Origin: Bacteroidota bacterium
GTDB taxonomy: Bacteria > Bacteroidota > Bacteroidia > Chitinophagales > Chitinophagaceae
NCBI GenBank assembly: GCA_013288285.1
Contig: JABDCE010000001.1
Location: forward strand, 32,134 to 85,602
Direction: 5' to 3'
Length of the DNA: 53,469 nucleotides
Shown here: positions 1 to 53,469 of the stretch, in pieces
How the letters are laid out: each line of letters opens with the position of its first letter
How positions within the stretch are numbered: position 1 is the stretch's first letter
Made by a program: the position numbers and the translations under genes
Notes under the pieces: model-generated
What the model was told of the DNA's origin: nothing
What the model saw: the letters and a program-made list of their open reading frames with translations, nothing else
The model's database searches: none

Positions 1-333
1 TTTATTTTTTGTTAATTTTTTTTTAAAAACATGAAAATTCAGGATCAGTTATTTGAAAAACTGATTGCATGAGCATTGTAAAAAAGATAAAAACTGTTCT
101 CTTATTTAGTTGTTCGATCTGTTGTTTTTAAACAAAGGTTTGCTTGTGGCCGGAGCGCATTTTGTTTTATCGTTTCGGTGTGCAATCTATTCATCACGTA
201 GCATTGAAAATAAACTCGATAATGACCTTGTAATAAATATTAGTGAGTGTGTTCATGACGGTAGCAGTGAAGATTTGAATTACAGCCCTTTACATGTTCC
301 ACTATCAAGGAAATGCCACATTAAATTCGTGCT
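1..333. other. Left-edge stretch with no supportable gene
   Basis: AT-rich sequence downstream of the minus-strand Bro-N gene. The only start-stop frame that begins well is 13 codons long at 31-72, too short to support. Longer frames that begin here run antisense into the Bro-N gene. One short repeat copy lies at 268-288 and is listed separately. No hairpin followed by a T-tract is obvious. Confidence 0.5.
268..288 (+). repeat. Short repeat copy left of the Bro-N gene
   Basis: This 21-bp stretch begins TGAAGATTTGAATT and matches 19 of 21 positions at 1431-1451, with the first 14 bases identical. A 15-bp inverted version of the latter copy lies at 1281-1295. The copies bracket the Bro-N gene. 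This is seen in the sequence; a mobile origin is inference. Confidence 0.45.
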
Positions 334-1194
334 TTATTCTTTAGGTTTTTCGAGGTTTAGTTTTTTAGCCGTGCTTTTTTCTTTCAAAAGCGCTTTTGCG
401 TTGAGCGCGGTTACTACTTTTTTGCCGGTACGGGCTTCCAATTCCTTTAGCGCCACCCTGGCTACATTACCCCCTTGCTTTGCCACTTTTTTACTGGCGT
501 CAAAAGTGCCTGGCTTGACTGCCTCCGAGATATCTTTCGTTGATGCCTCTGCAAGCATATTCAGGATCAGTTCGGTATTGGTCATATTGTCCCTGAGGTT
601 TTCCTTTTTCAGGCCCTTGAGCGCTTTATATTCTTTGGTATTTCTACCGGCCCATTCTTTTGTAATAATGTCGGTCAGCACTGCAAATTGCATACCTTCT
701 TTCAGCCCTCTTCTCTTCCACTCATCTGTCAGCTCTTTGCGTATCTCAATGCTTTTCAGGCGTTGGTTTATCCAATTTTCAGAGTAGCCCAATTGCAGGT
801 ATTGCTCCAGCGCCCTGTCAATTGTAAGTTCAGGATCCTGCATTTCATCCAGCCGCTCCGTTGCAATTTGTGCCAGCCACAGTTTGAAAGGTTCTGCTCT
901 TGGTGATGATATAGATTGTATGAGGCGAAAAATCTGTTCCGTGTCGGCTACATCGGTCATTCTTTTTTTTCCATCTTCGGCTGCCATTTTCAACTGTCCG
1001 ATTTTTTCGGACAGTTCACTGCCTTCCTTTTTTAGCCTGGCTTTCAGGTCGCTCCAATATTTTCTCGGCCTGTCGGTACCGGCCAGTATCTCAATCACAT
1101 CAATAATCGAAAAATACCATTTCTCTTGTTCATCATCCCAAAGTGTTCTTACCTTTTTATCTTCAAAAAGCTGTATAGCGTCTTTTTGTTTCAT
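334..1194 (-). CDS. Bro-N / DinD-like domain protein
   Basis: A 286-residue soluble protein. Residues about 5-110 look like a Bro-N domain, the DNA-binding-type N-terminus known from baculovirus BRO proteins and phage antirepressors (KWYFSIIDVIEIL, then RKYWSDLK). The C-terminal half resembles DinD-like relatives (NLRDNMTNTELILNMLAEA, then GGNVARVALKELE). Such proteins are often phage- or mobile-element-associated or SOS-linked, but the role here is not shown. I chose the ATG at 1194 because the domain begins at once and a GGAGG lies about 13 bases upstream. A longer open frame to 1374 would add 60 residues that do not look like this family. The gene stands alone, with no phage genes beside it, and is bracketed by short repeats. 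Confidence 0.8.
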   Translation of the reverse strand: MKQKDAIQLFEDKKVRTLWDDEQEKWYFSIIDVIEILAGTDRPRKYWSDLKARLKKEGSELSEKIGQLKMAAEDGKKRMTDVADTEQIFRLIQSISSPRAEPFKLWLAQIATERLDEMQDPELTIDRALEQYLQLGYSENWINQRLKSIEIRKELTDEWKRRGLKEGMQFAVLTDIITKEWAGRNTKEYKALKGLKKENLRDNMTNTELILNMLAEASTKDISEAVKPGTFDASKKVAKQGGNVARVALKELEARTGKKVVTALNAKALLKEKSTAKKLNLEKPKE

Positions 1195-1210
1195 AGCGTC
1201 CGGAATTTTC

Positions 1211-1223
1211 CTCCAAAATGGAG
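1211..1223. promoter_or_regulatory. Palindrome overlapping the Bro-N ribosome-binding site
   Basis: CTCCA-AAA-TGGAG is a perfect 5-bp inverted repeat. On the minus strand its second arm contains the GGAGG-like Shine-Dalgarno of the Bro-N gene, which starts at 1194. It could be an operator or an RNA hairpin that hides the ribosome-binding site. Only the symmetry and position are seen; the function is inferred. Confidence 0.35.
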
Positions 1224-1280
1224 TCGGTTTGTACCACAAAGTAACGAATTGGACGGAAAATATGACTGGTAAGCTATTAT

Positions 1281-1450
1281 GGGTGCAATTCAAATATTCG
1301 CGAACCTGGTAGCCCGCTCCGCGCTCGCCGCCGCTGAAAAAACTTTGGCGGGCAAAGCGAGATATTTGGTGCAATTATGCTACAAAGGCAGCACCGCCGG
1401 AGCATTCCGGAAATTTACGTAAAATAAAAATGAAGATTTGAATTGCACCC
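1281..1450. repeat. 170-bp element with 15-bp terminal inverted repeats
   Basis: The ends are perfect inverted repeats: GGGTGCAATTCAAAT at 1281-1295 and its complement at 1436-1450. A nested pair, GCCCGC at 1312-1317 and GCGGGC at 1348-1353, lies inside, and a partial third copy of the end sequence (GGTGCAATT) occurs at 1368-1376. The element fills most of the divergent spacer between the Bro-N gene and the GH3 gene (1195-1515), which holds no supportable gene. It resembles a MITE or a structured intergenic repeat. No clear target-site duplication is visible. Confidence 0.55.
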
Positions 1451-1488
1451 CAATACAACTTAGTAGCACTTCTTTTGACATTCTCACT

Positions 1489-1496
1489 TAACTTTG
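1489..1496 (+). promoter_or_regulatory. Bacteroidota -7 element of the GH3 gene
   Basis: TAACTTTG matches the Bacteroidota housekeeping -7 consensus TAnnTTTG and ends 19 bases before the ATG at 1516. No TTG at the expected -33 spacing is visible, so the match is partial. Confidence 0.45.
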
Positions 1497-1515
1497 AAGT
1501 TGAATACTGTTGGCC

Positions 1516-3012
1516 ATGAAAATCAAATCTTTTCTTGCGAAGCCCTACGCCTCTATCATACACTCCGGAATTCGCAAGGGCATGGCAACGGCAGTGGCTG
1601 ATCAACAAGCAATATTGCAGTACTTAGTAAAGCAAGGAGGCAAAACGCGCTTCGGGAAGGAACACGGCTTCCAGAATATTAAAACATACGATGATTATAA
1701 ACAAGCTGTTCCGATACGTGATTACGAGGCATTCTCCGGTTATATAGAAGCGATAAAGAATGGCGACCAGGATGTATTGTGGAAAGGAAGGCCTATATAC
1801 TTTGCCAAAACATCCGGCACTACGAGTGGCGCCAAATACATACCTATATCCAAGGAGTCGATATCTAATCATATAGACGGGGCCAAGGGCGCACTGATGT
1901 GCTACATGGTGGAGAGCGGCAATACGAACTTCGCAAATGGGAAAATGATATTCCTCTCGGGATCACCGGAACTGGAGCGGATAGGTAAGATACCCACCGG
2001 CAGGCTGAGCGGTATAGTGAATCACTTTGTGCCGAGGTATCTACGTGGCAACCAACTGCCTACTTACGAAACCAACTGTATAGAGGACTGGGAGGCGAAG
2101 CTGGATAAGGTGGTGAACGAGACCATGAAGGAAAACATGACCCTCATCAGCGGGATACCGCCGTGGATGCAAATGTATTTTGACTGGCTGAGCGAACGCA
2201 ACGATGGAAAGAAAATAAAAGAGCTATTCCCGGAGCTCAGCGTAATAGTGCATGGTGGGGTAAACTTTGAACCTTATAAGGCGAAGCTGATGCAGAGCCT
2301 GGGCGGACATGTGGATATGATAGAAACGTTCCCGGCATCGGAAGGTTTTTTTGCATTCCAGGATACGCTGGATAAAGAGGGCCTGCTGCTGAATACTAAT
2401 TCGGGTATTTTCTTTGAGTTTATACCGGCGGACGAAATAATGAGTGAGCATCCTACGCGGTTATCGCTGGGAGAAGTGAAGACCGGGGTGAACTACGCAC
2501 TGATAGTGAGCACTAACGCAGGGCTGTGGGCGTATAGCATAGGAGATACCGTACGGTTTGTAAGCACGGAGCCATACAGGCTTGTAGTGACAGGGCGCAT
2601 CAAACATTACATATCTGCGTTTGGAGAGCATGTGATAGGCGAGGAGGTAGAGTATGCGATGATGCATGCAGCCAGGGACCATAATACCAACATCATAGAA
2701 TTTACTGTGGCTCCGGCAATAGGCGTAACGGAAGGCCTGCCCTACCACGAATGGTTTGTGGAATTTGAAACGCCACCAGCGGATATGGATGGCTTTGCGA
2801 TGACAGTGAATAACTATCTGAAGGAGAAGAATATTTATTACGATGACCTTATTGCAGGCAAGATACTGCAGACACTGAAAATAAGGCCGATGAAAAAGAA
2901 TGCCTTTATAGAATACATGAAATCTATAGGGCGACTGGGCGGGCAGAATAAAGTGCCCCGGCTGAGCAATGACCGGAAGATTGCAGACGCACTAGCGCCG
3001 TGGATAAAATAG
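1516..3012 (+). CDS. GH3 family acyl-acid-amido synthetase
   Basis: A 498-residue protein of the GH3 family. These are adenylate-forming enzymes that in plants join acyl acids such as jasmonate or auxin to amino acids; bacterial substrates are largely unknown. The ATP-binding motif TSGTTSGAKYIP lies at residues 99-110. A second adenylation motif reads FPASEGFFAFQ, and the C-terminal part has GRIKHYISAFGEHVIGEEVE, which matches the family's conserved GEHV..EE segment. There is no signal peptide, so it is cytoplasmic. I chose the ATG at 1516 over an in-frame TTG at 1510; a -7 element lies just upstream. The gene converges on the MgtC-family gene with a 125-bp gap and is not in an operon. Confidence 0.85.
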   Translation: MKIKSFLAKPYASIIHSGIRKGMATAVADQQAILQYLVKQGGKTRFGKEHGFQNIKTYDDYKQAVPIRDYEAFSGYIEAIKNGDQDVLWKGRPIYFAKTSGTTSGAKYIPISKESISNHIDGAKGALMCYMVESGNTNFANGKMIFLSGSPELERIGKIPTGRLSGIVNHFVPRYLRGNQLPTYETNCIEDWEAKLDKVVNETMKENMTLISGIPPWMQMYFDWLSERNDGKKIKELFPELSVIVHGGVNFEPYKAKLMQSLGGHVDMIETFPASEGFFAFQDTLDKEGLLLNTNSGIFFEFIPADEIMSEHPTRLSLGEVKTGVNYALIVSTNAGLWAYSIGDTVRFVSTEPYRLVVTGRIKHYISAFGEHVIGEEVEYAMMHAARDHNTNIIEFTVAPAIGVTEGLPYHEWFVEFETPPADMDGFAMTVNNYLKEKNIYYDDLIAGKILQTLKIRPMKKNAFIEYMKSIGRLGGQNKVPRLSNDRKIADALAPWIK

Positions 3013-3137
3013 TATTGTGTGAACCGTATTTTGACTGACGTACAGCGCTATAAATTTCGGCTAAAACCTCCTGAATATCATAATAGTATCCCGACGTGAA
3101 GGCCTGGGCTACTGACAAAATAGACTTAACACTATTA

Positions 3138-3773
3138 TCAGAAAGAAAACTCGGTGACACTGTTGTCGCTCAGGATATTCTCGATAAAAGCGTGGTGATT
3201 CGCCTCGTTACCTCGTACCACCCACGACCCTGTAATAATATTCCCGGTTTTATTTTGTGAACGGCTGAGTATAGTAAGCCCATATTTTTTTATGAGCTGC
3301 TCATACTTATGCTGTTGGTTGTCTTCATAAGGAAATGTGATCTTGTACTCGCGAAGCTGGTTGATCCTGTCGAGCATGCGATCGAAAAAAGAGAACAGAA
3401 AAAGAATAGCGACGACGAGCACGCAGCCAAGTATGGATGCTATGTAGTATCCGCAGCCAATGCCCACGCCTAATGCCGCAGATAACCAGATAGATGCCGC
3501 GGTGGTGATACCATTCACACGGTTGTTGTTGCGAAAGATGACGCCGGCACCGAGGAAACCTATTCCGACTACAACGTTGGACGCGATACGGTCCGGTGAG
3601 GTATTATGACCTATGAGCTGAGAAAAGATAGTGAATAGTGTGGCGCCAAGGCAAATGAGTGTAAGCGTGCGGAAGCCAGCAGATTTGCTCCTTAGTTCCC
3701 GTTCTATACCTATGGTGCCGCCGATGACGATAGCGAGTACCAGTTTAATGATGAGGTCGCTGCTTACTTCCAT
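3138..3773 (-). CDS. MgtC/SapB family membrane protein
   Basis: A 211-residue integral inner-membrane protein. The hallmark MgtC regions are visible: IGIERELRSKSAGFRTLTL (about residues 21-39), SNVVVGIGFLGAGVIFR with the following GITTAASIWLSAALG, and then further membrane helices. The last 70 or so residues form a soluble tail as in longer family members. MgtC proteins are linked to growth at low magnesium and to F-type ATPase control in some pathogens; many environmental homologues have unknown roles. No magnesium-transport ATPase gene is adjacent. The start is an ATG with no better alternative. The small membrane gene lies 83 bp upstream on the same strand. Confidence 0.88.
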   Translation of the reverse strand: MEVSSDLIIKLVLAIVIGGTIGIERELRSKSAGFRTLTLICLGATLFTIFSQLIGHNTSPDRIASNVVVGIGFLGAGVIFRNNNRVNGITTAASIWLSAALGVGIGCGYYIASILGCVLVVAILFLFSFFDRMLDRINQLREYKITFPYEDNQQHKYEQLIKKYGLTILSRSQNKTGNIITGSWVVRGNEANHHAFIENILSDNSVTEFSF

Positions 3774-3856
3774 TGGTGTAAATATACATTAAGTGAGCAT
3801 GTTAAAATAACTTCTACCATTTGAACAGTTCTTCTGATAGTGTCTCAGTTTGAAAT

Positions 3857-4195
3857 TTAGTGGGGTAGATGGATTATATGCCTCATGGCAAAATAATAGA
3901 TACCTATTAGTCCGTATATTGAAAGTATGCCAAAGATATTTGACAACACGCCGACAGTGATTTTGTCAGTCAACTTGTGGTAAATCTTAAAGGCTTTGTT
4001 GGTGTATAGTTGACTAATGGAGAAAATCAAAAGAAAGAAAATTATTGTACCTCCATCCATCTTAATTTTATCAACAGTTAAGGGGTAGTCCATGTCTATA
4101 AGGAATATAATTAGACATATAATCAAAGAAGAATATAGCGTCACACTAGAAAAGCGCATATGCGAATATAATAAAAAGGCGATTATTCGGCACAC
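3857..4195 (-). CDS. Small membrane protein, function unknown
   Basis: A 112-codon frame predicted to encode about three membrane helices: one near residues 19-34, one around IIFFLLIFSISQLY, and one near IFGILSIYGLIGIYYF. I recognise no family. The longest frame opens with GTG at 4195; an internal ATG at 4159 would give 100 residues and is equally plausible. It lies 83 bp upstream of the MgtC-family gene on the same strand, so it could be co-transcribed. The hydrophobic pattern is better than expected by chance, but support is limited to that. Confidence 0.45.
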   Translation of the reverse strand: MCRIIAFLLYSHMRFSSVTLYSSLIICLIIFLIDMDYPLTVDKIKMDGGTIIFFLLIFSISQLYTNKAFKIYHKLTDKITVGVLSNIFGILSIYGLIGIYYFAMRHIIHLPH

Positions 4196-4343
4196 TCCAT
4201 TTGCTTTTTTGCCTTGTACTTTCCTCTTTTCTGTGGTTCAACATCTGGTACAAAGGTTACAATATCGTCTACCTTGCATAAAGGAAAAATGACTGTCCAA
4301 TTTAGCGGAAATTATTTTGACGTGCTCACTAGGCCCGATAAAA

Positions 4344-6245
4344 TCACTGTGAATTGAGCTGGACAAGATCGGGAGCGGTAATATAATTGCTGCTATACCT
4401 GAAGCGGACATTTGAATTGAGCACTACTTTAAACCCCCTCATGTTGGTAGGGGCTACGGGGAAGAAGAACGCCCGCAACTCTATGGTCTCAAATATGAGG
4501 TTCTCATTTCGCCCCCTTACCCCGCCACCGATACTGGTGTAGAGGGAGGTTTGAGAATAAGGTGCATTCTCCGGAGTAATGAGGGTAAGGTCGCCATAAG
4601 GGAATGGTGCGAACTGGAAGCCGAGCAGCTTGAACTTGAGGTAGAACTCGGTCTCTAACTGAATACTGAGCCGCTTGGTACCGTAAGCAGAATCGGAGAG
4701 AAAGCCGCGTGGGCCAAAAGGGTTGTCTATACGTAGCGGGGCGTAGGTGGTGCGGTTATACAACTGGGTAAAGTTCAGATTTATGTATTGCCTGATCTTG
4801 GTGCTGTTGAGAAAAAAAATGCGGCTGTAAGCTGTAGCGCCGAGCAGGTAGCTGGCATCCTGCAACTGGTTTTTAAACATAAATCCGCCGGTTCTGAGAT
4901 AAAGCTGGATAAAATCTCCGCGACCTGTAGCGATATAATCAGATGCGTTGACACCCGCATAAGGACGTTCGAGGTACATGGCATTGTGCCACTGCTTGTG
5001 GTAGCCAATGGTGGCAGCTACGTTATATCCGTAAGGTAAATCTTCTGTGGTTCCGAATCCATAGATGTACTGGGTCTTGTAATAATCCTGCCTGAAAAAA
5101 GTAAACTGCGCGAGTATAGCCTGTGAACTGTTGAATACCGGGTCGAAGGTGGTGCTTGCCTGTATCTGCGCCGGCTCCTGCACAAAATTCCGATTATAAT
5201 ACCTGATGGCAAAAAAGCGCCTGTCACGAATAGAATTGTTGGTGTGGGTCAGTTGTTTGATGCCGATACTATAACCGGCCCAGCCATCGAGCAACTCGTA
5301 TTTGTATTTAAAGAAGGTGGTGTCGGGTGCGTTGTAGAGGTTATAAGCCTGGTTGCGGCTGAGCGTAAGGCCGCCGGCAAACCTGGAATAGGGGGATACC
5401 AACTGCCGCGTGAGCGTAATATATTGCGTCGATTCTTCTTCGTGAGTATAAGGGCTGATGCTCATGACGCTGTACCCGATACCTGCATCTATGAAGGAGT
5501 GCAGTACATTGTCTTTGCGGTAAGCGCCGCCATATCCCCAGTCGGGGTTGCGGTTGTAGTCGTACAGGCCGCTGACGTCTACCCGCTGCGCCATGCCTGC
5601 CAGGTTGGCTTCATATAAGTTGCCGTTGACATGGTTGAGGCCATTTGACGCCGCGCCGCCAGCGATACTGAAAACGTCTTTTGTGAATACGCTTATGTCC
5701 ACAGAATCGGACTGGCCGGGAATGCTGTCTACGATTATGCGGGCATCATGGATGTACTCCAGCGAGCGGATATACCGTTCGTTGTCGGCTACCATGTATG
5801 CATTCAGCGGTTTGTTTTCTTCTATAAACAGGTCATCCCGGATCACGAATTTTCGGGTGCTTTTATGCAGCCGGTTGCCTACCCTAGCACCGAAGCTGTT
5901 ATCGCGCTTGCTGGTGTCGGTAAAGGAGCGGTCGAAATTGAGCGTATTGACATAGATGTGCCGTATTATCTTGCCCTGGTAGGGCAGGTAGGGGTCCTCA
6001 CTTCTGCCGTTGAGGTATATGTCATCGGGTCCGGCATCCGGCGTCTTTTTTACAGAATTGACCGTTTGCAGGAAGATATTGTTAATGAACTTGTTTCGGG
6101 TGAAATGGAGATTTCGCTTAGTGGTGTCGGTTTTATCCAATGCCTGCCCGTTTGCGATACCCGGCAATAGCAGGCAGCAAAGCAACAGCAGGTATATATT
6201 GGTTTTATCCGGCAGCAAATTGTTTTTTAGATGGGCGAATACCAA
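4344..6245 (-). CDS. POTRA-containing outer-membrane beta-barrel protein
   Basis: A 633-residue exported protein. It has a signal peptide (IYLLLLCCLLLPGIANGQA, about residues 17-35) and a POTRA-like region at about 90-195, where GKIIRHIYVNTLNF and later YIHDARIIVDS resemble POTRA strands. The remaining 430 residues alternate aromatic and polar residues as in an outer-membrane barrel, with typical turns and an aromatic-rich C-terminal part. It is related in architecture to BamA/TamA proteins but much shorter in POTRA content; the substrate is unknown. No ATG exists near the signal peptide. The frame opens with TTG at 6245, with an in-frame stop just upstream, so a TTG start (6245 or 6218) is needed. 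It follows the glycan operon on the same strand by 86 bp. Confidence 0.75.
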   Translation of the reverse strand: MVFAHLKNNLLPDKTNIYLLLLCCLLLPGIANGQALDKTDTTKRNLHFTRNKFINNIFLQTVNSVKKTPDAGPDDIYLNGRSEDPYLPYQGKIIRHIYVNTLNFDRSFTDTSKRDNSFGARVGNRLHKSTRKFVIRDDLFIEENKPLNAYMVADNERYIRSLEYIHDARIIVDSIPGQSDSVDISVFTKDVFSIAGGAASNGLNHVNGNLYEANLAGMAQRVDVSGLYDYNRNPDWGYGGAYRKDNVLHSFIDAGIGYSVMSISPYTHEEESTQYITLTRQLVSPYSRFAGGLTLSRNQAYNLYNAPDTTFFKYKYELLDGWAGYSIGIKQLTHTNNSIRDRRFFAIRYYNRNFVQEPAQIQASTTFDPVFNSSQAILAQFTFFRQDYYKTQYIYGFGTTEDLPYGYNVAATIGYHKQWHNAMYLERPYAGVNASDYIATGRGDFIQLYLRTGGFMFKNQLQDASYLLGATAYSRIFFLNSTKIRQYINLNFTQLYNRTTYAPLRIDNPFGPRGFLSDSAYGTKRLSIQLETEFYLKFKLLGFQFAPFPYGDLTLITPENAPYSQTSLYTSIGGGVRGRNENLIFETIELRAFFFPVAPTNMRGFKVVLNSNVRFRYSSNYITAPDLVQLNSQ

Positions 6246-6331
6246 GCAAGTTTACGCCACAAAATAATAATATGGCAAAAACCGTGCTAACATACCAAAA
6301 TGAATAAGAAAAAGCTGAAAAGGCAGTGCGG

Positions 6332-7075
6332 TTAGTCCCACTTCTTTTTAAAATCGCCTCGGCTGAAGTATTTTTCTATGAGGCAGTAAAGGATGATGAA
6401 GAAGTACCGGCTGCCCATTTCTTTTATTTTCAGGTTGGATGTGCCATGCTTTCGGTTTTGCCAGGAGTTAGGCACCACAGCAAAAGTATAGCCCCTGACG
6501 ATAGCTTTTAATGGCAACTCCACGGTAAGATTAAAGTGAGGAGACATAAAGGGCTTAATGCCCTCCATTGCCTGACGGGAATAGAGTTTAAAGGCATTGG
6601 TGGTATCCCTGTATCTCATCTTAAACACAAAACTGATCATCCGGTTGACAAACCTGTTGAGATACAGTTTGTTTTTTGGGTAGTCGATGACTTTGCCTTC
6701 TTTACCCCATCTGTTACCGAATACACAGTCTACTTTTTGTTCCAGGAAAGTGTTGTAGAATTTGACGAGGTCGGCAGGGTCATCAGAGAGGTCAGCCATA
6801 ACTATGGCTACACAATCGCCCTTATAGTTTTCAAGGCCTTTTCGCACAGCATACCCAAACCCATTGTGCGGGGGAGTATTAACTATAGTGCGAATAGTAG
6901 GCATCGTTTGCTGCAATTCCGCAATCACTTCTACGGTATTGTCCTTAGAATTGTCGTTGATGACCAGCAATTCATGGTCAATGCCGTTTTTTACGAGCTC
7001 GTTATAAAACGCAGTAAGTGTATCCGGCAGGTTCAGGGCTTCGTTATATGCAGGTATTACTACGCTTAATTTCAT
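6332..7075 (-). CDS. Family 2 glycosyltransferase, dolichol-phosphate mannose synthase-like
   Basis: A 247-residue GT-A fold transferase. It begins with KLSVVIPAYNEALNL, has the nucleotide-binding VINDNSKD (residues 38-45) and a metal-binding DLSD at 95-98 in IVMADLSDDP. The late RKHGTSNLKIKEM matches the polyprenyl-phosphate mannose/glucose synthase group. It lacks the C-terminal two-helix membrane region of some members, so it is probably peripheral. It is the last gene of a four-gene operon, 36 bp after an epimerase-like gene. It probably transfers a sugar to undecaprenyl phosphate or a glycolipid; donor and acceptor cannot be read from the sequence. Confidence 0.85.
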   Translation of the reverse strand: MKLSVVIPAYNEALNLPDTLTAFYNELVKNGIDHELLVINDNSKDNTVEVIAELQQTMPTIRTIVNTPPHNGFGYAVRKGLENYKGDCVAIVMADLSDDPADLVKFYNTFLEQKVDCVFGNRWGKEGKVIDYPKNKLYLNRFVNRMISFVFKMRYRDTTNAFKLYSRQAMEGIKPFMSPHFNLTVELPLKAIVRGYTFAVVPNSWQNRKHGTSNLKIKEMGSRYFFIILYCLIEKYFSRGDFKKKWD

Positions 7076-7111
7076 TTAAGTCTGGTATTAAAGGTAAAGG
7101 CAGGGTATAAC

Positions 7112-8176
7112 TTATACTCTGCTTTTCATGTTTTCAAAAATCTGTGCCATCGTTGTTTCCAGCGAGTATTTATAATCCCAGGCCGGGTAGTGGTCTTTGA
7201 ATTTAGTCAGGTCGGAAATATACCAGATATGATCGCCGGAGCGGTTGTTTTCCGTATAGCTATAGTTCATTTTATTACCTGTAATTTTCTCGCAAACGTC
7301 TATTGCCTCGAGCATAGAGCAGTTAGAGAAGCGGCCGCCACCGGCGTTATATACCTGTCCGCCCGCTTGTGGGTTCAGGTAAAAATGCCAGAACATATTT
7401 ACGAGGTCCCAGCAATGTATGTTATCGCGTACTTGCTTGCCTTTGTAGCCAAAGATGGTGTAATGATCTTTGGTGATGGCGCACTTCATGAGGTAAGACA
7501 AGAACCCATGCAACTGAGCGCCTGAGTGCTGAGGGCCGGTGAGGCAACCGCCACGAAATACGGCAGTGTTCATGTCGAAGTATTTGCCATATTCCTGCAC
7601 CATTACATCAGCAGCGACCTTAGAAGCACCAAATACTGAGTGCTTGGAATTGTCGATGCTCATCTGCTCATCGATACCATTTTTGAAGTACGGGTGCGAC
7701 TCGTCTATCTCATATCTCTTTTCCAGTTCTACCAGTGGCAGGAAGTTAGGCGTATCGCCATATACCTTGTTTGTAGAGGTGAAAATAAACACTGCTTTAG
7801 GGCAATGATGGCGGGTAAGCTCCAGAAAATTGAGCGTACCGTTTGCATTGATGGTAAAGTCTGTGATAGGTTCTTTTGCAGCCCAGTCGTGGCTGGGTTG
7901 TGCGGCAGTATGCACCACTATCTTTATATCGTTGCCGTATTCCTTGAATATTGTTTCCAGGCTGGCATAGTCCCTGATGTCGTAGTTATACGGTTTGTAA
8001 TTGCTGTATTTACTTTCCAGTACTGTTTTGTTCCATTTTGTAGATGCTTCCGGGCCAAAGAAATAAGCTCTCTGGTCGTTGTCGATGCCTATGATGAGGT
8101 CCATTTTGTCAGCGAGAAAACTTACGCTTTCGCTGCCTATCAAACCATTGGATCCGCTTACTATTGCAATATTCAT
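7112..8176 (-). CDS. NAD-dependent epimerase, CDP-paratose 2-epimerase-like (second of a pair)
   Basis: A 354-residue extended short-chain dehydrogenase/reductase. The Rossmann motif GSNGLIG is at residues 8-14. Segments such as [13 protein letters not shown] (132-144), [19 protein letters not shown] and [17 protein letters not shown] match proteins annotated as CDP-paratose (tyvelose) 2-epimerase-like. Such enzymes invert C2 of a nucleotide sugar using bound NAD. The usual catalytic Tyr of YxxxK is Phe182 here (F-G-A-S-K186). From memory this substitution is common in this subgroup, so it need not mean loss of function. The start ATG overlaps the stop of the upstream paralogue by 4 bp (ATGA), which indicates translational coupling. 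Confidence 0.82.
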
Positions 8177-9246
8177 GAGTTAAGAATTGGTTTTAATTGT
8201 TTTTCGTTTTTGTGTATCCAGTTAAAAGTATCTGTTACAATATCGTTTATGTTGCGTTTTGGTTTCCAGCCTGTTTCTGTGGTGATCTTTGTATTGTCGG
8301 TGATGTATAAAGGTATGTCTCCTTTACGGTTCTCGGCAACTGACGATGCACCTACTTTATTACCGGTAATCTCTGCGCAGATGCCCGTGAGCTCCTGTAG
8401 TGATACGCTTGAGGCCAGCCCCCCGCCGGCGTTGAAAATCTGTCCATTCACTTTGTGGAAGTTATGTATCTCATAATCTACAAGGTCGAACACGTCGAAG
8501 ATATGCATAGCATCACGTACTTGCTTGCCGGTGCCGCCGTAGCCAAAATAGGCCACGTCTTTTTTCCAGTAATGTCGTGCCACCCAAAGGGTCATTACGC
8601 CCTGATCTACCTTGCCCATCTGGTGCGGACCGGCTATAACACCACATCTGTTGATCACATAATTGACATCAAAGAACTCCCTGAACTCTTCTAACATCAA
8701 TTCTGATGCCAACTTTGTAGCGCCGTAAATGGAACGGGCCTTATCGAGCGGAAAAGACTCACTTATTCCCTTCTGGCTCATACCTGCAATTGACTGTTGT
8801 GCAGATATCTCAAACCTTGTTTTGCCTTCGGTATAGTTGACCTGTTCCAGATACGGGATGGGGTATACCCGGCTGGTGGACAGGAAAATGAACTTGGCGC
8901 CACTGCGGGCAGCCAGTTCCAGTGTGTTGATGGTTCCGGTAAGATTGGTATTGATAACATAGTTGAGCGTAGCGCCCATGCCTGCCATTACAGAAGGCTC
9001 CGCAGCCGCATCTATTATATAGTCGAACTTTCTTTCCAGGTTCAGGTCTTCGGTATTGCGTATGTCGCCATGAATGAATTCTATGCCGGCATCCTTTAAC
9101 TTGGGAAGATTTAATTCAGAACCACGACGTTTTAAATTGTCGAGGGCTACGATAGAATAGGCCGGGTATTTTTCTTTGAGCATCAGAGACAGGTTAGAGC
9201 CTACAAAGCCGCAGCCGCCGGTGATGAGTATGGATGGATTAGACAC
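8173..9246 (-). CDS. NAD-dependent epimerase/dehydratase (first of a pair)
   Basis: A 357-residue extended SDR with the Rossmann motif TGGCGFVGS (residues 9-17), an STSRVY segment at 123-128 and an intact catalytic Y174-G-A-T-K178. The closing third ([22 protein letters not shown]) is like the downstream gene, so the two are paralogues of the CDP-paratose 2-epimerase-like group. It probably makes or modifies a nucleotide sugar for the glycan built by this operon; the exact sugar is unknown. It begins with GTG. It lies 23 bp after the FkbM gene and overlaps the next gene by 4 bp. One may act as dehydratase or reductase and the other as epimerase, or the pair may form a heterodimer; both ideas are inference. 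Confidence 0.8.
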
Positions 9247-9269
9247 AGTTATAATGATGTTTTTTGCAG

Positions 9270-9983
9270 TTAGATTAATTTGTAGATCACCTCATCAAAA
9301 TCTCCGAAACCGTGCTTGATCTTCTGATAGAGCTGAAATTTATTTTTGATGAGTAATTGTGTTATCGTGTCTTCAGACGCTTTGTTGGTATACATATCGT
9401 CGTTGTGTTGCTCGAGCTGTATAAAATTTATCGTTGTGCCCGGACCGTTAAATAAACCTAAAAGGCATTTATATTCGTGGCCCTCGGTATCAATTTTCAG
9501 CACGTCTACATTTTTGATGTTTTCTTTTTCCATGAAGTCGTGTAATGTAGTAACCGTAACCTCATAAGTTTTTTTAACCATATTTTCTGGTTTAACACCC
9601 AATACTTTCGATTTCATTTTCAAGTACTCTGAATCATAATTCAGCTCTTCAAAGGTCGAGGTTTCATTTGTGACGGTTTCCTTAAAAAGGAGTTTGCCTG
9701 GCTTATCGCTGATACCACAGTTGGTGATCTTAATGCGGGTATTATTTTTATATTTTTCGCAAAGCATAGTGTATAGTTCAAGATTGGGCTCGAAACCATA
9801 TATCACAGCGTTTCTAAAATTTTTTAAAAAAAAGTCAATTGTTTGTCCTTTATTAGAACCGACATCAATGATTACCGGGTTATTTTTTCTTATATTGTCT
9901 TTATAGAATTTCCGTAGCCTTGGATAAAAAATAAACCACTCATTAATATGTATCAGTGCTCTTACTACGTTTATTCTAAACAT
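9270..9983 (-). CDS. FkbM family methyltransferase (copy 1)
   Basis: A 237-residue SAM-dependent methyltransferase. The SAM motif VIIDVGSNKGQT is at residues 37-48, an acidic FEPN at 65-68, and the FkbM signature DVLKIDTEGHEYKCLLG at 160-176. Family members O-methylate hydroxyls of sugars or polyketides. It heads the minus-strand operon FkbM, epimerase, epimerase, GT2, which points to glycan methylation. It has a twin of exactly the same length at 13429-14142, with identical runs such as EYLKMKSKVLGVKPENM and KHGFGDFDEVIYK. The start is ATG; a -7-like element lies 51 bp upstream. Confidence 0.87.
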   Translation of the reverse strand: MFRINVVRALIHINEWFIFYPRLRKFYKDNIRKNNPVIIDVGSNKGQTIDFFLKNFRNAVIYGFEPNLELYTMLCEKYKNNTRIKITNCGISDKPGKLLFKETVTNETSTFEELNYDSEYLKMKSKVLGVKPENMVKKTYEVTVTTLHDFMEKENIKNVDVLKIDTEGHEYKCLLGLFNGPGTTINFIQLEQHNDDMYTNKASEDTITQLLIKNKFQLYQKIKHGFGDFDEVIYKLI

Positions 9984-10034
9984 TTGCTGGCGTTATCTAT
10001 AAAACAAAAAGAAAATATAAATACGGTTTTTCGG

Positions 10035-10042
10035 CAAAATTA
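10035..10042 (-). promoter_or_regulatory. -7 element of the glycan operon
   Basis: On the minus strand this reads TAATTTTG, a fit to TAnnTTTG, about 51 bases before the ATG of the first FkbM gene. No convincing -33 TTG is visible. Confidence 0.35.
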
Positions 10043-10149
10043 CTTATAATATTTTGAAAAACCTGAAAATGCTCAGATTGAACATCTTGATGAATACGGT
10101 TGACTGTTGTTTTTAGAATAAAGATATAATCTGTTCACACAATAAATAT

Positions 10150-10157
10150 TAGTTTTG
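10150..10157 (+). promoter_or_regulatory. -7 element of the membrane-protein gene at 10200
   Basis: TAGTTTTG fits TAnnTTTG and lies 42 bases before the GTG start. No convincing -33 TTG is visible. Confidence 0.35.
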
Positions 10158-10199
10158 CCGCTTGAGTCGCCACTGGCATATTAATTTTAAAACATCAAC

Positions 10200-12119
10200 G
10201 TGAAGCCATATACATATTCCGCAGAAAAGTCTGCGCCATTTTTGCAGAAGTATAGAAATCACATTATTTCATTTATACTGTCTGTTTTTACTCTGCCTGT
10301 TGCATTTTATTATGCGATCAACACGTCGTTAGATGGTTCGTGGGTACGGGGATTGAACATGGCTATAAAAAACAATGTATGTTTCGGCCGAGATATAGTA
10401 TTTACTTACGGACCACTTGCTTATTTATCCACCAGGAACAGTCAGTACATAAAAATAATATATATTTTATGTTCTGATGTATTTATGTGCGCCTGCTTTT
10501 ATTATATCTTCTACAAGCTAATATCAAAGCATAAAGGATGGATACTTATTTTAGGGATATCCATTTTCTATTTTAAAGGCTATGAATATGCTGCCAGTCT
10601 TTTCTTCTTATTTCTTGTTTTTACCATACTTAACATAAAGAATAATTTTAAAAATTATTTTGAAATAGTGGCTTGTGCGATATGTGGTGTTGTTGTTTTT
10701 TTTGTTAAAGCAAATTTCGGGATAGTTGCCCTTCCTATATTAGCAGTGAACATTGGAATACTAATCTTCAGTAAGAACATAAGATCATTATTAGTATATT
10801 TTGGTGTTATATTGTTAGTGTTCTGTATTATTTATGCCAAGGTGAACATTGATTTGGTCCATTATGTCAAATATAGCTTGCCGATGATCTCATGTTATAA
10901 TGAGGCGATGCAGATAGCAATAGATCCTGAGGGTACAGCATTTAGGTCGGCAGTCATATATATGATGATATTTACGGGCATAGTTCTTTTTTATTTCTGG
11001 CAAAACAATGATAGGAAATACAGTTTTGTTAAGATATATAGTGTATTATTAATGGCATTGATGCTTTTTCTAACATATAAGAATGGTTTTACAAGGGCTG
11101 ACGATCACACTCAGGGCTTTTTCCTGATGCTGCCACTGTTTACAATCATTGCTTTGTTTTTGTTTGACTTTGCCGGTTCGCGTAAGGCAAAAATAGTATG
11201 TATAATTGTTATTTTTATATGTGACTTGAATGTAGATTTGCCGCACGGGGGAGAAGGGAAAGGTTTTATAAACAAGGTCACTTTTTTTTATAGTAGAAAT
11301 TACTTCCAAACCTTATTTAAAAAGCAAGAAGATAGGGGAGCTGAAGAGTTAAAAATCCCGGATGATAAATTGAAAATTGTAGGGAATTCTACCATTGATA
11401 TTTTCCCCATTGATATATCAATAATGCAATTGAATAATTTAAATTATGACCCCAGACCTGTAATGCAAACTTATGCGGCCTATAATCCGTTATTAGATTC
11501 ACTGAATGCAAATCATTTTTATAAACAAAGCCGACCTGAATTTGCAATGGTAAAAATGGGCTATGTGGATAACAGGTATGTAGCATGGGATGAGCCGCTG
11601 ACGCATGCCATGCTACATTTGAACTATAAATATACCGATTTCATTTCCTTCAATAAAGATACAGGCCTTGTAAATACGGATGCTAGTTTTCTGTTGCTGA
11701 GATCTACAGATGAGAAAGGAAAGTACCCTGAATTTGAGAAACTGTTTGAACGAACTGTAAATTTTGAAGATACTGTGCATTTTGATTTTAAGGATGATAC
11801 ACCAATATACATGACTGTAGATATTGAAGCAACAGCTGCGGGAAAGATCAAGGAGATATTGTATCAGGCGCCTCTATTACATGTGTCGTTGTTTTTAAAT
11901 CATGAGTGCACATCAAGTCTGTATTATGAGGCGATACGGCCTATTATTAAAGCGCCTGTGTTAATAAGCAATGCTATTTGTGATAATTTAGATTTTCGTG
12001 AGTTCATGGTTGGACATTCTCAACAAAACGCAAAAATTAAAGCGTTTGCTTTTCACAGCGACGGATGGGGATATAAGCAAAAGATAAAGCTTACGTTCTA
12101 TAAATTTAGCAATTATTGA
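10200..12119 (+). CDS. Large polytopic membrane protein with a soluble C-terminal domain
   Basis: A 639-residue protein. Residues about 25-345 hold roughly ten membrane helices; the last 290 residues are soluble and unassigned. A conspicuous early segment reads RDIVFTYGPLAYLS (about residues 65-78), just after the first helix and a W-R-G-L-N turn. I recall similar motifs in uncharacterised large membrane proteins, some annotated as glycosyltransferase-like, but no catalytic signature proves that. The frame opens with GTG at 10200, because no ATG is suitably placed. The gene lies between two FkbM twins and converges on the next membrane gene with only 17 bp between stops. A glycan-locus role (transfer, flipping or polymerisation) is inferred from position. 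Confidence 0.75.
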   Translation: MKPYTYSAEKSAPFLQKYRNHIISFILSVFTLPVAFYYAINTSLDGSWVRGLNMAIKNNVCFGRDIVFTYGPLAYLSTRNSQYIKIIYILCSDVFMCACFYYIFYKLISKHKGWILILGISIFYFKGYEYAASLFFLFLVFTILNIKNNFKNYFEIVACAICGVVVFFVKANFGIVALPILAVNIGILIFSKNIRSLLVYFGVILLVFCIIYAKVNIDLVHYVKYSLPMISCYNEAMQIAIDPEGTAFRSAVIYMMIFTGIVLFYFWQNNDRKYSFVKIYSVLLMALMLFLTYKNGFTRADDHTQGFFLMLPLFTIIALFLFDFAGSRKAKIVCIIVIFICDLNVDLPHGGEGKGFINKVTFFYSRNYFQTLFKKQEDRGAEELKIPDDKLKIVGNSTIDIFPIDISIMQLNNLNYDPRPVMQTYAAYNPLLDSLNANHFYKQSRPEFAMVKMGYVDNRYVAWDEPLTHAMLHLNYKYTDFISFNKDTGLVNTDASFLLLRSTDEKGKYPEFEKLFERTVNFEDTVHFDFKDDTPIYMTVDIEATAAGKIKEILYQAPLLHVSLFLNHECTSSLYYEAIRPIIKAPVLISNAICDNLDFREFMVGHSQQNAKIKAFAFHSDGWGYKQKIKLTFYKFSNY

Positions 12120-12136
12120 AGTGATAAGTATATACA

Positions 12137-13393
12137 TTATAATTTTTTCCGAGCGCTATCAATACAATAAATTCCAAGTCGACATGATTCATCAGCTATT
12201 TTTTTAGCTGCTGCTTTATCATCATATCCGTAATCAGTAAATTTTAAGCCGTTTGTGAATCCTTCAAAGCATATTTTACCCTCTGAATAATTTATAGTAT
12301 ACATATAAATTAGCAGTATAGTGGACCCCACGCAAATAATGCGAACCTTATCAGGGAATTTCAATAATGCGAAAATAACTATTATTGGAACCAGCATATG
12401 TGAATAGATCTGGTACCTGCTTGAGTACGATAAACTAACTGGTAAATTACCTCTATATATAGCCATTACAGCCATAGATGCAATAATAAATCCGACAATG
12501 CATATAAAAGGCAATGCCTCTTTTTTTATGACTAATGATTTCTGAACAGGGAATAACAGCGCAACTAATAACAATAATATGACTCCTGAAACTACGCCAA
12601 ATTCATATGAAAAATGTGAACCTATGGCATGTAAAAAATAAGGGATGAATTTTGATGGCATTGTTGTAAATGAGGAACCTGATAATGTTTCTAAATGTAC
12701 ATAGTGGTAGTAGTACAAGATGCCGCACACTATAAAAATAATAGCAGCAACGATTATTTTTATTCTATCTTTATTAAGAATCGTAAATATTAAAATAAAG
12801 AGCGAAGCAATATTTCCATTGCCACTAGAAAACACACATACGGTTTGCAATAATGCAGCTAAAGGAATCATTTTTTCATTATGCGAACTATAAAAATAAA
12901 GAGATGCAATAAATAGAAGAATAATTCCATAATTCGTCATGCCAGCCATGGAAAATATAGCATTTTCAAAATTCGTTAAATCAAACAAGCATAGACCGAA
13001 CAAAAAAGATATCACAGGAAATATTTCAGGTAATATTTTTTTAGAAAAATTAATAAACACATAAAAAATTCCAAGTAGAAGTGCTGCATCTATGTACATT
13101 ATATACTTGAAATTGATTGAATCAAATATAAAGTAGTAGGCGACATAAACGATTCTTGCAGAAAAAATCCTATGTTCATTATGTTGAGAAAATAACAAAG
13201 AAAGTTTTTCAGTAACTCCGGCTTTTTTAAAGTTATTTAAAAAATCCAGAATAGCATAAAAGTCATCTGTTCTCGGCAGATTTATACCGTAAAACTCAAC
13301 AAAAGAAAAATAAATTATTGCCGGTGATAAAATTATAGCATACTTGAACACTGTATTGACAATATCATCCGAGTCTATACGATTATAGGACAT
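12137..13393 (-). CDS. Polytopic membrane protein, possible GT-C-type transferase or polymerase
   Basis: A 418-residue protein with about eleven hydrophobic helices covering nearly all of its length. After the first helix comes GINLPRTDDFYAILDFLN, an Asp-containing periplasmic-type loop similar in place to the catalytic loop of GT-C lipid-sugar transferases. HNEHRIFSARIVYVAYYF follows. I do not recognise a named family. It lies 35 bp downstream of the second FkbM gene on the same strand, so the two are probably co-transcribed and act on the same glycan. The start is a clear ATG. Confidence 0.72.
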   Translation of the reverse strand: MSYNRIDSDDIVNTVFKYAIILSPAIIYFSFVEFYGINLPRTDDFYAILDFLNNFKKAGVTEKLSLLFSQHNEHRIFSARIVYVAYYFIFDSINFKYIMYIDAALLLGIFYVFINFSKKILPEIFPVISFLFGLCLFDLTNFENAIFSMAGMTNYGIILLFIASLYFYSSHNEKMIPLAALLQTVCVFSSGNGNIASLFILIFTILNKDRIKIIVAAIIFIVCGILYYYHYVHLETLSGSSFTTMPSKFIPYFLHAIGSHFSYEFGVVSGVILLLLVALLFPVQKSLVIKKEALPFICIVGFIIASMAVMAIYRGNLPVSLSYSSRYQIYSHMLVPIIVIFALLKFPDKVRIICVGSTILLIYMYTINYSEGKICFEGFTNGLKFTDYGYDDKAAAKKIADESCRLGIYCIDSARKKL

Positions 13394-13428
13394 GCACAGT
13401 TGATTTTATTAAGAATAATCATTTAATA

Positions 13429-14142
13429 TTATTTTGATTTATAAATCACTTCATCAAAGTCGCCAAAGCCGTGCTTTATGGTACTGAACAGTCTGAAACC
13501 GTTGTTTTTCAATAGGGTATCAATCGTTTCGTTGGTCGGCTTATTAGCATACATATCATCGTTATGCTGTTCCAGCTGGATGTAATTGACAGAAATGCCT
13601 TTTTTTGCAAACAGTCCCAACAGGCACTTATATTCATGGCCTTCAGTGTCTATTTTTACTACATCTATGTTCTTAATATTCTCTTTTGTGATAAAGGCAG
13701 CTAAAGTAATTACGTCCACCTCGTAAGAACGTTTAATCATGTTCTCGGGCTTTACACCTAGCACCTTCGACTTCATTTTCAAATATTCCGAATCATAATT
13801 CAGGTCTTCGAATGTTGAGGTCTCATCGGTAACTGTTTCGTTAAACATCAGTTTGCCATCCTGGTCGCTGACACCACAATTGGTGATCTTTATATTTTTA
13901 TTGTTTTTGTACTTAATGCATAACGCGTCATACAGCTCCCTATTGGGCTCAAAGCCATATATGACCGCATCTTTAAAATGCTTTAGGAAAAAGTCGATGG
14001 TCTGGCCTTTGTTAGATCCTACATCTACTATCAAAGGGTGTGCTTTTTTTATGCTTTCAGTATAAAACTTCTTGAGCCTTGGGTAGAAGATCAAAAACTC
14101 ATTGATATGGATAAGCGATCCTATTAATTTTATACGACGCAT
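13429..14142 (-). CDS. FkbM family methyltransferase (copy 2)
   Basis: The twin of the gene at 9270-9983: 237 residues, with the SAM motif IVDVGSNKGQT, FEPN, and the FkbM signature DVVKIDTEGHEYKCLLG at the same positions. The open frame extends to 14184, but starting at the internal ATG at 14142 gives exactly the twin's length and the aligned N-terminus (IHINEFLIFYPRL against IHINEWFIFYPRL), so I use it. Differences cluster in residues 140-160 and 178-220, which may affect acceptor choice. It lies 35 bp before the polytopic membrane gene on the same strand. The duplication looks old: DNA similarity is obvious but far from identical. Confidence 0.87.
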   Translation of the reverse strand: MRRIKLIGSLIHINEFLIFYPRLKKFYTESIKKAHPLIVDVGSNKGQTIDFFLKHFKDAVIYGFEPNRELYDALCIKYKNNKNIKITNCGVSDQDGKLMFNETVTDETSTFEDLNYDSEYLKMKSKVLGVKPENMIKRSYEVDVITLAAFITKENIKNIDVVKIDTEGHEYKCLLGLFAKKGISVNYIQLEQHNDDMYANKPTNETIDTLLKNNGFRLFSTIKHGFGDFDEVIYKSK

Positions 14143-14170
14143 CAGATGGGTATTAAAAGCGAAATGGCTG

Positions 14171-14178
14171 CAAATATA
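14171..14178 (-). promoter_or_regulatory. -7 element of the second FkbM gene
   Basis: On the minus strand this reads TATATTTG, matching TAnnTTTG, 28 bases before the ATG at 14142. It also favours that start over the longer frame, because it would lie inside the extended coding region's first codons. Confidence 0.4.
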
Positions 14179-14373
14179 ATGCAAATGAACAATGGTTGGA
14201 GGATTAGCAAAGTGAATTGAGGATCAGTAAGTAACATTTTCGGGTTAAAGATATTCCACAGAAACCGCTACCAAATAAAGTTTTAATGTAGATTTACATC
14301 GCATTAAACTATTAAATATACATATATTTTATTGGTTTAATGGTAATTCTTTGATGTTCATATAAAAAGATAA

Positions 14374-14940
14374 ATGGTCACCTTTATTGCGCCCGCATTT
14401 AATGAAAAAATAGAAAGTTATATTTTTATTGGTGCTATGCTCTGCCAGCAGGATGTAAACTGGCGGGCAATTATCTATCATAACGGGCCGAATAAATGGC
14501 TGCGCTACTTTGTCGAGAGCTTTGCGGATAAGAGGCTAGTCTATAGAGAGTCTCTTACCAATTCAGGTGCATGGGGTACTTTTAACAGAATAGATGCCAT
14601 TAATAATTGGGTGGAAACAGAGTATGTAGTACAGACATCTATACAAGATTACTGGTTTCCAATAGCCTCACGTCGCATACTAGAGCACCAGGATATGGAT
14701 TTTATCTATTGGAATTCTATTAACCACCTTGCGGGTTATGAAAACATGCTGGATTGTCGTCCGGAGATTGATCATATAGATTGGGGCAATTTTGCGATAA
14801 GGACGGAGATAGCGCGGAAAGTGGGTATTAATCAGCCAACAGAGTTTACAGCAGATGGTATCTTTGTTACAGACTGTATGAATTCAGGCTTAGTTAAAAA
14901 TCAATATAAGATAAACCAGGTGCTCACAATACACAATTAG
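14374..14940 (+). CDS. Short family 2-like glycosyltransferase
   Basis: A 188-residue protein that begins VTFIAPAFNEKIESYIF, the typical first strand of GT2 enzymes. It contains WRAIIYHNGPN (30-40) where these enzymes hold the nucleotide. At the place of the usual DxD metal motif stands SIQD (89-92), with only one acid. A later ADGIF (160-164) could supply the catalytic acid. It is shorter than most GT2 proteins (220-300 residues) but has a complete-looking GT-A core. It stands alone on the plus strand next to the glycan locus and probably belongs to it. Whether it is active is uncertain. Confidence 0.65.
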   Translation: MVTFIAPAFNEKIESYIFIGAMLCQQDVNWRAIIYHNGPNKWLRYFVESFADKRLVYRESLTNSGAWGTFNRIDAINNWVETEYVVQTSIQDYWFPIASRRILEHQDMDFIYWNSINHLAGYENMLDCRPEIDHIDWGNFAIRTEIARKVGINQPTEFTADGIFVTDCMNSGLVKNQYKINQVLTIHN

Positions 14941-14967
14941 AGAACCAACTTTTTGAGAACCAACTTT
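14940..14967. repeat. 13-bp tandem direct repeat
   Basis: GAGAACCAACTTT occurs at 14940-14952 and again at 14955-14967, separated by two T bases. It begins at the stop codon of the short GT2-like gene, so it looks like a small local duplication in the spacer before the glycoside hydrolase gene. Confidence 0.6.
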
Positions 14968-15031
14968 ATTATTTCACTGTATATTTACGGCGGCAGCATA
15001 GCTTTGCGCTGTCCACGCCAATTGCCAGCTT

Positions 15032-16525
15032 ATGCATAGAGCCATTACACTCTTTTTACTTACTGTTATTCTCTCCTCATCGCTGCATGCCCAGTCGCCT
15101 AAGTGTGAGTTCAGGGGAGCATGGATAGCTACTGTGGGAAATATAGACTGGCCATCAAAACCCGGATTACCTGCTATAGAGCAGCAACAACAATTCATAC
15201 AGCGGCTGGATCAACTGAAGACTTTGGGTTGCAATGCAGTGATAGTGCAGATACGCCCGGTGTGCGATGCTTTTTATGCTTCGAAGATAGAACCGTGGAG
15301 CCGTTATCTTACTGGCAGGCAGGGAGAAGCGCCATTTCCTTATTACGATCCGCTGGTCTTCATGATAGAGGAAACACACAAACGGAATATGGAATTCCAT
15401 GCATGGTTCAACCCGTTTCGTGCGCTGATGGACAGTAAGAAGAATGTGAACCCACCTAATCATGTGACACGAACTCACCCGGACTGGATAGTGAACTATG
15501 GCGGACAATCTATCATAGACCCCGGGATACCGGATGCAAGGGCCTATGTAATCAGTGTGATCATGGATGTTGTAAAAAGGTACGACATAGACGCGGTGCA
15601 CCTGGACGACTATTTTTATCCGTATAAAGTAGCGAAGCAAACTTTCGGAGATGCGAAAACATATGCACGTTATGGACAGGGCATGGCCATAGACGACTGG
15701 CGGAGGAATAATGTGAGCCTTTTTATATCGTTGCTGAATACGGACATCAAAAGTGTAAAGCCGTATGTAAAATTGGGTATCAGCCCATTCGGGGTTTGGC
15801 GGAATAAAAAAGTAGATCCTAATGGGTCTGAGACGAACGGCGGACAAACGGATTATGATGATCTGTATGCCGATGTATTGCTGTGGATGCAGAAGGGCTG
15901 GATAGATTATCTGATGCCGCAACTCTATTGGGAACATGCGAGCCATGCAGCGCCATTTGGTGTATTGCTGCCCTGGTGGTATGGACACTGTTACCGGCGA
16001 CACGTATTTTACGGGCTGGGGCTGTACCGAATGACGACGGCGCATAGCGGGCCATGGGCCGGGCTAAACGAAATGCTCTGGCAGATCAAAGACATCAGAG
16101 GACAATGCCCAAATTCCGGTTATACTTTCTTCAGTGCATCTTCGTTTGATAAGATAAAATTGCCTTTGGCAGACAGCCTGCAGCAAGGCTATAATAAATA
16201 TCCGGCGCTGATACCGCCAATGACCTGGCTGGACAGTATACCTCCGGCGGCGCCTGTTGTGAAAGCAACGCACGCAGGTGCCGGCACGCAACTTAACTGG
16301 CAGGTAAACAATCCGCAGAAAGAACCACTGAAATACGTGGTATACAGGTTTGTAAATAATGAACCGGTGGACCTGGAACGCAACGACCGGATATTGTCTA
16401 TACAGCAAGGGCAGACTTATGTAGACGCTGATGCAAAACGTTTCAAACAATGCACCTACATAGTTACTGCACTGGACCGGTTGTGGAACGAAAGCAAGGC
16501 GAGCAATAAGGTTAGCTTGCCATAG
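15032..16525 (+). CDS. Secreted GHL10-type glycoside hydrolase (DUF187)
   Basis: A 497-residue exported protein. Residues 1-20 are a signal peptide ending LHAQS. Next come CEFRGAWIATVGNIDWPS and NAVIVQIRPVCDAFY, hallmarks of the glycosyl-hydrolase-like 10 family, with DAVHLDDYFYPY (about residues 190-201) at the expected acidic active-site strand. The last 90 or so residues (from APVVKAT to NKVSLP) look like a fibronectin type III domain. Family members are thought to cleave peptidoglycan-type or other beta-linked glycans; the substrate here is unknown. There is no T9SS sorting domain, so it is probably periplasmic or surface-released. The gene stands alone. Confidence 0.85.
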   Translation: MHRAITLFLLTVILSSSLHAQSPKCEFRGAWIATVGNIDWPSKPGLPAIEQQQQFIQRLDQLKTLGCNAVIVQIRPVCDAFYASKIEPWSRYLTGRQGEAPFPYYDPLVFMIEETHKRNMEFHAWFNPFRALMDSKKNVNPPNHVTRTHPDWIVNYGGQSIIDPGIPDARAYVISVIMDVVKRYDIDAVHLDDYFYPYKVAKQTFGDAKTYARYGQGMAIDDWRRNNVSLFISLLNTDIKSVKPYVKLGISPFGVWRNKKVDPNGSETNGGQTDYDDLYADVLLWMQKGWIDYLMPQLYWEHASHAAPFGVLLPWWYGHCYRRHVFYGLGLYRMTTAHSGPWAGLNEMLWQIKDIRGQCPNSGYTFFSASSFDKIKLPLADSLQQGYNKYPALIPPMTWLDSIPPAAPVVKATHAGAGTQLNWQVNNPQKEPLKYVVYRFVNNEPVDLERNDRILSIQQGQTYVDADAKRFKQCTYIVTALDRLWNESKASNKVSLP

Positions 16526-16642
16526 GCAATTAAGCCCGCTGCCATCCCAATGTTACCGCCATGACCTAATGCTTTGGGGACATAAATTAATTTTCAGGAT
16601 TGGTGTTTTTTTATACCTTGTGTAAAACAAAAAACAAACACT

Positions 16643-18256
16643 ATGCCTGAAAGCCTGATATCAGTATCTAAGCGAGTTGCCGAACTCGAGAAAATGGTCG
16701 CGGACACTCCCGCATTGGCTAAAAATGCTGCGGTTACCGAATCGCTGGATGCGATCAATAAGAAACTGGAGACAGATCCCGAGTACTTTGATGCACTGGA
16801 CGGTGTTTTTGAAGCGCTGACCAACACTATTCCAAAGCTTGCCAGTACGGATTCAAATGGTGCTGATATAACCTCCGGTGTTCTGGAGATAGCGTCTGCA
16901 TTAATTAAAGCCATAGCAATTGTTTCGGGAGGATCTGTGATCACGGAAGCCTGCGCTTATGTGGTGAAGATAGTTGGGTCTATCGTAGGTGCATTTGGCA
17001 GTTATGACGGATCGTACAAGAAGCAACTGGAAACAATGATCAGTGACGCAATGAAGGAGATGGGTACCGACGCTGCAATGAAACAATTGTCAGGGCAGAT
17101 ATCAGAAATGCAATCGAGCCAGGAGCTTTTGGCCTCGATCCTGTCGAAAACCTACGCTGACCCTAAAAAACTGATAGACGATTATAAGGATTTCTCAGTA
17201 AAGTACTTTGTAACAATGGCAGAGGACGAACTTGGGCAGACTATATACGTCATATCGAGCAACGCCAATAAAGACAGCAGGAAAAACTGGAGCAATGCCG
17301 CAGATACATTTTATATGCTCACACAGCTGATAGCCTATAAAGCGCTGTTCATGCTCGAAGGCATTTCGTTCTATAATCTTGCTGAGGACGGAGCGGCAGA
17401 AAAAACATTGGCTAATCAAATGGTGGATTCGCTTAATGACTTTATGGTGAGGTATGCAGGTAAAGGAGCTCCATTTTTTGCAAAACCTAACATCCAGCAT
17501 GCTGCAATAACGCAATTCATTTATCGATTCAGCGATAAAAAATTCAGATTTGTATATGGGGTCTACAACTATTTTTCGCCTAAAGGGTTGGACTTGTGGT
17601 CTGCTGCGGCATATAAGTTTGATTGCAAGCTGAACACTCACAACGTTTCGCTCACAAAAACAGGATTTAACTGCGTACGATTGTCGACACTATATGCAAC
17701 CCGTGACAGTAACAAAGAAATGATACTCACTATTCCACCGTATGGGCAGTCGGGTTCGGAAAGCGACCTGAAGAATGGCATAGCCTATGGGAACCTTCAA
17801 TTTGTAGAACGGAATGGAAGCGGTACATCACATTTTTCATTCTTTCCTGCGCAAGACAATGTACCGTATATCACCTGGACTCTCGAAGCCCGAAATACGA
17901 ATGAAGAGTATATAATTTATCATGATTCACGCACAGGACAGAATAAGCCTGGCCCGCACAACAATGTGGTAAAAAGCGAACATGACCTTTTTGTTTTCGA
18001 AGTATTTCCGTCCCAGGAGGAACTGAACAATAAGGACGATAAAGGCAAGAAACTGTGGCCGAACGATTGGAAACATAAGCCGGCTTCTGATCGCGTTTAT
18101 TTCATCGTCGGATTACGTAATGAGAACAAGATATGGACAGACCATAACGGAAACAGATTTGACGAAGCTGACTTTTATGACGTAGTATACAACAGCAAGC
18201 ATTATGGCAACCCGGAACATTGTATGTGGTTTGAAATGCGGGACGGCGAGGTGTAA
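16643..18256 (+). CDS. Unassigned protein with a pore-former-like helical N-terminus
   Basis: A 537-residue protein without signal peptide. Residues 1-75 are amphipathic helix. Residues about 80-115 are strongly hydrophobic (ASALIKAIAIVSGGS, then YVVKIVGSIVGAFGSY). KKQLETMISDAMKEM and further helices follow to about residue 260. The C-terminal half is rich in beta-type, aromatic and Asn/Gly segments (VYNYFSPKGL, FVERNGSGTSHFSFF, RVYFIVGLRN). The order, hydrophobic helices then an ETMI-type helix then a beta-rich region, recalls Cry-type delta-endotoxins and other alpha pore-formers. This is pattern resemblance only; I recognise no family. The gene stands alone; its stop is 2 bp from the stop of the convergent DUF2461 gene. 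The start is ATG. Confidence 0.7.
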   Translation: MPESLISVSKRVAELEKMVADTPALAKNAAVTESLDAINKKLETDPEYFDALDGVFEALTNTIPKLASTDSNGADITSGVLEIASALIKAIAIVSGGSVITEACAYVVKIVGSIVGAFGSYDGSYKKQLETMISDAMKEMGTDAAMKQLSGQISEMQSSQELLASILSKTYADPKKLIDDYKDFSVKYFVTMAEDELGQTIYVISSNANKDSRKNWSNAADTFYMLTQLIAYKALFMLEGISFYNLAEDGAAEKTLANQMVDSLNDFMVRYAGKGAPFFAKPNIQHAAITQFIYRFSDKKFRFVYGVYNYFSPKGLDLWSAAAYKFDCKLNTHNVSLTKTGFNCVRLSTLYATRDSNKEMILTIPPYGQSGSESDLKNGIAYGNLQFVERNGSGTSHFSFFPAQDNVPYITWTLEARNTNEEYIIYHDSRTGQNKPGPHNNVVKSEHDLFVFEVFPSQEELNNKDDKGKKLWPNDWKHKPASDRVYFIVGLRNENKIWTDHNGNRFDEADFYDVVYNSKHYGNPEHCMWFEMRDGEV

Positions 18257-18258
18257 TT

Positions 18259-18951
18259 TCAGTCTGCCAGGGATATGCCGTTTGCATCAGTTGTTAATAC
18301 ATCACTCATAAAGTCGAGGAAAGGCCGCATTTTTTTGAAGGTATCGCTCACGTTTTTTGCAAAACCGGGATCAAGGACCTCGGCATCGGTAAAGTGGTGT
18401 TGCAGCAGGAATTGTTTGTAACGTAGCAGCTCTATACCGGGGTGGTCTTTTGCATAACCGCGAGGGGCGGTGCTAAGCTGCGACCCGATCATTTTACCGA
18501 AAGTGGCGATGAGCTTTTTATCAGCAAGTAATTTTTGCCAATCTTTATAGTTCGACTCTATGTCTTGCCTTATGCGCTGCAGGTCGTGTGCCTCTGGCCC
18601 CCAAAAGCCACCGGCGAGAAACGAATTGCCGGGTTGTATATGAAAGTAATAGCCGCCCCGTAATTTTTTTGTGGCCCGCCTGAACGAGCCGCTGAAATGG
18701 ATGTTGTAAGGCGTTTTGTCTTTGGAGAAACGAACATCTTTGTATATCCTATGCAGGCTTTGTTTGCCTGATGCTGTTTCTATCTGGTCGTGCTTATTCA
18801 TTTCGGCCAGCAGCACTCCGGCAAAATCAATTATGTTCTCTTGCGCCCGCTGGTAATGATCTTTGTGCTGAGTGAACCATTCACGCGTATTGTTCTTAGA
18901 TAGTTTTTCCAGGAAAACGAAAGAGTCTTTCTTGATAAAAGGAGCAGCCAT
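18259..18951 (-). CDS. DUF2461 family protein (copy 1)
   Basis: A 230-residue cytoplasmic protein of the DUF2461/TIGR02453 family, whose biochemical role is unknown. Family features are visible: FLEKLSKNNTREWFTQHKDHY near the N-terminus, RIYKDVRFSKDKTPYNIHF at about 68-86, and GGYYFHIQPGNSFLAGGFWGPE at about 99-120. A paralogue lies at 38607-39266, with the same motifs. The start is ATG and the length is typical. It converges with the unassigned pore-former-like gene with only 2 bp between the stops. Confidence 0.87.
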   Translation of the reverse strand: MAAPFIKKDSFVFLEKLSKNNTREWFTQHKDHYQRAQENIIDFAGVLLAEMNKHDQIETASGKQSLHRIYKDVRFSKDKTPYNIHFSGSFRRATKKLRGGYYFHIQPGNSFLAGGFWGPEAHDLQRIRQDIESNYKDWQKLLADKKLIATFGKMIGSQLSTAPRGYAKDHPGIELLRYKQFLLQHHFTDAEVLDPGFAKNVSDTFKKMRPFLDFMSDVLTTDANGISLAD

Positions 18952-19093
18952 TGATCAAAATTACCGAAAATAGTTCTCTATGTAATTGCGGCATAGTAAC
19001 TATAAGGCGATAAATAAAATCTAACATGTTGATAACGTGTGAATTTTGACATTGCCATAACAATGGGGCATATACTTGGCATGCTATTTTCTG

Positions 19094-19101
19094 TAACTTT
19101 G
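19094..19101 (+). promoter_or_regulatory. -7 element of the TPR gene
   Basis: TAACTTTG matches TAnnTTTG and ends 16 bases before the ATG at 19118. The identical octamer precedes the GH3 gene. A TTG at 19076-19078 lies a few bases closer than the usual -33 spacing. Confidence 0.45.
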
Positions 19102-19117
19102 ATAAAACCTTGTGCGT

Positions 19118-20533
19118 ATGTTCTATGACGATTTTAATGATGAAGAATGGGGGCCACTTGATGAAACCCTTCGCCGTTATGAAGAAGTGAAGAAAGGTGA
19201 ATCGGCCCATATACTTGATGAGGAAGAGTTTGAGCGGGTGATTGAATATTATTTCCAGAACAGTAACGAAGAGCAGGCATTACTGGCCTGTGATATAGCC
19301 AGAACGTATTATCCATTCTCATCGGCAGTGCTTTTATTAAAAGCCGAGATATTTACACAGGCCCAGAAGTACGGCCAGGCGCTGAAGGCACTGGACGAGA
19401 TGGAGCAGTATGATAATAATAACCTTGATGCTGTGTTGCTGCGGTCAGATATTTTGCTGGCACAGTTGAAATATGACCAGGCGGCACTATGGCTGGAACA
19501 GAGATGTGAAGAGTTTGAGGGCAAGGAAAAGACGGAAATACTGCTGGAACTATCAGATGTGTATGATGAAAGCGAAGAGTTTGATGCCGTATTTGATACG
19601 CTGAAGCGCGTAATAAAGATAGACCGCAGAAATGAGGAAGCACTACAGAAAATATGTTTCTGGGCTGAGTTTACTGAACGACTGGAAGAGAGTGTAACGA
19701 TACATACACAGCTTACGGACGCCGATCCGTACAATGCGCTGGCGTGGTTCAACCTTGGTGCAGCTTACCAGGGGTTGAAACTGTATGAAAAGTGTATAGA
19801 TGCATATGAATTCTGCGTGGCCATCGACGAAAAATTTGAATTTGCCTACCGTAACATGGCGGATGCCTATATGCGTTTGAAATGGTATGGGAAGGCGCTC
19901 GAAGTGCTGGAGAAGCATATAGAAATAGCCAAGCCCGAAGATGTGATATTTGAGGCTATGGGGTATTGCTGGGAAAAGCAAAAAGATTTTGGGCGCGCGC
20001 GGCAGTTTTACAGGCAGGCATCACAACTCAGCCCGCAGGATGACGGTATCTTTTATAAGATAGGGGAGACCTATGCCAGAGAGAAGCAATGGGAGAAGGC
20101 GGTAAAATCGTTTTCTGTGGCACTGCACTTAGATAAGGATAATGCATCTTACTGTATGGCCATAGGTAATTGCCTTATGGAGATGGATGTGAAAAGTGAG
20201 GCATTGGTCTGCTACCTGAATGCTGTAAGGCTGAAACCCGGTAATAAAACTACCTGGGTAGCGCTGGTACGCGGTTTATATATCACCGGCTATTATGATG
20301 AAGCCATTACCCAACTTGCAGTGGCGCGTGAGCACTGCGGGGAAAAGGGAGATTTTTATTATTATCATGCCGCATCTTTATTTGAACTGGGCAAGGCGAA
20401 AGAAGCATTGCTGCAATTAGAAAAAGGATTAAGGATGTCACCGGCCAAAGCAAAAGTATTTACGGAACTCAACCCGGAATTCCTGCTGCGCAGTGCTGTG
20501 GCAGAGTTGCTGGGGAAATATAAGAAAAAGTAA
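19118..20533 (+). CDS. Tetratricopeptide repeat protein
   Basis: A 471-residue soluble protein built almost wholly of TPR units. Examples are ALAWFNLGAAYQGLKLYEKC, AYRNMADAYMRLKWYGKALE, IFYKIGETYAREKQWEKAVK and SYCMAIGNCLMEM, each near 34 residues. I count about ten repeats from residue 40 onward. The acidic N-terminus (FYDDFNDEEWGPLDE) precedes them. There is no signal peptide, so it is cytoplasmic and probably a protein-binding scaffold. I chose the ATG at 19118 over an in-frame GTG at 19112. It lies upstream of typA on the same strand with a 216-bp gap and an intervening promoter-like element, so it is probably a separate unit. Confidence 0.85.
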   Translation: MFYDDFNDEEWGPLDETLRRYEEVKKGESAHILDEEEFERVIEYYFQNSNEEQALLACDIARTYYPFSSAVLLLKAEIFTQAQKYGQALKALDEMEQYDNNNLDAVLLRSDILLAQLKYDQAALWLEQRCEEFEGKEKTEILLELSDVYDESEEFDAVFDTLKRVIKIDRRNEEALQKICFWAEFTERLEESVTIHTQLTDADPYNALAWFNLGAAYQGLKLYEKCIDAYEFCVAIDEKFEFAYRNMADAYMRLKWYGKALEVLEKHIEIAKPEDVIFEAMGYCWEKQKDFGRARQFYRQASQLSPQDDGIFYKIGETYAREKQWEKAVKSFSVALHLDKDNASYCMAIGNCLMEMDVKSEALVCYLNAVRLKPGNKTTWVALVRGLYITGYYDEAITQLAVAREHCGEKGDFYYYHAASLFELGKAKEALLQLEKGLRMSPAKAKVFTELNPEFLLRSAVAELLGKYKKK

Positions 20534-20633
20534 TTCCACCACTTTTTCACCAGCAACGCGATATTTTTCATAATGTTTTATTAATAGTAATAGTTAGTTA
20601 ACCCGCGGTGACGCGTATAAAGGTTAATTTCCG

Positions 20634-20641
20634 TACCTTTG
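20634..20641 (+). promoter_or_regulatory. -7 element of typA
   Basis: TACCTTTG matches TAnnTTTG and is followed by the CACC often seen at Bacteroidota start sites. It lies 108 bases before the typA ATG, so the transcript would carry a leader of about 100 bases that includes the hairpin at 20659-20696. Confidence 0.5.
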
Positions 20642-20658
20642 CACCCTGAAAAAAGCGG

Positions 20659-20696
20659 CCCTTCCCAAATTTTCTCCGGGGGAAGGGTTATTTTTA
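20659..20696 (+). promoter_or_regulatory. Terminator-like hairpin in the typA leader
   Basis: CCCTTCCC (20659-20666) pairs with GGGAAGGG (20680-20687) over a 13-base loop and is followed by TTATTTTT. It lies between the typA -7 element and the typA start. It could be an attenuator in the typA leader, or a terminator for the upstream TPR transcript. The pairing is seen; the role is inference. Confidence 0.5.
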
Positions 20697-20749
20697 GGAG
20701 AAAAAATATAAAAAATTGATACCCGCCGGGTAGAGAAAGAGAGGTTTTT

Positions 20750-22558
20750 ATGGACATCAGAAACATTGCCATTATAGCGCACGTTGACCACGGTAAGACA
20801 ACACTGGTTGATAAGATATTACATACAACGAATGTCTTTCGTGATAACCAGGAAACAGGCGACCTGATCATGGATAGTAATGACCTGGAACGTGAGCGCG
20901 GCATCACCATCCTGGCGAAGAACGTGTCTGTAACTTATAAGGGCGTAAAAATCAATGTGATAGATACTCCGGGCCACGCCGATTTTGGCGGTGAAGTGGA
21001 GCGTGTTTTGAAAATGGCTGATGGTGTACTATTGCTGGTAGATGCATTTGAAGGACCGATGCCGCAAACCCGTTTTGTGTTGCAGAAGGCGCTGAACCTG
21101 AACCTGCACCCAATAGTTGTCATCAACAAAGTAGACAAGCCTAACTGCCGCCCTGATGAAGTGCATGACGCGGTATTTGAGTTGTTCTTCCAGCTTGACG
21201 CTACCGAAGAGCAATTGAATTTCCCGACTATATACGGTTCTTCAAAACAAGGCTGGTTCAATAATTCTTTGACCCCGACCACCGATATTACTGTGCTGCT
21301 GGATACCATACTTGAAAAAGTACCTGCCCCGACAGTGGTAGAAGGCCCATTGCAATTGCAAATAACTTCTCTTGATTATTCTTCGTTCCTGGGGCGTATA
21401 GCTATAGGTAAAATCACACGCGGCACCATTAAGGAAGGCCAGACCGTGATGCTGTGTAAAATAGATGGCACCATGCAGCGCAGCAAAGTGAAGGAGTTGT
21501 ATGTGTTTGTAGACATGGGCAAGAAGAAAGTGGCCGAGGTACAGTGTGGTGATATATGCGCTGTAGTGGGCATAGAAGGTTTCCAGATAGGCGAAACTAT
21601 CGCTGATTTTGAAAACCCCGAAGCAGTGACCATCATACCTATTGATGAGCCTACAATGAACATGCAGTTCAGTATCAACAACTCACCTTTCTTTGGTAAG
21701 GAAGGTAAATTCGTTACGAGCCGCCACATACGTGACCGCCTGATGAAAGAGTTGGAAAAGAACCTGGCGCTGAAAGTGCTGGAAACAGATGATGCTGATA
21801 AATTCCTGGTATTTGGCCGTGGTATCCTTCACCTGAGCGTACTGGTGGAAACTATGCGCCGCGAAGGCTATGAACTGACTGTGGGCCAGCCCCAGGTGAT
21901 CACCAAAGAAATCAATGGCAAGAAATGTGAGCCTTATGAAGTACTGGTAGTAGACGTACCTGCTGATTTCAGCGGTAAGGTGATAGACCTGGTAACACAG
22001 CGCAAGGGTGAAATGCACATAATGGAAACCAAGGGTGATATGCAGCACCTGGAGTTCGACATACCATCACGTGGACTGATAGGCCTGCGCTCGCAGATGC
22101 TTACGGGTACGCAAGGTGAGGCTGTAATGGCACACCGCTTTGCAGAGTACAAGCCATGGAAGGGCTTCATACCGGGCCGTAACAATGGTGTGCTGATAGC
22201 GAAGAGTGCAGGTAAGGCAACCGCCTATTCTATAGATAAGCTGCAGGACAGGGGCTCTTTCTTTATAGATCCGGGACAGGAACTATATGAAGGTCAGATA
22301 ATAGGTGAGCACATCAAACCGGGAGACCTTGTGGTAAATACTGCAGAAACGAAAAAACTTACCAATATGCGCTCAAGTGGTACGGACGATACATCAAGGA
22401 TCACTCCAAAAATCGACTTTACGCTGGAAGAGTGTATGGAGTATATACAGCAGGATGAATGTATAGAGGTAACACCTAAAAATATACGCCTGCGTAAAAT
22501 ATCTCTGAATGAAGAAGAGCGCAAGAAAACGCAGAAGATGATGAAATCGGAGGCATAG
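20750..22558 (+). CDS. typA: Ribosome-associated GTPase TypA/BipA
   Basis: A 602-residue translational GTPase, the usual length for TypA. It binds the ribosome and is known for roles in stress and cold adaptation and in 50S assembly. G motifs are clear: G1 AHVDHGKTT (residues 10-18), switch I RERGITI, G3 DTPGHADFGGEVER and G4 NKVDKP. The C-terminal half has the EF-G-like domains and the TypA-specific region (SRGLIGLRSQMLTGTQGEA, then GFIPGRNNGVLI). The start ATG has a GAGAGG Shine-Dalgarno-like stretch 7-12 bases upstream. A leader hairpin precedes it and a strong terminator follows. It is a single-gene unit. Confidence 0.97.
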   Translation: MDIRNIAIIAHVDHGKTTLVDKILHTTNVFRDNQETGDLIMDSNDLERERGITILAKNVSVTYKGVKINVIDTPGHADFGGEVERVLKMADGVLLLVDAFEGPMPQTRFVLQKALNLNLHPIVVINKVDKPNCRPDEVHDAVFELFFQLDATEEQLNFPTIYGSSKQGWFNNSLTPTTDITVLLDTILEKVPAPTVVEGPLQLQITSLDYSSFLGRIAIGKITRGTIKEGQTVMLCKIDGTMQRSKVKELYVFVDMGKKKVAEVQCGDICAVVGIEGFQIGETIADFENPEAVTIIPIDEPTMNMQFSINNSPFFGKEGKFVTSRHIRDRLMKELEKNLALKVLETDDADKFLVFGRGILHLSVLVETMRREGYELTVGQPQVITKEINGKKCEPYEVLVVDVPADFSGKVIDLVTQRKGEMHIMETKGDMQHLEFDIPSRGLIGLRSQMLTGTQGEAVMAHRFAEYKPWKGFIPGRNNGVLIAKSAGKATAYSIDKLQDRGSFFIDPGQELYEGQIIGEHIKPGDLVVNTAETKKLTNMRSSGTDDTSRITPKIDFTLEECMEYIQQDECIEVTPKNIRLRKISLNEEERKKTQKMMKSEA

Positions 22559-22580
22559 ACCAAAATAGTTTTTAAATAAG

Positions 22581-22609
22581 CAGGCGCCATCATCGGCGCC
22601 TGTTTTTTT
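22581..22609 (+). terminator. typA terminator
   Basis: A perfect 8-bp stem, CAGGCGCC and GGCGCCTG, with a 6-base loop is followed by seven T bases, 22 bp after the typA stop. Confidence 0.9.
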
Positions 22610-22688
22610 ATATGTGAGGCTGAAACTTTAGTATATTGCTAAAAATATGTCAGTTTATACGGATAGTAAAATAAAATTTATTTTGTAC

Positions 22689-22717
22689 ACCCATCCTTTT
22701 AAACTATATTGCTGTCT
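22689..22717 (+). promoter_or_regulatory. Shared bipartite motif upstream of the first giant gene
   Basis: ACCCATC (22689-22695), a 16-base spacer and CTGTCT (22712-22717) start 93 bases before the ATG at 22782. The same pair with 16-17-base spacing precedes the giant genes at 27477 and 33741. The geometry fits a -35/-10 promoter, and GTC in the second half is typical of ECF-sigma -10 elements. CTGTCT also forms an inverted repeat with AGACAG at 22724-22729. No TAnnTTTG is found here. Confidence 0.55.
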
Positions 22718-22781
22718 TAAAACAGACAGGGTAGTCTGATCTGAGACTATTATTAACTAATGGTAATATAAAACAGTTGAC

Positions 22782-25700
22782 ATGAAAAAAATATATTCAC
22801 TGCTATTCCTTTTGACAGCGCTTGTTTTCACGGTTCCTGCCAATGCCCAGTTAGTTGGGGGTAATGTATATCTTCAGGGCCAGTGGCTGGAAATTGGTGA
22901 AATATCTAATGGGGCCATGGGAACTTGCGTGCCGCCTCCGGCATCGTATCATCCGCACTGTTCTTTTTGCGCCGGGGGAACAAATAACCTGGCTGAGGTA
23001 TATGACTGGGGGCACGATGGATGGGCGGTAGGTATACCACCCTACATGGGCGACTATACGAATCCCGGATTCCCATTCGAAGGTTGGGCGCTGGAAGTGA
23101 ACGGTTCTACCAATGAAGCATATCAGAACTATTGTGCAGGCGGATATCCGTGCTGCTCATTTTTTCCGTCAACACCAACCGGTACACTTACCGGAGGGCT
23201 TACGACCTATTCAAATTCAAGTGGTGTGATCCTGAGCAATTGGGCAGGAACTGCATCAAGCGGCAATCTTAAAATATTATCTGAAACCAGGGTAGATACA
23301 AATGCTTCCTGGGTGGTGTTTACTGTAAAGTTCTATAACACAAGCGCCTTACCGATAAACAATGTATATTATGAGCGTACCTGCGACCCTGATAATGAAT
23401 CGACTTGGTCTGGATTGCCAGGGTATACCGGGGCATACTCCACTACTGAAGACACTATTGTTTACCAGAACGACTGGGACCATAGGGTAATGGTTGCTGC
23501 CTATGGAAATTTCGGTTCGTTCAATAAAACAAATTCCTACATGGCTTTGGGCACAAAGGACTGCCGTGCTAAGTGCACTTACTTTGATGCGAGTCATGGT
23601 ACTGGTAATTTCGGAAGTTTACAACCTGGCTGGTCACCCGCAGATATATGGGCACAAACACCTACGACTTATGGTTATGCAGTTGGCACACATAATTATG
23701 CTGATGAAGGATATGGCCTCGTATTTAACCTGGGTACGATCTGCGCCAATGACAGCGCGGTGATCTCTATGGCATATATCTTCAATGGCGATAATGGTAT
23801 TGACAGCGCTTTCCCTGATCCGCTCATCAATGTGAACAATGGGTCGCAGACTGTCTATCCTACATTCCCGTATACTTTGCCTCCGTATAATTTCCCGGTT
23901 GATACGTTTGATGCATGTTTTTATCCGGGCCTTGACTCTATTCCGCTTAATGTTTTATTCGGTGGTGATAAAGGCTGGACCTGGAGTTCATGGACATGGT
24001 CTCCGAGCACGGGTTTGTCGGCTACTACAGGCCTCAATGTGTGGGCGTATATCAATTCCATTCCCGGATCGGTTACCTATACTGTTACCGGTACGGATAG
24101 TTTTGGCCCCGGCTGTAATAATAATCCTTGTCTGAATAAAACGTTTATTTTCACTATTAAATCCTGCCATTCTGCGAATAACAACAGCCCATGCTTTGGT
24201 GATGCATTAATGTTCGGGATGACAGGAGAATCGCTGGGTGCGACGTACTACTGGTATGGCCCTAATAAGTTTACGAGTTTTGTGCATGATCCGGTCATCT
24301 ACCCTGCGGTGCTGGGCGATACCGGGGTATATTATGTGATCAAGACAATTGGCGGCATTAGTGATACGGACAGCACCGTGGTGGTTGTACATCCTAAACC
24401 TACCCTTGTAGTATCTGATAACTCACCGATGTGCGCAGCCTCTATAGATACACTGAATCTTAGCGCAACGCCATTCACCCCTGGCGAGAGCTTTGCCTGG
24501 ACAGGCCCAAGCGGGTATACTTCTAATGTAGAGTTCCCGAGCATAGACGGATTTATAGGCACGAATGTGGGAACCTACACCGTGGTGGCCACTACTTCAT
24601 TTGGCTGTAAGGACACCGGGTATGTAGCTGCCGCGCTCATACCGCAGCCATTGGCGCCAGTGATATCGGGGCCTAATGTTTATTGCCAATACACGCCATT
24701 TGTAGCATTCACTACATCGCCTGCAACAGGTATACTCTGGTATAATGTGGGTGCAGGCGGCACGCCAAGTACAGTGGCTCCGGTTGTCAACACGTCAGTA
24801 GTAGGTGTTACTACGGTATATGCCAGCCAGAAAACAGGTAGCTGCGAAAGTCCACGGGCATCTTATACAGTGACAGTTAACCCAACACCTCCAATCCCGG
24901 CAATAAGCGGGTCGAGGGCTGACTACTGCCAGTTCACTACAGATACGTTTGTATATGCAACGGTAACGCTTAGCGGCTCATCATACGCGCTGTGGTACAC
25001 TGCACCTACAGGCGGTACCCCTTCGCTGGCAGAAACAGCGGTGCCGCTGAACATAGCCGGCACTACCACCTTCTATGTGAGCCAGAAAGAAGGTAACTGC
25101 GAAAGCCCAAGGGCTCCGGTGACCATTACGGTGCATCCGAAACCATTGCCGCCAACACCGCCTATAGATTCTATATGCCAGTACTGGACGCCGGGAGCAT
25201 TTACGGCTACACTGAGCGAAACAGGCGATGTGCTGAAATGGTACAATGTGTATGATACCACCACACCATTTACTGTAACGCCTATACCACAGACACTTGT
25301 ACCGGGCGTAGACAGTTTCTATATCAATGAGGTGTCTGCTTTTGGCTGCGCAAGTAATATGAAGCTTGGGCTGTATACGGTGATACCGAAGCCTTCAGCG
25401 CCACTGACACGCGATACGATCTACTGCCAGTTTACAGCAGTACCGGCCCTGACAGCAGACAGCGCTGTGAACTCCAGGCTGAACTGGTACCTGGTGGGCA
25501 CCAAACTGCCGGGAGCCCCTACGCCTACGAATGCGATACCGGGCGACATTATCTGGTATGTGAGCCAGACAGTGCATACCTGCGAAAGTGACAGCCTGCC
25601 AATAAAGGTGACAACGATCTACAAACCGCAGTTCACGATAGCGGCCAGCAGCCCATATGTGTGCCAGTTCGATTCTATATCGCTGGCGTATAACGGGCCG

Positions 25701-26726
25701 GTGATCGATGACCCTTCATATGTATGGAGCCTCCCTGTGGGTGCCTTCTATGCAAGGGGGAAAGGCGTCATGTCAGAAGCAGGTATATCGTTACCGACCG
25801 ACTCTATGATATACGTTAAGTTCGATTCTGTGACACAGAACAACTATGTAGGCCTGCATGTTACAGACGATCATGGTTTCTGCGCAGGCGATACCACGCT
25901 GAGAATACGGGTAGTACCACAGCCAACCGGGGTATCAACAACCAGGGCTGATGTATGCGCAGGCGATACCGTGATACTGGCACTGGGTAATAAATCTCCA
26001 GGCGCATCAGACTTCACCTGGAAGGTAGATGGCGTGCCGATGGAAAGCTCAAGCGCGCTCTCGATCATAGCGCACAACAGCAACAGCGGCGGGCTGTTCA
26101 GCATCAGCTGGAACGACAGCGGACGGCACGTAGTAACTTTAAGCACCTCTACTGCTGAAGGCTGTTTGTCTCAGCCAACGGATGACTCTGTGGATGTGCA
26201 TACGTCCCCTGACGCAACGTTTGCCTTCACCACCAGGACCGGTGAGCTGTGCCTTGAAGATAGTGTGCTGTTTACGGCTACTACCAACAGATACAACAAC
26301 TCATACGTATGGGCGCCGGCTCACTTCTTTGCCAATGACAACAAGGCAGTGATATGGGGTAAGGTGGAACAGTTGCAGAGTATCATAACGCTGACGGTAA
26401 CTGATCCGTTCGGATGTGCGGCCTCATTCAGCCAGGAGATAGATCCGGGCACCTGCTGTACGGTTGCCTTCCCTACTTCGTTTACTCCGAGTGGAAGCAG
26501 CAATAAAGTGTTCAAGCCAATATATGTTGGCTACCACAGATTCCATGTATTCCGTATTGAGAACAGATGGGGACAGACAGTGTTTGAGTCAACCAACAGC
26601 AATATGGCCTGGGATGGCGGATATAATGGAGTGCCACAGGAAACGGGTGTGTACTTCTATTACCTGAGCTATGACTGCGGCGGTAACACTATAGAAAAAC
26701 GCGGCGATGTAACGCTGGTAAGGTAA
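22782..26726 (+). CDS. Giant secreted multi-Ig-like protein with CHU_C (T9SS type B) domain
   Basis: A 1314-residue exported protein. Residues 1-22 are a signal peptide ending ANAQ. Residues about 23-375 form a unique N-terminal domain (GNVYLQGQWLEIG, DWGHDGWAVG) shared with the giant protein at 33741. Then come many Ig-like or PKD-like repeats of about 80 residues with the pattern YCQ, LWY, SQ, CESPRA, TVTVNP. The last 88 or so residues are a CHU_C domain (FRIENRWGQTVFES, WDGGYNGVPQETGVYFYY, GDVTLVR), the type B sorting signal of the type IX secretion system. The CHU_C opening FTPSGSSNKVF departs from the usual FTPNGDGxND. It probably acts as a surface adhesin or filament. A small secreted protein gene follows 37 bp later. 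Confidence 0.9.
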   Translation: MKKIYSLLFLLTALVFTVPANAQLVGGNVYLQGQWLEIGEISNGAMGTCVPPPASYHPHCSFCAGGTNNLAEVYDWGHDGWAVGIPPYMGDYTNPGFPFEGWALEVNGSTNEAYQNYCAGGYPCCSFFPSTPTGTLTGGLTTYSNSSGVILSNWAGTASSGNLKILSETRVDTNASWVVFTVKFYNTSALPINNVYYERTCDPDNESTWSGLPGYTGAYSTTEDTIVYQNDWDHRVMVAAYGNFGSFNKTNSYMALGTKDCRAKCTYFDASHGTGNFGSLQPGWSPADIWAQTPTTYGYAVGTHNYADEGYGLVFNLGTICANDSAVISMAYIFNGDNGIDSAFPDPLINVNNGSQTVYPTFPYTLPPYNFPVDTFDACFYPGLDSIPLNVLFGGDKGWTWSSWTWSPSTGLSATTGLNVWAYINSIPGSVTYTVTGTDSFGPGCNNNPCLNKTFIFTIKSCHSANNNSPCFGDALMFGMTGESLGATYYWYGPNKFTSFVHDPVIYPAVLGDTGVYYVIKTIGGISDTDSTVVVVHPKPTLVVSDNSPMCAASIDTLNLSATPFTPGESFAWTGPSGYTSNVEFPSIDGFIGTNVGTYTVVATTSFGCKDTGYVAAALIPQPLAPVISGPNVYCQYTPFVAFTTSPATGILWYNVGAGGTPSTVAPVVNTSVVGVTTVYASQKTGSCESPRASYTVTVNPTPPIPAISGSRADYCQFTTDTFVYATVTLSGSSYALWYTAPTGGTPSLAETAVPLNIAGTTTFYVSQKEGNCESPRAPVTITVHPKPLPPTPPIDSICQYWTPGAFTATLSETGDVLKWYNVYDTTTPFTVTPIPQTLVPGVDSFYINEVSAFGCASNMKLGLYTVIPKPSAPLTRDTIYCQFTAVPALTADSAVNSRLNWYLVGTKLPGAPTPTNAIPGDIIWYVSQTVHTCESDSLPIKVTTIYKPQFTIAASSPYVCQFDSISLAYNGPVIDDPSYVWSLPVGAFYARGKGVMSEAGISLPTDSMIYVKFDSVTQNNYVGLHVTDDHGFCAGDTTLRIRVVPQPTGVSTTRADVCAGDTVILALGNKSPGASDFTWKVDGVPMESSSALSIIAHNSNSGGLFSISWNDSGRHVVTLSTSTAEGCLSQPTDDSVDVHTSPDATFAFTTRTGELCLEDSVLFTATTNRYNNSYVWAPAHFFANDNKAVIWGKVEQLQSIITLTVTDPFGCAASFSQEIDPGTCCTVAFPTSFTPSGSSNKVFKPIYVGYHRFHVFRIENRWGQTVFESTNSNMAWDGGYNGVPQETGVYFYYLSYDCGGNTIEKRGDVTLVR

Positions 26727-26763
26727 TTTCAATCAATTAAATTGTAAACTAAAAACAAGAACA

Positions 26764-27150
26764 ATGAAACGCGTTTTGATCATATCGAGTCTGCTGGTAC
26801 TTGCGGCCACCGGCGCCAAAGCACAGAGTTACCCGCCACCGGCATCAAAAGCGGGCTTCTCCGCAAAAACAAACCTGCTCAACAGTGATATAGCGGCGGG
26901 GAAGATCACCAATGCTAATGCAGATATGGACAGCCTGTACCTGATGATAGGTTCGCAGATACAGAATTGCACGTTCAAGATACAGGTGGCTGCCAGCACA
27001 GGAAATACAACTGCAACCGCTGCTGCTCAAAAAAACATGGCCGATAAGACCACTATTTATAACGACCTGAAAACCCTTACCAGTAATGTGGTGGCCAACC
27101 AGGCGAAAATAAATACCGATCTGAGCAATTTCCTGGCTATAATGGATTGA
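26764..27150 (+). CDS. Small secreted companion protein, function unknown
   Basis: A 128-residue exported protein with a signal peptide (residues 1-20, ending ATGAKAQ). The mature part is about 107 residues, Ala/Thr/Asn-rich and predicted mostly helical: FSAKTNLLNSDIAAGKITN, then NMADKTTIYNDLKTLTSNV. It has no T9SS sorting domain and only one Cys (C54). I recognise no family. It lies 37 bp after the first giant CHU_C gene and is followed at once by a strong terminator, so the two are very likely one operon. A role as a chaperone, subunit or anchor of the giant protein is possible but is inference. Confidence 0.75.
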   Translation: MKRVLIISSLLVLAATGAKAQSYPPPASKAGFSAKTNLLNSDIAAGKITNANADMDSLYLMIGSQIQNCTFKIQVAASTGNTTATAAAQKNMADKTTIYNDLKTLTSNVVANQAKINTDLSNFLAIMD

Positions 27151-27174
27151 TGCCGGAGCAATGAAAATAATAAG

Positions 27175-27200
27175 AAGGGCGTCTAACGGCGCCCTTTTTT
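27175..27200 (+). terminator. Terminator of the first giant-protein operon
   Basis: AAGGGCG (27175-27181) pairs with CGCCCTT (27190-27196), followed by T bases. It lies 24 bp after the stop of the small secreted gene. The rest of the 326-bp spacer (27151-27476) holds the inverted repeat and shared motif listed below and no supportable gene. Confidence 0.85.
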
Positions 27201-27321
27201 GTGTTACGGAGGGTGCCATTGCTATATGTAAATAAGGTATTTTTGTTTTGTTCGGTTAATAAATCAGAAAATTTCATTAATTGGTAAGTGTTGCGGGTTC
27301 TCAAAACCTTGCCAGTATAGG

Positions 27322-27372
27322 AAAACAGATGGGTTATTAAATAAAAAATGTGTAAAAATACCCATCTGTTTT
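27322..27372. repeat. 13-bp inverted repeat overlapping the shared promoter-like motif
   Basis: AAAACAGATGGGT (27322-27334) and ACCCATCTGTTTT (27360-27372) are perfect inverted arms with a 25-base gap. The right arm contains the ACCCATC half of the shared motif. This could be an operator for a dimeric regulator, or it could place ACCCATC in both orientations. The other two motif copies lack a 13-bp partner. Confidence 0.6.
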
Positions 27373-27389
27373 TACTATATTGCCTGTCT
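27360..27389 (+). promoter_or_regulatory. Shared bipartite motif upstream of the second giant gene
   Basis: ACCCATC (27360-27366), a 17-base spacer and CTGTCT (27384-27389) start 117 bases before the ATG at 27477. The spacer also shares CTATATTG with the copy at 22689. This is the second of three copies. Confidence 0.55.
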
Positions 27390-27476
27390 TTATATTACAA
27401 AGGGACAATCTCTCCCGCATATCGTTTGTAATTAAAGAAAAAAAAGTATTTTTAGAGCCTGATTCAATAAAGTTTT

Positions 27477-30275
27477 ATGAAGAGATCATTACTGTATATC
27501 GTTACTCTATTACTGCTGCTGGGAACTAATTTTATGGCTAATGCCGGTTTTCAAAAGATATCACAACTAACCGGCCCTGCTGGGACTACAACATATCCGG
27601 GAGGAGTAGTTGTAACGGCATCTCTCTTTAGTTGTGGAGCTTACCCCGATGTTACGGGCCCCGCTTGCGTCGGGGGGCCATCAGGCGGTGAGTATGTAAT
27701 TGGCATTGGCTCGTGTCCCGGTTGGATCGAGTATACATTTACCGGCAGCCAAACAGTATATGGTATTCACATAATCAGCGCCAATATCAATACGGGTGAA
27801 GACCTGGAGGTGGGCTATAATGCATTTTATTCCGGAGGCCTGACCCCCGGCCATTATGCAATACAGCCGTCTGACCTTACCGGCTTAGGATTGAATACCT
27901 GCCCCGGCCCTTCATCGGGACCAACTACTATAGGCCCAGGTACCGGCGGCGCGCCAGGCTGCATATTGGGCCCCGGCTGTTGCCCCTTTGGCGCCAGCAG
28001 CCCATTTAACGGCGCAGAATTCATAGTACGTGATTGCGCGGGTATGAGCAGCTTTACGGTGTACTCCAACGGTTTTTCCGGCGGTGTAGATTTCGAGATC
28101 TATTTTGATACGGTGCGGCCAGCAGGCTGCTCTAATGCTATAGCCAACAGCCCCTGCGAAGGCGACACCCTGAAGCTGGGTGACAGAGGCGACTCTACCA
28201 ACCCCACCATCGCTACTTATCTGTGGACAGGACCTGGATCGTTTAGCAGCACAGAACAATACCCTTTTATATACCCATCATTTGTGGGGCAGTCGGGTAC
28301 TTATACAGTATACAAAACACAGGGCTTTGTAATAGATACAGATACTGTAGTAGTAGTAGTGCATCCGCGCGCTTTCATCACTTCGGCTACTTCAAACTCA
28401 CCCATATGTGTAAATCCTGCGGATACACTGCATCTGCAGGCGTTAGTACCCGGCCTTGTGCCCGGAGAAACGTTTATGTGGACAGGGCCTAACCTTTTCA
28501 CATCTACCTTGCAGGATCCGGATATCTATGGTTATGTAGCGTCAGATTCCGGCACGTATTTTGTCACGGCCACTACACCATTCGGGTGCTCGACGTCGAG
28601 TTCCACCTATGTGGTCACGCTTCCGCCTCCGCTGCCACCTACTATCATTGGGCCTACCCCGTATTGCTATGGCGATCCGTTCGTTCCGTTCACTACTACC
28701 GGCGTAGTGCCGGGGGCTGCGGTACTTTGGTACACAGCGGGCACCGGTGGCGTAGGGTCTACCACGGCTCCTACCATCAACACGAGCGCACCAGATACTA
28801 CGTGGGTGTTTGCCAGCCAGAAGCTGGGGTATTGTGAAAGCGTCCGCGATTCTGAACAGATAGTAGTGCTGCCGCAGATAAAGCCGAGCTTTACCTGGGA
28901 CCTGCTGCTGGGGTGTGACTCTAACGTAGCCACCTTCTTTAACACCAGCACAGCTGCTGACTGGTATAGCTGGAACTACGGTGACGGCGGCACATCGGGC
29001 GATACCACAACGAGCCTGATAACCCGTCATGATTATGTGACCAACCGTGTCTTTGCGGTAACGCTTACCGGCTATATACCGGGTTGCCACCAGTCTGTGA
29101 CGGGCTATGTAAACGCCACCCATGCCAACAATCCGTTCTTTACACTGCCGGATAGTATTATGTGCGCGGGGCAAAGGACTACGCTTAACGATAGCACGAC
29201 TACTGTAGACGACAGCAGTATCATCACACAACCTGATGGCGGCCTGGCCGCGCTGAAAGGAAGCTCTGCTACGGTGGATACGGGCCTGCATTTCACAGAC
29301 CCGCATGCCCCGAGCTACTTAGGCGCCCTCTATGCATGGGATTTTGGAGATGGCCAGACTGATCTTACCAATACGCGCACACCTCCTGCACATCATTACG
29401 ATTCGGGCGGGCATTATACCATCAAGCTTACTTTAACGGATTCGATAGGTTGCGTGGCGACGTATACCCAGCCGATAAATGTGCTGGAGCTGACATCTAC
29501 AAATCTGCATGATACTATGCTATGTGTCAGCCAGGACCTGCCACTGCATGCGTACTTCAAAGCAAATGTGCGCCTGAACATATTTGAGAATACATATACC
29601 TACACCTGGACGCCGCCTACTTATCTGTCGGACACCAGTATAGCGAATCCATACTATACCTTCAAAGGCGCGGCGACGACCACCTATACCATTACCGTGG
29701 CGCAACCACAGTATGGCTGCTATACCACAGATACTATGAGGATACAGTCGGTATTAGGCGTAAAACTGGCTAACCTTACCTCTGATGCTACCATCCTGTA
29801 TGGCAGGAGTATTCAGCTGAATGCAGACAGCGAGGTATACTACTACTGGAGGAGAGATAACGGAACGCTTAATGATCCGAATATCAGTAACCCTGTAGCT
29901 ACGCCGTTGGTAACAACTATGTATACGGTGTTTGGTTATGATAAGAATGGCTGTGTGGATTCGGCTAACATTAACATAGTAGTGGACAGCTCGATGATAG
30001 AGAATATACCTACCGGCTTCACACCGAATGGCGATGGGCTTAACGATGTGTTCCGTCCGATAGGCATCAAGTTCCAGACGATGGTAGACTTCAGGGTATA
30101 CAACAGGCTGGGGCAGCAGGTGTTCTACTCCAATAATTACAAGCAGGGCTGGGATGGTACGTTTAACGGCCAGCCGCAGGATATGGATACTTACTTCTAC
30201 GTAATAATAGTGGCGAGACCGGGAGGAGATGGAGAGAATGTGATCTATAAGGGATCGGTGACGCTGATAAGATAA
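27477..30275 (+). CDS. Giant secreted PKD/Ig-like protein with CHU_C (T9SS type B) domain
   Basis: A 932-residue exported protein with a signal peptide ending ANAG (about residue 23). The N-terminal domain (to about 215) includes GGEYVIGIGSCPGWIEYTF and FTVYSNGFSGGVDFEIYFD and is related to that of the next giant protein. Ig-like repeats follow (AYLWTGPGSF-type cores, one CESVRD repeat). Two PKD domains are marked by WNYGDGG (about 498) and WDFGDGQ (about 620). The CHU_C domain from about 840 opens with the canonical FTPNGDGLNDVF and ends YKGSVTLIR. It is probably exported by the type IX system and surface-anchored or released. It carries its own copy of the shared upstream motif. Confidence 0.9.
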   Translation: MKRSLLYIVTLLLLLGTNFMANAGFQKISQLTGPAGTTTYPGGVVVTASLFSCGAYPDVTGPACVGGPSGGEYVIGIGSCPGWIEYTFTGSQTVYGIHIISANINTGEDLEVGYNAFYSGGLTPGHYAIQPSDLTGLGLNTCPGPSSGPTTIGPGTGGAPGCILGPGCCPFGASSPFNGAEFIVRDCAGMSSFTVYSNGFSGGVDFEIYFDTVRPAGCSNAIANSPCEGDTLKLGDRGDSTNPTIATYLWTGPGSFSSTEQYPFIYPSFVGQSGTYTVYKTQGFVIDTDTVVVVVHPRAFITSATSNSPICVNPADTLHLQALVPGLVPGETFMWTGPNLFTSTLQDPDIYGYVASDSGTYFVTATTPFGCSTSSSTYVVTLPPPLPPTIIGPTPYCYGDPFVPFTTTGVVPGAAVLWYTAGTGGVGSTTAPTINTSAPDTTWVFASQKLGYCESVRDSEQIVVLPQIKPSFTWDLLLGCDSNVATFFNTSTAADWYSWNYGDGGTSGDTTTSLITRHDYVTNRVFAVTLTGYIPGCHQSVTGYVNATHANNPFFTLPDSIMCAGQRTTLNDSTTTVDDSSIITQPDGGLAALKGSSATVDTGLHFTDPHAPSYLGALYAWDFGDGQTDLTNTRTPPAHHYDSGGHYTIKLTLTDSIGCVATYTQPINVLELTSTNLHDTMLCVSQDLPLHAYFKANVRLNIFENTYTYTWTPPTYLSDTSIANPYYTFKGAATTTYTITVAQPQYGCYTTDTMRIQSVLGVKLANLTSDATILYGRSIQLNADSEVYYYWRRDNGTLNDPNISNPVATPLVTTMYTVFGYDKNGCVDSANINIVVDSSMIENIPTGFTPNGDGLNDVFRPIGIKFQTMVDFRVYNRLGQQVFYSNNYKQGWDGTFNGQPQDMDTYFYVIIVARPGGDGENVIYKGSVTLIR

Positions 30276-30303
30276 ACGAAGGAAAAATAGTATGAAGATC
30301 GTG

Positions 30304-30332
30304 ATCCCCTGCTATTTTGAATAGTGGGGGAT
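30304..30332 (+). terminator. Probable terminator of the second giant gene
   Basis: ATCCCC and CTATT pair with AATAG and GGGGAT, giving a long stem with a two-base internal loop and a 3-base TTG loop. The following ATTATGTTATT is T-rich but not a clean T-tract, so efficiency is uncertain. Confidence 0.55.
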
Positions 30333-30345
30333 TATGTTATTAGGT

Positions 30346-30374
30346 GAGCATGTTGTTTTACGTTTCTCATGCTC
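30346..30374. repeat. 7-bp inverted repeat upstream of the third giant gene
   Basis: GAGCATG (30346-30352) and CATGCTC (30368-30374) are inverted arms with a 15-base gap. They lie 60-90 bases before the start at 30433. This gene lacks the ACCCATC/CTGTCT motif, so these arms may mark a different control site. Confidence 0.35.
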
Positions 30375-30432
30375 TTGTAATTTTTAGGGAATTGTGATAA
30401 TATATAAGAAAATATAGCTAACTTTATAGTCA

Positions 30433-33400
30433 ATGCCATTTAATATGAAGCCCTTGTTAAGAATGATCATATTGCTGCTGCTTACAGCGGCAAGCAGCAG
30501 TGCACAGTGCATAAACATAACACAACCCAAAGGGCCGGATACGCTTTATGGTACTTACGATGTAGCGGTAACCACTACAGGCTCTACAGGTCTGGGCGGT
30601 ACACCGGGTTGTTTCCCTTCTTATCCGCTTACCTTCTGGGCGGCCCCAGGCGCCCCCGGGAGTTTCATATTTACATTTGCCAAGCCGGTGTACGAAATAA
30701 AGGTGGAATCCTGGGGGATGGATGGCCCTACCCCATTGGAATTCCTCCGTTTCAATATGAATGGCACACATTTCTTTCTTACTCCGCCTAATGTGCTTTC
30801 TTATACAGAGTGCCTGGCCTCTGGTGGGCCATGCACACTTAGTGGTGGCGATCTGTATGCACCCTCTACCGGTGGTGACGGCGCAGACCTTGTTTTTGAT
30901 AATGGCACCGGGATATATACATTTGAAGTGTATTGTAATGGCGGGCATCTGGGAGTTGTTTTTGATCTGTGCATAGATACCACGATGCCGGCTACGAACA
31001 ACGGTCCTATGTGCGTGGGCAGTACACTGAGCTTAGTAACACATAATGCCGACTCGGCAGGTGCTACCTACTATTGGTGGGGCCCGGGTAGTTTTTCTTC
31101 GACCACGAAAAATCCGTTCAAGACAGGTATGACCGTGGCAGACGCAGGCAGGTATTGGGTGGCATGGTCTGTACCTGGCCACCTTGATGATACAGCCTAT
31201 ACCGATGTGGTTGTAAATCCATTGCCCACCATTGTACTTACGAGCAACTCGCCTATTTGTTACCCCGCAGGCAGTATACTGGATCTTTACATGAACCCTT
31301 ATTCTATCGGGGAAACATTTTCATGGAAAGGCCCTGCGGGCTTCACTTCTACTGTTGAGAACCCCGTGCGTATGTCATTTATCAATATTGACACAGGGTA
31401 TTATACAGTAACGGTCACCGATAGCAATGGATGTGTGAATAAGGACAGCACACATGTTGCGTACGCACCAATACCACCTTCACCTGTCATCAGCGGCACT
31501 ACAGTATATTGCCAGGGTGACGCGTTTATTCCGTTTACTGCAATAGGGAGCGGCATATTGTGGTATACCGTACCAACTGGCGGTACCGGCAACCCAACCT
31601 CGCCTACAGTAAATACTGCTGTGGCCGGAATAACAACAGAATGGGCGACACAGACGATAGCAGGCTGTGAAAGCCAGCCACCGAGAGCCACTATAACAGT
31701 AACAGTAAATCCTACGCCGGCTATGCCCACTGTTACCGGCACCAATACTTACTGTCAGTTTGATACCTATGTGCCGCCTACTGCGACAGGAACCAGTGTT
31801 TTGTGGTATACTGCGCCTACCGGTGGTACAGGCACATTAACTCCGCCAAGCGTGAGTACAGCCACCCCCGGTACGTATACAATATATGCTACGCAGACTT
31901 CGGCATTAGGTTGCGAAAGTGCGCGTGCTGCTTTCGTCATCACAGTAAATGCAAAGCCATCGCCACCGATACTTGTGGCCAACCCGAGTACTTATTGCCC
32001 CGGACAAACCTTTCAGCCATTCACCATCATATCGGGCATAGGGCTGCTGTATTATACAGCGCCTACGGGCGGCACCGGCACTGCTATAGCGCCCATCATC
32101 AATACCCTGATACCCGGTGTGTATAACGAATATGTGAGCCAGACAGTACTGGGTTGTGAAAGTAACCGCACAACAATGACCGTAACGGTGATAGACAATG
32201 TAACGGCAGGTTTTAATTATACCATAAAGTACGGTTGTATCGCTGATACTGTAGTGTTCCATAATACATCAACCGGTACTATCAATTATGCGTGGAAATT
32301 CGGGGATGGTTTTTCTTCGATCGAGGATAGTCCCGTGCATGTGTACCAGGTGCAGGCGCAGGATACCGTAACTCTTTATTCGAGTGTGGCGAGTTGTATA
32401 GACAGCAATACGCAATACATTAACCTGGTGCATCCGCTGCATGCGTACTTTACCGAAGACACAGACCTGATATGCCAGGGTGGCAGTGTTAGTTTTGCTG
32501 ACTCTTCATCAGTAGGTACAGGCATCAGTTATCTGTGGGAGTATGGCGACAATGTGCTGCATCCACCGGTAACTACAACTACAACGTCGCATATATACCC
32601 GCAGGCTGGCATGTATAAGGCGTACTTAGTGGTAAAGGATTTCAGACCGTGTACGGATACGATGTACAAAATAGTGATGGTAGATACAATAAGCGGCATA
32701 TCAGTAGCGCTGACAGATACGGTTATCTGCCAGGGTACGTATGTGACGTTCACAGGGTCGTATGCGAGCCTGGGTAATACGGGGGTGACGTGGACCCTGG
32801 GAGATGGTGACAGCATTAAAAATGTAAACCCACTTGTATATGGCTACCAGCAGCCGGGCGTATATAACGTAAGGTCGGAAGCTATTTACAGAGTTTGCCC
32901 GGATACCAGCGCCCACCGCAAAATAACTGTGATAGCGCAGCCCAAGATGGACCTTGGCCCTGATGTCTCTATCTGTAAAGGCAGTGTTTCCATAACGCTG
33001 GCAGATAATGTAAATGCCGGTAATCCTGTAGCTACCTGGATGTGGAACACTGGCGAAAAAACATCTTCGATTGTGGTTGTAGCGCCGGGTGTATATTCCT
33101 CTACTGTGCGAATCGGCGGGTGTGAAGCATCAGCATCGGTAACTGTGAAGAACGATTGCTACATGAATATACCCAACGTGTTTACACCAAACAACGACGG
33201 TGTCAATGATTATTTTTACCCGCAGCAATACCTGTCCAGCGGTCTTATATCTTTTAACATGACGATATACAACCGCTGGGGCGAACTGGTTTTTAAAACC
33301 AACTCATTGGATGGCGCCGGCTGGGATGGTAAATTCAATAATGCAGACCAGCCTGAAGGTGTATATGTGTACCTGATAGATGGCGTGTTTAAAGACGGCC

Positions 33401-33441
33401 AGCAGGAGCATCACCAGGGTAATGTGACATTGCTGAGGTAA
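30433..33441 (+). CDS. Giant secreted Ig-like/PKD protein with CHU_C (T9SS type B) domain
   Basis: A 1002-residue exported protein; the signal peptide ends ASSSAQ at about residue 25. An ATG at 30445 is an alternative start. The N-terminal domain (to about 185) resembles that of the preceding giant protein (TFEVYCNGGHLGVVFDLCIDT against TVYSNGFSGGVDFEIYFDT). Ig-like repeats follow, including three units with the YCQ, LWYT-PTGGTG, CES pattern. Three PKD domains are marked by WKFGDGF (about 619), WEYGDN (about 699) and WTLGDGD (about 785). The CHU_C domain begins near 910 with canonical FTPNNDGVNDYF and ends GNVTLLR. It is the only one of the four giant genes without the shared upstream motif. 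A perfect terminator hairpin follows. Confidence 0.9.
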   Translation: MPFNMKPLLRMIILLLLTAASSSAQCINITQPKGPDTLYGTYDVAVTTTGSTGLGGTPGCFPSYPLTFWAAPGAPGSFIFTFAKPVYEIKVESWGMDGPTPLEFLRFNMNGTHFFLTPPNVLSYTECLASGGPCTLSGGDLYAPSTGGDGADLVFDNGTGIYTFEVYCNGGHLGVVFDLCIDTTMPATNNGPMCVGSTLSLVTHNADSAGATYYWWGPGSFSSTTKNPFKTGMTVADAGRYWVAWSVPGHLDDTAYTDVVVNPLPTIVLTSNSPICYPAGSILDLYMNPYSIGETFSWKGPAGFTSTVENPVRMSFINIDTGYYTVTVTDSNGCVNKDSTHVAYAPIPPSPVISGTTVYCQGDAFIPFTAIGSGILWYTVPTGGTGNPTSPTVNTAVAGITTEWATQTIAGCESQPPRATITVTVNPTPAMPTVTGTNTYCQFDTYVPPTATGTSVLWYTAPTGGTGTLTPPSVSTATPGTYTIYATQTSALGCESARAAFVITVNAKPSPPILVANPSTYCPGQTFQPFTIISGIGLLYYTAPTGGTGTAIAPIINTLIPGVYNEYVSQTVLGCESNRTTMTVTVIDNVTAGFNYTIKYGCIADTVVFHNTSTGTINYAWKFGDGFSSIEDSPVHVYQVQAQDTVTLYSSVASCIDSNTQYINLVHPLHAYFTEDTDLICQGGSVSFADSSSVGTGISYLWEYGDNVLHPPVTTTTTSHIYPQAGMYKAYLVVKDFRPCTDTMYKIVMVDTISGISVALTDTVICQGTYVTFTGSYASLGNTGVTWTLGDGDSIKNVNPLVYGYQQPGVYNVRSEAIYRVCPDTSAHRKITVIAQPKMDLGPDVSICKGSVSITLADNVNAGNPVATWMWNTGEKTSSIVVVAPGVYSSTVRIGGCEASASVTVKNDCYMNIPNVFTPNNDGVNDYFYPQQYLSSGLISFNMTIYNRWGELVFKTNSLDGAGWDGKFNNADQPEGVYVYLIDGVFKDGQQEHHQGNVTLLR

Positions 33442-33459
33442 AGCAAAAAGAAATAATAA

Positions 33460-33496
33460 AAATGTCCCGCATAGTAGAAATGCGGGACATTTTTCG
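33460..33496 (+). terminator. Terminator of the third giant gene
   Basis: A perfect 13-bp stem, AAATGTCCCGCAT (33460-33472) and ATGCGGGACATTT (33480-33492), has a 7-base loop and continues into T bases. It lies 18 bp after the stop. Confidence 0.92.
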
Positions 33497-33564
33497 TTTT
33501 GAGCGACTATACATGCAAATGACCGTCAGTGAATGGCAGATACTTACATATATGTAAAGAAAAT

Positions 33565-33593
33565 ACCCATCCTTCTCGTGTTTTTAACTGTCT
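33565..33593 (+). promoter_or_regulatory. Shared bipartite motif upstream of the fourth giant gene
   Basis: ACCCATC (33565-33571), a 16-base spacer and CTGTCT (33588-33593) lie between the preceding terminator and the gene. The base run before it (AAAATACCCATC) matches the copy at 27360 at every position. This is the third of three copies. Confidence 0.55.
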
Positions 33594-33740
33594 GTTATTA
33601 GCAGGGAACAGATATTCAGTTCGCATTTTATTTCTCGCATTATTTTTTTTGCAGAACAAAAAAAACATGTATATTTATAGTGAGACGTTATGTGCAGTAA
33701 GATGAAAAATTATTTTTTTGAAAAATCAATGAGCACGAGT

Positions 33741-36700
33741 ATGAAATTTCGTTACTTACCTTTTCTCTTATCAATTGCTGTACTATTCGGCAATGGCGCT
33801 TCGGCGCAGTTAGTAGGCGACAATGCATTTATGCAGGGCCAATGGCTGGAAGTAGCTATTGCACCTAACGGTTCGTGGGGCAATAGTGTGAACGTGCCTG
33901 CGGGATACCACACACGTGGAAGTGCCAGTACTTCTTATACAGATCCGGGCACTGGTACTACACCGACAGGAAATGGTATGGATTTTTCTTTTGACCAGGG
34001 GCATGATGGCTGGACAGTAGGTACAGTGCCATGGGTGGGTTCTTATTATCTTCCCGGTACACCTTTTGATGGCTGGTCCGTTCAGATTGACGATACAATG
34101 GGCAGTGCTTTTTACACAGATGCCGGCTATAATACTTCTGAAGGTGGTATCTTTTCAGGCACGGTGGATAAATACATCGGGCCTTCATGTATAGACCCTC
34201 ATGCAGCTATGGCAGGTATCTTTCATGGTACTTACGGATTGAAGAGAGCGGGTTTAAATACCGCTATGCAGATAGAACAGGTAAACGAGGTAGACACGTT
34301 TGCATCTTGGTTGAATGTGACCACCAAATTCAGGAATACAACTGATTCCACACTTAAAGGTGTTTATTATTTTGCCAGCGCCGATCCTGATAATGATGTT
34401 TCTATAGGAGGAACCTATAGTACACATAACCACATTGCGTATCAGGGTGGACCTCTCAATGAACATGAAGTATGGGCTCGTCCGCCTTCTACTCACCAGG
34501 ATGCATTTTCAGGGCTGGCAACACAAGACTGTCGTGCCAAGGTGCTTATTTATTCATCGTGGCCGCCGAGTATGACGCCGGGGAATAACCTGGACCTTGT
34601 ATATGCCGGCACACCTACAGCAATGGGCTCAACCTATTATACCCTGGGGGCTACAACATTAGCAGATATTGCGTACGCCGTTGTTTTTAACATTGGCAAC
34701 ATAGCGCCACATGACAGTGCAGTTATTACCTATGCCTGGATATTTTCAGATACTACCGTAGTGGATAGCCTTTTTGGCCTGTCGCCCAAATTTTCTGCAG
34801 AAGGCAAAGTGATCACTAACGGTCACTCTGATACCGTTTTGCAATGTACTATGTCGGGTTGCAATATTACCAGCGACACTACATTTATTGCTACTGTGCT
34901 GAATGGCGAGAACCGCAACTGGGGGCTGAGTACATGGACATGGTCACCAGCCATCGGCTTGTCATCTACATTAGGCACGTCACCTACTATCAATTTCAAA
35001 AAGCTGGCGGGGCCGGTAACCTATACAATAACAGGTACTCCATTCGCCAGATTTGGCAATTGTAATCCTTCTCCCGCGCCGGTAACTTTTTACTTGTATG
35101 CACAACCATGCTTCAGTGCATCCAGTAATATTCCGTGCGAAGGGGATACCTTATTTCTGATCGGTACCGGAGATACAACGGGCGCTACATTCGCCTGGTC
35201 GGGGCCGGGAGGATATACCGGAACAGGCGAATCGACTTTCCGGTTTCCTATAGCGCTGGGTGACACCGGTATTTACCGCCTCATAAAAACAGTCGGCTCT
35301 TATCCCGATACCGTTTATACACATGTGGCGAAAATAAAGCCTTTGCCTAAAGTGGTGGCCGGCAGCAATAGTCCTATATGTTCGGGAGGCACACTATCGC
35401 TTAAAGCTACCTCAATAGATCCGTTGGAAACCTATCTATGGAAAGGGCCGAATACTTTTGCCTCCGTCTTGCAAAATCCACCGAGATTAGCAGTTACTGT
35501 TAGCGACTCAGGTAAATACTGGGTGTATACACAACTCAACGGATGTAATGATAGCGGCTACACAGATGTAGTAGTAGATTCTACGCCCGCAGTGCCTAAG
35601 CTCTCCAGCTTCTCATCGCCGGTATGCTCGCAGCACCCGATAACACTTACAGCGAATGACGTTACCCCTGGTGTGTCTTATAGCTGGTCCGGCCCTAATT
35701 CATTTACATCTACGTTAAAGAGCCCGTTCATCGCCTCTGAAAATATGCAGTTGCCTGCTGGAGCCACTGCAAGCTTTGGCACCTACAAAGTGGTGGTGAA
35801 ACTTACAGATGCTTCAGGCCATTACTGTCTTGACTCCAATACACTTGTGGTAGAAGTGGACTCAACGCCTGTGTTGCCTGTGCTGACTACTAATGCACCA
35901 GTGTGCAGCGGTACCCCACTGAGCATGACAGCAACGAGCCTTGCCGGTTCGACGTATAACTGGTCAGGCCCGATAGGGTTTACGTCGACTACGCAAAACC
36001 CGACTATACCTTATTCTATCACGGCCAATACAGGTATATACTCTGTGACCGCTACGTATGTTTACCCGGCTATTAGTTGCACGTCGGCTGTTGCCAGCAT
36101 TTATTCAGAGGTAGACTCTACGGCATTGATACCAAATGCTACCAGCAATTCTCCCGGTTTCCCTGGTGTGAGCATCTGCCAGGGTGATACACTGAAGCTG
36201 TATTCCAGTGATTCGACACATGGAGTGAGCTATACGTGGATAGGAGCTAATTCATTCGGGTCTACCCAGCAAAACCCATACATAGTTAATGTATTGCCTG
36301 CTGCTACTGGTTCTTATACTGTACAGGCAACCCTTGGGTTTGGCTGCATATCGCAGGCGATCATTACCGTGAGCATAACACCTACTCCACCGCTTACCGC
36401 TACCAGCAACAGCCCGGTATGTTCCGGCAATCTGGATTCTCTGTTCTTACAGGCAGTCAGCGGTCCGGGTGCGGCATTTAGCTGGACGGGGCCTTATAAC
36501 TTTAGCTCTAACCTATCGAATCCAAGCCGCAGCCCTGTGCTTACCGAGTACGATGGTATCTATACGGTGACGGCATTGCTTGATGGGTGTTACGCGACTA
36601 TTAATGATACTGTAGTGATCAATGAAACGCCGCCGGCTCCGTGGACGAAGTGGCTTACATTCTGCCAGTATTATCTGCCTGATCCGCTACAGGCAGCAGG

Positions 36701-37607
36701 ATCTAATATCCTGTGGTATCCATCCAGCCTGCCGCCGCTTAAGGGAAGTCCGGTAGCGCCTATACCGAATACAAATATTGTAGCGGAGACATTCTACTAT
36801 GCCACACAAACGGTGAAAGGTTGTATCAGCGCTATGGATTCTATGAAAGTGACAGTGTATCGTTCTCCGAAGGTGACGGTGTCGCCTGATGTATCTATTT
36901 GTCCGCGTGATACCGCTACGATAACAGCGAAGGATACCGATCAGATAGCTTATTACAACTGGTCCCCTTCTATTTACCTGAGCGATACCAATGCGTCATC
37001 AATACTTATACGGCCAGAAACCAATGTGCGCTATACAGTAGTAGTGACCAATATGTTTGGCTGTACGGATACTGCACAGGTGAATGTAACCGTAAAGGCT
37101 GGTGCAGTGCTGAGCTTGCCCGATTCGGCTATTATTTACCCCGGCGAAACCTACCAGCTAAGCCCGCAGACCAACTGCGAGGCATTCCGCTGGACACCAT
37201 CTGAGGGACTTAGCAGCGCCTATATATCCAACCCGGTGGCCTCTCCGCTGGTGAACACCAAGTATATAGTAACGGGCGTATCCAGCTCCGGTTGCCGCAC
37301 GTCCGACTCGATAGATATTTATGTAAGCACAGAGTCGTTGCTTGCGGTGCCTAATGCGTTCTCGCCAGGCAACGGCCCTAACGGTTTATTTAAGATCATA
37401 AAGAGAGGTATCGCTACTTTGAAAAACTTCACTATCTACGACCGGTGGGGTGTGAAGGTGTTTGAGACAAGCGATATAGACGCAGGCTGGGATGGCACGT
37501 TCAATGGGACGCCACAGCCATTCGGGGTATATGTGTACGAGATAAATGCAGTGACCAGCGCCGGTACAACGTTCATCAAGCACGGCAACGTAACTTTGGT
37601 GCGCTGA
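33741..37607 (+). CDS. Giant secreted multi-Ig-like protein with CHU_C domain, paralogue of the first
   Basis: A 1288-residue exported protein if it starts at the ATG that directly opens the signal peptide (KFRYLPFLLSIAVLFGNG, ending ASAQ). In-frame ATGs at 33690 and 33729 are alternatives. The N-terminal domain (NAFMQGQWLEVA, QGHDGWTVG) is clearly paralogous to that of the gene at 22782. The middle is made of Ig-like repeats with YSWSGPNSFTSTL-type cores and one YCQ/LWY-type unit late (FCQYYLPDPLQA, NILWYP). The CHU_C domain from about 1199 opens with the degenerate FSPGNGPNGLF and ends HGNVTLVR. It is predicted to be a T9SS-exported surface protein. It has the shared upstream motif and a perfect terminator. 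Confidence 0.9.
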   Translation: MKFRYLPFLLSIAVLFGNGASAQLVGDNAFMQGQWLEVAIAPNGSWGNSVNVPAGYHTRGSASTSYTDPGTGTTPTGNGMDFSFDQGHDGWTVGTVPWVGSYYLPGTPFDGWSVQIDDTMGSAFYTDAGYNTSEGGIFSGTVDKYIGPSCIDPHAAMAGIFHGTYGLKRAGLNTAMQIEQVNEVDTFASWLNVTTKFRNTTDSTLKGVYYFASADPDNDVSIGGTYSTHNHIAYQGGPLNEHEVWARPPSTHQDAFSGLATQDCRAKVLIYSSWPPSMTPGNNLDLVYAGTPTAMGSTYYTLGATTLADIAYAVVFNIGNIAPHDSAVITYAWIFSDTTVVDSLFGLSPKFSAEGKVITNGHSDTVLQCTMSGCNITSDTTFIATVLNGENRNWGLSTWTWSPAIGLSSTLGTSPTINFKKLAGPVTYTITGTPFARFGNCNPSPAPVTFYLYAQPCFSASSNIPCEGDTLFLIGTGDTTGATFAWSGPGGYTGTGESTFRFPIALGDTGIYRLIKTVGSYPDTVYTHVAKIKPLPKVVAGSNSPICSGGTLSLKATSIDPLETYLWKGPNTFASVLQNPPRLAVTVSDSGKYWVYTQLNGCNDSGYTDVVVDSTPAVPKLSSFSSPVCSQHPITLTANDVTPGVSYSWSGPNSFTSTLKSPFIASENMQLPAGATASFGTYKVVVKLTDASGHYCLDSNTLVVEVDSTPVLPVLTTNAPVCSGTPLSMTATSLAGSTYNWSGPIGFTSTTQNPTIPYSITANTGIYSVTATYVYPAISCTSAVASIYSEVDSTALIPNATSNSPGFPGVSICQGDTLKLYSSDSTHGVSYTWIGANSFGSTQQNPYIVNVLPAATGSYTVQATLGFGCISQAIITVSITPTPPLTATSNSPVCSGNLDSLFLQAVSGPGAAFSWTGPYNFSSNLSNPSRSPVLTEYDGIYTVTALLDGCYATINDTVVINETPPAPWTKWLTFCQYYLPDPLQAAGSNILWYPSSLPPLKGSPVAPIPNTNIVAETFYYATQTVKGCISAMDSMKVTVYRSPKVTVSPDVSICPRDTATITAKDTDQIAYYNWSPSIYLSDTNASSILIRPETNVRYTVVVTNMFGCTDTAQVNVTVKAGAVLSLPDSAIIYPGETYQLSPQTNCEAFRWTPSEGLSSAYISNPVASPLVNTKYIVTGVSSSGCRTSDSIDIYVSTESLLAVPNAFSPGNGPNGLFKIIKRGIATLKNFTIYDRWGVKVFETSDIDAGWDGTFNGTPQPFGVYVYEINAVTSAGTTFIKHGNVTLVR

Positions 37608-37625
37608 TCATACAGACAATAATTG

Positions 37626-37659
37626 AAGAGGTGCGACATGATCATGTCGCACCTCTTTT
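37626..37659 (+). terminator. Perfect 32-bp palindromic terminator
   Basis: AAGAGGTGCGACATGA (37626-37641) is followed directly by its exact complement (37642-37657) and then T bases. It sits between the convergent fourth giant gene and the ParA gene and may serve both, though the T-tract is better on the plus strand. Confidence 0.9.
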
Positions 37660-37704
37660 GTCTTTAGGGTGTCTGTTACACCAACTGTTTTTTAAAGCGG
37701 ATAA

Positions 37705-38448
37705 CTATTCCAGCACACCTTCTTTTATATCATTCCATAGCGCGCGATAACACAATGCGGCATAACCTCCGGGTGCAAATGCTTCAACAGGCGCTTTCCT
37801 TGTTCCCATCTTCTCTATATCAGACAAATTGGGTATGTAGTGCTCAAAGAAACGCTTGTCTTTATAAAGCTGCAGCATGGTGTCGTTGTGCATGTTCTTC
37901 CGTATGTCGACCATGGTGAAGAAACACATCAGCTTTCCCAGGTCGATGCCTTTGTCTTCAAAGTATTGTTTTACCTGGTCGTAAGTGCGTACGGAGAGTG
38001 TGGTGGGTATTACGGGCATCAGCACAGCATCAGAGGCATAAAATATGTTGTCAGCCACATTTGAAGAACCGGGCGGACAGTCTATGAATACGAAATCGTA
38101 AGCGGAAGAGACTTCTTTGAGTAATGTTTTAAAGTGTTTTTTTGAACCGTGTTGGGCATCAAGAAATACGTCGAGCTTTCGCGCGGAACTATCTGCAGGG
38201 ATGATGTCGAGCCCTTCGTATTGCGTATGTATGATGGCCTCGCGGATGTCCAGTGAATGTTCTATTATCTTCTTCATGCTGCTTTTTGCAAGAGCTTGTG
38301 CTTTGTAATAATAACCGGCGGCGCCTTGCGGATCCAGGTCCCATAGCAAAGTGCGGTAACCGTCTTTGGCTGCCATATATGCGAAGTTGACGCAGGAAGC
38401 GGTTTTACCTACACCGCCCTTAAGATTGTACAGAGATGCGATGAACAT
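37705..38448 (-). CDS. ParA/Soj-family ATPase
   Basis: A 247-residue deviant Walker ATPase. NLKGGVGKTAS (residues 8-18) is the deviant Walker A, LLWDLDPQGAAGYYY follows as switch I, and FVFIDCPPGSSN is Walker B. Family members position chromosomes, plasmids or protein arrays by dimerising on DNA with ATP. No parB, parS-like repeats or helix-turn-helix N-terminus are seen here, so it is an orphan; a role in positioning a surface or secretion complex is possible. The start is ATG. It is divergent from the second DUF2461 gene. Confidence 0.85.
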   Translation of the reverse strand: MFIASLYNLKGGVGKTASCVNFAYMAAKDGYRTLLWDLDPQGAAGYYYKAQALAKSSMKKIIEHSLDIREAIIHTQYEGLDIIPADSSARKLDVFLDAQHGSKKHFKTLLKEVSSAYDFVFIDCPPGSSNVADNIFYASDAVLMPVIPTTLSVRTYDQVKQYFEDKGIDLGKLMCFFTMVDIRKNMHNDTMLQLYKDKRFFEHYIPNLSDIEKMGTRKAPVEAFAPGGYAALCYRALWNDIKEGVLE

Positions 38449-38577
38449 ATAAGATCAATTTTGGGGGTAGAATAAAGCTACACTAAAAACTCAGAAAGAG
38501 AAAATGCCTAGGAACGTTAATAGAAAGTTGTTATGGTACCGGTGCGAAATAATATCATTTTTTTCCTTTTCGAACTT

Positions 38578-38585
38578 TACTTTTG
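38578..38585 (+). promoter_or_regulatory. -7 element of the second DUF2461 gene
   Basis: TACTTTTG matches TAnnTTTG and ends 21 bases before the ATG at 38607. It overlaps the in-frame TTG at 38583, which argues against that TTG as the start. Confidence 0.45.
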
Positions 38586-38606
38586 ATAGTCACAAACAAC
38601 ACCATT

Positions 38607-39266
38607 ATGCTGAAACCAGGTACGCTCACATTTTTAGAGAAATTGTCGAAAAACAATAATAAGGCATGGTTTGATAAACACAGGGAAGACTATACAGCAA
38701 CAAAAGAAGATTTTGAGGAGCTGGTAAGTAAGATACTTACTGCACTGGCAGCGACTGATCCGGTATTTAAGGAGCAGACGTACAAAGACTGCATCATGCG
38801 CATATTCAGAGATGTGCGGTTCTCAAAAGATAAGACGCCCTATAAAACGAACCTTGGTGCAGGATTCAGTAAAGGCGGCAGAAAGTTCATGGGTGCGGGT
38901 TATTACCTGCATGTAGAGCCGGGTGGTAAAAGTTTTGCCGGTGGGGGAGTGTGGATGCCCGAAGCGCCATTACTCAAGGCTGTAAGGCAGGAAATTGATT
39001 ATAATTTTAAAGAATTTACAAAGATCATAGAAGATAAAAAATTCAAAAAATTCTTTGGAGCTGTAAGCGGGGAGCAGTTGGTGAAATTACCACAAGGTTA
39101 TACTGCTGACAACCCTGCCATTGCCTACCTGAAGATGAAAAGTTTCACGGTCACGCACAATTTTGCAGACACGGAAGTTACGGCTAAAGGTTTTGAAAAG
39201 AAAGTGGCTGAAGTGTATGCGACCATGGCGCCACTCATAGAATTTCTAAACAGGTCACTAAGCTGA
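38607..39266 (+). CDS. DUF2461 family protein (copy 2)
   Basis: A 219-residue cytoplasmic protein of unknown function, paralogous to the gene at 18259. Shared features are FLEKLSKNNNKAWFDKHREDY, RIFRDVRFSKDKTPYKTNL, and GAGYYLHVEPGGKSFAGGGVW. The ATG at 38607 aligns with the paralogue's start better than an upstream TTG at 38583, and a -7 element overlaps that TTG. Its stop TGA (39264-39266) abuts the stop of the convergent small gene with no base between. This matches the 2-bp convergence seen for copy 1. Confidence 0.87.
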   Translation: MLKPGTLTFLEKLSKNNNKAWFDKHREDYTATKEDFEELVSKILTALAATDPVFKEQTYKDCIMRIFRDVRFSKDKTPYKTNLGAGFSKGGRKFMGAGYYLHVEPGGKSFAGGGVWMPEAPLLKAVRQEIDYNFKEFTKIIEDKKFKKFFGAVSGEQLVKLPQGYTADNPAIAYLKMKSFTVTHNFADTEVTAKGFEKKVAEVYATMAPLIEFLNRSLS

Positions 39267-39515
39267 TCAGTTGCGGAATACCAGGAACTCAAACGGCTTC
39301 TCACAGCAATCGTTGAGCTTTTTCTTCCTGACCTTCGCGGGTTTTTGTTTTGTCTTCTGGTATACGTCCAGAAGTTCTGCAGCGCTGTGCACGTTCTTGT
39401 CTGTGTCCATCTTGTTTACCAGCAGCATCAGTTCTTCCACCTTCTCATTAAAGTGGCCGGTCCAGTTCTGGGCTACTTTAGCGGTCACTAATAATTCCCG
39501 GACTTGTTGTTTCAT
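39267..39515 (-). CDS. Small helical protein, function unknown
   Basis: An 82-residue protein that starts at ATG 39515; the frame extends eight codons further to a GTG at 39539. It is charged and mostly helical (VRELLVTAKVAQNWTGHFN, then VEELMLLVNKM), with a basic stretch KQKPAKVRKKK and a C-terminal CC pair. There is no signal peptide or membrane segment. I recognise no family. It converges with the second DUF2461 gene, stop against stop. Codon use and composition look like a real gene, but support is moderate. Confidence 0.55.
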   Translation of the reverse strand: MKQQVRELLVTAKVAQNWTGHFNEKVEELMLLVNKMDTDKNVHSAAELLDVYQKTKQKPAKVRKKKLNDCCEKPFEFLVFRN

Positions 39516-40111
39516 AAGCGGAATGTTTATAGCGTTCACCTATCGTTGCTTTATGAAAGTTAAGCAAAATTTCAATTCGCGGAATAGCAAAAAAGAAAAT
39601 GTAGCTTCTTAGTTAGTAGAATGCGCGGATATTAATATTTATACTCAGCAAAAACCGTGCCGGATTTTGCGTCACTACTCCATGTGTTGTAGAAGAATTG
39701 CTCCATTATTTTTTATAAAAAAATAAACCATTTTATAGCAGATGATAAAATAATATTCATAAATTTACTCTTCCTATAATCAGGCTGGTTGACAGAAACA
39801 ATACAGCTACCCAGATTATCCTCCTTCACCATTCTAAATCTAAAGCCAATGAAAAAAAAATCACACTTCTACCCAGCTAAAGGAAATTGACAGAATACTT
39901 CCTGTAAACCCAGGCACGGCTTTTCATTTTTTCTGCAATGCAATACTATTCAAGAAACAAAGCTATTTATATAGCTTAATGTATCTGTGCATGCCATGGC
40001 GTGTGGATAAATGAAGCTTGATGCGCCTGTTTGCAGCAATTATTTCGTCAATACTACTATCCATGAAAATCACAATTTTTTGGTCCTTTTATCATCTTTA
40101 AAACACAATTT
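39516..40111. other. Long divergent spacer without a gene
   Basis: Nearly 600 AT-rich bases lie between a minus-strand and a plus-strand start. No supportable gene is present. Two short words occur twice in swapped order: TTGACAGAA at 39789-39797 and 39887-39895, and CTACCCAG at 39807-39814 and 39869-39876. They could be regulatory sites for the secreted NHL protein gene that follows. No clean TAnnTTTG was found close to its start. Confidence 0.4.
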
Positions 40112-42721
40112 ATGAAAACAAACATCAAAGGAAACAAATGCAGCAGGGTATTCTCAGCTGCCTTTTTTGCGCTCTTAATATGCGGCCTGAATATGGGCGG
40201 CAGGGCGCAGACAATTAATACTATTGCGGGTAATGGTTCGTATGGGTATACCGGAGACGGTGGCCCGGCGACAAATGCTGAATTTTTTGCACCAGCCGGA
40301 GTGGCAGGCGACCAATTCGGTAATGTATACGTTGCGGATTTTCTTAATAACGTGATCCGTAAGATCGATGTTTATGGTACGATCACCACAGCTTTTGGCA
40401 CGGGTTTTGGTGCGGGCCTGGCTTATGGTGCTTACTCAGGAGACGGCGGCCAAGCTTCAGCAGCTGAGCTGTATACACCTACAGACATAGTGTTTGATCC
40501 CGCGGGCAACTGTTATATTTCTGACTATGGGAATATGGTTGTAAGGAAGATCGATATGACAACCGGGATTATTACCACAGTTGCCGGATCTAATTACAGC
40601 GGGTTTTCTGGCGACGGTGGACCGGCTACTAATGCCGAGATCTACTTTGCATGGGCGATCGCTGTAGACGGGTCGGGTAACTTGTATATTGCTGATAGCC
40701 ATAATAATGTTGTTCGTAAAGTGAACAGCGCAGGATATATAAGTACAGTCGCGGGAAATTACAGCCTGGGGGCAGGGTATACCGGAGATGGAGGACAAGC
40801 CACAGCGGCGCAAATAGACGAACCTACCGGCCTGGTAACAGATGCTGCCGGCAACCTTTATATCGCTGAACATTTGAACCATATTGTCCGTAAAGTTGAT
40901 CCATCAGGCATTATCAGCACATTTGCCGGGAATGGCTATGGTGCAGGTACAAGTTACGGCGGCTATAGCGGTGATGGCGGGGCTGCTACAAATGCAGAAT
41001 TTGATGAGCCCATGGGCCTGACCATTGATGCAATAGGTAACATTTATGTCGCCGATATGAACAACAGTGTTGTGCGTAAAATAGATGGTTCTGGTATTAT
41101 CACTACTGTGGCCGGCAATGGAACATTGGGCTTCACAGGCGATGGAGGTCCGGCAACGGCAGCGGAACTTGTGGGACCTTCAGATGTATCATCTGACGCT
41201 TGCGGCAACCTGCTTATAGCAGATTATGCGAACATGCGGGTGCGCAGAGTGCAGTACGGTCCGGTTGCTCCGATACCGATCACGGGCCCTACATCGGTAT
41301 GTATAGGCGCAACTATAAACCTGAGTGATGTAGGAACCGGAGGCACATGGACAAGTGGAGCTACTACGGTTGCTTCTGTACCATTGTCGTCAGGTATTGT
41401 GACCGGGATGTCAGCAGGCACGGCGGTCATTACTTATACTACTCCCTGTTTTACGTCAACCTATACGGTCACTGTCTATCCCTCGCCGGTGCTTACCGGT
41501 ACAGCGGTCATTTGCGGCACAATCAGCGCTACCATCAGCACTTCTGTTGCTGGTGGCACCTGGAGCAGCAGCAATACCGGTGTTGCGGTAGTAGGAGCGA
41601 GCGGATTGTACTCAGCTACGGTATCCGATGGAGGCACTTCAGGTACGGCCACCATCACCTATTCCCTGGGCGGATGTATAGCGACAATAACAGCCACCGT
41701 TGTAAATGGCGGTGGTATCACCGGGCCTTCCAAAGTATGTACGGGCAGTACTATATTGCTTGTTGATGGGGCGCCGGGCGGAGTCTGGAGCAGCGGCAAC
41801 TCTGCTATTGCCAGTGTAAGTGCGACGGGCATCGTCACCGGAAACAGTATGGGCTCGGTAATGATAAGTTACACAGACATCTGCGGTATAGATGTACATA
41901 AGGTGACGGTGAACCCGACACCTGTGATCACAGGGACCGCACTTATATGTATGGGTATGCCGGCGGTCATTTTATCGGGTGGGCTATCAGGCGGTTTATG
42001 GAGCAGCGCTAATACTTTGATCGCAACAGTAAATACATTGGGGGCCAATGGTATCGTATCTGGTGTGGCGGGCGGAACTACTACGCTCACCTATGCACTG
42101 GCAGGATGTATTGCCACTGTTACAGCAACTGTTGTGCCGGTGGCCCAGGCCTGTATAACACAGGGAATAGACCCAAGCTGTAAGTGCCATGTGTTTACCG
42201 TCACCGGTACACCAGGAGCTACGGTAACAGTGGTTTTTGAAAATTGTGACGGCAGTGTGATCAGTTCCGTGTCAGCGCCTGTAGGCAGCATGATTGCTGC
42301 ATCAGGTACTGTAATTACTTATCCTCCCGGTACGTGTATTGCATGCGTCACCAATGTTAGTTATATGGGTTGTACCTGGCCTGCTAATTGCTGTGATAAC
42401 ATAAACCATAACCGGCAGTCGAACCCGGCTGGCGTGCAGCAAGTGACTAATGAGAAAACAGCTTTCCTTGTTGTTCCAAACCCAAGCAGAGGTACGATCA
42501 ATATAAGTGGTGAGCTACAGTACGATGATAATAGCGGTGTAGCCAGAATAGAGATAACGGACATGCTCGGCAGGACAGTATTTGCTGATCTGGCTTCGGT
42601 TGACAATGGTATTATTAACAAAACGATCATCCTAGATGCCAGCATTGCAAATGCTGTGTACCTTGTAAAGGTGCACACTGACTATACAACCGAAGTGGTA
42701 AGGTTCACGCTGGAGCGTTGA
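40112..42721 (+). CDS. Secreted NHL-repeat protein with Ig-like domains and T9SS type A domain
   Basis: An 869-residue exported protein with a signal peptide ending GGRAQ (about residue 32). Residues about 33-385 hold six NHL-type repeats, each with a GDGG-type turn followed by a GNLYIADxxNxxVRKID core, enough for a six-bladed propeller. About four Big_2-like units follow (TGPTSVCIGATINL, GGTWTSG, GIVTGMSAGTAVITYT) to about 685. The C-terminal 90 residues look like a T9SS type A sorting domain (VVPNPSRGTINIS, RIEITDMLGRTVF, AVYLVKVHTD). It is probably surface-exposed; NHL propellers bind carbohydrate or protein. It is single, and a strong terminator follows. Confidence 0.88.
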   Translation: MKTNIKGNKCSRVFSAAFFALLICGLNMGGRAQTINTIAGNGSYGYTGDGGPATNAEFFAPAGVAGDQFGNVYVADFLNNVIRKIDVYGTITTAFGTGFGAGLAYGAYSGDGGQASAAELYTPTDIVFDPAGNCYISDYGNMVVRKIDMTTGIITTVAGSNYSGFSGDGGPATNAEIYFAWAIAVDGSGNLYIADSHNNVVRKVNSAGYISTVAGNYSLGAGYTGDGGQATAAQIDEPTGLVTDAAGNLYIAEHLNHIVRKVDPSGIISTFAGNGYGAGTSYGGYSGDGGAATNAEFDEPMGLTIDAIGNIYVADMNNSVVRKIDGSGIITTVAGNGTLGFTGDGGPATAAELVGPSDVSSDACGNLLIADYANMRVRRVQYGPVAPIPITGPTSVCIGATINLSDVGTGGTWTSGATTVASVPLSSGIVTGMSAGTAVITYTTPCFTSTYTVTVYPSPVLTGTAVICGTISATISTSVAGGTWSSSNTGVAVVGASGLYSATVSDGGTSGTATITYSLGGCIATITATVVNGGGITGPSKVCTGSTILLVDGAPGGVWSSGNSAIASVSATGIVTGNSMGSVMISYTDICGIDVHKVTVNPTPVITGTALICMGMPAVILSGGLSGGLWSSANTLIATVNTLGANGIVSGVAGGTTTLTYALAGCIATVTATVVPVAQACITQGIDPSCKCHVFTVTGTPGATVTVVFENCDGSVISSVSAPVGSMIAASGTVITYPPGTCIACVTNVSYMGCTWPANCCDNINHNRQSNPAGVQQVTNEKTAFLVVPNPSRGTINISGELQYDDNSGVARIEITDMLGRTVFADLASVDNGIINKTIILDASIANAVYLVKVHTDYTTEVVRFTLER

Positions 42722-42775
42722 TTTCTGTGATTTTTTGATGTGGGGCCGCTGGATGCTATTGCCAGATCCCCGATA

Positions 42776-42815
42776 AAAACCCGTCTGTGGCTTGTTGGCT
42801 GCAGGCGGGTTTTAA
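42776..42815. terminator. Bidirectional terminator between NHL protein and hflX
   Basis: AAAACCCGTCTG (42776-42787) pairs with CAGGCGGGTTTT (42802-42813), with one G-T pair. T bases lie on one side and A bases on the other, so it can serve both convergent genes. Confidence 0.88.
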
Positions 42816-42863
42816 TTGCGACATAATCTGTAGTCTGTTTTTAATTGGCCAATTAGAAAAAGG

Positions 42864-44051
42864 CTAATAAAACTTAGTGAGGTAAGGATAACGAAACTCA
42901 TAGAGCTCCTTTACTTTATTGAGGATGGTGTTGCGCAGTGTATCGAGGTTAAGACGTTCAGTAGCGGAAACAAAAATGGCAGAGTTGTTGGTAAGTTGCT
43001 GCCAGCGCTCCTCAAGGTCAGCAAGCATTTCTTTCTTTACTTGTGGATCCAGCCATTTGTCGAAAGTATGCTGCTCGTATAAGTCCATTTTGTTGAAGAC
43101 GACCAGCATAGGTTTATCGAAAGCGCCTATCTCCTGCAGCGTTTTATTAACGACGCCCATCTGGTCTTCGTAGCCATGATGAGAAATATCTACTACATGA
43201 AGCAGGCAATCTGCTTCCCGCACTTCATCGAGTGTGCTTTTAAAACTTTCCACCAGGTTGTGCGGCAGCTTCCTGATAAAGCCTACGGTATCGCTAAGCA
43301 AAAAAGGAGATTGTTCATAGACTACTTTACGTGTGGTGGTATCCAGTGTAGCGAATAGCTTGTTTTCAGAGAATACATCAGCCTTGCTCAGCACATTCAT
43401 CAGTGTGCTTTTTCCTACGTTGGTATAGCCTACTAGCGCTATGCGGATGTATTCGCCGCGCTCTTTCCGCTGCGTCACTGCCTGCTTGTCTATTTCGCCC
43501 AGTCTTTTTCTGAGCAGCGCTATTTTGTCCTTTACGATACGGCGGTCTGTTTCTATTTCTGTTTCACCCGGTCCCCTGCTGCCTATGCCGCCTCCCTGGC
43601 GTTCCAGGTGTTTCCACATTCCTTTGAGGCGCGGGAGTATGTACTGATATTGCGCCAGTTCTACCTGAACCTTTGCCTGCGCGGTCTTTGCCCTGCTGGC
43701 AAATATGTCCAGTATGAGGTCGGATCGGTCTATGGTCTTTACATTTATCGCATCTGTGATATTCCCTATCTGGGAGCCGGTAAGTTCGTCATCAAATATC
43801 ACCAGGCTCACGCCTTTGGCCTGCACATATTCTTTGATCTCTTCCAGCTTTCCTTTACCTACAAATGTTTTACTATCCGGTTTGGGTAGCTTCTGCATAA
43901 AGGTCTTAACTGTAACAGCGCCTGCCGTTTCTGCCAGGAAGGCAAGTTCTGCGAGGTATTCGTTCATCTGCGTTTCTGTCTGTTCTTTATGTACCAGACC
44001 TACCAGCACCGCCTTCTCTTCGTTCTGTATCTTATTTTGTTTATCGAGCAC
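42864..44051 (-). CDS. hflX: Ribosome-associated GTPase HflX
   Basis: A 395-residue GTPase. HflX splits stalled ribosomes, notably in stress. The HflX-specific N-terminal domain ends in GGGIGSRGPGETEIETDRR (about 155-173), followed by a helical linker. The G domain has G1 GYTNVGKST, G3 DTVGFIRKLPHNLVESF and G4 NKMD. The length is normal. The frame opens with GTG, with an in-frame stop just upstream and no nearby ATG, so a GTG start is required. The arginase-family gene lies 61 bp upstream on the same strand, so the two may be co-transcribed. Confidence 0.95.
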   Translation of the reverse strand: MLDKQNKIQNEEKAVLVGLVHKEQTETQMNEYLAELAFLAETAGAVTVKTFMQKLPKPDSKTFVGKGKLEEIKEYVQAKGVSLVIFDDELTGSQIGNITDAINVKTIDRSDLILDIFASRAKTAQAKVQVELAQYQYILPRLKGMWKHLERQGGGIGSRGPGETEIETDRRIVKDKIALLRKRLGEIDKQAVTQRKERGEYIRIALVGYTNVGKSTLMNVLSKADVFSENKLFATLDTTTRKVVYEQSPFLLSDTVGFIRKLPHNLVESFKSTLDEVREADCLLHVVDISHHGYEDQMGVVNKTLQEIGAFDKPMLVVFNKMDLYEQHTFDKWLDPQVKKEMLADLEERWQQLTNNSAIFVSATERLNLDTLRNTILNKVKELYEFRYPYLTKFY

Positions 44052-44112
44052 TATATCAGATCAAGTATTAAAAGTCAAAAAAAATCGGGTTCAGGCCCAT
44101 GTTCATTATTGC

Positions 44113-45246
44113 TCACAATAATCGTTCCTGCTCCCTTAGCCAGCGTTCCGGTATCTCATCATTGCTGGCCACAAGGTAGTCATTGTAAGAGCAGGGTACA
44201 AAAGACTGGTCGGGTAGTTTCATCCACCACCTGTTGGTGCGTTTACTTTTGAGGAATGTAGTATCATTATCTGTGAAAGCTACATTGAAAACAATAAATT
44301 CTTCGCGTTCTGTTAGTTGAGCTTCAGTTTTGCGCACCAGGTACCCGTCTACAAAGTACCAGATCATCTGTGATACCAGGCGCGCTGTCATGCCGTGTGT
44401 GTCATCTGCATCATTGTACCCATAAATCCCCAGCGAGGTAAGTACATTGCTCATGCCGGCATACCGGGTGAGCAGGCATGCTTCCTCACCTGAGAGCCCG
44501 TTTGGCGAACCGTTGATATTAGACGGGGCATCGGAATAGCGTACAGCTGAAATGTCAAAGCTGAAGAGGTCGCTGGTGCGTAGCACCGGCTCCATGTCCT
44601 CTATGCGTTCCCGGACTTTCCCAAGTCGGAAAAAATCGAACCGCAACTTGTCCAGAGTTTCCAGCATGTGCGGATGTGCATAATAACTCTGGAACGCAAT
44701 ATGGTTGTAATGCGAAATGAAATTAGGAGTGCCGGTGAGCATGTCCATCAGAAAACTGCCGGGGGTTATTACTTCTGTTTCTTCCAGGTCAATGAGCATA
44801 TCGGCTACTGAGGCTGTCGCTAATTTCTCGGTCTTACGAAATACTTCATACTGTTGCAGGGTGAGGTCGTGCGCGCCACCTATTACCATAGCTATTTTAC
44901 CGGCGGCATGTATCTCCTGCAACACCAGCAACAGTGCGGCCCGTGTATCTTCCAGCGTGGCCCCCTGCTGTATATTGCCGGCATCAGCGATCTTCACAGC
45001 CGTATGCCAATAATACATTTTGTACAAGTGCTCACGAATCAGATCGGGGCTGCGGCTGTATGCTGCATTTACGTCAGCCCCGCGCCATTCGCCGCAGCCT
45101 ACCAGTACAATGTCTGCGTCTTCCCAGTCGAAAGATTTTTGGGTAGCGCAAATGATGTTAGCACCCCACTGCAGCGGTTCGTAACTGCTGGCCCGGGGAG
45201 TTTCTATAAAATGTTGTGGTTCAAAAAATGATCTCAGATCCTGCAT
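44113..45246 (-). CDS. Arginase/formimidoylglutamase-family protein with a degenerate metal site
   Basis: A 377-residue ureohydrolase-fold protein. The family motifs are VIGGAHDLTLQQYE (His126), ADMLIDLEE (Asp149, Leu151, Asp153) and SFDISAVRYSDAP (Asp231, Ser233). In arginases these positions are H; D, H, D; D, D. So all ligands of the first manganese remain, but two ligands of the second (H and D) are replaced by Leu and Ser. Related Bacteroidota proteins are usually annotated as formimidoylglutamase (histidine breakdown) and, from memory, are also divergent here. No hut genes are adjacent. I prefer the ATG at 45246 to an upstream TTG at 45294. It precedes hflX by 61 bp. Confidence 0.8.
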   Translation of the reverse strand: MQDLRSFFEPQHFIETPRASSYEPLQWGANIICATQKSFDWEDADIVLVGCGEWRGADVNAAYSRSPDLIREHLYKMYYWHTAVKIADAGNIQQGATLEDTRAALLLVLQEIHAAGKIAMVIGGAHDLTLQQYEVFRKTEKLATASVADMLIDLEETEVITPGSFLMDMLTGTPNFISHYNHIAFQSYYAHPHMLETLDKLRFDFFRLGKVRERIEDMEPVLRTSDLFSFDISAVRYSDAPSNINGSPNGLSGEEACLLTRYAGMSNVLTSLGIYGYNDADDTHGMTARLVSQMIWYFVDGYLVRKTEAQLTEREEFIVFNVAFTDNDTTFLKSKRTNRWWMKLPDQSFVPCSYNDYLVASNDEIPERWLREQERLL

Positions 45247-45551
45247 TTGTGTTGTGATATAGGCTAAAAGTACGGAAGTGTTGTTAACAGGCAAAGAAGA
45301 ATACTATTGACAGAAGCAATATACACCGATACAGTTTTTCTCATGTGCTGCCATAACTTACCGACAAGTTATAATCATATAATATAAAAAAATACAAAAG
45401 TGTGTGATAAATAGTGTCTTGTGTGATGTATTGAAAATTGTTTCGGGAAATTAACGAATAGTTTATAAAATAAGATAACTTTAAGGTTCATTGCTATAGA
45501 CTATTCACTGCGTTGCAGGGGTAGCGCCTATCGTAATAATAATGCAACTGC

Positions 45552-47444
45552 ATGAAAAAGAGTTTTCTTACTATTTTGCTTTTCGTCTTATCTGCCAGTA
45601 TTCATATTCATGCGCAGATCATAACTACACTTGCAGGGGATGGATATAATACACATACAGGGGACGGTGGGCCGGCCTCTGCGGCAACTCTTGTTACTCC
45701 TTTCGGCGTAGCTGTGGATAGCAGGGGAAATATATTTGTGGGTGAGTATACAGATTATGTACGCAAGATCGACCACTTTGGTATGATCAGTACAATTGCC
45801 GGTGGTGGAGCCCCGCCAATTGTTGGCGGGTCAAACGGAGATGGCGGACCCGCCACTGCGGCCTACCTGGACGTGATCAGAGACCTGCAGTTTGATGCGT
45901 CGGATAACTTATACATGACCTGTCCAGGGTATGAAAGTATCCGTAAAATAGATACTCATGGGATCATCACCACTGTAGCAGGTGGGGGAACATCGCTGGC
46001 GGATAATATCCCTGCAACCAATGCTAATCTTGGTCTTGTAAATGGGCTCACTATTGACCGGGCAGGTAATATGTATGTGGGAACGGAACTGTGGGTGCGG
46101 AAAATAGACCCAACAGGCATTATCACGACCATAGCCGGTAATGGTACTGCAGGCTGGACAGGCGATGGGGGACCAGCAACAGCTGCAGAGGTAGCCGGCG
46201 CTTACGATGTTGCCGTTGACAAAGCAGGAAATGTGTATTTTACAGATGAGAAGATGAACTGTGTCCGTAAGATAGATACTCATGGAATCATCAGCACTAT
46301 AGCCGGCACAGGCACCACTACTACCGGATATGCCGGAGATGGGGGACCTGCCACTGCGGCACAGTTCAATGTACCATGGGGGCTGGTAATTGACAATTCC
46401 GATAATCTTTATGTGTGTGACTTATATAATCAATATGTAAGGCAAATAAACACAACTACCGGGATAATTAATTTCGTGGCCGGCAACGGTATGAATGGTT
46501 ATAGCGGTGATGGCGGCCCTGCCACAGCCGCCGCATACGGCGGTCCGAATATGGCAGTTGATTGTGGAGGGAACCTGTTTCTGCCCGGAAGCTACAGCCG
46601 GCTGCGCAAAGTAACCTATATCAACACGCCTCAGTTTAATGCAGCGATAGACACCATACCTACTATATGCGGCAATGCACCACCTGTTTCTATTGATACT
46701 TTATTGGCAGCCGCAGATGGGGATGTTTCGACGCCGTTATACTGGAGCGTGGAGACAGGGCCCACGCATGGCACTATATTGGGCGTAGTGTACACCGGCA
46801 TTACTACCGGCGCTACATTAACACCTACAGGCTTATTCTACAAGCCTGCCGGAGACGGTTACAGTGGCATAGACTCCTTCACTATTTCAGTGGGTTATTG
46901 CAACCAGGTTGCTGACTGGCGTACAATTTATGTAAAGCAAAAACCGCTGCCCCTGATATTACCGATATCCGGCTTGTCGGGTGTGTGTGTGGATAGTAAC
47001 ATAACACTGACAGATCCGTTACCAGGCGGAGTATGGGGCGAATCAAATGCATTAGCCGTAATCACAGGTGGTGTTGTAACCGGTTTAGCACCGGGTGTAG
47101 ATACGATATTCTATACCATGACTGATGCAGTAACGGGTTGTAGTGATACTGCAAAGAATAATGTGCAGATAACCGCATGTACAGGGGTAGGTGTAAAACC
47201 GGTCGTACCTATCGGGATAGCAGTTTACCCTAATCCTGCAAAGGATGTATTGTATGTAAAGGGTATAACGCGAAGTACGGGGTATACGCTCAGGAACGCT
47301 GTAGGTGCCATGCTGCGCATGGGCACGCTGGATAATTCCAATAACAGTATATCAGTAACCGGCCTGGTCAATGGTATCTATCTGCTTGATGTCACTGATG
47401 ATCTGACGGGATATAAGACAACCAGTAAAATAGAGAAATGGTAG
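45552..47444 (+). CDS. Secreted NHL-repeat protein with T9SS type A domain
   Basis: A 630-residue exported protein with a signal peptide ending IHAQ (about residue 22). Residues 23-355 hold six NHL-type repeats with GDGGPATAA turns and VRKID cores, paralogous to the gene at 40112. The region after them differs: a cadherin-like or Big-type stretch (DGYSGIDSFTISVGY, about 435-449) and one Big_2-like unit (GVCVDSNITLTDPLPGGVWG). The last 75 or so residues are a type A sorting domain (VYPNPAKDVLYVKG, NGIYLLDVTDD). It is likely exported by the T9SS. It is divergent from the arginase-family gene over a 305-bp spacer in which I see no other gene. Confidence 0.88.
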   Translation: MKKSFLTILLFVLSASIHIHAQIITTLAGDGYNTHTGDGGPASAATLVTPFGVAVDSRGNIFVGEYTDYVRKIDHFGMISTIAGGGAPPIVGGSNGDGGPATAAYLDVIRDLQFDASDNLYMTCPGYESIRKIDTHGIITTVAGGGTSLADNIPATNANLGLVNGLTIDRAGNMYVGTELWVRKIDPTGIITTIAGNGTAGWTGDGGPATAAEVAGAYDVAVDKAGNVYFTDEKMNCVRKIDTHGIISTIAGTGTTTTGYAGDGGPATAAQFNVPWGLVIDNSDNLYVCDLYNQYVRQINTTTGIINFVAGNGMNGYSGDGGPATAAAYGGPNMAVDCGGNLFLPGSYSRLRKVTYINTPQFNAAIDTIPTICGNAPPVSIDTLLAAADGDVSTPLYWSVETGPTHGTILGVVYTGITTGATLTPTGLFYKPAGDGYSGIDSFTISVGYCNQVADWRTIYVKQKPLPLILPISGLSGVCVDSNITLTDPLPGGVWGESNALAVITGGVVTGLAPGVDTIFYTMTDAVTGCSDTAKNNVQITACTGVGVKPVVPIGIAVYPNPAKDVLYVKGITRSTGYTLRNAVGAMLRMGTLDNSNNSISVTGLVNGIYLLDVTDDLTGYKTTSKIEKW

Positions 47445-47457
47445 CTAATAAATAAAA

Positions 47458-47483
47458 CCGCCCCGGGTATCCGGGACGGCTTT
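47458..47483. terminator. Terminator between NHL protein and clpP
   Basis: CCGCCCCGG (47458-47466) pairs with CCGGGACGG (47471-47479) with one mismatch and a 4-base loop, flanked by A bases on the left and T bases on the right. It can serve both convergent genes. Confidence 0.8.
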
Positions 47484-47503
47484 AGAGAAAACTGTATCAA
47501 ATT

Positions 47504-48208
47504 TTAAGCTGCCGGATTAGGCGTCATCTTGCGTGGATTGCGATCCAGCACTTCATCAACCATTCCATAATCTTTGGCTTCAGTAGCAGTCATCCAGTAA
47601 TCGCGATCACTGTCTTTTTCCACTTTGCTTAGTTTCTGGCCAGAGTGCTGCGCTATGATCTCGTAAAGCTCTTTCTTCAGCTTACCTATCTCACGGGCAG
47701 TGATCTCTATGTCACTTGCCTGCCCTTCTGCTCCACCCATTGGCTGGTGTATCATGATGCGGCTGTGTTTCAGCGCAGTCCTTTTGCCTTTGCTGCCGGC
47801 GCACATAAGCACCGCGGCCATAGATGCTGCTATACCCGTACAGATAGTAGACACATCGGGGTTGATGATCTGCATGGTATCATAGATGCCAAGGCCGGCG
47901 TACACACTGCCTCCGGGACTGTTCAGGTACATCTGTATGTCCCTTGTGCGGTCTGTGCTTTCCAGGAAAAGCAACTGTGCAGTTACTATGTTCGCGACAT
48001 AGTCATTGATCCCTTCGCCCAGGAATATGATACGGTCCATCATCAGCCGGGAGAATACGTCCATAGACGCGACATTCATTGGTCGCTCTTCTATAATGTA
48101 GGGCGTAAGCGCATTTGGTGTTCTAAAAGAAGAAGTGTAACTATCCATAGTTAGACTGCTGATGCCATGGTGCTTGATGGCATATTTGCGAAACTCATTT
48201 TGATCCAT
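47504..48208 (-). CDS. clpP: ATP-dependent Clp protease proteolytic subunit ClpP
   Basis: A 234-residue serine peptidase. It forms the tetradecameric chamber that degrades proteins fed by ClpX or ClpA/C. The catalytic triad is Ser129 (GIAASMAA), His154 (IMIHQP) and Asp203 (SDRDYW); the spacing of 25 and 49 residues equals that of Escherichia coli ClpP. The N-terminus is about 25 residues longer than typical and may be a propeptide. The ATG start is clear. Neither clpX nor tig is next to it, unlike in many bacteria. It converges on the second NHL gene. Confidence 0.96.
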   Translation of the reverse strand: MDQNEFRKYAIKHHGISSLTMDSYTSSFRTPNALTPYIIEERPMNVASMDVFSRLMMDRIIFLGEGINDYVANIVTAQLLFLESTDRTRDIQMYLNSPGGSVYAGLGIYDTMQIINPDVSTICTGIAASMAAVLMCAGSKGKRTALKHSRIMIHQPMGGAEGQASDIEITAREIGKLKKELYEIIAQHSGQKLSKVEKDSDRDYWMTATEAKDYGMVDEVLDRNPRKMTPNPAA

Positions 48209-48388
48209 AATATAAATGTGTTTGTATTACTGTAGCAAATTTTAAACCATGCTAAAAATAGTGCCATTACGGCAGACGCCCAACCATTAAATTGCGAAAG
48301 GGTTATTTATAAGGTAATTCTATGCAATTTTGACTGTAAAACCTGTTTTAATGGTGGTATCGATATGGTATCGCCTACAAATGGGTGC

Positions 48389-49540
48389 TTAATCATTTGC
48401 TGATGGGAAATAATGATTATATTCCTGCTCAATAAATCCACTGCCAAAGTTGTTTCTATCTATACATAAGTTGATAGACGTGTACATGAGTACTACACAA
48501 TCAGTTTTATCGATCTCGTCCTGCCAATCAAAATGCTCAATCAATGGACTACCGGAACTAACATTAGGGTTATTACTGTTTAGCACGTATTTAAAACTGA
48601 ACCAAAATTGCCAATCAGTTGTTACACCCTGAAGTGTCCAGTTTTTGAGCATATTTACAACAAAGCTGTCGCCAATAAATACTATTCTTGGTTTCTTTTT
48701 AGTTGAATCTTCGATGTATGTAAAATTTGGATAGCTGAATGTTTCGTCAGCAACGGGGAATATTAAGTTGGCGAGATCAGCAATATCTGCATCGGGATTG
48801 GAGGGCTTATTAGTGTGTGTAATACCATAGCATACCGGGTGAAGCATCTGAATATTTCTAAGTTTTTCAATATACCTGACAAGGCTGTCTCCGCCAATAA
48901 ATGCGCCGTAGTTTGTCCAGTGTGTACCTTGTTTTGATAAAAGCAATTCTTTGCTTGTATTTTTCATAGAAACGAACCATCCGTTAAAATTGATCTGGTT
49001 GATACCCAGGGAATCGCCAATCCGTAAATAACTTTGCAGGTTATTTGCAGGGTTTTGACGCCTGTATGGTTCAGGTATACATTCGGGGTAGAAAAAGGCT
49101 TTATTCGGCGCATGGACCACGATCAGGGATTTTCCTAAATGGGCAAGCGTATCCTGAATTGCCTTAAGCATTACTAGCTTCTTAAATATAATTGGCTCTC
49201 CTACAAAATCTGATCCGTTATAGGCGTCGATGTAATTGAAAAAAAACAAGCAGTTGTTAAGGCCTATATAACCGCCTCCTGAACTTATGCGGTTAAAAAA
49301 TGAATAATTGATCTGGTTGCTTAATCTTACCAGGTCAGGCCGGAAGCCAGTCCAATCATTACAATATTTCTCTTTTCCCTGCTGATATGAACCATCAAAC
49401 CACTTTGTCCAGGAAAATTCAGTATTTGCTGCATAATCAATGTACCCGTTTAGCTGCGCCGAAGTGATGAAAGGAAAACATTGCTGAATAAAAGGCAACA
49501 GAAGAATAGTAAAAAGAAATGTCAATAATCCTTTTTTCAT
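48389..49540 (-). CDS. AlgX/AlgJ-like SGNH-fold protein
   Basis: A 383-residue exported or anchored protein whose N-terminal hydrophobic segment (residues 5-28) ends in TSAQ. FSWTKWFDGSYQQG and NDWTGFRPDLVRL match the start of alginate O-acetyltransferase AlgX/AlgJ-type domains. Later features are VVHAPNKAFFYPE, GTHWTNYGAF (His207) and the nucleophile block FIGDSF (Ser292). In AlgX/AlgJ the catalytic Asp sits two residues before the His (DTHW); here that residue is Gly205. Such proteins O-acetylate exopolysaccharide with an MBOAT partner, but no MBOAT gene is adjacent. Whether the enzyme is active is open. Confidence 0.78.
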   Translation of the reverse strand: MKKGLLTFLFTILLLPFIQQCFPFITSAQLNGYIDYAANTEFSWTKWFDGSYQQGKEKYCNDWTGFRPDLVRLSNQINYSFFNRISSGGGYIGLNNCLFFFNYIDAYNGSDFVGEPIIFKKLVMLKAIQDTLAHLGKSLIVVHAPNKAFFYPECIPEPYRRQNPANNLQSYLRIGDSLGINQINFNGWFVSMKNTSKELLLSKQGTHWTNYGAFIGGDSLVRYIEKLRNIQMLHPVCYGITHTNKPSNPDADIADLANLIFPVADETFSYPNFTYIEDSTKKKPRIVFIGDSFVVNMLKNWTLQGVTTDWQFWFSFKYVLNSNNPNVSSGSPLIEHFDWQDEIDKTDCVVLMYTSINLCIDRNNFGSGFIEQEYNHYFPSAND

Positions 49541-49645
49541 GCCTAAAATTGAATTATGCTGCTGTAAATGAAGTCCGATCTAAAAATAAGAAAAATATGT
49601 TTAGGACATTTATAAAAAACATAGCCTGAAATCTCTGATTGTGTC

Positions 49646-49653
49646 TATTTTTG
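49646..49653 (+). promoter_or_regulatory. -7 element of gcvT
   Basis: TATTTTTG matches TAnnTTTG and lies 20 bases before the gcvT ATG. No TTG is visible at the usual -33 spacing. Confidence 0.45.
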
Positions 49654-49673
49654 CGGCACTTTAAAATAATAAA

Positions 49674-50759
49674 ATGAAAAATACACCTTTTACAGCCAAG
49701 CATATAGCTCTCGGAGCTAAAATGGCAGAATTTGCCGGATACAATATGCCAATATCTTATGTTGGCATTAACGAAGAACACCATTGTGTAAGAACCAATG
49801 CGGGAGTGTTTGACGTGAGTCACATGGGTGAATTCATACTCAAGGGTGACAAGGCACTGGACCTGATCCAGCGTGTTACCAGCAATGATGCAGCAAAACT
49901 GACAAACGGCCAGGCACAATATTCCTGTCTGCCAAATGATAAAGGCGGGATAGTAGATGATCTGTTGGTTTATTGCGTAGAACAGAATAAAACCTACATG
50001 CTGGTAGTCAATGCTTCCAATATTGAGAAGGACTGGAATTGGATCATCAGCCATAATACGCAGGGCGTAGAGATGCATAATATATCTGAGAAAACTGCCC
50101 TGCTGGCTATACAGGGCCCTAAGGCCACAGAGTATATGCAGCAACTAACCGATATGGACATTACCAACCTTAAATATTACACATTCACAAAGGGGAAATT
50201 TGCAGGGATAGATAATGTGATAGTAAGCGCAACAGGCTATACTGGTGCAGGTGGCGTAGAAATCTATTTTGATAGTAAGGATGGCGCTTCTGACATTATA
50301 TGGGACGCCATCTTTAAGGTAGGAGCGCCCCATGGCCTTAAGCCTATAGGCCTGGCAGCCCGTGATACACTGCGCCTGGAGAAGGGATTCTGCCTGTATG
50401 GTAATGACATAGATGATACGACTAGTCCGCTTGAGGCAGGATTAGGTTGGATCACAAAATTCACTAAAGATTTCACTGCGCGGCCTATACTGGAGCAGCA
50501 GAAGGCACAGGGAGTGACCCGAAAATTGGTGGGCCTGGAAATGGTAGATAAAGGAATTCCGCGTCATGGTTACGTTTTGCAGGATGCAGTAGGGAAAGAG
50601 ATAGGCGTCATCACATCCGGCACACAATCGCCCAGTCTTGGTAAGGCTATAGGCATGGCGTACGTGACAAAGGAAAATGCTGCAGAAGGCAGTGATGTAT
50701 TTGTAATGATCCGGGATAAAGCAGTAAAGGCACAGGTGGTGAAATTGCCATTTGCGTAA
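49674..50759 (+). CDS. gcvT: Glycine cleavage system aminomethyltransferase (T protein)
   Basis: A 361-residue protein of the usual GcvT length. It transfers the methylene group from aminomethyl-lipoyl H protein to tetrahydrofolate and releases ammonia. Family features are [29 protein letters not shown], and [13 protein letters not shown] with the conserved catalytic Asp. [12 protein letters not shown] and [20 protein letters not shown] follow, then the C-terminal KGIPRHGY and [17 protein letters not shown]. gcvH and gcvP are not adjacent, which is common in Bacteroidota. It is a single-gene unit with its own -7 element and terminator. Confidence 0.96.
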
Positions 50760-50775
50760 TGCAAGCGTTTAGAGT

Positions 50776-50814
50776 AAAGCAATGGGACGTATTATCGATA
50801 CGCCCCATTGCTTT
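50776..50814. terminator. Bidirectional terminator between gcvT and a membrane gene
   Basis: AAAGCAATGGG and CGTA (50776-50791) pair with TACG and CCCATTGCTTT (50799-50814) around one mismatch. T bases follow on the plus strand and A-rich bases precede, so it can serve both convergent genes. Confidence 0.88.
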
Positions 50815-50830
50815 TATATAACAGTTTACA

Positions 50831-52204
50831 TCAGCGGTCTATTGAATAGCTTGATACTGTGTCGGTAAAGTGAAAGTAATTTGCAGGCAGTTCTTTGTAT
50901 GGAAGTAAGTTCCAGTTCACCATAAGTGAATTCGTAACTCCCTTTGTCCATAAATATTTTGACGGAGTATCATCAATAATCAGAGAAGCTGTTTTGCCAA
51001 ACTGGCTCTCTGCAAGTAGCAAAAATTCGTAAGGCGTGCCCCATAGCATCTGCAATACTACTGCGTCAGCCGGGCTCGCCTTCAGTATAACCTTTTGCTC
51101 TCCATATTTATGAAGGTATTTTGTCTCGTAAGTGAGGCGAGCGGTATATATGTTATGCATGGCATACAGCCTAACGCTGCCGGTAATGACAATTAATGAA
51201 AATAAAGGAACAGCCAGTTTTTTTTCATGTAACGCAGGCATAACATCGAAAACAAAGGGCAGTGCAATGAATACAGCTAACGGCAGGTAGAGGTTCTCAA
51301 TGTAAAATGCCGGCGTAGTAGCAAAAGGATACGAAATATTGACCAACATGAGGTACCCCCCAAACACGCAGATGAACAACCAGAGTTTTTTTTGTTGCTT
51401 TTCTCTTTTATAAAAGACAACAATGGCCATAAATAGCATTGGGATCCAATAATAATCGGTGACACATTTATGCAGAAACTGCCGGTTGGAGAATAATGTA
51501 AAGTAGTCGGGAAACAGTGTGACAAAGTTCTTCATGCCACTCATGGAGTGATGCTCGTAAGGCGTTTTGAATAACATTACTTTAAGTAATACCACTGTTA
51601 CATAAAGTCCGGCAGTAATGCGTAACATTTTACGGTCGGTAGCCGGATAACCACTGAGATCAAAGAAGAGGATGGCGTAAGTGATAACGAAAATAACCAG
51701 CGGGTGATAAAATGCCACTGTAACTATAGCTGCTAAAAAAAAGAACAGACGGAGATTAGTCATTTTTTTTTGACGGCCTACGTCAACTATGGCAAACAGC
51801 ACCATCAGCATTGCTAACGCTTGTGGTAGTTGTGACACCATCCAGTAAAAAGTATGCGCAGCAAATAAAATATTGAGGAGTAAGATGACGAGCGCGAGGT
51901 CGTATCGTTTTAATAAACTACCACAAGTAATATAACAGAGAAAATAGACCAGGACGAGGCTGCATGAATATATCTTCAGAATTGCATTGAGTGGTAACTG
52001 TGCTTTTACCGCCAATAGGGCCGGCGCCTGACTGACCATATCGCCAAAGCGGAAGAGCTGCAGAGCAAAATTTTTATCTTTAATAATATAAAAGATATTA
52101 TAAGCCATATCCAGAAAAATGGTCCTTTCTTTATAAAATATAAAGGCAAGAACAAACATGATGATATATGCTGCAATACCAATAAAATATGCTCTTTTGT
52201 ACAT
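50831..52204 (-). CDS. Polytopic membrane protein, function unknown
   Basis: A 457-residue protein with about eleven membrane helices. An early loop (FYKERTIFLDMAYNIFYIIKD) carries an acidic residue where GT-C-type transferases place their catalytic Asp, and the C-terminal 110 residues are soluble. The layout recalls bacterial lipid-linked sugar transferases, but no named family is recognised. The segment TFYWMVSQLPQALAMLM resembles other uncharacterised Bacteroidota membrane proteins. It starts at ATG and is divergent from pyrH over 99 bp. Confidence 0.72.
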   Translation of the reverse strand: MYKRAYFIGIAAYIIMFVLAFIFYKERTIFLDMAYNIFYIIKDKNFALQLFRFGDMVSQAPALLAVKAQLPLNAILKIYSCSLVLVYFLCYITCGSLLKRYDLALVILLLNILFAAHTFYWMVSQLPQALAMLMVLFAIVDVGRQKKMTNLRLFFFLAAIVTVAFYHPLVIFVITYAILFFDLSGYPATDRKMLRITAGLYVTVVLLKVMLFKTPYEHHSMSGMKNFVTLFPDYFTLFSNRQFLHKCVTDYYWIPMLFMAIVVFYKREKQQKKLWLFICVFGGYLMLVNISYPFATTPAFYIENLYLPLAVFIALPFVFDVMPALHEKKLAVPLFSLIVITGSVRLYAMHNIYTARLTYETKYLHKYGEQKVILKASPADAVVLQMLWGTPYEFLLLAESQFGKTASLIIDDTPSKYLWTKGVTNSLMVNWNLLPYKELPANYFHFTDTVSSYSIDR

Positions 52205-52303
52205 AAAATAGTCTGACTGGCTAAATGTAAAATATCTTTTAATGAAAACAGGGAACTTTTTTCTTTCTTTGTACTCGAATTAGCCAAATAATAACGCAAA
52301 AAT

Positions 52304-53014
52304 ATGCTGCCTAAATATAACCGTGTCCTTTTAAAGCTTTCCGGCGAGTCGCTGATGGGTGAACGTAATTTTGGTATTGACTCCAAAATGCTGGAGCAAT
52401 ATGCAAAAGAAATAAAAATGATCACGAATATAGGTGTGCAGGTGGCTATTGTGATAGGCGGCGGGAATATATACCGGGGCATGAACGAGCTGGAAACAGG
52501 TATAGAACGTGCGCAGGGCGACTATATGGGCATGCTGGCTACCGTGATAAATGGTATGGCACTACAGGCTGCACTGGAAAAAGAAGGCGTGAACACCCGG
52601 TTGCAGAGCGCTATTAAAATGGAGCAGGTTGCCGAGCCATACATACGCCGCAAAGCGATACGCCACCTCGAAAAAGGCAGAGTGGTGATCTTCGGCGCAG
52701 GTACAGGCAATCCTTATTTCACTACCGATACCGCTGGGTCTTTGAGGGCTATAGAGATCAACGCGGCGGTAATACTGAAAGGTACGCGCGTGGATGGTAT
52801 TTACAGCGCAGACCCTGAAAAAGACAAAACGGCTACGCGTTTCGAAACTCTGTCATTCAGTGAGGTGATCGGTAAAAACCTCAAAGTGATGGACATGACT
52901 GCGTTCACACTTTGCCAGGAAAATAATTTACCCATTATTGTGTTTGATATGAATCGTTCGGGTAACTTACTGAGTGTGGTGACAGGAAAGCAAGTGGGAA
53001 CACTGGTGCACTAG
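52304..53014 (+). CDS. pyrH: UMP kinase
   Basis: A 236-residue bacterial uridylate kinase of the amino-acid-kinase fold, which makes UDP from UMP and ATP in pyrimidine synthesis; the active form is a hexamer. Family features are [13 protein letters not shown] (residues 6-18), [31 protein letters not shown], and the nucleotide-binding [16 protein letters not shown]-like segment, which reads [25 protein letters not shown] and the C-terminal [18 protein letters not shown] match. tsf and frr, frequent neighbours elsewhere, are not adjacent. ATG start; length normal. Confidence 0.97.
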
Positions 53015-53050
53015 CCATGCATATAATATCAGAGAAATGTGTATTTTTAT

Positions 53051-53469
53051 GTGAAACAGTTATTCTTGACTCCCATTTCTCCGTCATTGCAGGCGCACGA
53101 GCCCAATAAAAATGTAACTAACACTTTTTTGCTGGTGTTGGGTTACGGACTCTTCTTCTACGCACTCCAGTTTTTTCTTTTCCGGATAGGCATGGTATCC
53201 TTTTTGCCGGAAGATACCACACTTGGCCGCTGGGATGCAACGATCTATTACGAAATATCGCAGATAGGATATAAGGAGGGCAATGTTGGGAGTTATGTAC
53301 TTTTGCCATGGGTCTGGAAGTTGCTGCATGTGGGTTATTATGGCATGTCAATCGTAAATATCATTTTTTTTGCGGCTGGGTTTACCATCATTACCTACAT
53401 ATATCCCATCAGTTCAAGCGATAAACTTTTATGGTTATCCACCCCATCTCTTTATTTTATGTTTGCGCC
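53051..53469 (+). CDS. Partial PIG-V-like membrane protein, cut by the window end
   Basis: An open frame that runs off the right edge, at least 139 codons. It starts with GTG at 53051 (another GTG at 53039 is possible; an in-frame TAA lies upstream). A first membrane helix (FLLVLGYGLFFYALQFFLF) is followed by LGRWDATIYYEISQIGY. That segment resembles the RWD-Y-I-GY catalytic loop of PIG-V-type GT-C mannosyltransferases and their bacterial relatives. A second helix region (YYGMSIVNIIFFAAGFTII) follows. The sugar and acceptor are unknown. It lies 36 bp after pyrH on the same strand, so it may be co-transcribed. Confidence 0.6.
   Translation, partial: MKQLFLTPISPSLQAHEPNKNVTNTFLLVLGYGLFFYALQFFLFRIGMVSFLPEDTTLGRWDATIYYEISQIGYKEGNVGSYVLLPWVWKLLHVGYYGMSIVNIIFFAAGFTIITYIYPISSSDKLLWLSTPSLYFMFA

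Follow-up and report, generated by a model that had tools for sequence, protein, structure and literature searches.

The locus and its three elements

The window, by which we mean the whole 53,469-nt stretch of DNA analysed here, carries four giant surface protein genes on its forward strand. The genes and the features around them are as follows.

22578..22605, +, intrinsic terminator-like hairpin in the interval between a BipA-like gene and element 1 (fold and terminator scan)
22689..22717, +, element 1, ACCCATC-N16-CTGTCT, predicted ECF promoter (profile 26.2 bits, matrix score 22.4)
22782..26726, +, giant surface protein, 1314 aa, Ig_7 and CHU_C (Pfam)
26764..27150, +, 128-aa open frame, no family match, may belong to the first transcription unit
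27172..27199, +, hairpin whose 3' arm contains a T-run, separating frame 26764-27150 from element 2 (fold)
27360..27389, +, element 2, ACCCATC-N17-CTGTCT (profile 24.8 bits, matrix score 16.8)
27477..30275, +, giant surface protein, 932 aa, PKD and CHU_C / type B sorting domain
30300..30336, +, strong hairpin lacking a T-run, in the gap from gene 27477-30275 to gene 30433 (fold)
30433..33441, +, giant surface protein, 1002 aa, without an element of its own
33458..33494, +, hairpin whose 3' arm contains a T-run, ahead of element 3 (fold)
33565..33593, +, element 3, ACCCATC-N16-CTGTCT (profile 27.8 bits, matrix score 18.8)
33690..37607, +, giant surface protein, 1305 aa, Ig_7 and CHU_C
37625..37658, +, terminator-like hairpin 3' of the last giant gene (terminator scan)

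Pfam CHU_C was above cut-off in all four giant genes. The NCBIfam type B sorting model was above cut-off in three of them, and the gene at 22782 fell below it (27.5 vs 35 bits).

An exact search of the window for ACCCATC-N16/17-CTGTCT found exactly three matches, all on the + strand, where none was expected (0 in 100 shuffles). They are the copies that the original prediction had placed at 22689, 27360 and 33565 with spacers of 16, 17 and 16 bases, and the flanking bases it described as common to them are visible in the sequence around the elements. All three lie outside any frame of at least 100 aa, 64, 87 and 96 bases ahead of the start codons at 22782, 27477 and 33690. The same prediction had the element in front of three of the four giant CHU_C genes; upstream of the fourth, at 30433, we indeed found no element (matrix score 1.4, no profile match). 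Both half-sites of element 2 are intact in its counterparts in genomes G008 and G017. No fourth exact copy was found in the window's own genome, which is 57.7% complete. A phage origin of the first leader was rejected, as it had no match in the phage collection.

The giant genes had also been said to lack a clear TAnnTTTG. This holds between element and gene, where the window has no exact copy, but not for the wider upstream region: within 260 bases of the four giant genes the exact motif occurs once, at -239 of 27477 and upstream of element 2. For genes 27477 and 33690 a looser sigma-A-like match (TTG-N18..21-TAnnTTT) stands between the element and the start, at -51 and -41, respectively.

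By its terminator hairpins the locus would be divided into three transcription units, and the fourth giant gene, 30433, may accordingly be read from element 2 as an operon member. The hairpin at 30300..30336 has no T-run, and read-through into 30433 is possible. For the hairpins at 27172..27199 and 33458..33494 the terminator scan lists the - strand only.

Recurrence in Flavipsychrobacter

The exact element occurs 39 times in 35 Flavipsychrobacter genomes and the reversed pattern 7 times. Thirty-four of the 39 copies precede a signal-peptide gene, as far as a rough regular expression can tell, and 23 of these 34 genes are frames of at least 917 aa. All 33 copies outside frames of at least 100 aa precede a signal-peptide start; one further copy lies inside a 119-aa frame, 133 bases ahead of a signal-peptide gene. 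The distance from element to start codon ranges from 23 to 426 bases among the copies with a target. The original prediction had allowed for regulon members elsewhere in the genome, and its own test, enrichment before secreted-protein genes, did not refute it, either in these copies or in the type B cargo genes described below. Since ATC and CTGTCT were both fixed in the search, the 39 copies do not by themselves establish that cargo and sigma forms of the element are one class.

Many targets have a common N-terminus like LVGDNxFLQGxWLE, so the copies are not all independent. The copies might then be merely inherited stretches, duplicated together with paralogous giant genes. We consider this hardly credible, since similar elements also stand before unlike products, namely a sigma factor, two proteins of 152 and 335 aa, and others that on inspection resemble beta-propeller or repeat cargo. 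Moreover, in the aligned leaders of three counterparts spacers and flanks vary while both half-sites are intact.

We inspected 25 further profile matches. Sixteen stand before secreted-protein- or lipoprotein-like starts, two are ambiguous (G004:C55 and G004:C49) and seven are unconvincing. The latter are G008:C95, 282 bases ahead of an enoyl-CoA hydratase-like gene, and G002:C1:1143148, G008:C418, G008:C185, G013:C13, G009:C33 and G000:C23:20204.

A candidate sigma factor and its partner

The candidate core sigma is a conserved 191-aa ECF sigma encoded at G000:C16:20091-20663 (-). Pfam Sigma70_r2 and Sigma70_r4_2 are above cut-off; the best NCBIfam match, Sig70_bacteroi1, is below its own. 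A similar element, ACCCAAC-N16-NRGTCT, precedes the gene in all 29 genus orthologues examined, as ACCCAACC-N15-NNGTCT with constant spacing, and CCAAC-N17..19-GTC(T) was found upstream of the sigma gene in 78 of 79 named loci. The promoter alignment A2 used 40 of 63 upstream sequences, leaving out L095, L107, L109, L110, L089 and most redundant sigma copies. In the first four of these loci ACCCAAC...NGTCT precedes a PQQ-like lipoprotein and overlaps a hairpin followed by T-rich DNA; L089 was set aside with a downstream frame of 77 aa.

A Dma-like gene follows that of the sigma in each of the 73 named loci with the sigma frame recognised and 1,500 bases following, and its product has a hydrophobic stretch in all 73. 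The structure model, made for the G000 copy only, predicts helices at 27-38 and 47-75, a long disordered stretch and a barrel at 572-776; the alignment profile of the partner gave a weak Opa barrel match. The partner is a predicted Dma-type anti-sigma, which according to the model would begin in the cytoplasm, cross the inner membrane and end in an outer-membrane barrel.

The sigma-trained matrix finds type B cargo genes

A matrix was trained on 78 sigma promoters only, and a score of at least 13 was taken as cut-off. This score was reached by 15 of 38 type B T9SS cargo genes (5/16 in G000 and 10/22 in G016) whereas a single gene out of 277 in the background did so (Fisher p about 1e-14); the other 23 cargo genes score below 13. 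With the three window genes removed, 12/35 still reach it, and with 17 genes of G012 added the count is 18/55. Antisense scores of at least 13 were absent (0/16, 0/22 and 0/17), so the element is orientation-specific.

The T9SS machinery was rejected as a target on the sprA and gldK loci, of which 0/5 and 0/5, respectively, have a site of at least 13. A general T9SS-cargo signal is not supported either: none of the 11 scorable type A cargo genes in G000, from the best 30 of 111 matches, reaches 13. Two type A genes beyond these 11, on contigs C27 and C23, do carry sites.

The cargo promoters and those of the candidate sigma gene are very similar, but as a rule two bases differ, the sixth of the -35 block and the one immediately ahead of GTCT. 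The base after the -35 block is C in 27/34 cargo sites and 61/78 sigma sites, and the base after GTCT is A or T in 32/34 and 78/78. The window copies have ACCCATC as -35, whereas all 78 sigma promoters have CCAAC by way of their collection; among the 18 cargo sites that score at least 13 the -35 has A in 14 and T in 4. The base before GTCT is a pyrimidine (T or C) in all 18 of these sites, whereas in the sigma promoters it is a purine (A or G) in 68 of 78 and T in 8, Edaphocola included.

Proposed mechanism and alternatives

The element shows features of ECF promoters, with two blocks 16-17 bases apart and GTC in the -10 block. We think it probable, judging from sequence, that the element is an ECF promoter by which a Das/Dma-like sigma drives the giant surface proteins and its own gene. 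ACCCA(T/A)C would serve as the -35 block and GTCT, together with the bases next to it, as the -10 block; ACCCAWC and CNGTCT are separated by 16 or 17 bases. At the level of sequence this supports the original prediction, which took the element for a promoter of ECF type and large surface proteins for its regulon, as do the fixed orientation and the enrichment at secreted-protein and type B cargo genes.

The difference in the base before GTCT leaves room for a paralogous ECF sigma that reads the giant-gene form, with ATC in the -35 block and T or C preceding GTCT. In each of 31 genus genomes the sigma has 4-16 matches, core sigma included, and one paralogous group has a similar ACCCAAG...CGTCT further upstream. 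We regard this reading as unlikely. In the 24 paralogous sigma genes examined, the 400 bases upstream contain no ACCCAWC, and those paralogs that can be read by eye show CTAACATTT...CGCCTAT, CTAACAATT...CTCGTCT or CAACCTTT...GCATATATTA. The core sigma promoter agrees with the cargo sites in the C behind its -35 block and the A/T behind its GTCT, and it is the matrix from that promoter that finds the cargo sites. Nor does any exact copy, among the 34 that have a target, precede a sigma gene. The element could also be a transcription-factor operator or part of a 5' RNA element, with initiation elsewhere, as its variable distance from the start codon and the looser sigma-A-like matches downstream of two of the three elements would allow. 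Its fixed orientation, its 16/17 spacing, the ECF-like GTC, the very similar sequence ahead of an ECF sigma gene and the want of an exact TAnnTTTG between element and gene make this highly improbable.

On the core-sigma reading, the element would start transcription of the giant type B T9SS surface proteins, and the 191-aa ECF sigma, with its very similar promoter, would be the most likely factor. The barrel or tether of the partner may be altered by some event in the outer membrane or at the surface; the partner's cytoplasmic end would then release the sigma, which would increase both its own amount and the expression of the giant-protein genes. Computed here were the element with its spacing and orientation, the type B cargo enrichment, the sigma's own promoter, the gene pairing and the partner's predicted anatomy; recognition by the core sigma, autoregulation, release by the partner and the signal are what we infer from them. 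The whole suggests one switch for a set of exported surface proteins.

More tentatively, and we would lean against it at present, T9SS cargo may be divided among several surface programmes, with a separate envelope-spanning Dma-type sensor, ECF sigma and promoter code for each, the barrel reporting the state of the surface to which these proteins contribute; ACCCAWC-N16/17-CNGTCT at giant type B genes would be one. A sister code, ACCCAAG...CGTCTATTATA, found upstream of one paralogous sigma gene and one type A cargo gene, fits this idea.

The proposal gives a testable chain from predicted sensor to sigma, promoter and target genes for envelope-spanning anti-sigma factors, a class with little-known signals and targets. 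It would place T9SS cargo, beyond the machinery alone, under a dedicated switch, and the motif allows candidate regulon members to be listed in any genome of the group, cultured Flavipsychrobacter stenotrophus included.

Comparison with known systems

The sigma/anti-sigma class is already known. In literature titles and abstracts, with most subscription journals outside the search, we found no report of this promoter or of a link to T9SS cargo. The systems below are compared as far as the available parts of the papers describe them. In the Das/Dma pairs (ECF21) of Bacteroides thetaiotaomicron an ECF sigma gene adjoins an anti-sigma gene, and Dma runs from a cytoplasmic end by way of one membrane helix and a long disordered tether to an outer-membrane barrel at its C-terminus (PMC13088901); no promoter motif is described there for that group. 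Reo of the EcfO/Reo system of Bacteroides/Phocaeicola is reported to cross every compartment and reach the surface (PMC13114119). Like these, the sigma gene here is paired with a predicted envelope-spanning anti-sigma gene; the regulons reported for them comprise NigD proteins, vesicle production and polysaccharide loci, whereas here giant T9SS type B proteins are the inferred targets.

In Porphyromonas gingivalis the ECF sigma SigP, with PorXY, has been connected with type IX secretion (PMC4800418). SigP is reported at machinery genes, with another motif proposed, whereas the targets found here are cargo, with none at sprA or gldK. In Flavobacterium psychrophilum the -10 CGT box of SM6 promoters is ascribed to ECF sigmas, and one SM6 promoter stands at a sigma/anti-sigma pair; the adhesin operon remFG-sprCDBF is shown to use two non-SM6 motifs (PMC9723704). 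SM6 promoters are reported there at machinery genes such as gldN and porU, whereas the element described here precedes cargo genes.

Element copies and giant genes in the window

The products of the four giant genes are 1314, 932, 1002 and 1305 aa long, and all contain CHU_C domains with Ig_7 or PKD domains. The CHU_C domain is a T9SS sorting signal. Three ACCCATC/CTGTCT copies with spacers of 16, 17 and 16 had been noted, and searching the 53,469 bases of the window for ACCCATC-N14..19-CTGTCT returned exactly those three; the pattern was absent from dinucleotide shuffles of the window. The copies all lie outside frames of at least 100 aa, 64, 87 and 96 bases upstream of giant genes. In a full-model scan, an element profile with these copies in its training set scored them at 24.8-27.8 bits and gave no other window position above 7.6 bits. 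The layout is as follows.

22578-22605 (+), hairpin with T run separating the first element from the preceding gene (folding and + strand terminator scan)
22689-22717 (+), first element
22782-26726 (+), first giant gene
27172-27199, hairpin with T run separating the second element from the preceding gene (folding; terminator scan, - strand only)
27360-27389 (+), second element
27477-30275 (+), second giant gene
30300-30336, strong hairpin of -23 kcal/mol without T run, before the gene at 30433 (folding)
30433-33441 (+), third giant gene, without an element of its own
33458-33494, hairpin with T run separating the third element from the preceding gene (folding; terminator scan, - strand only)
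33565-33593 (+), third element
33690-37607 (+), fourth giant gene

The hairpins at 27172-27199 and 33458-33494 were listed on the - strand only because their T runs are paired in the stem. Since a T-run hairpin precedes each element and none precedes 30433, this third giant gene may be transcribed from 27360, so that three elements would suffice for the four genes. A 128-aa open frame after the first giant gene (26764-27150) had no Pfam or NCBIfam match.

Recurrence of the element

The original prediction also allowed for regulon members elsewhere, in front of secreted-protein genes, and the scan supports this. With spacing 16 or 17, the exact element occurred 39 times in 23 of the 35 Flavipsychrobacter genomes (reversed pattern, 7 copies in the 35), and 34 of the 39 copies preceded a signal-peptide product, as called by a rough regular expression. 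Outside frames of at least 100 aa lay 33 copies, and the next ATG product was signal-peptide-like in all 33; six lay inside such frames. The copy on G095:C77 is in a 119-aa frame, and 133 bases further on comes a signal-peptide gene whose N-terminus is of the same type. Twelve of the 34 targets were complete at 917-1424 aa, 20 ran off the end of the retrieved DNA (11 of these already at least 917 aa), and two were small (152 and 335 aa). A wider scan (N14-19, 40 genomes) also gave matches in two genomes from other families (G033 and G035), both inside frames.

The relaxed pattern ACCCAWC-N16/17-CNGTCT had 47 matches in 11 of 12 genomes (reversed pattern, 29). Of these, 10 stood before core sigma genes, 23 before large secreted products and two before small ones; one was unclear, seven were inside frames and four overlapped hairpins before a PQQ-like lipoprotein gene. 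In the latter context, ACCCAACT...NGTCT overlaps a hairpin in four genomes (loci L107, L109, L095 and L110), possibly by coincidence or as a promoter within a terminator.

Profile R1, built from 40 promoters and searched against the same genomes, found further secreted genes at 16 of the 25 matches read, including G000:C5:3484 in the own genome, G016:C57, G012:C9, G013:C6 and G002:C1:29693. In the cultured F. stenotrophus, where 8 of 10 matches were read, the exact element preceded one large secreted protein, and variants preceded the sigma gene, three more large secreted proteins and a protein of 168 aa; two of the eight (L347 and L367) were unconvincing. Sigma genes or secreted products accounted for 3 of 6 read matches in Taibaiella soli (7 in total), 4 of 6 in strain LGM1 (7 in total) and 2 of 3 in Edaphocola flava (3 in total). 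Strain LGM1 (G092) also has a profile match 213 bases 5' of a 346-aa protein that by eye is like PorP/SprF, a T9SS helper family (L360). Two related genomes carry an additional ACCCAACC...CTGTCT element 5' of the sigma gene (L070:2861-2923 and L072:2855-2917, both -), and it leads a secreted protein of 133-147 aa.

The core sigma gene and its partner

The own genome has nine Sigma70_r4_2 matches, five above cut-off. One conserved 191-aa ECF sigma gene (G000:C16:20091-20663, -), here the core sigma, carries ACCCAACCATTTAGAAAATGAAACAGTCT about 60 bases upstream of its start. Its orthologues were found in Flavipsychrobacter and the neighbours Taibaiella and Edaphocola. The gene was complete in 29 of 31 genus genomes at an identity of at least 78%; G006 had a fragment, and G015 (65% complete) paralogs only. 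All 29 were preceded by ACCCAACC-N15-NNGTCT at constant position and spacing; the dinucleotide before GTCT is C plus purine 26 times, TG twice and GA once. Upstream DNA was present for 79 of the 80 named sigma loci examined: NCCAACC-N13..18-GTCT occurred in 61 and CCAAC-N17..19-GTC(T) in 78, and A or T directly followed GTCT in 78 of 78 promoters.

The next gene encoded a Dma-like partner in all 73 named loci with a recognised sigma frame and 1,500 bases downstream. The partners are 224-1036 aa long (the shortest seems truncated), typically begin MDKNxINIDDLVRQRL and have a hydrophobic stretch near residue 50. For the 785-aa own partner no Pfam or NCBIfam family scored above cut-off, and its tether, some 400 residues long, is nearly free of aromatics. 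Its AlphaFold2 model shows helices at 27-38 and 47-75 and is disordered as far as residue 473 or so; strands make up a barrel-like region at 572-776, with block pLDDT mostly at least 90, and the disordered tether brings the mean pLDDT down to 55. The alignment profile matched an Opa60 barrel weakly (E 0.00025), with low-complexity tether matches in the same listing.

Independent test on T9SS cargo genes

To avoid circularity, a two-block matrix was trained on the 78 sigma promoters alone and applied to the 400-base upstream regions of type B T9SS genes (TIGR04131). G000, G016 and G012 have 18, 23 and 29 such genes, of which 16, 22 and 17 were scored; the others were cut by contig ends or, in G012, were 12 genes outside the retrieved set, six of them on the element-bearing contigs C55 and C92. 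Scores of at least 13 were reached by 5/16, 10/22 and 3/17 genes respectively, and by none of the antisense and reversed controls. Among background genes of the same and neighbouring loci the count was 1/277, by eye a secreted propeller-like protein, and likewise 1/277 when reversed. The difference between type B (15/38) and background (1/277) gave a Fisher p of about 1e-14 and was significant at every threshold tried from 10 to 16, with a small start-codon asymmetry, as cargo starts were picked with signal peptides in mind and background genes took the first start. An earlier scoring run, with loci partly picked for the element, was set aside because its antisense and background counts were higher.

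The matrix found no site before sprA or gldK of the T9SS machinery (five loci each); a 13.5 score in L332, within gldK and before gldL, was without GTCT. In the own genome, only 57.7% complete, sorting-domain matches number 111 for type A and 18 for type B, a very large secreted repertoire.

Candidate sigma factors for the element

Taken from sequence, the element is probably an ECF promoter serving both the core sigma's own gene and the giant surface proteins; the core sigma would recognise such promoters before both. An unlikely alternative, yet one to be weighed, is that a paralogous ECF sigma reads the giant-gene form. In its favour are systematic base differences. At the sixth -35 position the window copies have T, whereas the sigma promoters, like 14 of the 18 cargo sites in the independent test, have A. 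Directly before GTCT, all 18 of those cargo sites have T or C, against A or G in 68 of the 78 sigma promoters. These differences are the weak point of the core-sigma reading; they make it slightly less firm and the paralog slightly likelier. Edaphocola sigma promoters do, though, carry CTGTCT, so the lineage tolerates it.

No ACCCAWC was found within 400 bases upstream of 24 paralogous sigma genes. Paralogous groups (L132-L151, L112, L113 and L116) seem by eye to carry distinct upstream motifs: CTAACATTT...CGCCTAT, CTAACAATT...CTCGTCT and CAACCTTT...GCATATATTA. A sister element, ACCCAAG...CGTCTATTATA, lies upstream of a paralogous sigma gene (202 aa, - strand) in two genomes (L114 and L115), and also before an own-genome 436-aa gene with a type A sorting-domain match (L117:14907-16217, +). 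The purine of sigma genes and pyrimidine of cargo genes before GTCT may be a built-in difference in strength or specificity.

Comparison with known systems

No publication on the element, or on control of T9SS cargo by a Dma-type sigma, came up in our literature search, and the part of PMC9308784 consulted has nothing on either. In the portions consulted, PMC4800418 reports that an ECF sigma, SigP, controls T9SS machinery in P. gingivalis, PMC9723704 suggests such control through the SM6 promoters of F. psychrophilum, and PMC12596196 deals with other ECF sigmas of B. thetaiotaomicron. For the Das/Dma and EcfO/Reo pairs, the regulons described in the parts seen of PMC13088901 and PMC13114119 concern vesicles, polysaccharide and NigD. 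The predicted anatomy of the partner is that published for Dma anti-sigma factors in the portion of PMC13088901 consulted.
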